Shown in pieces: positions 1-33,549 of a stretch of DNA of 33,549 nucleotides (positions are counted from its first letter, which is position 1; every line of letters starts with the position of its first letter). Made by a program: the position numbers and the translations under genes. The stretch lies in contig JAGAAO010000067.1 in the NCBI GenBank assembly GCA_017615275.1, positions 1-33,549 of the forward strand, given 5' to 3'. The stretch comes from Butyrivibrio sp. Its GTDB lineage: Bacteria; Bacillota; Clostridia; Lachnospirales; Lachnospiraceae. The notes beneath the pieces are model-generated. The model made no database searches and was not told where the DNA came from. It was given only the letters and a program-made list of their open reading frames with translations.

Positions 1-141
1 CTGTTGAAGAATATATAGATTACTATAATAATAAAAGAATTCAGGCAAAAACAAAATGGATGCCACCTGTACAATACAGGATAGCATCCATGTGTTCAGC
101 CTAGTTCATAAATATGTGTCCAGAATTCTGGGTACATATCA
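1..141 (+). mobile_element. 3' end of an IS3-family (IS150-like) insertion sequence
   Basis: The left edge of the window contains the last codons of an IS3-type transposase and, 12 bases after its stop, a sequence at 117-141 (starting TGTCCAGAATTCTGG and ending TACATATCA) that looks like the right terminal inverted repeat of IS150-group elements, which end in CA. Its reverse complement begins TGATATGTACCC, a start typical of that group. The rest of the element lies outside the window, so it cannot be seen whether the copy is complete. The exact outer boundary at 141 is inferred from family ends; the left end and the target duplication are not visible. Confidence 0.7.
3..104 (+). CDS. IS3-family transposase (OrfB), C-terminal end, partial
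   Basis: Frame 3 from the window edge reads through VEEYIDYYNNKRIQAK and on to PVQYRIAS before a TAG stop. This is the hallmark C-terminus of the DDE (rve) integrase domain of IS3/IS150 transposases, in which a Y-I-x-Y-Y-N-x-x-R-I-x-x-K block is followed by a P-V-Q-Y-R block. The protein cuts and joins the ends of its own element. Only 33 codons are in the window, without catalytic residues, so activity cannot be judged. There is no internal stop in this part. Confidence 0.85.
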   Translation, partial: VEEYIDYYNNKRIQAKTKWMPPVQYRIASMCSA

Positions 142-206
142 AAGATTGAGGTGTAAAATTCTGTCCACAACTGTTCTGCATTCATATTATGTCTTATCCT
201 CAACAC

Positions 207-344
207 TTAAATTGTTTCATCATATGATATCCCCTGCTCCCTGAATTCGTCAATGATACTTGCTATATAACGATCGTCCAAATTATACGTTCGAGCAAAT
301 TTTTCTGTCCGAATAGTATGTGTACGTATTCTTTGTTTTGCCAT
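207..344 (-). CDS. small hypothetical protein (45 aa), doubtful
   Basis: An open frame starting MAKQRIRTHTIRTEKF and ending GISYDETI runs between the IS3 end and the first lipoprotein gene, on the opposite strand. Its composition (charged, helical, an R-Y-I-A-S-I-I-D-E-F stretch) is protein-like and could be a fragment of a DNA-binding or integrase-type protein, but I do not recognise it. No clear ribosome site precedes the ATG. The start codon sits in one arm of an 8-bp inverted repeat (313-320 with 342-349) that also overlaps the likely promoter of the divergent gene. It may be a gene remnant beside the insertion sequence. Confidence 0.25.
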   Translation of the reverse strand: MAKQRIRTHTIRTEKFARTYNLDDRYIASIIDEFREQGISYDETI

Positions 345-350
345 ACTATA

Positions 351-356
351 TATAAT
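351..356 (+). promoter_or_regulatory. candidate -10 box for the lipoprotein pair
   Basis: A TATAAT hexamer lies 41 bases before the TTG start of the first lipoprotein gene. The matching -35 region (TTCTTT around 329-334) is weak. The downstream 8-bp arm of an inverted repeat ends just before it. This is the only good -10 in the gap, so it is the best guess for the promoter. Confidence 0.35.
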
Positions 357-397
357 GCTGGAAATAATGGGAAAATAGGCGAAACGGAGAACCAAAC

Positions 398-2290
398 TTG
401 AAAAAAAGAATACCTGCAACACTTACTATTACACTCATCATCTTATCTTTGTGCTTATCTGCATGTCATGCCAAATACACAACACCGAAACAGGATGACT
501 CTTCTCAGGCAGAAGCATCTGCAAATCCCAAAATCACCGAAGAAACAGATGAATACCCTTTATTTTACGGAAACGATCCGCTCTTAGGATACCAATTCTA
601 TACAGTGGACAAAAACGGCAACAAAAAATGCAATGTTTCCGAGAAGACACAAGCCATATTAGAACAAAACAACATAGACCTTGAGCAGCTTGACATATAT
701 ACCTGCTATCTCATAAACAGCATCTTATTTATAGAAGGATATTCAAAAGAAGAATCAGACGCATTTTTCTATGCATTAGATATAAATAATAACCGCCTTG
801 AGAAAATTACAAACAGCACCTTAGTTGATTACATCGATTATTACAACGGCAAACTATATATCGGTTTTTACGATCCCGAGGCCAAAAATAGCGAGTACGC
901 TTATACCATTTCAGACGATTTTTCTTTTACACCTGAAGAAACCGATCATCAAAAAGTATTAGACTACATAGGCGGATATACAGCAGATGGCTACAAAATT
1001 GGATACGAAATAGAAAAGACTCCCAACTGCACATACCGTATGGAAGGAATCGGTTTTTCCATATCACGTGCATTTGATGAAGCCGGATATGTTCTCGCTT
1101 CCAGATATGAAAACATGAAAAAAGAATTTATCAGGATCTTCCCCGACGGAACAAACGCAGAGATCAAAGAATTGAAAGCCATCGACGCCAAACCGCTCTA
1201 CTACGACAATAATACAATTATTCTTGCTGCCGAAGCGATCATTAATCTCAGGGATGCAAAAGAAATATATACACTCGATCTAAAAAGCGGTACCTTGGAG
1301 CACATCACTGATCTTGGAGAAATAATACAGCTTGCCGACAACAAGGTCTTCCACAGAAAAGACGATTCACTTTACGCTTTCGATTTAGAAGAAAAAACAG
1401 ATTCTCTGATATATAAGTTTGAAAAAATCACAGGAGTAAATGTTGATTTATATGACAGGTATCAGATCATAAACGGCAATATATTTGTCAGTGATTTTAA
1501 AGACGCAGAGCTTAAATGGTTTCGATTAACAGGCTGCGAAGAAGGCGCTTCAGCCGTTGATATAGATTGTCCGATTAAAACTATTTCTGCATATAAAATC
1601 GGTACCGTAACAGCTAATTCCTCCAACTACAAATGTCCGTTCTGCGGCACTAAAATGATAGAGAGCAATTATGAACTTTTCAGGTTAAACGACGGCTATT
1701 CCGAACACACCGAAGAGATCAATAAAAAACTCAAGGAAAAAATGGACTACTTCCTTAATCATACTGAAGATGATACTCCTAACATTGAGATTACAGATGA
1801 CAGTTGCTGCGAATACCACAGCGATCCGAACTTTACCGAACGCTTTTTCAGAGAAAAAACCGTAACAGAGGCCAACATATACAATTCCCGTTTCCTTACC
1901 GTAAACATGTACTACTACTGGTTTGGTGGCGGGCCTCATGGTTTGTATCATACTGACATTTATGTATTTGACCTTACAACCGGAGAAGAACTTGGTATAA
2001 TAAATTTCTATCCGGGCACAGAGTCAGAATTCGCAGCTCTAGTCGCTAAAAATTTCAATAAAGAATATCCTGCCTATCCATGGCATTATGAAGACAACAC
2101 AGAGCCATCATCTGATGACGAAAAACGCGATTTAGGCTATTTTGACTCAACAAACATACGCTACTACAATGACCACATAACATACTGTTTTAACATATAC
2201 GAAATGGGGGCATATTGTGATGGTGAATATCTTGTAGATATCACCTACGAAGAATTAAACGGCAATAAGGAACTCACCCGAGTAAGATAA
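398..2290 (+). CDS. lipoprotein with DUF3298-like C-terminal domain, copy 1
   Basis: The 630-residue protein starts with a lipoprotein signal (MKKR, a hydrophobic stretch, then the lipobox LSAC near residues 20-23), so it should be tethered to the outer face of the membrane. A long middle part has repeated aromatic and acidic motifs that resemble a beta-propeller sensor (inference). Around residue 410 is a knuckle with CPFCG, a single C-x2-C pair. The C-terminal ~130 residues (GGGPHGLYHTDIYVFDL, then TGEELGI) match the DUF3298/RsiV-like fold seen in envelope-associated proteins. The start is TTG: the SD-like CGGAGAA lies 7 bases upstream, no ATG is nearby, and the signal peptide begins exactly there. 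It is followed at once by a paralogue. Ligand and role are unknown. Confidence 0.8.
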   Translation: MKKRIPATLTITLIILSLCLSACHAKYTTPKQDDSSQAEASANPKITEETDEYPLFYGNDPLLGYQFYTVDKNGNKKCNVSEKTQAILEQNNIDLEQLDIYTCYLINSILFIEGYSKEESDAFFYALDINNNRLEKITNSTLVDYIDYYNGKLYIGFYDPEAKNSEYAYTISDDFSFTPEETDHQKVLDYIGGYTADGYKIGYEIEKTPNCTYRMEGIGFSISRAFDEAGYVLASRYENMKKEFIRIFPDGTNAEIKELKAIDAKPLYYDNNTIILAAEAIINLRDAKEIYTLDLKSGTLEHITDLGEIIQLADNKVFHRKDDSLYAFDLEEKTDSLIYKFEKITGVNVDLYDRYQIINGNIFVSDFKDAELKWFRLTGCEEGASAVDIDCPIKTISAYKIGTVTANSSNYKCPFCGTKMIESNYELFRLNDGYSEHTEEINKKLKEKMDYFLNHTEDDTPNIEITDDSCCEYHSDPNFTERFFREKTVTEANIYNSRFLTVNMYYYWFGGGPHGLYHTDIYVFDLTTGEELGIINFYPGTESEFAALVAKNFNKEYPAYPWHYEDNTEPSSDDEKRDLGYFDSTNIRYYNDHITYCFNIYEMGAYCDGEYLVDITYEELNGNKELTRVR

Positions 2291-2313
2291 AAAAGAAATA
2301 CGGAGAACCAAAC

Positions 2314-4182
2314 TTGAAAAAAAGAATACCCGCAACACTTACACTAATCATCTTGTCTTTGTGCTTATCTGCATGTCACGCTAAAGGCACAACGCCTGAG
2401 CAAGTCGACTCAGCACAGGCAGAAGTATCGGCAAATCCTCAAAGCGCCGAAGAAACAGATGAATACCCCTTATTTTACGAAAACACCCCACTCTTAGGAT
2501 ACCAATCCTATTTAGTGGACAAGAACGGCAACAAAAAATGTAATGTGACTGAAAAGATACAAGCCATATTAGAGCAAAACGGCGTAGACTCTGAAAATTT
2601 AGGTATGTATAGCTGCTATTTCATAAACGGTATCTTTTACTGCGTATCAAGTTTCGAAGAAGATACCGACGTAGCTTTCTATGCAGTAGATATAAATAAT
2701 AACCGCATGGGGAAAGTTACAGACAACACCTTCATAGATTACATAGATTATTACAACGGCAAACTATGTATCGGTTTTTTCGATCCAGACGGCAAAAACA
2801 GCAGCGAGTACACTTATACCGTTTCAGACGATTTTTCTTTTACACCTGAAACAACCGATCACCAAAATATATTGGACTATATTGGCGCACATACAACGCC
2901 CCTATACAAAATAGAAAAGACTCCTAACTGTGCATACCGCACGAAAGGAAGCGGTTTTTCCATATCAAGGGCACTTGATGAAGCAGGATATGTTCTCGCT
3001 TCAAGATTCCATAACGAGCAAAAAGAATATATCAGAATCTTCCCTGACGGAACAAGTGAAGAAATCAAAGAATTGAAAAACATAACAGGCCATCCGCTCT
3101 ACTACGATAAAGATAGAATTATTCTTGCCGCCGACGAACTTAATACTATTGAGTACGCAGACGAAGTATACACCCTTGATCTAAAAAGCGGTACCTTGGA
3201 ACACTTCCCGGATCTTGGAGAAATAATACAGCTTGACGGTAACAAGGTCTTCCACAGAAGAAAAGACGGTTCACTTTACGCTTTTGATCTGATAGAAAAA
3301 AAAGACTCTCTGATATATAAGTTCGAGGAAACTCCCGGTGTACCTATCGATTCATATCATCAGTACCAGATCTTAAACGGCAATGTATTTGTATGCGATT
3401 ATAAAGATGCGGAGCTTAAATGGTTTCGATTAACAGGCTGCGAAGAAGGCGCTTCAACCATTGATATAGAATGCCCGATAGAAACTTTCTCCGCATATAA
3501 GATCGGCACCGTAACATCCAATTCCTCCGACTACAAATGCCCGTTCTGCGGCAATGAATTATTAGATAGCAATTATGAACTTTTTAAATTAAACGACGGA
3601 TATTCCGAACACACCGAGGATATCAACAAAAAACTCAAAGAAAAAATGGACTACTTCCTTGATCATCCGGAAGATGATTATGAGATTAAAGACGACAGTG
3701 ACTGCGAATACCACAGCGATCCGGATCACTTCGTCAATTACAGAGGAGAATCCGTAGGATCAGCCAACATATACAATTCACGTTTCCTTGCTGTAGACAT
3801 GGAATACTTCTGGTATGGCGGCGGACCGCATGGCTTGTATCATACCGACATTTATGTATTTGACCTTTCAACAGGAGAAGAACTTGGCATAAAGAACTTC
3901 TATCCGGGCACTGAAGCCGAATTCAAAACTCTTATCGCAGAAAAAGTCAAAGAAGATTTTCATGAAAATCAGGCGCATTATGAAGGCAGATCAGAATCAG
4001 ACTGTTATGACTCGGCGTATAAGTTGGTCTCTTTTGACTCAACAAACATACGCTACTACGACGACCACATAACATACTGTTTTAACGTATATGAAATGGG
4101 TTCATATGCTGCCTCAGAATATCTTATTGACGTCACCTACGAAGAATTAAACGGCAATAAGGAACTCACTAGAGTAAGATGA
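2314..4182 (+). CDS. lipoprotein with DUF3298-like C-terminal domain, copy 2
   Basis: This 622-residue paralogue of the preceding gene has the same layout: a lipoprotein signal with lipobox LSAC, a middle region with a DLKSGTLEHFPDLGEI-type repeat, a CPFCG knuckle, and a C-terminal GGGPHGLYHTDIYVFDL block of the DUF3298 type. The TTG start and its ribosome site are identical to those of copy 1, and the 23-base gap means the two are almost certainly one transcript. Differences are spread over the whole protein and include several short indels, suggesting that both copies are maintained. What it binds is unknown. Confidence 0.8.
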   Translation: MKKRIPATLTLIILSLCLSACHAKGTTPEQVDSAQAEVSANPQSAEETDEYPLFYENTPLLGYQSYLVDKNGNKKCNVTEKIQAILEQNGVDSENLGMYSCYFINGIFYCVSSFEEDTDVAFYAVDINNNRMGKVTDNTFIDYIDYYNGKLCIGFFDPDGKNSSEYTYTVSDDFSFTPETTDHQNILDYIGAHTTPLYKIEKTPNCAYRTKGSGFSISRALDEAGYVLASRFHNEQKEYIRIFPDGTSEEIKELKNITGHPLYYDKDRIILAADELNTIEYADEVYTLDLKSGTLEHFPDLGEIIQLDGNKVFHRRKDGSLYAFDLIEKKDSLIYKFEETPGVPIDSYHQYQILNGNVFVCDYKDAELKWFRLTGCEEGASTIDIECPIETFSAYKIGTVTSNSSDYKCPFCGNELLDSNYELFKLNDGYSEHTEDINKKLKEKMDYFLDHPEDDYEIKDDSDCEYHSDPDHFVNYRGESVGSANIYNSRFLAVDMEYFWYGGGPHGLYHTDIYVFDLSTGEELGIKNFYPGTEAEFKTLIAEKVKEDFHENQAHYEGRSESDCYDSAYKLVSFDSTNIRYYDDHITYCFNVYEMGSYAASEYLIDVTYEELNGNKELTRVR

Positions 4183-4234
4183 GATTAAAAACTTCCCCTC
4201 ATATGCAGGCGCATCTTTCAACATTTGGAGCCAC

Positions 4235-4275
4235 AAAAAATAGACCATGCCGATCCGAAACCGGGGTATGGTCTA
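4235..4275 (-). terminator. intrinsic terminator read on the minus strand
   Basis: TAGACCATGCC (4241-4251) pairs with GGTATGGTCTA (4265-4275), giving an 11-bp stem with one G-U pair. On the minus strand it is followed by six T residues (the A-run at 4235-4240). It would stop transcription coming from the truncated IS66 genes before it runs into the end of the lipoprotein pair. There is no T-run on the plus side. Confidence 0.65.
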
Positions 4276-4289
4276 TGGTGAACTTCAAA

Positions 4290-4763
4290 TCATGTATAAA
4301 GGAAGACTTCCTTTATTTCTATTTCTGTGCGTAATTTTTCTTTCATTACATGAAGAGGAGCACCGCATTTTGGACATATCTGATCCTCAATAGGAAGTTC
4401 GTATGTATCAATAGCAACCGTAAGGTTCTTAATATCCTTTTTTCTGCGTTTGCGCTTACCTTCATCAGAGTCCTGTTCGCTAGGAAGATCTTCTTCTTTG
4501 GGCTCAGTGTTTATCATTTCTCTGAAAGTTTCCGCTTCGTTGAATAAAGGAAAAACGTCCGAGAGGTTCATCTGTCCGGCAAGATCTTTTTCTGAAGAAC
4601 GACCAAACTGTTTTTCTTTAGAGAGTCTGTATTGCTCTTCATACCAGTTGAGCTTAGCTTTTGTCTCTGCAAGCTGCTGTGAAAGAATTCTATTCTGTTT
4701 TTCAAGTTCTTCGCGACTTAGTAAATTTATGCCGTTAGTCACGTTATTCTGCGGATTTGTCAT
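4290..4763 (-). pseudogene. tnpC: IS66 transposase TnpC, N-terminal fragment
   Basis: From MTNPQNNV on, the frame shows the TnpC N-terminal coiled coil (EELEKQNRILSQQLAETKAK) and the signature R-L-S-K-E-K-Q-F-G-R-S-S-E block. A lysine/arginine-rich linker follows, then the zinc-finger part with C-P-K-C-G (residues ~130-134). The frame ends after KLRTEIEIKEVFLYT, where the family would continue into the second half of the finger and the DDE domain, so about two thirds are missing. A longer reading from 4835 (MHFSG) would start inside a terminator-like hairpin, so I chose the inner ATG. A TATAAT (4770-4775) lies only 6 bases upstream, so a leaderless message is possible. Confidence 0.85.
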
Positions 4764-4813
4764 ACCATGATTATACGGAAAAACATGCGATTTTTCTATT
4801 CGCAACACAAACG

Positions 4814-4862
4814 AAAAAAGCCCTGAAAAGTGCATATTTTCGGCACTTTTTCGAGGCTTTTT
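4814..4862 (-). terminator. strong hairpin between tnpB and tnpC
   Basis: AAAAAAGCC (4814-4822) and AAAAGTGC (4826-4833) pair with GCAC-TTTTT and GGC-TTTTT further on (to 4862), giving a long two-part stem around a short loop. Read on the minus strand it ends GGGCTTTTTTCG, the form of an intrinsic terminator; the plus strand also ends in a T-run. It lies inside the insertion sequence, downstream of tnpB and upstream of tnpC. Confidence 0.65.
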
Positions 4863-4872
4863 GCTTGACTTT

Positions 4873-5232
4873 TTATGTTATTTTTCTTCCTAAAAACTCC
4901 TTATAAGCATCCGGTTCATCTAGTCTAAGTCCATCGAGAAGCCATGATAATTGTTGCTCTGTAACGGCAATTGATTGACCGTTACCAGCTTTTTCAGGCC
5001 AATTGAAACGTTCACTTTCCAACCTTTTGTAATAGAGCCAGTATCCGTTCTTATCCCAAAACAGGATCTTAAGTTTGTTTTTCTGCCTATTACAGAATAC
5101 AAAGAACGCAGGCTCAAAGGGATCAAGCTTTAAGCGGAACTTTATGAGAAGAAGCAGTCCATCAATGTTATTTCTCATATCAGTCGGACCGCATGCAAGA
5201 TATACTTTGGCAGAGGGGGACAATCTCAACAT
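4873..5232 (-). CDS. tnpB: IS66-family accessory protein TnpB
   Basis: The 119-residue protein is a full-length IS66 Orf2/TnpB. It has the family block VYLACGPTDMRNNIDGL at residues 9-25, then F-C-N-R-x-K-N-K-L-K-I-L-F-W-D-K-N-G-Y-W-L-Y-Y-K-R-L-E and a C-terminal LLDGL. TnpB is needed for efficient IS66 transposition, but its chemistry is not known. The start overlaps the end of tnpA by 7 bases, as in most IS66 elements, so the two are translationally coupled. It appears intact although the element is truncated. Confidence 0.93.
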   Translation of the reverse strand: MLRLSPSAKVYLACGPTDMRNNIDGLLLLIKFRLKLDPFEPAFFVFCNRQKNKLKILFWDKNGYWLYYKRLESERFNWPEKAGNGQSIAVTEQQLSWLLDGLRLDEPDAYKEFLGRKIT

Positions 5233-5564
5233 AATTCACCCACCACGGAAAGTACATCCTTTAACAGAGTTACCGGCGTTTTATTTTCTACTGTTATATT
5301 GCATTTCCCTACTGAAATAATCACATTTCCTGTATTTGAAAGTTCTTCTTGTTTTTGAACCTGTTCAGAAGGCAATATAGTTACCGGTACGATTTCCGGA
5401 TATACAGTTTTATCATCATCTTCTTTTGGCTTTTGTTCAAACTTTGCAAACTGTTTGTAGACAGTAGTGGGATGTACTCCCAGCATTTTTGAAAACTCCA
5501 CTTTTGTAACACCGGATTCAAGATAATCCTGATGTAGCTTTTTCCAGTCATTATGTGCTCTCAT
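5226..5564 (-). CDS. tnpA: IS66-family accessory protein TnpA
   Basis: This small DNA-binding protein has an N-terminal helix-turn-helix: the stretch from WKKLHQDYLESG through SKMLGVHPTTVYKQFAKF is the usual IS66 Orf1 type that resembles the IS3/Tc1 HTH. The C-terminal half is variable and ends GELC, overlapping tnpB. A start at 5570 is also open, but there the SD GAGGAGG directly abuts the ATG. The ATG at 5564 (MRAHNDW) has a spacing of 7 bases and is the better start, giving 112 residues. Confidence 0.85.
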   Translation of the reverse strand: MRAHNDWKKLHQDYLESGVTKVEFSKMLGVHPTTVYKQFAKFEQKPKEDDDKTVYPEIVPVTILPSEQVQKQEELSNTGNVIISVGKCNITVENKTPVTLLKDVLSVVGELC

Positions 5565-5615
5565 AGTCATTCCTCCTCGGAAATGATTATGATAAAATCA
5601 GAGTATGATTACAAT

Positions 5616-5637
5616 GTGTCGTTTATGAGACGCTTAC
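5616..5637 (-). repeat. left terminal inverted repeat of the IS66 element
   Basis: On the minus strand this reads GTAAGCGTCTCATAAACG and ends ACAC, matching the usual GTAAGCG..CGACAC ends of IS66 elements. The sequence just outside, TCTGATTT at 5638-5645, would be one copy of the 8-bp target duplication. Its partner cannot be found because the other end is lost. The 11-mer at 5635-5645 recurs inverted at 5595-5605 inside the element. Confidence 0.75.
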
Positions 5638-5710
5638 TCTGATTTAATGTATTTTCTTAGCATAACACACCATTTACATAATTGTTGAGCATTATCTTCT
5701 TATAATGATA

Positions 5711-5737
5711 CAGCCTCTCCCATTATGGAAAAGGCTG
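5711..5737. terminator. hairpin downstream of the Fn3-like lipoprotein gene
   Basis: CAGCCTCTCCC and GGAAAAGGCTG form an 11-bp stem with two G-U pairs and a 5-base loop, immediately downstream of the stop codon at 5746. A clear T-run is missing on both sides, so it may be a weak terminator or a stabilising 3' hairpin. Confidence 0.45.
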
Positions 5738-5745
5738 ACAAAATA

Positions 5746-6606
5746 TCAATCTACATATGTGCGTCCGTAGCCATGATTCGGCGGACTTATTAAAACTTTT
5801 TTGTTGTCTCCTTCATAAACATTCTTACAGGCTCTTAGCGTTATCCTGATATCGTAATTTTCCGGTAAAGAATATGAAAAATTAGGAACACCTGAACAAC
5901 TTGTTGTCACAAAAGAATATGATGATTCATCGCGCGGCTTTGTCTCAACATCAATCTTATAATGATCTGCACCTGCAACAGTTTGCCAATTAAATGATAC
6001 TGTAATCAGATTTCCTTCGTGACCGCTTATACTTCCATGATTCAATACTGGAGCTTCCAACATCTCTCCATATACATAATTATCACTTACCGTATCGTCA
6101 TCGCTATCGCTGACAGATTCAGTATCCTCAAGCTCCGTATCCTCAGGCTCTGTATCGCTTTCTTCTTCATCGACAAAAGCTGTATCTACAGCTTTTGTAT
6201 CTGCAGACGATGTCAACTTGCTTACAGACGAATTTCTTGAAGATAATGTACTTGTCGTCATGTTATCTTCCGGCTCATCCCCCGGCATCACACTATCTTG
6301 CAGCGAATCATATTCATTGTCACTGCCTTCATTACCGACTTCAGGACCATCTGCCAACCCCATCTCATCTCCAGGTCCGCCTAAGTCAGGCATACTCCCG
6401 GTTTCTTCCGGAATACTATCCGATGTTCCTTCAAAATTTTCTTCCTTAAGTTCCTCTTCAGCTTCCCCCTCGGATTCACTAATTATATCTTCCTCTGTTT
6501 CTGCAGAAAAATCATTGCCGGTCATTGCAGAATCCTCCTCGGAACCACACCCCGCCAAAATTCCTGCTGCAATGCACAAAGAAATAAAAACAATTCTTTT
6601 TTTCAT
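5746..6606 (-). CDS. lipoprotein with acidic linker and Fn3-like domain
   Basis: This 286-residue lipoprotein has a signal with lipobox LAGC at residues ~17-20. Residues ~21-175 are a low-complexity, strongly acidic linker rich in E, D, S and T, which would extend the C-terminal part away from the membrane. Residues ~185-265 (APVLNHG, then ISVSFNW-like strands, GADHYKIDVE) have the look of a fibronectin type III beta-sandwich, including the W and Y positions typical of that fold. The SD AGGAGAT is 7 bases before the ATG. A TTGACT (-35) with GATATT 18 bases later, around 6690-6715, may be its own promoter. No partner or ligand is evident. Confidence 0.7.
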   Translation of the reverse strand: MKKRIVFISLCIAAGILAGCGSEEDSAMTGNDFSAETEEDIISESEGEAEEELKEENFEGTSDSIPEETGSMPDLGGPGDEMGLADGPEVGNEGSDNEYDSLQDSVMPGDEPEDNMTTSTLSSRNSSVSKLTSSADTKAVDTAFVDEEESDTEPEDTELEDTESVSDSDDDTVSDNYVYGEMLEAPVLNHGSISGHEGNLITVSFNWQTVAGADHYKIDVETKPRDESSYSFVTTSCSGVPNFSYSLPENYDIRITLRACKNVYEGDNKKVLISPPNHGYGRTYVD

Positions 6607-6747
6607 TAAATAATCTCCTAGCTATTACATGGTATTTTACCACATTTCAGGAGACCGCACCATTGAAGAAAGAACGAATGAAACACTTAAAACAATATCT
6701 CTCTTTTAATCCGCAGGAGTCAATTTGCTTTTTACTTTTTATAAAAT

Positions 6748-7191
6748 TTACTCATAACTTATTTCCAGCTTAGCGCCGGCATCCATCGTCTGTGTTTCAA
6801 TTTCCACGGTTTCACCGCGGTTAATGGTAAGTTTTTTCAAAGGTTGTTTATTTAGATTTATGCTTCCGTCTTCGTTTGGTTCAACAAAGCAGCCGTCAAT
6901 CGACAAAACAACTTTCTCATCATCAACGGATTTAACGGTAATTACCGAATCCCAGTCGTTATATATCTCATCTCCGGCTTTAAGATCCGAGTACGTATAT
7001 TCATTATCGCCGCAATGTCCACCACTGCTCCAGAGACCCTCTTTGATATAAAGCCCCGTACCTTCGCCGTTATTTTCGATCTTATTTGGCATAGGCGAAT
7101 TTTCATTTTCGCCGCCCGCGGTTCCGCATCCGCACAATCCAACAAGCACAACACATGAAACTATCGCAAAAATTACTCTGATCTTGTTCAT
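6748..7191 (-). CDS. small lipoprotein of unknown function
   Basis: Starting at MNKIRVIF, this 147-residue protein has a lipoprotein signal with the lipobox LCGC and a mature part with a glycine/asparagine-rich start. A compact beta-rich domain follows (residues ~45-147: VITVKSVDDEKVVLSIDGC and then LTINRGETVEIET). The alternation of short strands suggests a small sandwich domain, but I do not recognise the family. The start was placed at 7191, not 7203, because GAGG lies at the right distance and because ATG overlaps the stop of the upstream gene (ATGA), a sign of coupled translation. It is the last gene of the five-gene cluster. Confidence 0.7.
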   Translation of the reverse strand: MNKIRVIFAIVSCVVLVGLCGCGTAGGENENSPMPNKIENNGEGTGLYIKEGLWSSGGHCGDNEYTYSDLKAGDEIYNDWDSVITVKSVDDEKVVLSIDGCFVEPNEDGSINLNKQPLKKLTINRGETVEIETQTMDAGAKLEISYE

Positions 7192-7673
7192 AGCATCCTC
7201 CAAATTTTCAACTGATCTGCTTGTATTATAAGCGAAAAAACGACACCGACAAAAATACTGATCAATATATTACGCACGGAAAAACCCTTATTCATCCGAA
7301 CCTCTATAGTGTAAGGAGTACTTGAATCATTGGTCAACCATTCGGTTATGTTATCCCACTGCAAAATGTTATCGGCATTTTTAAAATAAGCTATATACTT
7401 ATCGTGTTCCGAAGGATCAACAACTGTATCTGTTGCTTCTTTGTACTGCGCCAGATCTGATAACAGCCATATTCCACGTATAGGGCAGAATTCAATGCTA
7501 TCGGGCTTTTCCTTAAATGCAAAATTTTCCCTGTCATAGAAATCATGCATCCATGAACTGATCTCTCTTTTGCAGTACATATTGTTGGCTTTAAAAATTG
7601 TCACTAACAATACCAAACCTATAAGCACACATATCTTTATTGTTTTCTTATTTTTCTTTTTATTATCTTCCAT
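7188..7673 (-). CDS. membrane protein of unknown function, two TM segments
   Basis: This 161-residue protein has a lysine-rich N-terminus, a first membrane helix at residues ~12-28 (IKICVLIGLVLLVTIFKA), an outer domain of about 100 residues with W-M-H-D-F-Y-D and W-L-L-S-D-L blocks, and a second membrane helix near residues 133-150 (NILISIFVGVVFSLII). The outer loop between two helices looks like a small sensor or partner-binding domain. It starts 2 bases after the stop of the upstream gene and ends in an ATGA overlap with the downstream lipoprotein gene. The family is not recognised. Confidence 0.65.
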   Translation of the reverse strand: MEDNKKKNKKTIKICVLIGLVLLVTIFKANNMYCKREISSWMHDFYDRENFAFKEKPDSIEFCPIRGIWLLSDLAQYKEATDTVVDPSEHDKYIAYFKNADNILQWDNITEWLTNDSSTPYTIEVRMNKGFSVRNILISIFVGVVFSLIIQADQLKIWRML

Positions 7674-7675
7674 AC

Positions 7676-8098
7676 TTAATCTTCTCTTTGACTCGACGTT
7701 TCCTCTTCACCGACTATATGCAGGAAGCCGCCTTCATCCGTGTAAAGCTGAGGCTTCTTGTAATATGCATTCGATACAGCGTACACAGTAAATCCGATCG
7801 TAAAGATCAAAAAGAACAGCCACAACAAAACGCCAAAAATCAGAAAACTACAATAAACTGATAGTATGTCTTTAACAGCTTCCATGCCATATATCATTTC
7901 AGTAGAGTCATTCCAAAAATCTGACGCCCCCGGAACAACTCCGTTAACAGCACCATCAATGCACTCAATAATCACTCCCACTACAGGCTTTATGCAAATA
8001 AACCAAAAAAACAAGTCCAGTACTATTACAAACTTTTTCGCAGGCTTTAAATCCATAAATCTATTTATTAAATTTCTTTTTCTTGAATCACTACCCAT
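7676..8098 (-). CDS. membrane protein of unknown function
   Basis: From MGSDSRKRNLINRFMDLKPAK, the 140-residue protein has a positively charged N-terminus, a membrane helix at about residues 22-45 (FVIVLDLFFWFICIKPVVG) and a second long hydrophobic helix at ~80-107 (SVYCSFLIFGVLLWLF). A short soluble tail follows, ending in an acidic ETSSQRED. A longer frame from a TTG at 8128 exists, but the ATG at 8098 has AGGGAAG at a normal distance and overlaps the end of the upstream gene by 8 bases. The function is not known. Confidence 0.65.
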   Translation of the reverse strand: MGSDSRKRNLINRFMDLKPAKKFVIVLDLFFWFICIKPVVGVIIECIDGAVNGVVPGASDFWNDSTEMIYGMEAVKDILSVYCSFLIFGVLLWLFFLIFTIGFTVYAVSNAYYKKPQLYTDEGGFLHIVGEEETSSQRED

Positions 8099-8612
8099 TT
8101 CTTCGTTCTTCCCTAATCCTGAATTCAAACACTTGCTGAATCCACTCAGGTTCTAAATTTATGGAATCTACCATCTTCTCAAGAGTACGTTTACCGACTC
8201 TTCTATCAAGTAATGCAAACATTTTTGCTATCGGATTATCTGATCTAAGACTGTCTTTAATATCTGACTGCCTATATTTCTCAAGTGCTTCCGCAAACTC
8301 TTCATCGGTATACTCGGTTCTCTTATCAATCGGATATTTATCTACAAGTCCCCAGAAATCCTTCCAGTAATATGCAATTGTCATCTGAGTAGGTTTCTCT
8401 GCATATCCCATCTTAATAAAATAGGAATTCACAGTTTCCCAAGAGAACTGTTTAAAAAGCTCATCATCAAAGAAATTTTCAAATATATGACAACCATCCA
8501 TCCCCGCATAAGTTGTGCAATTATATCGGACTATCCCCTGAAGAGAATCCGCCAACATCTCTTTTTCAAGATATTTGCGCATCTTGCTCCAGGACTTAAG
8601 TATCTTGCTCAT
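8091..8612 (-). CDS. conserved hypothetical protein, SF0329-like
   Basis: This 173-residue soluble protein begins MSKILKSWSKMRKYLE. The W-S-K-x-R/K-K-x-(I/L)-E start, followed by L-A-D-S-L-Q-G-I-V-R-Y, resembles the small proteins annotated as the SF0329 family; this is a resemblance by eye and not certain. It has no membrane segment. It overlaps the upstream gene by 17 bases and the downstream gene by 8 bases. The ATG at 8612 was chosen over a TTG one codon earlier; the SD is a run of six G. It appears to be the cytosolic member of an otherwise membrane-bound set. Confidence 0.6.
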   Translation of the reverse strand: MSKILKSWSKMRKYLEKEMLADSLQGIVRYNCTTYAGMDGCHIFENFFDDELFKQFSWETVNSYFIKMGYAEKPTQMTIAYYWKDFWGLVDKYPIDKRTEYTDEEFAEALEKYRQSDIKDSLRSDNPIAKMFALLDRRVGKRTLEKMVDSINLEPEWIQQVFEFRIREERRNG

Positions 8613-9162
8613 CAAATCTTATCCCCCCATACATGTAATCCAATTCTTTTTTGGTTATATCACCTTTGGGAGCACAAAGGATTTGAATAGCACATTTGTT
8701 GTCTTCTTTATAAGCAATTATTATTTTCTCCCTCTCCCTCAATCTATGTCGCATGACATAGATATCATAACTCGGCTTATTGGTTTTCCCGCTTTCAACG
8801 ATTACTCCGTCGTTTTCCCCAACTAGTTTTATAAGTTCAGTTTCATACTTGATTGAATCAATTTCTTTCAGATCTTCAAATGAAATATTGAATTGCTCCA
8901 AAATAGCATCATCCACGCCTTCACAATCAGGACCTACTCCCAAAACCAAGTAATCGTCTGATTGAAGGAAAACATAGTTTTCTCCTTCAGTTCTCTCTAA
9001 GTTCTCGGTAATTCTTTTGGGCAAATGAAAATGTGCATTACCAAATCTTATGACATCATATTCTGAATTTTCATTTAATGTGACAGCAAAGCCAATCATC
9101 CAAGCAAAAATCATCATGTATATAAATATTTTTTGATAATCAATCTTCTTTTCCCCGCGCAT
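8596..9162 (-). CDS. membrane-anchored protein of unknown function
   Basis: First gene of the accessory cluster, 188 residues. A single membrane anchor near residues 10-28 (IFIYMMIFAWMIGFAVTL) is followed by a soluble domain of about 155 residues with alternating short strands (YVFLQSDDYLVLGVG, then KIIIAYKEDNKCAIQILCA), which suggests an alpha/beta fold outside the cell. The end (GIRFDEQDT) overlaps the next start by 17 bases. The SD GGGAGAT precedes the ATG. It is not similar to any family I recognise. Confidence 0.65.
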   Translation of the reverse strand: MRGEKKIDYQKIFIYMMIFAWMIGFAVTLNENSEYDVIRFGNAHFHLPKRITENLERTEGENYVFLQSDDYLVLGVGPDCEGVDDAILEQFNISFEDLKEIDSIKYETELIKLVGENDGVIVESGKTNKPSYDIYVMRHRLREREKIIIAYKEDNKCAIQILCAPKGDITKKELDYMYGGIRFDEQDT

Positions 9163-9416
9163 TGTTCATCTCCCATATAACAAGGGTCAAATATATTCTC
9201 TTAATTTTATCATCTTTATAATTTATTTAATAGCCTTTATTTTTTATAAAACAACTAATTTTATGCAGTATAATGTTCACATGCTAGCATATACTCCTTC
9301 CTATTGCAGCGAATCCTCCATTCACATAGTAGCAATAACTCAAATCTAACAAATCTCTTTTTACATACATATATTCGTGATAAAATGATAGAAATCAATG
9401 ATGGGGAGATTTTAAG

Positions 9417-9749
9417 ATGTCTTTAGCAGATATTAGTATTGGTCCGGCGTGGGTGCTGTGGGTGGTCTTCGCGATTTTTGCGATAATCAGTATTGCACTT
9501 CTGACAGGGCGCTGTGAAAACTTAATAGCGGGGTATAATACTGCGACCGAAGACGAAAAAGGAATGTACGACACCAAGAAATTATGCCGCGTAGGCGGAA
9601 CGGGAATTTCGATAATCACGTTTATGATCTTCATAATGGCTGTCGGAAAGCCTTATTTGCCGGCTTCTTTTGCCACTGTTTTCCTGACCATAACGTTGAT
9701 TGATTGCTTCACGATTATTATATTGGCTAACACTATATGCAAGAATTAA
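9417..9749 (+). CDS. DUF3784-family membrane protein
   Basis: The 110-residue protein has three predicted membrane helices (residues ~10-30, 62-78, 83-105). Between the first two lies LIAGYNTATEDEKGMYDTKK, which matches the characteristic conserved loop of DUF3784, a family of small Firmicute membrane proteins of unknown role. The SD GGGGAG lies 8 bases before the ATG. A -10 box TAAAAT lies about 40 bases upstream. The gene stands alone between divergent and convergent neighbours and is followed by a clear terminator. Confidence 0.85.
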   Translation: MSLADISIGPAWVLWVVFAIFAIISIALLTGRCENLIAGYNTATEDEKGMYDTKKLCRVGGTGISIITFMIFIMAVGKPYLPASFATVFLTITLIDCFTIIILANTICKN

Positions 9750-9750
9750 A

Positions 9751-9788
9751 AGGCCTCAGTCCCGCAATGAGACTGAGGTTTCGTGTTT
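9751..9788. terminator. bidirectional intrinsic terminator
   Basis: CCTCAGTC (9754-9761) pairs perfectly with GACTGAGG (9771-9778). It is followed by a T-rich stretch on the plus side (TTTCGTGTTT) and by TTT on the minus side. It separates the convergent DUF3784 gene and the methyltransferase operon. Confidence 0.85.
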
Positions 9789-10560
9789 ATATTGATTTCT
9801 TAGCAACGATGAGGTATCTGTGAATCGTACCTTCAATGTAGCCGTTCTTATCAAGAGCTTCCTGCATTTTCAGAAGCTTCTCAAAACATTTTTCAACTGA
9901 AAAGCCCGGGAACTCCCACTCAATAATGTGGGCGAACCACACAAAAGCTCCGATATCATAGAATCTGATCGGTCTGAATGCTTCTTTTGCCTCGATAATC
10001 TCAAATCCTTCGTCTTCGAACTTCTTCCTCTGTATGGAAAGCTCCAATTCAGAAAAGGGCTCTGCAACATCAGGTAGAACCATCTCAACCAGATCTCTGT
10101 CATTTTTTCCTCCGACTTGCTGTGTAACAAAGATTCCATTTGGCTTAAGAAGCCTGTATATTTCGGCAGGATCAAAGCTTCCGTGCCTGTTTATCATCAT
10201 ATCAAAAGAGCTATCCTCAAATGGAATCGAAGCCGCATCGTCACAAGGTCTGAAATCTATTCCCAAGGGCAAAAGCTTTTCTTTGCACAATTCCACATTC
10301 GGCGGATATCCTTCCGTAGCTGCAGTGTTATTATACGGATGTTCCAAAGACAACAGGAACTCACCGCCACCGGTATCAAAATCCAAAATCTTCATATCGA
10401 GGCGGCGATACCTGTCAATCATCTTCCTGTAGTCCCAGGGAATATCATCCTCCTCTTCATATCTGCCATGTATATGCGAAAAATCCCAACCGTGTATATG
10501 CGCTACTTCTTCCTCTGCTTCCCACGCTTTTTTCAGCTCACTTATTCTCTCTGTATTCAT
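9787..10560 (-). CDS. class I SAM-dependent methyltransferase
   Basis: Starting at MNTERISELKKAW, 257 residues. Motif I of Rossmann-fold methyltransferases is seen as ILDFDTGGGEFLLSL near residue 57, followed by an acidic residue at the end of strand 2 (TEGYPPNVELCKEKL). A D-D-A-A-S-I-P-F-E-D-S-S-F-D-M motif follows, and then the R-L-L-K-P-N-G-I-F-V-T-Q-Q-V-G-G strand typical of small-molecule or nucleic acid methyltransferases. The substrate cannot be told from sequence. It overlaps the MATE gene (ATGA) and has the SD AAGGAGC, so it is the last gene of the operon. A longer frame from 10629 lies inside the MATE gene and was rejected. Confidence 0.85.
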   Translation of the reverse strand: MNTERISELKKAWEAEEEVAHIHGWDFSHIHGRYEEEDDIPWDYRKMIDRYRRLDMKILDFDTGGGEFLLSLEHPYNNTAATEGYPPNVELCKEKLLPLGIDFRPCDDAASIPFEDSSFDMMINRHGSFDPAEIYRLLKPNGIFVTQQVGGKNDRDLVEMVLPDVAEPFSELELSIQRKKFEDEGFEIIEAKEAFRPIRFYDIGAFVWFAHIIEWEFPGFSVEKCFEKLLKMQEALDKNGYIEGTIHRYLIVAKKSI

Positions 10561-11909
10561 GTCTGCTCCTTTTGTTTGCGTATGGTATAAAAATAGGTTA
10601 TGACGAGAATCAGATCCGCCAAAATCCAAGCTCCGATCTCACCGTAGAAAATACCGCTGCATCCGATAAACGATGTGAGCACGAGCGCACAGGATACTCG
10701 CATGATTAGCTGTCCAAAGCTTGAAATCATCGGAACTATTGTGTTTCCAAGTCCCTGAAGCGCAGCCCTCATTATATATAACATGTATAGCAATGGATAA
10801 AAAATACCCAGAATGAGTAGGTACTCTTTTCCATAAACAAATATCTCCTCTGAAACGGAAGCCTCATCTACAAAAAGCTTCATTGCCGCTTCTCCAAAGA
10901 AGATCATGATAACCGAACATATAAAAGCCGTCGCAACGCCCATTAGAAGGCTTATTCTGACGCCGCTCCTTATCCTGTCTTTTTTCTTTGCCCCGTAGTT
11001 CTGTGCAACATAGGCAACAACCGCCATTCCGTAGGATGATGCCGCAATCTCCAACAGCGCGTATATCTTACCCGCTATGGTGTAACCCGTTAGGAAACTG
11101 ATATCATAGCGGTTTACGCACCTGATAACAATTAGTCCTCCGATTGCAGTTATTACGCTCTGCAGCGCAATCGGCATTCCAACCATCAACAGTTCTCCGA
11201 TTACCTGAAAATCTCCGGGGGTATTCGAATCCCCTGCATGCTCCATTGTCTTTTTCCTGATTTCCAAAACATGATATCCGCATATCACCATGACAAGGCA
11301 CTCGGAAAGCACTGTACCAAGCGCTGCTCCTGCGATTCCCATATTTAATACGCAAATGAACAAAAGATCAAGAATGATATTACAGATTGATGAAATTGTC
11401 ATCGCCATCAAATGTATGCGGCTGTTTCCGCGGCTTCTCAGCACTGCGGCAAAAAACTGATAAAACACCAAAAACGGTATTCCCACAAATATCACATTTA
11501 CATATGTATGTGCGTAGCTGAAAGCTTCAGGCTTAGTACCGATGAGCCTTAGTAAAAAACCGGAAGATAGTAGCAATACCGCCACAAACACAACCGATAT
11601 CACAAGGCACAGTAGCACTGCCTTTTTGTAATATCTTCCGAAATCTTTTTCATTGTTTTCACCAAATTTTTTTCCAAGAATAACGGAAAAACCTTGAATA
11701 AGACCGATAAGAAAACCGTTTACCAAAAAGAGAAGCCAATCTGTCCCTCCAACTGCCGCAAGTCCAATAGGACCTATTTTCTTGCCGATTATAATACTGT
11801 CAACAACTGTATATAGCTGCTGGAAAACATTTCCCATCATCATCGATACGGAAAATGAAAAAATCAGTCCAAAAGGATTGCCTTTAGTCAAGTCTTTATC
11901 CCTACTCAC
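10557..11909 (-). CDS. MATE-family efflux transporter (operon member)
   Basis: The 450-residue protein has about twelve membrane segments and the MATE landmarks: N-terminal G-N-P-F-G-L-I-F-S-F-S-V, then V-F-Q-Q-L-Y-T-V-V-D-S-I-I-I-G (residues ~28-42), a G-L-A-A-V-G-G block, and a second half starting near residue 240 with the same topology. MATE proteins export cationic drugs or metabolites against Na+ or H+. Translation starts at GTG 11909: the SD is a run of six G ten bases upstream, and the in-line ATG at 11911 is in the wrong frame. Only one base separates it from the stop of the flavoprotein gene. Confidence 0.9.
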   Translation of the reverse strand: MSRDKDLTKGNPFGLIFSFSVSMMMGNVFQQLYTVVDSIIIGKKIGPIGLAAVGGTDWLLFLVNGFLIGLIQGFSVILGKKFGENNEKDFGRYYKKAVLLCLVISVVFVAVLLLSSGFLLRLIGTKPEAFSYAHTYVNVIFVGIPFLVFYQFFAAVLRSRGNSRIHLMAMTISSICNIILDLLFICVLNMGIAGAALGTVLSECLVMVICGYHVLEIRKKTMEHAGDSNTPGDFQVIGELLMVGMPIALQSVITAIGGLIVIRCVNRYDISFLTGYTIAGKIYALLEIAASSYGMAVVAYVAQNYGAKKKDRIRSGVRISLLMGVATAFICSVIMIFFGEAAMKLFVDEASVSEEIFVYGKEYLLILGIFYPLLYMLYIMRAALQGLGNTIVPMISSFGQLIMRVSCALVLTSFIGCSGIFYGEIGAWILADLILVITYFYTIRKQKEQT

Positions 11910-11910
11910 A

Positions 11911-13065
11911 TCAAACAGCCCCCCTTAACAAGTCTTTCTTTTTAAGTCCGTTCTCTTTTCCTCTTCTTGGCCAAAAAGAGTTTGCAATAAACATGTAAAT
12001 TGCTCTCGGGAATTTATAGGCATCGGCATAAATATCTTCAATGCTTGAAGATGAGCTGATTGCTTTTGCAAGAGCATCTAAACCGGATGCGATGTTGCGC
12101 GTAGGACCTTTCTTGATGTCTGCCGCTTTCATCATCGCCCCCATCATCTCGCCTGCGCCTATCGCAATTCCTCCGCAATATTCATAGCCGCATTTGCCGC
12201 ACCAATCTCTTACCATACTCATAAGATTCTTTAGCTGGGAACTCTCATACATTCCCATGTTGGAAACAACATATACTTTTTTGTCAGAAGCCTTAGCACA
12301 CTTTTCAAGCTTTTCCATGATACGCAGTGTATTTGAAGGAATTCCGTCAACATAGAGCGGCATTCCCAAAACAAGCCTGCGTGCTGATCTAAGCTGTTCC
12401 AAAAGCTCATCCTCCCGCCCGTTATATGACACGAGATTGATGATTTCTTTTTCTCCTTCAATACTCTCTGACAGCTTATTAAGGAACTTAAACGAATTGG
12501 CGTTGTTTCCCCTTGAGCTGCAATTAAGAAGAACTGCTTTATCGGATGTATCTTGATTAGCAGCTTTAACTTCCATGCTCTCAGCCTCTTTTTCAATCTC
12601 CTCAAATTCGATTCCGGATATTTCTCCGTGCAGATTCCTGCAGACTGCCCTGACATACTGTCTTGCTTTGTCTTTATCTGCATCTGTAAGTCCGTTGCCA
12701 CGGAAAACAAATCTCACAACAGCGTCCTTGGAATATCTCTTTTTGTGGTGCATCTCGCCTTCGTACACTTCAAAAAAAGGAAGCACAAAACCGATTACTC
12801 TATCAAAAACATTTTTTACAAAGCTGCTGAAACCGCCGTAGGTATATCTACTGACAACGGTGATCTCATCCGCTTCATGGAAAAGAGCTGCAACACGCTC
12901 ATATCCGTCTTTGATAACACACTCTCCGGGCTCCTTGATCCAGCAGCCAAAACAGCCTGCGCAAGGTCTTATCTTGCCATTGTCTGAAATGATCTCCCAG
13001 TCTGAATAATTCGATGCTACCTTGTTCCATTCTTCTTTGCTGTAATCGTGAATCAAAAGTTTCAT
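11911..13065 (-). CDS. two-domain flavodoxin / NAD(P)H-dependent FMN reductase-like protein
   Basis: 384 residues in two flavodoxin-like halves. The first (residues ~1-160) carries the C-x2-C-x2-C signature of iron-sulfur-type flavoproteins, seen as IRPCAGCFGCWIKEPGECVI, plus YTYGGFSSFVKNVFDR, a pattern of the WrbA/FMN-reductase family. The second (residues ~175-330) shows a phosphate-binding loop (LLNCSSRGNNANS) and GMPLYVDGIPS. The C-terminus ends in a basic tail (FWPRRGKENGLKKKD). It is likely an oxidoreductase using FMN and possibly metal-bound cysteines. Its ATG overlaps the TGA of the regulator gene (ATGA), and a GTG-start exporter follows, so its substrate may be the exported or modified compound. 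Confidence 0.8.
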   Translation of the reverse strand: MKLLIHDYSKEEWNKVASNYSDWEIISDNGKIRPCAGCFGCWIKEPGECVIKDGYERVAALFHEADEITVVSRYTYGGFSSFVKNVFDRVIGFVLPFFEVYEGEMHHKKRYSKDAVVRFVFRGNGLTDADKDKARQYVRAVCRNLHGEISGIEFEEIEKEAESMEVKAANQDTSDKAVLLNCSSRGNNANSFKFLNKLSESIEGEKEIINLVSYNGREDELLEQLRSARRLVLGMPLYVDGIPSNTLRIMEKLEKCAKASDKKVYVVSNMGMYESSQLKNLMSMVRDWCGKCGYEYCGGIAIGAGEMMGAMMKAADIKKGPTRNIASGLDALAKAISSSSSIEDIYADAYKFPRAIYMFIANSFWPRRGKENGLKKKDLLRGAV

Positions 13066-14108
13066 GTCGAAATCCTTCCTGCCAATGATTTCCAGTATTC
13101 ATTCTCATGCATATAATCAAAACGTTTTTCTTCAACAAATCTTTTTATAAGCTTTGTTCTGAAATTCTCAGTGAATTCGTCGCTAACGTCTTCTATCGTA
13201 ACGTGTGAAAAGAAATCCGACTTCGCATAGTCCAATATTGTATCTACGCTATCTATGAGTTGTTTCATTATCTCTGCAGTTGCTTCAACATCTTTTTCAT
13301 GAACAGCGAGCATTATTCTGAATGCATTCTCCTGATAAACTCCGAGGTCAAAGCACTTTGCAATATTGCAATTAAGCTCTGACGTACGCTTTGCAAGCTT
13401 CATATCATTTTTTTCCAAGCAAAATACATGCAGAGCATCCACGATCATTCTCAGCCTGCTCATCTGCTCGAACAACAATGTCTCATAAGCGGTGTAGGCT
13501 TCATCATCCTTACCTGTTTTGGCAAGAATCTGTGCGTTAAAAAGCTTTTTGTCAGGATTCTCATCTGAGAAGTATTTAAGATACTCCTGTGCTTTCTCAT
13601 ATTCTTTTTTGTTCATATTAAGGTGAAAAAGAGATTCTGCCGCAATCTTCCTTATAAAAGGATCTTTGGCGTCAATTAACTGCGAATACCACAGGAATAT
13701 TGTATCACAATACTTATCTTCATCTAAAACGTTCTTCATTATAAGCGCCGAATGAAGCGTTATCGCAGCCTTCCACTTGAGTTTTTCGCAGTTAGGATAT
13801 TTTTCGACTTTTTCTTTGGCAAGATTAAACATGTCTTCAAACGGCACATCGCTATTAATCTTCACACTCAGATCTTGGGCAAAAACTTCGATTTCCTCAT
13901 CCGTCAGCTCATCTTTATATGCAAGCAATTCATCTGTAGTTATTCCGAGTAATCTTGCAATCGGCGCAAGCATGCTTATATCCGGAAGTGTATTGCCGTT
14001 CTCCCATTTATTGACCGCGGGCGTTGTCACTCCGAGGCGCGATGCCATTTCTTCCTGCGTAAATCCAAGCTCTTTTCTATATTTTCTGATAGTATTTCCT
14101 AAATTCAT
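13062..14108 (-). CDS. XRE-family transcriptional regulator with helical C-terminal domain
   Basis: From MNLGNTIRKYRK, 348 residues. Residues ~1-60 are a classical helix-turn-helix (KELGFTQEEMASRLGV, TPAVNKWENGNTLPD). The remaining ~280 residues are alpha-helical with repeated units such as EYEKAQEYLKYF and DDEAYTAYETLLFEQ, resembling tetratricopeptide-like repeats that often bind a peptide or small-molecule signal. A start at 14147 is open, but the ATG at 14108 follows GGAGGAAGAG directly and gives the usual domain start. It heads the operon, so autoregulation is likely; a 17-bp palindrome covers the ribosome-binding region. Confidence 0.85.
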   Translation of the reverse strand: MNLGNTIRKYRKELGFTQEEMASRLGVTTPAVNKWENGNTLPDISMLAPIARLLGITTDELLAYKDELTDEEIEVFAQDLSVKINSDVPFEDMFNLAKEKVEKYPNCEKLKWKAAITLHSALIMKNVLDEDKYCDTIFLWYSQLIDAKDPFIRKIAAESLFHLNMNKKEYEKAQEYLKYFSDENPDKKLFNAQILAKTGKDDEAYTAYETLLFEQMSRLRMIVDALHVFCLEKNDMKLAKRTSELNCNIAKCFDLGVYQENAFRIMLAVHEKDVEATAEIMKQLIDSVDTILDYAKSDFFSHVTIEDVSDEFTENFRTKLIKRFVEEKRFDYMHENEYWKSLAGRIST

Positions 14109-14118
14109 CTTCTCTTCC

Positions 14119-14135
14119 TCCAATAATTTATTGGA
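14119..14135 (-). promoter_or_regulatory. 17-bp perfect palindrome at the XRE regulator ribosome site
   Basis: TCCAATAA-T-TTATTGGA is symmetric over 17 bases and overlaps the SD of the regulator gene on the minus strand. It is followed by a second symmetric element, GAACCGGTTC, at 14134-14143. Either it is an operator for the regulator itself, or the RNA copy folds and hides the ribosome site. Confidence 0.4.
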
Positions 14136-14268
14136 ACCGGTTCTCATGGAAACGTAGATCTAATCAGTATTTCCACATACCATGATATAGGATAACCATA
14201 GGAATTACTATTGAATAGGCGTTAATTATCAGGAAATTTTTTTAACCGTTGGGAATATTTCAAAAGCA

Positions 14269-15663
14269 TTAAGCGCAAACAGTGAGGTTCTTAAGCCACC
14301 GTTCTTTTCGCAGCCAAACGAAGAATATAACAACCTTTACCAGATCGAGCAATTTAACGCCAAGGTACATCGTAACAGGACCTACAGTTGTATATTTCGC
14401 AAATATGAACAGCATGGGAAGCATAATAGTAATTGTAAGGAGCGCATCCGTATACATTCCCATCGCTGTATCCCCGCCTGCTCTTGCAACAGCCTGCTGT
14501 GCATTCATAAGCACCCATATCGGCATAAAAATTGACAGCAGTATTACCATGCTCCTACAGATATGAACCGCGCTTTCACTAAGCCTTCCGAATACGACAG
14601 GAACCACCATTGTTGTTCCAAAGCCAACAAACATCATGATAAATCCCAGTACAACAGCACCTGACAATATCCATTTTTTCTGTATACGAGCCTCTTCCAA
14701 ACGCCCTTCTCCCAACGTCTTTCCAATGATAACTCCGGTTGCGGAATAGATACCACCAAAAGCAATAAAGAAAAGATTGCCGACAGCAAAACTGCATGAC
14801 ATTCCCGAAACGACATCCGCTCCTCCTCTTCCGTTGTAGATAGCAGTCGTCAAAGTTTCCGACAACACCCATACCATTTCGCAGAAAAGAACCAGTGCCC
14901 CTTTCTTTGCCATAGTCCAAAACAATTTTCTGTCAATCCTAAACAGCTCTATGAATCCCACTTTAAATTCAGGTTTGACAGCAATATATACACCAATAAA
15001 TGCCACAAGTTCAACTGTTCTGGCAATTACCGTTGCATAAGCCGCTCCTTTTACACCGTATGCAGCAAATCCCAGATGTCCATAGATCAGAACCCAGTTA
15101 AGACAAGTATTGGTAAGTGTCGCAACAACCGTAATCACAAGCGGTATCTTTACCCTTCCCATATCTCTTAACGAACTGGCGATACACATAGAAATCGTCA
15201 TGGGAACCCCCATAAAGAAAGCAATTCCTATATAATTCACCGCTTGATCGAGTATCAGATCCGCCTGAGAATTTCCAATAAGCATAAGCGACAGTATCTG
15301 TCTCGGGAATACTCTGCACACAAGGTAGTACGGAACAAATGCCGCAAATCCCATAAACACTTTAAATCTGAAAGCCTGCCCCATTCCGTTACTGTCTTTT
15401 GCTCCAAAATACTGTGTCATAAATATGCCACCTGCCATACAGATCGTATTTAGATAGACCATAAATATGAACAGTATCTGTCCCGCCACATTAACGCCTG
15501 ACATGCAGACATCTCCAAGTCCGGATACCATAAAGTTATCAACCAGCGAAACCATATTCTGTATAAGCTGCTGAAGCATTATCGGCACCATTATAGACAG
15601 AGCATGTATATAAAATTTCCCGGGGCCAAAAAATTTTCCCCCATTATTTTTTATTTTATACAT
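14269..15663 (-). CDS. MATE-family efflux transporter (leader-controlled)
   Basis: This 464-residue MATE protein of a different subtype from the operon copy has Q-Q-L-I-Q-N-M-V-S-L-V-D-N-F-M-V-S-G-L-G-D near residues 32-52 and about twelve membrane helices. The second half starts around residue 245, and the C-terminus ends in a positively charged tail (WLRKERWLKNL). Members of this branch export drugs or metabolites in exchange for Na+ or H+. The SD AAAGGAGGGAG is about 8-10 bases before the ATG, so translation itself does not look blocked. The leader upstream contains a leader peptide and a terminator, suggesting control at the level of transcription elongation. Confidence 0.9.
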   Translation of the reverse strand: MYKIKNNGGKFFGPGKFYIHALSIMVPIMLQQLIQNMVSLVDNFMVSGLGDVCMSGVNVAGQILFIFMVYLNTICMAGGIFMTQYFGAKDSNGMGQAFRFKVFMGFAAFVPYYLVCRVFPRQILSLMLIGNSQADLILDQAVNYIGIAFFMGVPMTISMCIASSLRDMGRVKIPLVITVVATLTNTCLNWVLIYGHLGFAAYGVKGAAYATVIARTVELVAFIGVYIAVKPEFKVGFIELFRIDRKLFWTMAKKGALVLFCEMVWVLSETLTTAIYNGRGGADVVSGMSCSFAVGNLFFIAFGGIYSATGVIIGKTLGEGRLEEARIQKKWILSGAVVLGFIMMFVGFGTTMVVPVVFGRLSESAVHICRSMVILLSIFMPIWVLMNAQQAVARAGGDTAMGMYTDALLTITIMLPMLFIFAKYTTVGPVTMYLGVKLLDLVKVVIFFVWLRKERWLKNLTVCA

Positions 15664-15761
15664 GAAAACTCACTCCCTCCTTTGATTTTCGTTTCCGCCA
15701 TTTCTTTTTCTGTATTATTTATTTCCAAAATATATGGGAATTCGAATGCAAAAAAATGCAA

Positions 15762-15790
15762 AGAAAAACCGTGACGCATAAGCCACGGTT
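15762..15790 (-). terminator. intrinsic terminator in the MATE leader (attenuator)
   Basis: AACCGTG (15790-15784) pairs with CACGGTT (15773-15767), with a 10-base loop, and is followed by TTTTTC on the minus strand. It lies about 100 bases upstream of the MATE start and downstream of its promoter, so it acts before the gene. The 5' arm can pair instead with CCTCGGTT (15845-15838) with one mismatch, which would prevent the terminator from forming. Confidence 0.65.
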
Positions 15791-15825
15791 AAAAAACATT
15801 GTAGTAATATATCAGAATACAATTA

Positions 15826-15891
15826 TTAAAATGCACAAACCGAGGTTCCCATACTATATTCAGTTACAATCTCTATTCTCACTCTTAACAT
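15826..15891 (-). CDS. putative 21-codon leader peptide upstream of the MATE gene
   Basis: An ATG at 15891 opens a 21-codon frame that starts MLRVRIEIV and ends GTSVCAF before TAA. GAGG lies about 11 bases upstream, a slightly long but usable SD. The first codons contain R-V-R, which fits the R/K-x-R/K pattern known to arrest ribosomes in the presence of macrolides in erm and related leader peptides. The last codons (ACC TCG GTT) contain the sequence that can pair either with the SD region (CGAGGT) or with the 5' arm of the terminator. Such a short frame could arise by chance; the position relative to the pairing elements is what makes it notable. Confidence 0.5.
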   Translation of the reverse strand: MLRVRIEIVTEYSMGTSVCAF

Positions 15892-15915
15892 AAATATGAT
15901 TACCTCGCTTTCTTT

Positions 15916-15944
15916 AATATTTGTCACTTACAAGAGTCTATCAA
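15916..15944 (-). promoter_or_regulatory. candidate promoter for the MATE leader
   Basis: TTGATA (15944-15939) and AATATT (15921-15916), separated by 17 bases, predict transcription starting near 15909, just before the leader SD. The -10 is imperfect, so the call is moderate. Confidence 0.5.
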
Positions 15945-16031
15945 CAAATCGGATATAAATCAACCCTAAATTTGAGAAAAGGAAGTTCCGCTCATACTTT
16001 TTTTGATCCAAAATAATACATTATACTTCGC

Positions 16032-16060
16032 TTGATTTTGAAATATGTAAATGTTAAAAT
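16032..16060 (+). promoter_or_regulatory. sigma-A-type promoter for the DUF3137-LemA pair
   Basis: TTGATT (16032-16037) and TAAAAT (16055-16060) with a 17-base spacer lie 44 bases before the start of the DUF3137 gene. Confidence 0.65.
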
Positions 16061-16103
16061 TCTCAGTGCTATAGATATAAAAAAATTAATAAACGGAGGA
16101 AAC

Positions 16104-17105
16104 ATGGAGGAGAATAATAACGCAGAAGGGGAAAGAGAACTTTATTCAGCGGAGGAAATAATTGCTAGTCGCAGCAATGAAAAGCTTAAGATAGGCGGTT
16201 TTATTTTTGTTATCTTTGTTAATATGATTGTAATTAAGTTTACACCTATTCGGTGGTGGATAAAAATTCTTATTTTTCTACTTTCTATAGGTTTTGAATG
16301 GGCGATACTTGAGGACATTAAACACGGAATAGATATAGCCAAAAATAAATCCGCTGAGGATACTGTTTATAGGGCTTTGACAAGTCTTGGTATGGACATC
16401 AAAAAAGTATCATATTCCAGAATCTTTAACCGAAATTCTTATTTAGGATTTGGAAGTGAAATCATCTATAATCTCGGATTCGGCTTTGAAAATCATGCTA
16501 AGACATCTTTTATGAATGATGGAACAAAAACACTTATGCCACGTCTTATAATAGAAGGCACATATAAAGGTCTTGATTATAAGCTCATTCAATACAAAAA
16601 TCACGCACTTTTGGATGAAGATGAAAAACGGATTAAAGAAAAGTGGTCTGATGCAATGAATTTCATGGAAGTAAAACTTCCAAATGAATTTGGCGGTTAT
16701 GTTGAAATTTATGAGAAATCCATTCCAGATTATCGAGCAAGGAATGCTGTATCTATTGAAACAGATGATATTCTCTTTAATGAAAAATATAAGGTAATAT
16801 CCGATGAGCAACTTGGTGCATTCATTCTTCTGAATCCTAGACATATTGTTAAAATTCAGGATTTTGCAAAAGAACTTGCCGCCAAGAGCTGGTCAACTAA
16901 GTTTGTTCTTTTATTCATGCAGGGATATTTTTATACACAAAACGAGGCAAGTACGTGGATAAACGTTAATGCACCTGCTAAAAAGAACATGAACATCAAG
17001 AAAGCCATTAAAAAATGTAGTGGCATAGAAGAGTTTATTCGGACATATATTGATTGTCTTAACCTCGATACAGATGAATATACAACAAGAAAGAAAGGAA
17101 CATAA
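16104..17105 (+). CDS. DUF3137-family membrane protein
   Basis: From MEENNNAEGERELYS, 333 residues. Two membrane helices occupy residues ~30-75 (GGFIFVIFVNMIVIKF and ILIFLLSIGFEWAIL). The rest is soluble and contains a F-N-E-K-Y-K-V-I-S-D-E-Q-L-G-A-F-I-L-L-N-P motif, typical of DUF3137 proteins (galanin-like annotation in some databases). In many bacteria this family is paired with LemA, as here. The SD CGGAGGA is 5 bases before the chosen ATG; the longer frame from 16032 starts inside the promoter and has none. The stop is 2 bases before the LemA start. Role unknown; membrane-associated. Confidence 0.8.
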   Translation: MEENNNAEGERELYSAEEIIASRSNEKLKIGGFIFVIFVNMIVIKFTPIRWWIKILIFLLSIGFEWAILEDIKHGIDIAKNKSAEDTVYRALTSLGMDIKKVSYSRIFNRNSYLGFGSEIIYNLGFGFENHAKTSFMNDGTKTLMPRLIIEGTYKGLDYKLIQYKNHALLDEDEKRIKEKWSDAMNFMEVKLPNEFGGYVEIYEKSIPDYRARNAVSIETDDILFNEKYKVISDEQLGAFILLNPRHIVKIQDFAKELAAKSWSTKFVLLFMQGYFYTQNEASTWINVNAPAKKNMNIKKAIKKCSGIEEFIRTYIDCLNLDTDEYTTRKKGT

Positions 17106-17107
17106 CA

Positions 17108-17704
17108 ATGGACGCACAGTCAGTTACAGGAACAGTTAACACAACATCATCATTATTTCATTTACTTATACCAATAGGAAGTATCATGCTTATCTTTCTA
17201 ATCTGGTATATCAAAACAAATAACGCACTTATCCTCTTAAAAAATAAAGTAGATGAGTCTCTTAGTAATATCGATGCAGCTTGCATGAAGAGAACACAGT
17301 CAATCAAGCAGTGTTATGCAGCTGCTGCAACACTTGCCAGTCATGAACAGAAGGTTATCATTGAAAGTTGCCAGTATCGTGCAGGAATGACATCTAAGGA
17401 AATCGCAGAGCTTGATTCAAACATTACAAAAGCTATAGGCGCTATCAATGCTGTTGCCGAGAACAATCCACAAATCCGCTCAACAGATGCTTTCTTAAAC
17501 CTTCAGAACGTTGTTAATGAGACAGAAGATACTCTTTTCGCTCAGAGAAGAATCTATAACAGCAATGTTACTGTATATAACAGTAGAATCAAAATGATCC
17601 CTACTAATTTCGTTGCCAGAAGACAGCAGGCAATTCCTTATGAGTTCCTTACAGCTACAGAAGAAGACAAAAAGGGATTTGATATTCCGCTTCCAACACT
17701 TTGA
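17108..17704 (+). CDS. lemA: LemA-family protein
   Basis: 198 residues. A membrane anchor near residues 20-36 (IGSIMLIFLIWYIK) is followed by the LemA four-helix coiled domain. Its signature includes LKNKVDESLSNIDAACMKR (residues ~44-62) and the later Q-R-R-I-Y-N-S-N-V-T-V-Y-N-S-R-I-K-M-I-P-T-N-F block, the usual LemA C-terminal motif. LemA proteins are single-pass membrane proteins with a cytoplasmic or surface helical domain, of unresolved function. It follows the DUF3137 gene with a 2-base gap and an AAGGAAC ribosome site, so the two are an operon. No clear terminator is seen downstream. Confidence 0.9.
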   Translation: MDAQSVTGTVNTTSSLFHLLIPIGSIMLIFLIWYIKTNNALILLKNKVDESLSNIDAACMKRTQSIKQCYAAAATLASHEQKVIIESCQYRAGMTSKEIAELDSNITKAIGAINAVAENNPQIRSTDAFLNLQNVVNETEDTLFAQRRIYNSNVTVYNSRIKMIPTNFVARRQQAIPYEFLTATEEDKKGFDIPLPTL

Positions 17705-17727
17705 TATTAAGCGAAGGATGCTAAAAA

Positions 17728-17825
17728 AGAGTGTTCGCCTTCGGCTCCACTTCTTGGACAGCTATCGCATGGACAGCGTTAACCTTTTGACTTCGTCCCT
17801 TCGGGCCTAGTCAAAAGGACTACTG
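17728..17825. repeat. short palindrome-rich element beside the decayed recombinase
   Basis: The stretch contains CCTTTTGACT (17783-17792) paired with AGTCAAAAGG (17809-17818) around a CCC-TTC-GGG mini-hairpin. It also has a direct repeat of TGGACAGC (twice, 7 bases apart, ending near 17779) and a GCC-TTC-GGC hairpin near 17737-17745. There is no T-run. It looks like a REP-type intergenic element or an attachment/insertion boundary, but this cannot be told from one copy. Confidence 0.4.
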
Positions 17826-17876
17826 TCTCGACCGTTGTTTCGGATTCCAAGGGCAGGGCAGAGATTTCTTTTCCCT

Positions 17877-18357
17877 TTACCGCATGGGAAAATTGAACAC
17901 GATATTCCTGATCCAGCAGCCGTTTTCGATCTTCTTCTCCGTACGTCGCCTGCCATATGCGATCTTTCCCATATATACGGGGTTATCCAGAACACTCTTT
18001 ATAAAGCCCGGTGAAAATCTCGGTATCGTATTGTTCTGTCGAAGCTTCTTAGTATAACCGTTATCGTTAAGATATGTTGCAACACCTCTTATGCCGGAAT
18101 TCGTATGGATGTAGCGGTCAAATATACTCCACACCGTCCTCACCACTCTCAATCTTTTCCATCATACGGACAAACTCCGGTCTGCCCTTGATGTTCTTGC
18201 CGGAATGACCTTCGTCAGAAAACTCTTCCGCTATGGTCATATCCTGATATTCGGCATATTTACGCAGCTTGTCTTTCTGTGCATCCAGGCTGTACCCGTC
18301 CACCTGTATCGCAGTGGATACGCGGGTGTAGATATAACATTTCTTTTGTTTCTTCAC
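17877..18357 (-). pseudogene. large serine recombinase with internal deletion and frame change
   Basis: The first frame (18357-18118) encodes the resolvase N-terminus: YTRVSTAIQVDGYSLDAQ, with the catalytic serine in Y-T-R-V-S-T, and EEFSDEGHSGKNIKGRPEF. It stops after GEDGVEYI. A second frame (18152-17877) continues with the Recombinase (PF07508) domain: IFDRYIHTNSGIRGVATYLN, YTKKL, NPVYMGKIAYGR. The part that normally lies between (second half of the resolvase fold plus linker, roughly 100 residues) is missing, and the halves are out of frame. The end beyond KKIEN also degenerates. It starts at GTG with the SD AGGTGAT, overlapping the KilA-N stop (GTGA). It once catalysed integration or inversion but should now be inactive. 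Confidence 0.85.
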
Positions 18358-19211
18358 TCGGAATCACCTCCCGGCAAGTGTTTAAGACCATCCATGTTTA
18401 CCATAGACAGTGTTTCCATCTGCTTTACAGCCAATTCTCTCAGCAATACTATCCTCTCGGACATCGTTTTACCCTGTCCGATAAGTATCGCATTATAACT
18501 TTCCATATTTGCCAACACAAGAAGCTGGTTCAGGTTGGCATCATCACGAATGTTCCCTTTCTTTCCAGGATTTGCATCCCGCCATTGTTTTGCTGTCTTG
18601 CCAAAAAGAACCACATTCAGCATATCCGCTTCATTGGCATACTTATATGAGATCTGTTCCAGTGTTAGCTCCGGCGGTATAAGATGATCCTTTATCGCAT
18701 CGGTATGGATGCGGTAATTCAGCTTAGCTATCTCACGGTTGAGATTCCAGTTAAGAGACAGGCGGCTGTTTTCATCTGACTTAAGTCTCTGATAGTCCTT
18801 GATGATATATAACTTAAATTCCGGCGATATCCATGATGCAAATTCAAATGCAATATCTATGTGTGCGTATATTCCGCCACCGTATCTGCCTGACTTCGTA
18901 AATAAACCTATAGCGCCCAAGTTATCTGTCCAGTCCTTAATAGAAAATACATATGCATTTGTTCCTGCGTCCTCTTTAAACGCATCGAATTCGATACGTT
19001 TAAAATCAGGATTGTGTAAAACTTCCCACAAGCCGAGAAACTCCACAACATCACGTCCTCTAAGCCAGTTATGAATTGTAATTCTGGGATCTATGCTTCT
19101 ATATCGAGCTATATCTGTTAGTGAAATAAATTCATTCTTGAAGTCCGTTGTGTAAATACCTATATCAATTCCTAACGCATGGATTGTATCCTTTTTAACA
19201 GTTTTTGACAT
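18354..19211 (-). CDS. KilA-N domain protein
   Basis: 285 residues. The region from ISLTDIARYRSIDPRITIHNWLR (residues ~29-51) through FLGLWEVLHNPDFK, then GAIGLFTKSGRYGGGIYAH and FEFASWISPEFKLYIIKDYQRLK, is the KilA-N fold found in phage and mobile-element proteins that bind DNA. The C-terminal part (LNYRIHTDAIKDHL..) resembles the tail of such ROHA/Rha-like antirepressors. The SD GGAGAG lies 6 bases before the ATG. The gene overlaps the recombinase pseudogene, so it belongs to the same decayed mobile element. A near-palindromic sequence in its coding region recurs upstream of its start. Confidence 0.88.
   Translation of the reverse strand: MSKTVKKDTIHALGIDIGIYTTDFKNEFISLTDIARYRSIDPRITIHNWLRGRDVVEFLGLWEVLHNPDFKRIEFDAFKEDAGTNAYVFSIKDWTDNLGAIGLFTKSGRYGGGIYAHIDIAFEFASWISPEFKLYIIKDYQRLKSDENSRLSLNWNLNREIAKLNYRIHTDAIKDHLIPPELTLEQISYKYANEADMLNVVLFGKTAKQWRDANPGKKGNIRDDANLNQLLVLANMESYNAILIGQGKTMSERIVLLRELAVKQMETLSMVNMDGLKHLPGGDSE
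18975..19003. repeat. 29-bp repeat, copy inside the KilA-N gene
   Basis: This 29-base sequence (TTTAAACGCATCGAATTC and so on to ACGTTTAA) occurs once here and once, inverted and with no mismatch, at 19236-19264. It is itself almost a palindrome, with the centre at GAATTC and only one unpaired position per arm. Here it encodes FKRIEFDAF in the KilA-N domain. Confidence 0.85.
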
Positions 19212-19235
19212 ATTGATCTCTCCATTCTATTCTTG

Positions 19236-19264
19236 TTAAACGTATCGAATTCGATGCGTTTAAA
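19236..19264. repeat. 29-bp repeat, copy upstream of the KilA-N gene
   Basis: This is the exact reverse complement of 18975-19003, beginning TTAAACGTATCGAATTC. It lies 25 bases upstream of the KilA-N start, next to the predicted -10 region (19264-19269), the place expected for an operator. Confidence 0.85.
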
Positions 19265-19293
19265 ATCTATCCCAACTATCATATTCGTGTCAT
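19264..19293 (-). promoter_or_regulatory. candidate promoter of the KilA-N gene
   Basis: ATGACA (19293-19288) and TAGATT (19269-19264) are separated by 18 bases on the minus strand. The inverted-repeat copy begins right at the end of the -10. Neither box is perfect. Confidence 0.4.
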
Positions 19294-19337
19294 CACAATT
19301 ATGATCTATTGCATCCCTGGCGAAATCGACGGGGTTA

Positions 19338-19368
19338 GATTTGCGGTGCAAAAATTGTACCTCAAATC
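19338..19368. other. hairpin between the small XRE gene and the KilA-N promoter
   Basis: GATTTGCGGTGCA and TGTACCTCAAATC form a 13-bp stem (one mismatch, one G-U) around an AAAAT loop. It overlaps the stop codon of the XRE gene. There is no T-run on either side, so it may be an operator or a weak terminator. Confidence 0.4.
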
Positions 19369-19573
19369 AATTCTTCCCTGTTTTCCCCTTCTTCGTCAAT
19401 TCCTCATACTTGAGCTGATATGCGAGCAGCCGCGGTATGTATTCGGGCGGGGTGCGCCGCCCCGATTCCCAATCCTCTATTGTGCGGACCGGGATACCGG
19501 TATGTTTTGAAAACTCTGTTCTATTCTCACCGACACTTTCACGAAGTTCCCTGATCTTTTTCGCTATATTCAT
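19367..19573 (-). CDS. small XRE-family (HTH) repressor
   Basis: From MNIAKKIRELRESVG, a 68-residue protein with a compact helix-turn-helix: RTEFSKHTGIPVRTIEDWESGRRTPPEYI. The W-E-S/N-G-R-R-T-P-P core is typical of small phage-type and mobile-element regulators. It ends in a basic tail (LTKKGKTGKN). The ATG at 19573 has GGAGGTGAAGG 5 bases before it; an ATG seven codons earlier lies upstream of that ribosome site. Its promoter is flanked by long inverted arms (19588-19641), which points to autoregulation. It lies just upstream of the KilA-N gene and may control it. Confidence 0.85.
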   Translation of the reverse strand: MNIAKKIRELRESVGENRTEFSKHTGIPVRTIEDWESGRRTPPEYIPRLLAYQLKYEELTKKGKTGKN

Positions 19574-19587
19574 GCTACCTTCACCTC

Positions 19588-19641
19588 CACGCAATGCCGC
19601 AGGGATAATATAACACTTTTCTCTTCTTACGGCAATGCGTG
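19588..19641 (-). promoter_or_regulatory. promoter with flanking inverted operator arms (small XRE gene)
   Basis: On the minus strand TTGCCG (19635-19630) and TATATT (19612-19607) are 17 bases apart. Arms CACGCATTGCCG (19641-19630) and CGGCATTGCGTG (19599-19588) are inverted copies with one mismatch; the first covers the -35 and the second lies just after the start region. This fits a repressor binding at both sides of its own promoter. Confidence 0.6.
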
Positions 19642-19809
19642 AAGCATGAAAATCTGCATTTTTTCGTGTGATGATCGGATCATATGCCTCTTTACTTTCT
19701 GCCCTTCATGAGCTGACAGTATCCGAGCAACCGCTTGGAAAACCTGCAATTATCCGCAGCGGGTTCTATCTCCGCCCGAATAAGAGCATCCACGCTCCGT
19801 TCTTTTCTC

Positions 19810-21351
19810 TTAAATCATCTGAAAATGCCTCATAGCATCTTCTATCGCCTTAACCTTCTCTTCTGGGCACCCGAGTTGCTTACTGTCCGATGATTTCGGC
19901 TTATTATAATTCTCCCGTTCAATAATCCCATGCTTCTGCTTGACTTGAGCGATGTTCAGATTGGTCACCCGGTAGCCGTACTTTGTTTTAATCCAATCCC
20001 TAATCGCATTATAGGTAGCTCCCTTCTTAAATCCGTCCGTATCCATATCCTCCAGACTAAACTCCACGCGGATCTTTTTACTCTTGACATCTCCCTTGGA
20101 AAGACAGACTACTGTCTCAACTCCCCTGGTAAATGGGAACATATCTACGGGAACAGCTTTATTCACTTTGTAGCCGCCTTTGGTGATGAGCTTGAGGTCG
20201 CGGGCAAGTGAGTCCGGACTGCAGGAGATATATACAACCTTGGCGGGCGAAAGGGCGATCATGGATGAGATAAACTCAGGTGTTGAGCCGGATCTGGGAG
20301 GATCCATGAACACGAGGTCTACTTTATCGCCTGAATCAGCCATCTGCTGCATGAATCTGGTTGCGTCGTTTTGATAAAAAGTAATATTCTTAACTTCATT
20401 TATCTTGGCATTGAGGATGGCGTCCTTTACGGCATCCTTATTAAGCTCCACGCCTATAACTTCTTTAACGTGAGGACTTGCGATAATTCCGATGGTTCCT
20501 ACACCGCAGTAGCAGTCAAGCGCGATCTCTTTTCCCGAAAGCTGTGCCATATCGATCGCAGTCTTGTACAGAAGCTCTGTCTGCACGGGATTAACCTGAT
20601 AGAAGGACTTCGGGCTTATCTTGAATTTCATACCGCAGCAAGTATCGTAGATAAATCCTGGGCCGTACATAGCTTTCTCTTTGTCTCCGAGAATCATGCT
20701 TGTCTGCTTGTCGTTGACATTTAGAACTATAGTGGTGATCTCAGGATGCACCTTAAGCAGTGCTTTCACGAAATTATTCTTGGAAGGGAAAATAGGCGAT
20801 ACAGTAACCAGAACGACCATGATCTCTCCCGAATATTTGCCTATTCTGATAAGGACATGTCGCAGAAGCCCATATCCGTTGTCTTCATCATATGTCTTTA
20901 TTTTGAATGAAGGAAGAAGTTCCCTGATAGTGCCGATTATCGCATCAGCCTTCTGATCTTCCAAAAGACAGCTATCAACCGGCACAACTTCATGGCTTCC
21001 CTCCTTATAAATCCCCGAAAGAGGCTTACCCTTTCTGTCGTGGGTAAACACTGCATGAACCTTACATCTGTAGTGTTCCGGTGTCTCCATTCCCACAAAT
21101 GACTCAACTTTCGTAAAAGGTTCAAGGAGCTCCGCAAGACGCGCACGCTTGTTATTGAGCTGCTTCTTGTAAGGCATATCTATCATCTGACAGGCGCCGC
21201 ACTTCTTTGAATACGGACATCTGCTCTTTTTGACTGCTTCAGCTTTTACATTCTTTTTGACCGCGTCACCTTTTACAGCCTTTTTTACTGCTTCGCCTTT
21301 TACATTCTTCTTGCTTGTATTATTCTTATAAACACGTTTTTTCTCAGCCAT
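19810..21351 (-). CDS. rlmD: 23S rRNA (uracil-1939-C5)-methyltransferase, RlmD/RumA type
   Basis: 513 residues. The iron-sulfur binding cysteines are visible at C-P-Y-S-K-K-C-G-A-C-Q near residue 45, with a further cysteine in PVDSCLLED. The fold continues with the SAM-binding motif LDCYCGVGTIGI and the catalytic cysteine in VYISCSPDSLARD; MDPPRSGS is the D-P-P-R motif. It methylates U in 23S rRNA using SAM. A lysine-rich N-terminal repeat (KNVKGEAVKKAVKGDAVKK) replaces the TRAM domain. A C-terminal extension of ~85 residues (TYNAIRDWIKTKYGYRV, then IAQVKQKHGIIERENYNKPK) is frequent in Clostridia. The SD CGGAGAT precedes the ATG. Confidence 0.9.
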   Translation of the reverse strand: MAEKKRVYKNNTSKKNVKGEAVKKAVKGDAVKKNVKAEAVKKSRCPYSKKCGACQMIDMPYKKQLNNKRARLAELLEPFTKVESFVGMETPEHYRCKVHAVFTHDRKGKPLSGIYKEGSHEVVPVDSCLLEDQKADAIIGTIRELLPSFKIKTYDEDNGYGLLRHVLIRIGKYSGEIMVVLVTVSPIFPSKNNFVKALLKVHPEITTIVLNVNDKQTSMILGDKEKAMYGPGFIYDTCCGMKFKISPKSFYQVNPVQTELLYKTAIDMAQLSGKEIALDCYCGVGTIGIIASPHVKEVIGVELNKDAVKDAILNAKINEVKNITFYQNDATRFMQQMADSGDKVDLVFMDPPRSGSTPEFISSMIALSPAKVVYISCSPDSLARDLKLITKGGYKVNKAVPVDMFPFTRGVETVVCLSKGDVKSKKIRVEFSLEDMDTDGFKKGATYNAIRDWIKTKYGYRVTNLNIAQVKQKHGIIERENYNKPKSSDSKQLGCPEEKVKAIEDAMRHFQMI

Positions 21352-21375
21352 AAAAATCTCCGTTGAAAATTGAAT

Positions 21376-21410
21376 AAAAAGAGTAGAAGAAAACTTTGTT
21401 TCCCCTACTC
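21376..21410 (-). terminator. intrinsic terminator between the hypothetical gene and rlmD
   Basis: GAGTAGAAGAAAAC (21381-21394) pairs, with G-U pairs and a small loop, with GTTTCCCCTACTC (21398-21410). On the minus strand it is followed by TTTTTATT. It lies after the stop of the gene at 21424 and only 25 bases before the rlmD start. Confidence 0.7.
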
Positions 21411-21423
21411 CGTAGTATACTCG

Positions 21424-21807
21424 TTATTCGTCTTCTGAAATCTCTTCAATCTTTAAAGAGGGCAATACCATCTTGTCGTAATGTTCTTTAACCGCTTCGC
21501 TTCTTCTGCGTATATGGTCGGCGTCCTGAACATCGCCGTAATCCTTGAACTTGACCCCTTCTATTCCCTCAGTTAATTCTTTTGCTTTTACAAGATCGCT
21601 CTTATTGATTTTGAATGTACATACTATCTTGTTTCCTTTTCTGTCAAAAAGTCTCTGGAAAAAAGACTTGTCCTGCCATTCAATAAAGTAAGATATCCTG
21701 TGAGCCAGAAATCTTTCTTCGAGCATTTTTTTGGACTCCATGCTGTAAGCCCTGCAGAATGGTATTTCGTTATTAAATACCTGATTATTTTGAATAATTG
21801 ATGACAT
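21424..21807 (-). CDS. conserved hypothetical protein (127 aa)
   Basis: A small soluble protein without a signal or membrane segment. It is basic in the middle (FFQRLFDRKGNKIVCTFKIN) and has an acidic tail (EEISEDE). It shows a helical N-terminal half with R-F-L-A-H-R-I-S-Y and a strand-rich region ending in GIEGVKFKDYGD. I do not recognise a domain. The SD GAGGGGA lies before the ATG and a near-consensus promoter lies upstream, so it is probably expressed strongly. A terminator directly follows, and rlmD lies 72 bases further on. Confidence 0.75.
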   Translation of the reverse strand: MSSIIQNNQVFNNEIPFCRAYSMESKKMLEERFLAHRISYFIEWQDKSFFQRLFDRKGNKIVCTFKINKSDLVKAKELTEGIEGVKFKDYGDVQDADHIRRRSEAVKEHYDKMVLPSLKIEEISEDE

Positions 21808-21843
21808 AAAATCCCCTCTGTATCATATTCTTTCTAGCTATTG

Positions 21844-21872
21844 ATTATACCTCAGAGGTTGCATTCTTTCAA
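21844..21872 (-). promoter_or_regulatory. near-consensus promoter of the 127-aa hypothetical gene
   Basis: TTGAAA (21872-21867) and TATAAT (21849-21844) with a 17-base spacer match sigma-A boxes closely; the predicted start lies ~30 bases before the ATG. Confidence 0.8.
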
Positions 21873-21916
21873 TCAGGAACTGCATCGAAATTACCGATTA
21901 TTTCACTAATTTGATA

Positions 21917-22645
21917 TCAGTCTATCTCAACATTACCCATAGCACTTTTTATTTTGATCGTTCCGTTTTGACCGTTGGTTTTATAAGTGCGTGAAACCTC
22001 ATTACCGCCGATCTTGCCTTTGCCCATTGATATCTCTACATCATAGCTGTATTCGTTGACATCTTTTACAAGCGATGCTTCAAAATCACCCATTGACAGC
22101 TCTGCATCAATATCACCGGCGTCAACATTCCTAAGGCTTACGTTTCCAAGGTTGGCTTCAATATCCAATTTCTGCGTTGTAAGATCATTAAGCTCAATAT
22201 TGCCGAGAGCACAGTTTATTTCCATTTCTTCAAATGAAACGCCTTTTATTACAGCATCTCCAAGTCCGCAATCAAATTTGATATTCTTGGGCACTGTTCC
22301 TTCGGGAACCGTTATGATAAGAGACGGAGACGAAACATTATTTACGCCAAAAGCCTTGAAATGATTCTCACTCCTCTGAGTGATACGAACAGTACTTCCG
22401 TTTTGTTCAAACTTGGGCAAAAGCTTTTTTTCACCCTGGTAGTGCACATTAAATTTATCACCGCTTACGACACTCATATCAATAAGTCCGACGTCTAATT
22501 CGATTGACTCTACTCCTTCATAATCATAATTTACGTCGACATTCTCGCTCTTATTGCTACTAAAAATTCCAACGTTATAAATAAGTCCTATGACAACAGC
22601 AAAAACAGTTATAATTGACAACAATGTCAAGTATTTTTTCTTCAT
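21917..22645 (-). CDS. DUF4097-family membrane-anchored protein
   Basis: 242 residues. A positively charged start and one membrane helix (residues ~5-27, YLTLLSIITVFAVVIGLIYNVGI) are followed by a repetitive beta-strand domain: LGDAVIKGVSFEEMEINCALGNIELNDL, then further strand-turn repeats with G-N-I/V and G-D-F. This is the DUF4097 right-handed beta-helix-type fold found in bacterial envelope and stress proteins. The SD GGAGGAAT precedes the ATG. It is the last gene of the PadR-HAAS-DUF4097 operon; its likely partner is the multi-pass protein just upstream. Confidence 0.85.
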   Translation of the reverse strand: MKKKYLTLLSIITVFAVVIGLIYNVGIFSSNKSENVDVNYDYEGVESIELDVGLIDMSVVSGDKFNVHYQGEKKLLPKFEQNGSTVRITQRSENHFKAFGVNNVSSPSLIITVPEGTVPKNIKFDCGLGDAVIKGVSFEEMEINCALGNIELNDLTTQKLDIEANLGNVSLRNVDAGDIDAELSMGDFEASLVKDVNEYSYDVEISMGKGKIGGNEVSRTYKTNGQNGTIKIKSAMGNVEID

Positions 22646-22664
22646 AGCTATTCCTCCAAAAATG

Positions 22665-23621
22665 TCATTTACCGTTAAATACCGACTTTAAAATACCATG
22701 AAGAATAGCCGCAACGGGCCAAATAAGCCATGTAATATGCCAGTCAAATGAGATAAAACTCCATATAAGGTAAATGCAACTAACAGTTCTCCAGTAAACA
22801 GACATAACACCGGCCGCTGCCTTCTTCTCAGCGTAAGGCTCTCTTGTGGAACGTACAGACTCATAGTTTCCTGCAACAGTTTCCACGCCGTTAAGTGAAA
22901 GAAGTTTAGTGTAAGCAGCATCTTTCGCACCCGAAGCAATTATCAAAAGCACTCCGATTCCTACGAAGACAAAGAGCATTGCCGGTCCTACCATTACAAA
23001 TGTATATTCTTTTACAAGCAATGCATCAAACAAAAGAATAGGAACAACGCTCATAATGCAGAACATAACTCCAATTGTAAGCATAAGTGCCTTACTCATT
23101 GTATTGTTCTTTTTTACATCACTGAGATAATCCGCAGTGGCGTAATCAATACAGCAGAGTGTGGTATCAAGGAACTTCCACTGTGACATCCTAATGGAAG
23201 ACCATATGATCACACCTACGCCTGCGCTTATAAGCAAAAAGAAAAGTACTATTCCAATCTCATGGAAAAACAACGGAATAGGTGAAAAAATAAAGAGCAT
23301 AACTCCGATTCCGATGAGGTACCTGCTTTGAGAAGCTTCATAAACATACTCCATTGCCTCATCATTGGTAATAAGACGTCTTTCAACCTCTGCCGCACCG
23401 CCTAGTTCCTTCTGGATTCCGAGTGTCTCGGCAAGCTCCTGAAGGTTACCGAATTCGGATATTATTATTCCAACTGCCTCATTCTGAGGTTTGCCTTCAT
23501 TTATGAGTTCGGTGAACTTATCCTCCATCATACTCAGAAGCTCGTTCTTCGCACGCATGACATCCGGAGTATTAGGCAAATTTGCAAACATCGATTCCAA
23601 ATAATTTCTTATTGTTTCCAT
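22665..23621 (-). CDS. HAAS-type permease-prefix membrane protein
   Basis: 318 residues. The N-terminal ~80 residues (METIRNYLESMF, NTPDVMRAKNELLSMMEDKF, EAVGIIISEFGNL) form the soluble HAAS/permease-prefix domain, known from proteins encoded next to PadR regulators. Six or more membrane helices follow (residues ~100-300, for example IGIGVMLFIFSPIPLFF and VGPAMLFVFVGIGVLLI). The ATG at 23621 shares one base with the PadR TGA (TGATG) and has GGAGAG at 7 bases; a TTG one codon earlier was not used. It is membrane-embedded; the HAAS domain probably contacts the PadR protein or another cytosolic partner (inference from the known pairing). Confidence 0.85.
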   Translation of the reverse strand: METIRNYLESMFANLPNTPDVMRAKNELLSMMEDKFTELINEGKPQNEAVGIIISEFGNLQELAETLGIQKELGGAAEVERRLITNDEAMEYVYEASQSRYLIGIGVMLFIFSPIPLFFHEIGIVLFFLLISAGVGVIIWSSIRMSQWKFLDTTLCCIDYATADYLSDVKKNNTMSKALMLTIGVMFCIMSVVPILLFDALLVKEYTFVMVGPAMLFVFVGIGVLLIIASGAKDAAYTKLLSLNGVETVAGNYESVRSTREPYAEKKAAAGVMSVYWRTVSCIYLIWSFISFDWHITWLIWPVAAILHGILKSVFNGK

Positions 23622-23956
23622 CAATCTTCTCTCCTAATAAAGTTCTCAACCACTTCCTTGGTAAGCGTCCATTCAAGACACTTGTCACGGTAATAATTCT
23701 TTCCGCTCTCCGTGATCTTATAATATGTCCTCTTCTTACCGTTCTCCGCATTCTGGCTATAGGATTCCACATATCCGTTTTTTTCCATTCTTGTAAATGC
23801 TGAGTATAACGTAGTCTCTTTAATTATGTACTTCTCATTTGACAGAGCTCTTATTCTTTTAGATATCTCGTAGCCATAGCATGGTTCTTCCATCAGAATA
23901 AACAGAATCATCGTGTCATTATATCCTCTAATGACATCACTGCTAATTTCTACCAT
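23621..23956 (-). CDS. PadR-family transcriptional regulator
   Basis: From MVEISSDVIRGYND, 111 residues. It has the winged-helix layout of PadR (D-T-M-I-L-F-I-L-M-E-E-P-C-Y-G-Y-E-I-S-K-R-I, then TLYSAFTRMEKNGYVESY, and the wing KKRTYYKITESGKNYYRD) and a short C-terminal helix for dimerisation. These proteins repress their own operon and are relieved by envelope stress or small molecules. The ATG at 23956 has GAGGAGG 6 bases before it; a TTG start at 23962 lies too close to that site. A 9+9 bp palindrome sits on the -10 of its promoter. Confidence 0.92.
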   Translation of the reverse strand: MVEISSDVIRGYNDTMILFILMEEPCYGYEISKRIRALSNEKYIIKETTLYSAFTRMEKNGYVESYSQNAENGKKRTYYKITESGKNYYRDKCLEWTLTKEVVENFIRRED

Positions 23957-24000
23957 TAACAACCTCCTCTTGAATTATTTATCCTTTCAATACTATGCCT

Positions 24001-24038
24001 GTCGTAGTAAATATACTACGACTACTGAAGTATGTCAA
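24001..24038 (-). promoter_or_regulatory. promoter of the padR operon with PadR-type operator
   Basis: TTGACA (24038-24033) and TATATT (24015-24010), 17 bases apart, form an almost ideal promoter. The perfect palindrome GTCGTAGTA-AATA-TACTACGAC (24001-24022) covers the -10 and the start point, where bound repressor would block transcription. Confidence 0.85.
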
Positions 24039-24039
24039 G

Positions 24040-24068
24040 AAAAAAAACGAACTTTTTTCAGCTCGTTT
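24040..24068 (-). terminator. intrinsic terminator of the acyltransferase gene
   Basis: AAAACGA (24068-24062, minus strand) pairs with TCGTTTT (24049-24043), followed by further T residues to 24040. The stem begins inside the end of the acyltransferase gene. The -35 of the padR promoter begins 2 bases further on, so the two signals are packed together. Confidence 0.6.
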
Positions 24069-25104
24069 TCAAAATCCTTGTTTTTACCTTCTTATAAAGG
24101 AGCGTAATCGCTCCTCCAACCGACATCGAGAAGATACAATAAGCTATTGATGACCAGAACTGTTTATGATCACCTTTGAAATCAAATAACTGTTTAAAAA
24201 ACGGTCCGATCACAGGATCCAAAAGATAAATCCCAAACGTCAAAGATCCAAGCAGAGATATTGTCTTGTCGGCTCTGTGCCTGCTCTTTACAACCGATTT
24301 TTTTACAAACATAAAAACAGATATTACCATTAGGAAAACAAATCCGTCAAATGCTTCCTCGGGACCTGCAATTATCAACGCCAATATCCCCAACAGATCT
24401 GCAGCGGCAAACATCACAGCAAAAGGAATCCTTCCAAAAAAAGAAGGTTCTTTTCCCTCAAGACATCTGTCGAGCCCGTAGCCTATGAGCGGATAAAAAA
24501 CACAGTCCACTAATATTATAGCGGGTTGAAACTCCAGTGCAAGATGCATATTGCTATCGACAACACTGTTTGCAATCTTAAAAAGCATCGGAATCGCAGC
24601 GCCTATAACAAACCTAACGACAATCAGATAAAAAACATCGTTTGGTCGCATCCTCACTGCTATCGATCTCAAAAAAGGAAGAATCAAAAGAATTCCCAGA
24701 TACGCGTACAGATACCAATAAGGTCCCGCACCGTCAACCGTAGCCGAAGCAAAGTTTCTGATAAATCCGGGAATATAGAAATTTCCTTTATTATAACAAA
24801 GATGCGCCGCAATACTGAATATAAGCAGTATCGCAAACATCTTGGCGATCCGCCTGAAAATATCCTTGTAGTCTCTATCTCTGTTAAGGAGGAGACTTCC
24901 GGTTATCATATAGAAGATCGGAACATTTATCTTTACTATCATGGCTATAAAAAGGCGTACAAGCACAGTAAAGTCAATGCTGTCGTACTCATAAAGCCTT
25001 ATACAGCCCTGCGTATGATTAAAAACCACCAAAAAACAAGCGATCAATCTCAGCAGATCAAGGTGTGCATACCTGCTCCCCTCAGCCTTAATCTCTTCAG
25101 ACAA
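24058..25104 (-). CDS. acyltransferase-3 family membrane protein
   Basis: 348 residues with about ten membrane helices. The start YAHLDLLRLIACFLVVFNHT holds the R-x10-H pattern, with H as the presumed catalytic residue of the Acyl_transf_3/OatA-like family. The region VDGAGPYWYLYAYLGILLILPFL is the typical second block. These proteins move acetyl or other acyl groups onto sugars of peptidoglycan, surface glycans or exported molecules. The SD AGGGGGA at 7 bases supports the TTG start at 25104. The target glycan cannot be told. The gene is followed by its own terminator. Confidence 0.85.
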   Translation of the reverse strand: MSEEIKAEGSRYAHLDLLRLIACFLVVFNHTQGCIRLYEYDSIDFTVLVRLFIAMIVKINVPIFYMITGSLLLNRDRDYKDIFRRIAKMFAILLIFSIAAHLCYNKGNFYIPGFIRNFASATVDGAGPYWYLYAYLGILLILPFLRSIAVRMRPNDVFYLIVVRFVIGAAIPMLFKIANSVVDSNMHLALEFQPAIILVDCVFYPLIGYGLDRCLEGKEPSFFGRIPFAVMFAAADLLGILALIIAGPEEAFDGFVFLMVISVFMFVKKSVVKSRHRADKTISLLGSLTFGIYLLDPVIGPFFKQLFDFKGDHKQFWSSIAYCIFSMSVGGAITLLYKKVKTRILKTS

Positions 25105-25127
25105 TTATATGTCCCCCTTTTTTCACA

Positions 25128-26390
25128 CTATAATCCCATGTACAATCCGGGAATATCTCCTTCACTAAGATGGAACTTCTCTTCTGCTCCGTCAACTTCC
25201 GCAGTCTCCATCTTAACGACGTTAACGTATCCGTCGTTGATCATATCAACCATGTATGTCGCGATATCAGGATCAAACTGTGTTCCTGCACCGCTCTGTA
25301 TCTGTTCGATGATCTCATCCTTGCTAAGATGCCTTCTGTACACACGGTTACTGGACATGGCGTCATATGAATCTGCAACGCCGACAATACGTGCATAAAG
25401 AGGAATCTCATTTCCCTTAAGTCCCTCGGGATAACCCTTACCGTCAAATCTTTCATGGTGATAAAGAGCAGTCTCTCTGACGCCCTTAAGTGAAGAGAGC
25501 TGCTTGAGCATGTTACCGCCTGCAACCGTATGGTTCTGGACGAGCTCTCTCTCCTCTTGTGTAAGCTTTCCGGGCTTATTGAGAACGGCATCGGGAACGC
25601 TTATTTTTCCTGCATCGTGCAAAAGACCTGCATAGTAAACGTTCTGTATTTCAACATCCGTAAGATGCATTCTCTTTGCAATCTCAGCCGCATACATCGC
25701 CACTCTTCTGGAATGGCCTCGTGTATAAGGATCTTTCGCATCTATGAAACTGATGAAAGTATTCATAGACTGGAGAATGATCTTAACGTCAGTTTTCTGC
25801 TTTTTCAAGAATGTAACTGAATTATATTTTACTACCGCATAACTTACAAAGAAAACTATCCATACAACAAAGAGCGACAAAATAAGCTTTCCTGCAAAAG
25901 TTCTTCCCGCAGGAGCCATCCTGAATCCCGACAAAGTCATACTTGTAGGAGCGTAATTCGCCTGAGCCTCTATGGACATTCCAAACTCAACGCTCTCTCC
26001 CGACTTGATCGTTATGTTGTAATGAAGTGGGGTGAATGTAATACCGTATCCATCATGTGAGCTGTCAACATTCCAGACATCAACTACATTTGAACCTTCC
26101 GGAACCTGCATCAAAAGACTCCAGTTTGTAAGATCGGTACCGCTACCGTTTACAACTTCTATCTCGTACTGAGTTATAACAGATTTATGATCTGTAGGCT
26201 GACTGGAGACCTTCGAAACATTTGCATACAACTTATCAGAAAGCTTAGCTCCCGTAAGACTGAGCTTACTGGAGTAAACCGAAGAAACATTGTTTTGCGT
26301 TATGAGTCTCTCAACATAAAACGCTGTGATCAATATCATTAATATTGATAATAAAGTCATAAGCATGCTGACTGTCTTATCAAACTTCAT
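25128..26390 (-). CDS. membrane HD-GYP phosphodiesterase with CBM2-like outer domain
   Basis: From MKFDKTVSML, 420 residues. Membrane helix 1 lies at ~8-27. Residues ~45-165 are an outer, strand-rich domain with T-D-L-T-N-W-S-L-L-M-Q-V-P-E-G and the later D-S-S-H-D-G-Y-G-I-T-F-T-P, then NITIKSGESVEFGMSI. This resembles the beta-sandwich of cellulose-binding family 2 modules. Helix 2 follows (~170-190). The cytosolic HD-GYP domain has GLLHDAGKISVPD (the HD pair) and HHERFDGKGYPEGL, the family signatures, so hydrolysis of cyclic di-GMP is expected. The ATG at 26390 has GAGGA 8 bases upstream; the GTG at 26405 lies upstream of that site. Confidence 0.88.
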   Translation of the reverse strand: MKFDKTVSMLMTLLSILMILITAFYVERLITQNNVSSVYSSKLSLTGAKLSDKLYANVSKVSSQPTDHKSVITQYEIEVVNGSGTDLTNWSLLMQVPEGSNVVDVWNVDSSHDGYGITFTPLHYNITIKSGESVEFGMSIEAQANYAPTSMTLSGFRMAPAGRTFAGKLILSLFVVWIVFFVSYAVVKYNSVTFLKKQKTDVKIILQSMNTFISFIDAKDPYTRGHSRRVAMYAAEIAKRMHLTDVEIQNVYYAGLLHDAGKISVPDAVLNKPGKLTQEERELVQNHTVAGGNMLKQLSSLKGVRETALYHHERFDGKGYPEGLKGNEIPLYARIVGVADSYDAMSSNRVYRRHLSKDEIIEQIQSGAGTQFDPDIATYMVDMINDGYVNVVKMETAEVDGAEEKFHLSEGDIPGLYMGL

Positions 26391-26436
26391 AGCTTGAATC
26401 CTCACAAATACTTAATCAGAAACTTCTTCAAACTAT

Positions 26437-26466
26437 ATTATACAAAAAACACCGCACATTTACCAA
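26437..26466 (-). promoter_or_regulatory. promoter of the HD-GYP gene, embedded in the preceding terminator
   Basis: TATAAT (26442-26437) is preceded 18 bases earlier by TTGGTA (26466-26461), which is the loop of the kdgK terminator. The two signals therefore share DNA. Confidence 0.5.
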
Positions 26467-26475
26467 TGCGCGGTG
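26444..26475 (-). terminator. intrinsic terminator of the uronate operon
   Basis: On the minus strand CACCGCGCAT (26475-26466) pairs with ATGTGCGGTG (26459-26450), with one G-U pair and a short loop, followed by TTTTTT at 26449-26444. Confidence 0.88.
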
Positions 26476-26509
26476 CTTATGATTTTAAAAAATTTTTATT
26501 AAAGAAAAA

Positions 26510-27535
26510 TTATCTCTGGATACGTCCTGATCCGTCGCCGCCTGCAAGCTTATTTACCTCATCAACTGTAACAAGGTTGAAGTCTCCTTCGATTGAGTGC
26601 TTGAGTGCTGATGCAGCAACTGCAAACTCAATTGTAGCCTGAGGATCGAATCCGTTTACACAGCTATAGATAAGTCCGCCGCCGAATGAATCTCCGCCGC
26701 CGACACGGTCAACGATATGAAGTGCATACTTCTTTGAGAAATATGCCTGATCGCCTGTGTAAAGCATAGCGCTCCAGTTATTGTCATTAGCTGAGATTGA
26801 CTCACGAAGTGTGATAGCAACCTTCTCGAATCCAAACTTCTCTGTAAGCTTCTGAGCAACTTCGATGTAGCCCTCTCTGTTGAGCTTACCTGTTGTAACG
26901 TCTGTTGAAGAAGCCTTGATTCCGAATACGTCATCAGCATCCTCTTCGTTAGCGATACATACATCTACATACTTGCAGATCTCAGCCATAACCTTGCCTG
27001 CCTTCTCCTTGCTCCAGAGTTTTCCTCTGTAGTTAAGGTCGCAAGATACTTTGAGTCCGTGCTCCTTAGCCTTCTTAGCAGCCTCAAGTGTGATCTCTGC
27101 AAGAGAATCACTTACAGCGGGAGTAATTCCTGTGAAGTGGAACCACTCAGCACCTTCAAAAATCTCATCCCAGTTGAAGTCAGCGGGAACTGCCTCAGCG
27201 ATTGCTGAATGTGCACGGTCATAGATGCACTTAGAACCTCTCTGTGATGCACCCTTCTCGTTGTAGTAGATACCAACTCTATCACCGCCTCTTGCGATCT
27301 TGGATGTGTCTACTCCGTACTTTCTGAGTGAGTTTACAGCAGCCTGACCAATCTCATGCTTAGGAAGCTTTGTAACATATACGGAATCAAGTCCGTAGTT
27401 AGCAAGAGAAACTGATACGTTAGCCTCTCCGCCTCCGAATGTAGCCTCAAGATGATCAACCTGAACAAATCTTAAATAATTATCGGGCTGCAGACGCAGC
27501 ATGATCTCACCAAATGTAACAACTTTCTTTGACAT
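26510..27535 (-). CDS. kdgK: 2-dehydro-3-deoxygluconokinase (PfkB family)
   Basis: 341 residues. The PfkB fold is visible in the first block VVTFGEIMLRLQPDNYLRF and the G-G-G-E-A-N-V-S-V-S-L-A motif (residues ~34-46), where the sugar binds. The C-terminal motif R-V-G-G-G-D-S-F-G-G-G (near residue 285) carries the catalytic aspartate. KdgK phosphorylates 2-keto-3-deoxygluconate with ATP to KDPG, the substrate of the aldolase encoded next to it. The SD GAGAGG is ~8 bases before the ATG. It is the last gene of the operon and is followed by a good terminator. Confidence 0.92.
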   Translation of the reverse strand: MSKKVVTFGEIMLRLQPDNYLRFVQVDHLEATFGGGEANVSVSLANYGLDSVYVTKLPKHEIGQAAVNSLRKYGVDTSKIARGGDRVGIYYNEKGASQRGSKCIYDRAHSAIAEAVPADFNWDEIFEGAEWFHFTGITPAVSDSLAEITLEAAKKAKEHGLKVSCDLNYRGKLWSKEKAGKVMAEICKYVDVCIANEEDADDVFGIKASSTDVTTGKLNREGYIEVAQKLTEKFGFEKVAITLRESISANDNNWSAMLYTGDQAYFSKKYALHIVDRVGGGDSFGGGLIYSCVNGFDPQATIEFAVAASALKHSIEGDFNLVTVDEVNKLAGGDGSGRIQR

Positions 27536-27553
27536 AGTTTTTTCCTCTCTATC

Positions 27554-28516
27554 TTAATTCTTAACCAAATGTACAGCGAATCCGCCAAACTCGTCAGCAA
27601 GATATGCAACCTTGAGATGATTGTCAGCATCATATGCAAATGATGTCTCATCAAACTTAACACCCTGCTTACCGAGATGGTAAACTGCTCTGTCAACGTT
27701 ATTTGTTCCGATAGCAATGTGTCCGTTTGCTCCGCGTCCCTTTGCCTTCATAACTTCAACTACGCTGCCTGCGAATACAGAAGAATTTCCAACCTTCTTA
27801 GTAAAGCCAAAGAGTGAATCAAACTTGTCTGCTACTGACTCAGCTGCTGCTGCATCTGTCTCGTTGATTCCAACATGCTTCATTGTGAATCCGAGCATTG
27901 CGTTAACAGCATCTCTTGTCATAGCCTCTATCTCATCGAATTTTCCTGCAGAGATAAGATCCTTCTTAACCATCCAACTTCCACCACAGCAGAATACCTT
28001 ATTAAATCCAAGGTAATCATTGAGGTTGTTCTTGTTTACACCACCTGTGGGCATGAAATGCATCTTAGTATAAGGAGCTGCCATAGCCTTAATCTTGGCA
28101 ATACCACCATTCTGCTCAGCAGGGAAGAATTTTACACAGTCAAGACCAAGCTCTATAGCCTGCTCTACCTCTCCGGGTGTTGCTGTTCCGGGAACTACCG
28201 GTACACCGATGCTCTGAATATACTCAACATTTGATCTGTTGAATCCGGGGCTTACGATGAATTTAGCTCCTGCTGCTTTAGCACGGTCAGCCTGTTCTGC
28301 ATTAAGCACTGTTCCTGCACCTACGATCATCTCGGGGAATTTCTCGGAAATGATCTTGATCGCATCTTCTGCTGCAGCTGTACGGAATGTAACCTCTGCT
28401 GCGGGAAGTCCGCCCTTGATGAGCGCTTCTGCAAGAGGCTCTGCATCCTTCGCATCGTCGATCGCGATTACGGGTACAATACCAATTTTGTAAAGTTCTT
28501 CACAAATCTTATCCAT
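27554..28516 (-). CDS. kdgA: KDPG/KHG aldolase with C-terminal VOC-like domain
   Basis: 320 residues. The first ~210 are a complete class I KDPG aldolase: Glu41 in AAEVTFRT acts as general base, and Lys129 in DCVKFFPAE forms the Schiff base. GAGTVLNAEQ and FMPTGGV match the family. It cleaves KDPG to pyruvate and glyceraldehyde 3-phosphate. The last ~105 residues (MKHVGINETDAAAAESV through HIAIGTNNVDRAVYHL to AVHLVKN) form a second domain that looks like one half of the glyoxalase/VOC fold. This fused form occurs in other Clostridia; the role of the tail is not established. It lies between kduD and kdgK in one operon. Confidence 0.9.
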   Translation of the reverse strand: MDKICEELYKIGIVPVIAIDDAKDAEPLAEALIKGGLPAAEVTFRTAAAEDAIKIISEKFPEMIVGAGTVLNAEQADRAKAAGAKFIVSPGFNRSNVEYIQSIGVPVVPGTATPGEVEQAIELGLDCVKFFPAEQNGGIAKIKAMAAPYTKMHFMPTGGVNKNNLNDYLGFNKVFCCGGSWMVKKDLISAGKFDEIEAMTRDAVNAMLGFTMKHVGINETDAAAAESVADKFDSLFGFTKKVGNSSVFAGSVVEVMKAKGRGANGHIAIGTNNVDRAVYHLGKQGVKFDETSFAYDADNHLKVAYLADEFGGFAVHLVKN

Positions 28517-28573
28517 TTTTTTCGCCTTTCTCTTATTACACTAATGGACCAAACCCGATTCGGAAAAAGAGCT

Positions 28574-29413
28574 TTAGTCCACATCTTCCATTTTACTTGG
28601 ATCCAGATTGCTCGGATCCTGTCCAATATAAGCCGTGATTCCGCCGTCTATATAAACCACCTGACCATTAATAAAGTCTGATGCAGGTGAAGCAAGGAAT
28701 ACTGCAAGTCCCATAAGATCTTCCGTCTTACCCCATCTCTGAGCGGGTGTCTTGGAACGTATAAATCTGTCAAACGGATGCATTGAACCGTCAGGCTGTT
28801 TCTCTCTTAAAGGAGCCGTCTGAGGTGTTGCTATGTATCCGGGACCGATGGCATTACACTGTATATTATATTGTCCGTACTCGGAGCAGATATTTCTGGT
28901 AAGCATCTTCAGCCCGCCTTTTGCGGCCGCATATGCAGATACCGTCTCGCGTCCGAATTCAGACATCATTGAGCACGCATTTATTATCTTGCCGCCACCC
29001 TTTTTGATCATTGCGGGAAGAACAGCTTTGGAACAGATGAACGGACCTGTCAGATCCACATCTATAACCTGATTCCATTCTTCAACCGTCATGTCGATCA
29101 TAGGGATTCTTTTTATGATGCCGGCGTTATTTACGAGAATGTCAATCGTACCAACATTCTGTTCCACCTGATGAACGAATTCGTTAACCTGGTGTTCTTT
29201 TGTGACATCACATACTGCGCCAAAAGCGCTAATACCGAGTCTCTCATATTCTGCCTTTCCTCTATCAACAAGTTCACTACTAATATCATTAAAAACTATC
29301 TTGGCTCCGCTCTGTGCAAAAGCCACCGCATACGCAAGGCCAAGTCCGTAAGAAGCTCCTGTAACCCATGCGACCTTACCTTCCAATGAGAAATTTTTCA
29401 AAAAGTCCTGCAT
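28574..29413 (-). CDS. kduD: SDR oxidoreductase, KduD / gluconate 5-dehydrogenase-like
   Basis: From MQDFLKNFSLEGKVAW, 279 residues. The Rossmann fold shows TGASYGLGLAYA (cofactor loop), NNAGI, and the catalytic S-x12-Y-x3-K in which Y-A-A-A-K is visible. The C-terminus VVYIDGGITAYIGQD is the form seen in gluconate 5-dehydrogenase homologues. Placement directly after kduI points to reduction of the 2,5-diketo-3-deoxygluconate that KduI makes, giving 2-keto-3-deoxygluconate. The name reflects this context; gluconate 5-dehydrogenase activity cannot be excluded. The SD GGAGGT sits before the ATG at 29413; an upstream start at 29434 is less likely. Confidence 0.82.
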   Translation of the reverse strand: MQDFLKNFSLEGKVAWVTGASYGLGLAYAVAFAQSGAKIVFNDISSELVDRGKAEYERLGISAFGAVCDVTKEHQVNEFVHQVEQNVGTIDILVNNAGIIKRIPMIDMTVEEWNQVIDVDLTGPFICSKAVLPAMIKKGGGKIINACSMMSEFGRETVSAYAAAKGGLKMLTRNICSEYGQYNIQCNAIGPGYIATPQTAPLREKQPDGSMHPFDRFIRSKTPAQRWGKTEDLMGLAVFLASPASDFINGQVVYIDGGITAYIGQDPSNLDPSKMEDVD

Positions 29414-29438
29414 ATCTATACCTCCAAATGTCAACCGA

Positions 29439-30302
29439 TCACTTAAGTTCCGTCATTGCACAATCATCCATATCGTCGAAATCCTGATTCTCTCCGACCA
29501 TACCCCAGATGAATGTGTATGCCTGTGTTCCGCATCCTGAATGAATTGACCAGCTCGGGCTGATAACAGCTTGTTCATTCCTCATGACAATGTGCCTTGT
29601 TTCCGTAGGCTCTCCCATGAAATGCATAACCAATGCATCCTCGGGAATATCAAAGTAGAGATAAACTTCCATTCTTCTGTCGTGTGTGTGGCATGGCATT
29701 GTGTTCCAAACACTGCCGGGCTTGAGTTCTGTCATTCCCATCTCAAGCTGGCAAGTTTCAACCTGTCCCGGAAGAATGTATTTATTGATAACTCTGTGAT
29801 TGGACTGTTCAAGGCTTCCCAGTTCCTTCTTGTTCTCATCCTTGATAATGACAACATCCTCTGAAGGAGTGCCTTCTCTCTTAATAAGAACGGTCGGATA
29901 AGTCTTATGTGCAGGTGCACTGTTGATGTAGAATTTAGCAGGATTGGATGCATCCTTGCTTGCAAAAGAAATGTCTCTCTTGCCCATTCCTATATACATG
30001 CCCTGTTTGTAGTCCACGTCATACTTCTTGCCGTCGATGACGATCACTCCGTCGCCGCCGATATTGATAACGCCCATCTCCCTTCTCTGTAAAAAGAACT
30101 CAGCTCTGAGCTCATCTCCTGCTGTGAGGCGTAACTCCTCTTTAACAGGTACAGCAGATCCGGTAATGATTCTATCAATATGGCTATAAACAAGCTTGAT
30201 CTCATCAGGCTTAAAAAGGTCATCAATCAGAAACTCTTCCCTTAATCTTGAAGTGTCGTAAGTTTTCTCGTCTTTAGGTGAACATGCAGTTCTCAGTTCC
30301 AT
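29439..30302 (-). CDS. kduI: 5-dehydro-4-deoxy-D-glucuronate isomerase
   Basis: 287 residues, the usual length of KduI. The cupin-like fold is recognisable by NTMPCHTHDRRMEVYLYF, which carries two His and a Glu of the zinc site, and the following PSWSIHSGCGT with a further His. The N-terminus (SPKDEKTYDTSRLREEFLIDDLF) matches the family. It converts 5-keto-4-deoxyuronate, released by pectin/oligogalacturonide or unsaturated uronide degradation, to 2,5-diketo-3-deoxygluconate. It is the first gene of a four-gene operon. The SD GGAGG lies 5 bases before the ATG. Confidence 0.95.
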   Translation of the reverse strand: MELRTACSPKDEKTYDTSRLREEFLIDDLFKPDEIKLVYSHIDRIITGSAVPVKEELRLTAGDELRAEFFLQRREMGVINIGGDGVIVIDGKKYDVDYKQGMYIGMGKRDISFASKDASNPAKFYINSAPAHKTYPTVLIKREGTPSEDVVIIKDENKKELGSLEQSNHRVINKYILPGQVETCQLEMGMTELKPGSVWNTMPCHTHDRRMEVYLYFDIPEDALVMHFMGEPTETRHIVMRNEQAVISPSWSIHSGCGTQAYTFIWGMVGENQDFDDMDDCAMTELK

Positions 30303-30316
30303 AGCTCCTCCATTCT

Positions 30317-30333
30317 ATTGCCGAAATGGCAAT
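30317..30333 (-). promoter_or_regulatory. palindrome in the kduI leader
   Basis: ATTGCC-GAAAT-GGCAAT is a perfect 6+6 bp inverted repeat 15 bases upstream of the kduI start, close to the ribosome site. It may be an operator of a uronate-responsive repressor or an RNA hairpin that limits translation. Confidence 0.45.
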
Positions 30334-30395
30334 CAGTCATTATTGGTATAATGCTATGATACCGTGAAAAAATATTCCATGTAAGTTCGTTTATG

Positions 30396-30411
30396 TTGCA
30401 AAAACTTGCAA
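30396..30411 (-). promoter_or_regulatory. double TTGCAA motif upstream of kduI
   Basis: TTGCAA occurs twice, separated by 4 bases (30396-30401 and 30406-30411). Each copy is itself symmetric, giving a 16-base element in the promoter region. It could be a regulator site. Confidence 0.35.
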
Positions 30412-30423
30412 ATTTTGACCTTA

Positions 30424-30437
30424 TGTAAGCACTTTCA
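30424..30437 (-). promoter_or_regulatory. cre-like site (CcpA) upstream of kduI
   Basis: The minus strand reads TGAAAGTGCTTACA, which matches the catabolite-responsive element consensus (TGWNANCGNTNWCA) except for one base. It lies 122-135 bases before the kduI start. Catabolite control of uronate use is common in Firmicutes, so this is a sensible but unproven site; it could also serve a LacI-type regulator. Confidence 0.45.
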
Positions 30438-30487
30438 TGCTGAGATAATTGTATCATATCAATTTAAGTTTTGTATTGCAAAAGTTG

Positions 30488-30515
30488 TTGTAAAAAATTG
30501 ATTTTATGGTAGAAT
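30488..30515 (+). promoter_or_regulatory. promoter of the RNase P RNA gene
   Basis: TTGTAA (30488-30493) and TAGAAT (30510-30515), 16 bases apart, predict a start near 30522, matching the 5' end of the RNA. Confidence 0.6.
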
Positions 30516-30523
30516 ATAGCCTT

Positions 30524-30991
30524 GAGCAGGACAGGTGATCGCTGCCATGCAGACGAAAGGGCATGGGAGAGGAAAGTCCGGGCTTCGCAGGGCAGGATGC
30601 CAGATAACGTCTGGCGGAGGCAACTCCCGAGATAGTGCAACAGAGATATACCGCGTTAGCAATGAGGCGGGTTGGCTATGGAATGATTGTCGGATGCACG
30701 CTTGCGTGCAAGACGACACATCATGACATAGACACACGGCGAATGCCGTGTAACGAGGAAAGCTTGCTTTCCGAGTCTCGCCTCTTTGATCCGTAAGGGT
30801 GGAAAGGCAGTGTAAGAGACTACCGTGCTGGTGGTAACATCAGTAGCCATGTAAACCTCATCCGAAGCAAGACCGAGAGGAAAGCTATGAACCGGCCCGG
30901 TTCGCTTTCAGGTGGGTCGCTTGAGACTGTCGGTGACGGCAGCCCTAGATAGATGATCACCCCCGACATAACCCGGCTTACAGTCCTACTC
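30524..30991 (+). ncRNA. rnpB: RNase P RNA (catalytic subunit)
   Basis: Bacterial RNase P RNA is recognised by its conserved core: GAGAGGAAAGTCCGGGCT at 30567-30584 (5' strand of P4 and surroundings), AGTGCAACAGAGATA near 30634-30648, the GTAAACCTCATCC-type block around 30850-30863 followed by GAAGCAAGACC, and near the 3' end GACATAACCCGGCTTA. The ends GAGCAGGAC (30524-30532) and GTCCTACTC (30983-30991) pair to close helix P1. It removes 5' leaders from tRNA precursors together with a small protein. At ~468 bases it is somewhat longer than typical (~350-400), reflecting extended peripheral helices. A strong terminator follows. Confidence 0.95.
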
Positions 30992-30993
30992 AT

Positions 30994-31038
30994 AAAAAAG
31001 TAGTGAAAAACTTCATTGAAGTTCTTCACTACTTTTTT
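30994..31038. terminator. strong bidirectional terminator after rnpB
   Basis: AAAAAAGTAGTGAA and, after a single bulged base, AACTTCA pair with TGAAGTT and TTCACTACTTTTTT, a stem of about 20 bp around a 2-4 base loop with A/T runs on both sides. It ends rnpB on the plus strand and the secreted-protein gene on the minus strand. Confidence 0.92.
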
Positions 31039-31043
31039 ATTTC

Positions 31044-31739
31044 TTATATAACTTCCGAGTAGTATCTTCCAACTACGGCATTGTTCGTAACCCAAACCAT
31101 ATAGAGCTTTCCGTCATTGAAGTAATAATGAACATTGCTGTTCTTGGTCCTGTAGTAATATCCGACCACACCGTCCGCGTGATCGTCTATTTCCGAAGGT
31201 TCACCGCAGATCGAAACAACTCTTTCTATCGAATCACCGATCTTTACGCCGTTCGCCATCTCAGTTCTGGGTCCCTGAACAGTATAGTCATAAAGTTCTT
31301 TTTTACCGTTCTTCTCAGCCATGGTGATATAAAGATCCATATCGCCATAAGAATAATAAGAAAAATCGGTCCCAATAAACTGCTGTATCTTATCTTCATT
31401 GTCATCATCTTCAAGCTTGAAGCTCAAAGGCTTTAACTCATCAAGTACAGATACATCGGATCTGCAAGAAAAATGAACTCCGTTATATATTACTTCGCCA
31501 AGTGCTCCTTTCGTTGCGTCTTCATTCTCAACTACCGGTTTGTCAATTGCTTTTGCCTTAGACTTTGCAGTGTTGTCTGCATCGTCGACTTCTCGGGATC
31601 CCATACCCTCTGCATTCTCCGCAATCTTGATCGCAGTAGTTTCTTCTGTATTGCTAACACCTGCAGCATTCAATTCAAGTCCGCCGGCAGTTGTCATGAT
31701 CATAGTAAGTATGAATGAAGCTAATTGGGTCTTGATCAT
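31044..31739 (-). CDS. secreted protein of unknown function
   Basis: 231 residues. The N-terminus (MIKTQLASFILTMIMTTAGG) is a hydrophobic signal peptide, probably cleaved at an Ala-rich site near residue 26; there is no lipobox. A low-complexity charged stretch (residues ~30-80) follows. The C-terminal ~150 residues contain VKIGDSIERVVSICGEPSEID, then GYYYRT and YYFNDGKLYMVWV. The pattern I-G-D-S-x3-V-x4-G-E-P with a later beta hairpin recalls the BamE/SmpA-like or DUF4309-like small fold used to hold proteins in the envelope. The assignment is tentative. The SD GGAGGCGAG precedes the ATG. Confidence 0.7.
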   Translation of the reverse strand: MIKTQLASFILTMIMTTAGGLELNAAGVSNTEETTAIKIAENAEGMGSREVDDADNTAKSKAKAIDKPVVENEDATKGALGEVIYNGVHFSCRSDVSVLDELKPLSFKLEDDDNEDKIQQFIGTDFSYYSYGDMDLYITMAEKNGKKELYDYTVQGPRTEMANGVKIGDSIERVVSICGEPSEIDDHADGVVGYYYRTKNSNVHYYFNDGKLYMVWVTNNAVVGRYYSEVI

Positions 31740-31821
31740 ACACTCGCCTCCTTTTTTGCATCACTGATCAAACATTCTTTCTCCCCCTCAGGATAAAAAA
31801 CATTCGGACGTTTACAAAATA

Positions 31822-31851
31822 CCAAAAAGCCGCATAACCATCGCTTTTTGG
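31822..31851 (-). terminator. hairpin between the VTT gene and the secreted-protein gene
   Basis: CCAAAAAGC and GCTTTTTGG pair perfectly (9 bp, 12-base loop). On the minus strand the T-run is part of the stem and is followed by TATTTTG. It may end the VTT gene or act in the leader of the secreted-protein gene. Confidence 0.4.
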
Positions 31852-31982
31852 ACAAGGAAAATGTATTGTCCATATAAAAGATATGCTATACCATAATCAC
31901 CGGCGTGTAAATTGCCATGTTTAACGAATTGTTATGTTTTATTTCTTACATGTTATGTTGAATTTCACATAGAAATCACTCT

Positions 31983-32636
31983 TCATCTCTGTTTTTTCAA
32001 CATCACAGCAGCCACGGCATACACAAGCACCGCGAATGCGCTTCCCACAATAAGTATAAGATAGCCGTTAGACATAAGCTGCTGTCCACCGTATGTATAT
32101 AGGAAAATATGAGGAAATCTCGCTATGAATGTAATAGGAATCCACTGCCAAAGCGTCTCCCCGGAATAATATCCAAGCCACGCGTAAGTATCTTTAGGTA
32201 GCGGCAGAAGCATGAACAATACATGAATGAGCTTAGGTCTCCCTTTTTTCACCATTTCTTCCACATGTATAAGCTTGTCCTCAGGGAAAAGATAACACAG
32301 AAAACTTCTTCCGAATTTCCTGCCGATAAGAAACGCGATCGTATTTCCGAGTGTAGCAAAAAGATCGCATAATAAAGCACCTTTGAATCCGCCGAGAAGA
32401 TACCCGGACGAAAGATAGAACGGAAGTCCCGGAATACACGTCGACATAGTCTGTACCATAACAAAAAGTCCGAATACTATTAAGCCCACCACTCCCCTGC
32501 TCTTCACAAATGCATCGAGAGCCTCCGGATCTTTTACAAATCCGATCATAGGTCTTCCGACAAACACATACAAAAGCAGCATGAATACTGCTATAAGCGA
32601 TAAAGTAACAGTTGTCCTGATAATCCCTTTTTTCAT
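31983..32636 (-). CDS. TVP38/TMEM64-family (VTT domain) membrane protein
   Basis: 217 residues with about six membrane segments. The region from VMVQTMSTCIPGLPFYLSSGYLLGG (residues ~60-84) to GNTIAFLIGRKFGRSF matches the VTT/SNARE-associated (DedA-like) fold. It contains the conserved G-x-L-x-G and G-N-x-I-A-F-x-x-G-R motifs. The later P-L-P-K-D and W-I-P-I-T-F-I-A-R-F-P-H block is the second part of the domain. Members are thought to help lipid or undecaprenyl-phosphate movement or membrane maintenance; substrate unknown here. The SD is weak (GGGAT). The gene is alone, facing the LexA-like gene on the other strand. Confidence 0.88.
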   Translation of the reverse strand: MKKGIIRTTVTLSLIAVFMLLLYVFVGRPMIGFVKDPEALDAFVKSRGVVGLIVFGLFVMVQTMSTCIPGLPFYLSSGYLLGGFKGALLCDLFATLGNTIAFLIGRKFGRSFLCYLFPEDKLIHVEEMVKKGRPKLIHVLFMLLPLPKDTYAWLGYYSGETLWQWIPITFIARFPHIFLYTYGGQQLMSNGYLILIVGSAFAVLVYAVAAVMLKKQR

Positions 32637-32825
32637 AAGTTTATCCCAACGTTCATTGCACTTTTATATACAACTTTTCATAAAATAACTATAAACCAAA
32701 ACACGCTTCGAAACTCATGCCAATGCAAATGTTTATATTGTTTTTATTATTCCTCCATAAATTAGAAACATTCCTAAGGTAATATAAGAACATCTACATT
32801 AACCAGGGGGTAGTAAAAAATTTTT

Positions 32826-33044
32826 ATGGGTAAACTGGAATCAGAAATTGCCGAATACGTCGGCAATTACACTAGACGTCACGGATATCCGCCGACAGTC
32901 GAGGAACTCATTTGTTCTTTGGGGCTGCTCACAGTATTCTGTGCAATGTTCTACGTGCTAAACCTTTATAGAATCGGCATGATCAGAAACAGCATGTTCT
33001 TTGGAACAAATGACCTCATGCTCATCACTGTAAAGAACAAATAA
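32826..33044 (+). CDS. small winged-helix protein resembling the LexA DNA-binding domain only
   Basis: 72 residues. The start I-A-E-Y-V-G-N-Y-T-R-R-H-G-Y-P-P-T-V-E-E-L matches the first helices of LexA (HGYPPTVREI-type). The rest, GLLTVFCAMFYVLNLYRIGMIR and then FGTNDLMLITVK, fits the recognition helix and wing. The autoproteolytic peptidase half of LexA (about 130 residues) is absent, so it cannot be cleaved in the SOS response. It may be an independent DNA-binding regulator or a truncated copy. GGGGG is about 15 bases before the ATG, which is far for an SD. A terminator follows. Confidence 0.65.
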   Translation: MGKLESEIAEYVGNYTRRHGYPPTVEELICSLGLLTVFCAMFYVLNLYRIGMIRNSMFFGTNDLMLITVKNK

Positions 33045-33064
33045 AATTGAATATCGAATAAATA

Positions 33065-33109
33065 AAGTCGATCTCTATGATACATCTTATAATGGAGATC
33101 GACTTTTCA
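33065..33109 (+). terminator. intrinsic terminator after the LexA-like gene
   Basis: AAGTCGATCTC (33065-33075) pairs perfectly with GAGATCGACTT (33095-33105), followed by TTTCATTT on the plus side. The loop is 19 bases, rather long. On the minus side there is no T-run beyond TTAT. Confidence 0.75.
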
Positions 33110-33123
33110 TTTCATTATTTAGT

Positions 33124-33402
33124 TTATGCTCCGCTTGTAAACACCATGAAAATCAATGCTCCAAACAAAGTCAAAAAGAACAATATTCCTGAACTTACCT
33201 TGTAAAAGTGATTATTCGTACCTATCTGCTTAATGAAAACCACAAAATAATATATTGGCACAAGAATATGTAAAATAAGCAGCGGCGCATACAAAGGCTC
33301 CGAGCGATATGTATACCATCTGCCTTTCTCATAAAACAACCATATCCATGTAATAACAGCAAGTACTATAGGTGGAAGAAAAAACTTTAACTTATTACTC
33401 AT
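33124..33402 (-). CDS. small membrane protein with three TM segments
   Basis: 92 residues. Hydrophobic stretches at ~7-24 (FFLPPIVLAVITWIWLF), ~38-60 (YAPLLILHILVPIYYFVVFI) and ~68-88 (SSGILFFLTLFGALIFMVF) predict three helices. The short basic and aromatic link between the first two is GRWYTYRSE. No family is recognised. The ATG has no strong ribosome site, so expression may depend on coupling to the partial gene upstream, whose stop lies 26 bases away. Confidence 0.6.
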   Translation of the reverse strand: MSNKLKFFLPPIVLAVITWIWLFYEKGRWYTYRSEPLYAPLLILHILVPIYYFVVFIKQIGTNNHFYKVSSGILFFLTLFGALIFMVFTSGA

Positions 33403-33418
33403 AGTTTGTCACGTATAA

Positions 33419-33445
33419 TCCAATCATGTTAGAAAAGTGATTGGA
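33419..33445 (-). terminator. hairpin over the stop codon of the right-edge gene
   Basis: TCCAATCA (33419-33426) and TGATTGGA (33438-33445) pair perfectly around an 11-base loop. There is no real T-run on the minus strand (TTATACG), so it is only a weak terminator candidate. Confidence 0.35.
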
Positions 33446-33548
33446 TTCTTCCTTTCTCCCAGGTTCTCTGGGCTACTTCTAATCCTTTTCTGATATATTT
33501 ATCTAGGCACTGTGGATCTGTTTCTATATTATTACAGCTTTGACTGGT
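33429..33548 (-). CDS. C-terminal end of a gene running off the right edge
   Basis: From the edge, a 39-codon open frame reads TSQSCNNIETDPQC, then LDKYIRKGLEVAQ and ends GRIQSLF before TAA. The strong helical and charged pattern is protein-like, and there is no stop before the edge. The family is not recognised; it could be the C-terminus of a cytosolic enzyme or regulator. It lies 26 bases upstream of the three-helix membrane protein on the same strand and may form an operon with it. Confidence 0.5.
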   Translation of the reverse strand, partial: TSQSCNNIETDPQCLDKYIRKGLEVAQRTWEKGRIQSLF

Positions 33549-33549
33549 A

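Follow-up and report, generated by a model that had tools for sequence, protein, structure and literature searches.

The short leader in front of a MATE exporter gene in a Butyrivibrio sp. is probably a ribosome-arrest attenuator of the vmlR/cplR layout and one copy of a leader family of the Lachnospiraceae. It lies on the minus strand, with a divergent gene on one side and the MATE gene on the other, in a stretch of 33,549 nt that was analysed at full length (contig JAGAAO010000067.1; hereafter the window). Its leader frame, its terminator and its mutually exclusive pairings are real. A sequence-only reading of this DNA had claimed a Shine-Dalgarno (SD) sequence (C)GAGGT, a 21-codon frame and an intrinsic terminator with a T-run, all ahead of the MATE gene, and all were present as claimed (Table 1), as were the two pairings it named, CGAGGT with ACCTCG and CCTCGGTT with AACCGTGG, the latter with one T.T mismatch. 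The GAGG of the leader SD begins at 15906 (minus strand), and segment 2 can pair with segment 1, 3 or 5. Segment 5 may also pair with segment 6, the MATE SD (ATTCCC with GGGAGT), a pairing seen by eye and weak in folding. From the terminator to the MATE start at 15663 there are 103 nt; this start was set by hand in place of a wrong automatic one, and gene starts at the other loci were picked automatically. The leader RNA of 146 nt folds at -33.8 kcal/mol vs -26.3 kcal/mol for shuffles (z -2.1), with 2 of 200 shuffles as good.

Table 1. Leader elements and the gene behind them in the window.
Feature	Position	Strand	Basis
Likely promoter TTGATT-17-TAGACT	15935..15963	-	family distance to SD; prediction only; another site scores higher in the window
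Segment 1, leader SD region GCGAGGTAATCATA	15895..15908	-	GAGG the same in all 29 aligned leaders
Leader ORF, 21 codons + stop, MLRVRIEIVTEYSMGTSVCAF	15826..15891	-	frame read; similar peptides in relatives
Segment 2, late codons TATGGGAA CCTCGGTT	15838..15853	-	CCTCGG the same in all 29 aligned leaders
Segment 3, terminator 5' arm AACCGTGG	15783..15790	-	CCG[TC]GG there in 81/89 loci
Intrinsic terminator hairpin, then T-run	15767..15790	-	-12.6 kcal/mol
Segment 5 TTCCCATA, the complement of TATGGGAA in segment 2	15733..15740	-	RNAduplex energy matched by 3/200 shuffles
Segment 6, MATE Shine-Dalgarno region GGAGGGAGT	15672..15680	-	sequence
MATE family exporter, 464 aa, presumed regulated gene	14269..15663	-	Pfam MatE 2.9e-36; TIGR00797 160.9 bits, cut-off 147.4

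The leader is widespread in its genus and beyond. Its DNA had matches in 31 of 41 genus genomes (BLAST, E<=0.001, own genome counted), those other than the window itself lying at other loci, and the window's own genome holds one more copy, on contig C66. A covariance model built from 29 leaders found the family in 53 of 79 Butyrivibrio genomes and, with strict filters, in at least 26 of 397 sampled family genomes and 23 of 334 genera, the 26 positive genomes including the window's own and one genus-mate. In a sample of the class, 7 of 391 genomes were positive, all 7 Lachnospiraceae. We tabulated 90 leader loci including the window; 89 have a complete leader and terminator (the leader of L159 is truncated) and 85 have a called downstream gene, with none called at L141, L229, L236 and L238.

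The MATE protein has its closest named relatives in Butyrivibrio, and among 16 close orthologues (at least 67% identity, window included; upstream DNA read) the window alone has the leader directly before the gene, L003 offering merely 211 nt of readable upstream DNA. The covariance model was also run over 66 MATE-bearing loci, some of them duplicated records and several with little upstream DNA (e.g. L003, L068, L083). It matched in the window and at L006 (=L040), where the order is leader, RsgA-like gene, MATE, and reached chance level at L052 (E 0.063). The sequence-only reading had proposed conservation in related genomes as a check, and the answer is divided: the leader is absent directly before the other close MATE orthologues but kept at other loci, which points to a movable module and not to an ancestral MATE leader. 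The latter, with the other close orthologues lacking the leader directly in front, was ruled out. A search of viral contigs found no relative of the MATE protein.

Several other features were seen around this gene and its orthologues. Behind MATE on the same strand (10557-14147, minus) lie an XRE-type regulator, a flavodoxin/FMN reductase-like protein and a second MATE gene, which together with the first possibly form one drug-response cluster. A different recurring terminator-like hairpin, AGTGTAAAACAG..GTG..CTGTTTT, stands upstream of MATE at L002, L003, L011, L012, L014 and L015 (L007 has a variant), and also at G004:C10, G012:C52, G028:C14 and others. It has 50 exact matches in 17 of 41 genus genomes, with 0 for the reversed control and 0 in the window's genome, and contigs with several matches carry them all in the same orientation. 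Elsewhere in the window there are two ORFs in tandem, 630 and 622 aa long (398-4182, plus), alike by eye and with lipoprotein-like starts, and a short ORF (17877-18152, minus) that resembles, by eye, a site-specific recombinase fragment.

Transcription of the leader would start from a promoter at a position shared by the family. The best promoter-like site ends 26-31 nt ahead of the GAGG in 49 of 90 loci, and TTGATT-17-TAGACT of the window stands 28 nt ahead of it, with 8/12 matches and a predicted start near 15928. The sequence-only reading had preferred TTGATA-17-AATATT (15944-15916), with a start near 15909. That site exists and takes the window's top score in the same scan (9/12 matches), its '-35' overlapping the -10 of TTGATT-17-TAGACT; however, promoter-like sites are no commoner than in the shuffled region (11 against 14.5 expected), and from 15909 the transcript would have only about 3 nt ahead of the GAGG. 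We set it aside in favour of the family position despite its score, and the promoter had probably been misplaced.

Six segments are shared by the family, with 3 and 4 as the two arms of the terminator. The pairing segments were compared across loci, leaving out of the shuffles, pair table, swaps, permutations, equilibrium folds and arrest scan every locus with a terminator-to-gene distance outside 40-240 nt, and out of the pair table, swap comparison and permutations the five loci of a second class of leaders (class B, described below). Own partners beat swapped ones for 1:2, 2:3 and 2:5, so that the covariation which the sequence-only reading had asked for among its pairing segments is borne out across loci. 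Over 70 loci, own vs swapped partners gave z 8.2 for 2:5, 5.4 for 5:6 and 3.7 for 2:3; when each distinct segment 2 was represented by a single locus (n=37), 2:5 gave z 6.3 and 1:2 z -5.4, each with 0 of 5000 permutations as good, in permutations that leave the relatedness of loci in place. In 50 of 77 loci, no more than 5% of shuffles equalled the RNAduplex energy of segment 2 with the post-terminator region. When 67 distinct pairs were tabulated without gaps, more than one pair type occurred at several positions (at offset -10, A-T 25, C-G 7, T-A 5 and G-C 3), in a register chosen to maximise pairing, which favours such variety. The window's TATGGGAA and TTCCCATA depart from the common family TATGAAGACC and GGTCTCCATA, yet they match, and at offsets -2 and -3 of 2:5 both sides are unlike the commonest family pair with pairing kept. 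Even so, 62% of foreign post-terminator regions pair with the window's segment 2 as well as its own does, the median over 70 loci being 31%.

Within the genus alignment (29 rows), helix 1:2 showed no covariation beyond shuffles; its register is right, with 89% paired vs 33-48% when slid. RNAalifold on a leader alignment returned only four GAGG:CCTC pairs, with a covariation term of 0. In the terminator 5' arm, CCG[TC]GG is missing from 8 of 89 loci, of which 5 are class B.

Folding predictions agree with a switch that acts during transcription. Before the terminator's 3' arm emerges, helix 2:3 exceeds 0.5 in 18 of 89 loci with segment 1 uncovered vs 80 of 89 with it covered, and in the window covering segment 1 raises it from 0.27 to 1.00. 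By a stricter measure, 2:3 formed in 89% of 88 distinct transcripts when covered and in 14% when uncovered, against 10% of 440 shuffled-downstream controls. At equilibrium the terminator wins in every state (0.97-0.99 in the window; means of 0.96-0.98 over 77 loci), so that antitermination must be kinetic; the window's terminator is also more stable than its 2:3 (-12.6 vs -9.2 kcal/mol). Antiterminator and terminator thus exclude each other by sequence and in folding before the 3' arm emerges, but not at equilibrium. With the conservation in relatives and the covariation across loci, the attenuator of the sequence-only reading, made of an anti-antiterminator (1:2), an antiterminator (2:3) and a terminator, is supported.

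That reading had missed a second, translational layer predicted for the family. When read-through RNA is folded, the main SD is predicted to open in 56 of 77 loci and to close in 8, and in most relatives a second layer unmasking the main SD is predicted. In the window this layer is predicted to be weak or absent: the MATE SD goes from 0.31 to 0.44 open with a wide block, stays unchanged when a footprint of ribosome size is placed at codons 1 and 3 (0.29-0.36 vs 0.31), and 2:5 forms at most at 0.09.

We propose that, without drug, segment 2 would pair with the leader SD region (segment 1) or sit under translating ribosomes, the terminator (3:4) would form and MATE would be off. A ribosome arrested on the leader would block 1:2, most effectively when it stands at codons 1-4 and covers segment 1; segment 2 would then pair with the terminator 5' arm (2:3) ahead of the 3' arm, and RNA polymerase would read on into MATE, whose product might export a ribosome-targeting drug. 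In most relatives segment 2 would move on to 2:5, releasing the main SD from 5:6, a second, translational lock.

The position of this arrest was scanned in the window and in 24 sampled of 59 relatives, with a model that ignores the bulk of the ribosome in the hairpin loop. With the P-site at codons 1-4, 2:3 reached 0.97-0.99 in the window and fell from 0.84 to 0.46 in relatives; it was low at codons 5-8, rose again at codons 9-10 (0.80-0.88 in the window, 0.54-0.57 in relatives) and was zero from about codon 13 onward. Among the positions tested, the relatives' main SD opened only at codons 1 (0.44) and 3 (0.38) vs 0.15. A start-proximal arrest would therefore serve both layers, and one at codons 9-10 only the first. 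We favour a start-proximal arrest of the lincosamide, pleuromutilin or streptogramin A type, or any early-elongation block; drugs of this type are suggested by the start-proximal position, by the variable N-terminus of the peptides and by the precedents of vmlR (MIN) and cplR (MR[I/M]). For these two systems, the cited part of PMC10201436 expects arrest by pleuromutilins, lincosamides, streptogramin A and nucleoside antibiotics with little demand on context. The same part gives the MIN sequence as crucial for induction of vmlR by lincomycin (PMC10201436), so context may matter.

An arrest that depends on the peptide itself, with a macrolide-bound ribosome at R3-V4-R5 or a drug stop at codons 9-10 after EIV and the switch otherwise the same, is unlikely. 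The fold model of the window would accommodate it: a P-site at codon 4, where the sequence-only reading had placed its stall, gives a 2:3 of 0.97, and codons 9-10 also score high. The stall motif behind that placement is not conserved, however. In the 69 distinct leader peptides of class A (six loci whose frame differs were left out of the peptide and codon statistics), K/R occupies both positions 3 and 5 in 3, any [RK]x[RK] falls within residues 2-8 in 6, and RLR occurs in none. K/R at position 5 is found in 49 of 69, and E, I and V are the commonest residues at positions 7-9; yet EIV as such occurs in 32 of 69, and no purifying selection was found on codons 7-10 (EIVT; pN/pS 1.30, with 0.58 at codons 11-14). 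Arrest at codon 9, moreover, would leave the relatives' main SD closed in the model (0.12 vs 0.15 without arrest). The stretch Thr/Ala/Pro-Ser-Val/Ala, present in 69 of 69 peptides, is the RNA-pairing stretch. An ErmD-type MRLR or +X+ macrolide leader was rejected on the lack of a conserved R/K-x-R/K motif; a macrolide response of the window leader via R3-V4-R5 is possible in the model and would be nearly private to the window.

There is likewise little probability that the leader is a relic, a module that once served a lost gene such as RsgA2 and now yields the short RNA only, with MATE read from its own promoter past the terminator. The gene order at L006, with RsgA2 between leader and MATE, would fit such a history, as would the weak 2:5 and 5:6 of the window and the other MATE orthologues without a leader directly in front. 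Decay, on the other hand, would sit badly with an SD, an ORF, a 1:2, a 2:3 and a terminator that are all intact, with TATGGGAA and TTCCCATA matching though both are unlike the family, and with a consensus scan that gives no minus-strand promoter between terminator and MATE.

An amino-acid attenuator sensing charged tRNA, e.g. for Tyr, is very improbable. A Tyr codon stands four codons ahead of the Thr codon in 65 of 71 distinct codon rows, and with this codon in the A site (P-site codon 11) 2:3 averages 0.44 vs 0.15 in the 24 relatives; in the window, however, the same arrest gives 0.27 vs 0.22, there is one Tyr codon and no run of control codons, and the called genes are not for amino-acid biosynthesis. 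A ligand-binding riboswitch or protein-controlled terminator, although it would account for a conserved and structured leader, is just as remote, given the four pairs from RNAalifold and the lack of an Rfam match to the leader: at gathering score, Rfam 15 found in the window only a class A RNase P RNA (30523-30996, plus, 290.6 bits), and at E<=1 the matches in 11 relatives lay only away from the leader (a T-box elsewhere in L161; one miRNA match).

The ribosome-arrest switch thus preferred stands in front of many unrelated genes. The 85 downstream genes (84 clustered and the window's) were assigned to families by scanning cluster representatives, and some automatic starts are internal or the gene is broken (e.g. 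L225, L242, L248, L250, L255, L262). An RsgA-like cluster makes up 65 of the 85 by sequence clustering, with 29 of the 65 at 456-533 aa, the size of a GNAT-RsgA fusion; one of each form was scanned, L129 giving RsgA_GTPase 2.4e-42 with Acetyltransf_7 and L131 RsgA_GTPase 1e-48. The rest comprises ABC exporters (5/85; L157 scanned), a GNAT cluster (5/85; L263 and L235 scanned), two alpha/beta-hydrolase-like genes and single genes: another GNAT, an RNHCP protein, a kinase with a marginal chloramphenicol-phosphotransferase match, unscanned genes and the window MATE. At L148 the leader precedes an ABC-F gene (462.8 bits, cut-off 380, for ribosomal protection-like proteins).

Two RsgA proteins in the window's genome, encoded on C42 and C66, pass the Pfam cut-off; they are 31% identical, and the leader-linked RsgA is, judged by sequence, a paralogue. 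A search with the C66 RsgA in 41 genomes gave 16 other matches longer than 300 residues, at 71-77% identity and all at leader loci (by eye); the next genus matches were mostly at 29-36%, shorter fragments at 74-81% occurred in G007, G017, G021 and G024, and matches in other families' genomes reached 39-54%. L160 (G024:C16:122240-122722) has RsgA2 fragments with a terminator in front, no leader SD was found there, and it looks like a decaying copy.

The five class B loci (L157, L158, L161, L271, L273) were found via short DNA matches or weak model matches. They share the SD region and CCTCGG, their peptide is unrelated (..TLPRD..), and their terminator reads CCC[AT]AGGTA or close, which fits their own segment 2: 2:3 comes to -13.9 kcal/mol with own arms vs -7.7 to class A arms. 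The genes behind all five belong to a single ABC-exporter cluster. In class B the switch logic appears to be retained and the letters changed.

Somewhat short of even confidence, we suggest that a movable two-layer ribosome-arrest sensor, so far seen in Lachnospiraceae only, wires a translation-stress regulon of a second RsgA (alone or GNAT-fused), ABC-F, ABC and MATE exporters and acetyltransferases. The main client, RsgA2, would in that case be a factor for resistance or rescue, so far unrecognised, that acts on the small subunit of the ribosome and has its counterpart in HflXr for stalled 70S ribosomes. What these loci offer is a prediction, made from sequence, of a set of rumen and gut bacterial genes that would answer to ribosome blockage. 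The main client singled out in this way is a second RsgA-like GTPase, which makes it directly testable whether RsgA paralogues protect ribosomes from drugs. MATE export, if the prediction is true, would join the targets of attenuation by leader peptides. In the open-access literature (subscription papers and preprints lay outside the scope) we found no description of the leader family or of an attenuated RsgA, and no MATE attenuator among the matches listed, by title or abstract start.

Among known systems, the translational attenuator of ermC works by a 1:2, 2:3, 3:4 logic, with no known mid terminator and with peptide-dependent arrest. This logic matches segments 1, 2, 5 and 6 of the leader family. 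In Listeria, hflXr encodes an additional copy of a GTPase that associates with ribosomes, and with the small-ORF attenuator ahead of it (rli80) it is a parallel to RsgA2; according to the cited part of PMC6310831, this attenuator has a 14-aa ORF with an RLR motif, acts by transcription attenuation and serves HflX (PMC6310831), whereas the main client of the leader family is RsgA. In cplR of C. difficile, as given in the cited part of PMC10201436, a short uORF, MR[I/M], is joined to combined transcriptional and translational attenuation, as predicted for most of the leader family, but its SD lies inside the terminator hairpin, whereas SD masking in the leader family would be a separate pairing behind the terminator.

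The closest layout is that of vmlR in B. subtilis. There the layers predicted for the leader family follow in the same order, namely a uORF in an anti-antiterminator hairpin, an antiterminator, an intrinsic terminator and an SD-sequestering hairpin, the last being opened by pairing in the read-through RNA, as described in the cited part of PMC9226507. The uORF of vmlR is MIN in the cited part of PMC10201436, whereas the window leader has about 21 codons of other sequence in another taxon. A predicted uORF with its SD inside an anti-antiterminator hairpin, as in vmlR and cplR, was found; the gene of vmlR is an ABC-F, whereas that of the window is a MATE, the relative at L148 standing before an ABC-F. 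The window locus is thus predicted to work like the vmlR/cplR type, although by gene it is not a vmlR/cplR locus. The layers are known from vmlR; what appears new is the range of clients, which is unusually broad: one and the same switch recurs ahead of unrelated genes, with its helices adjusted.
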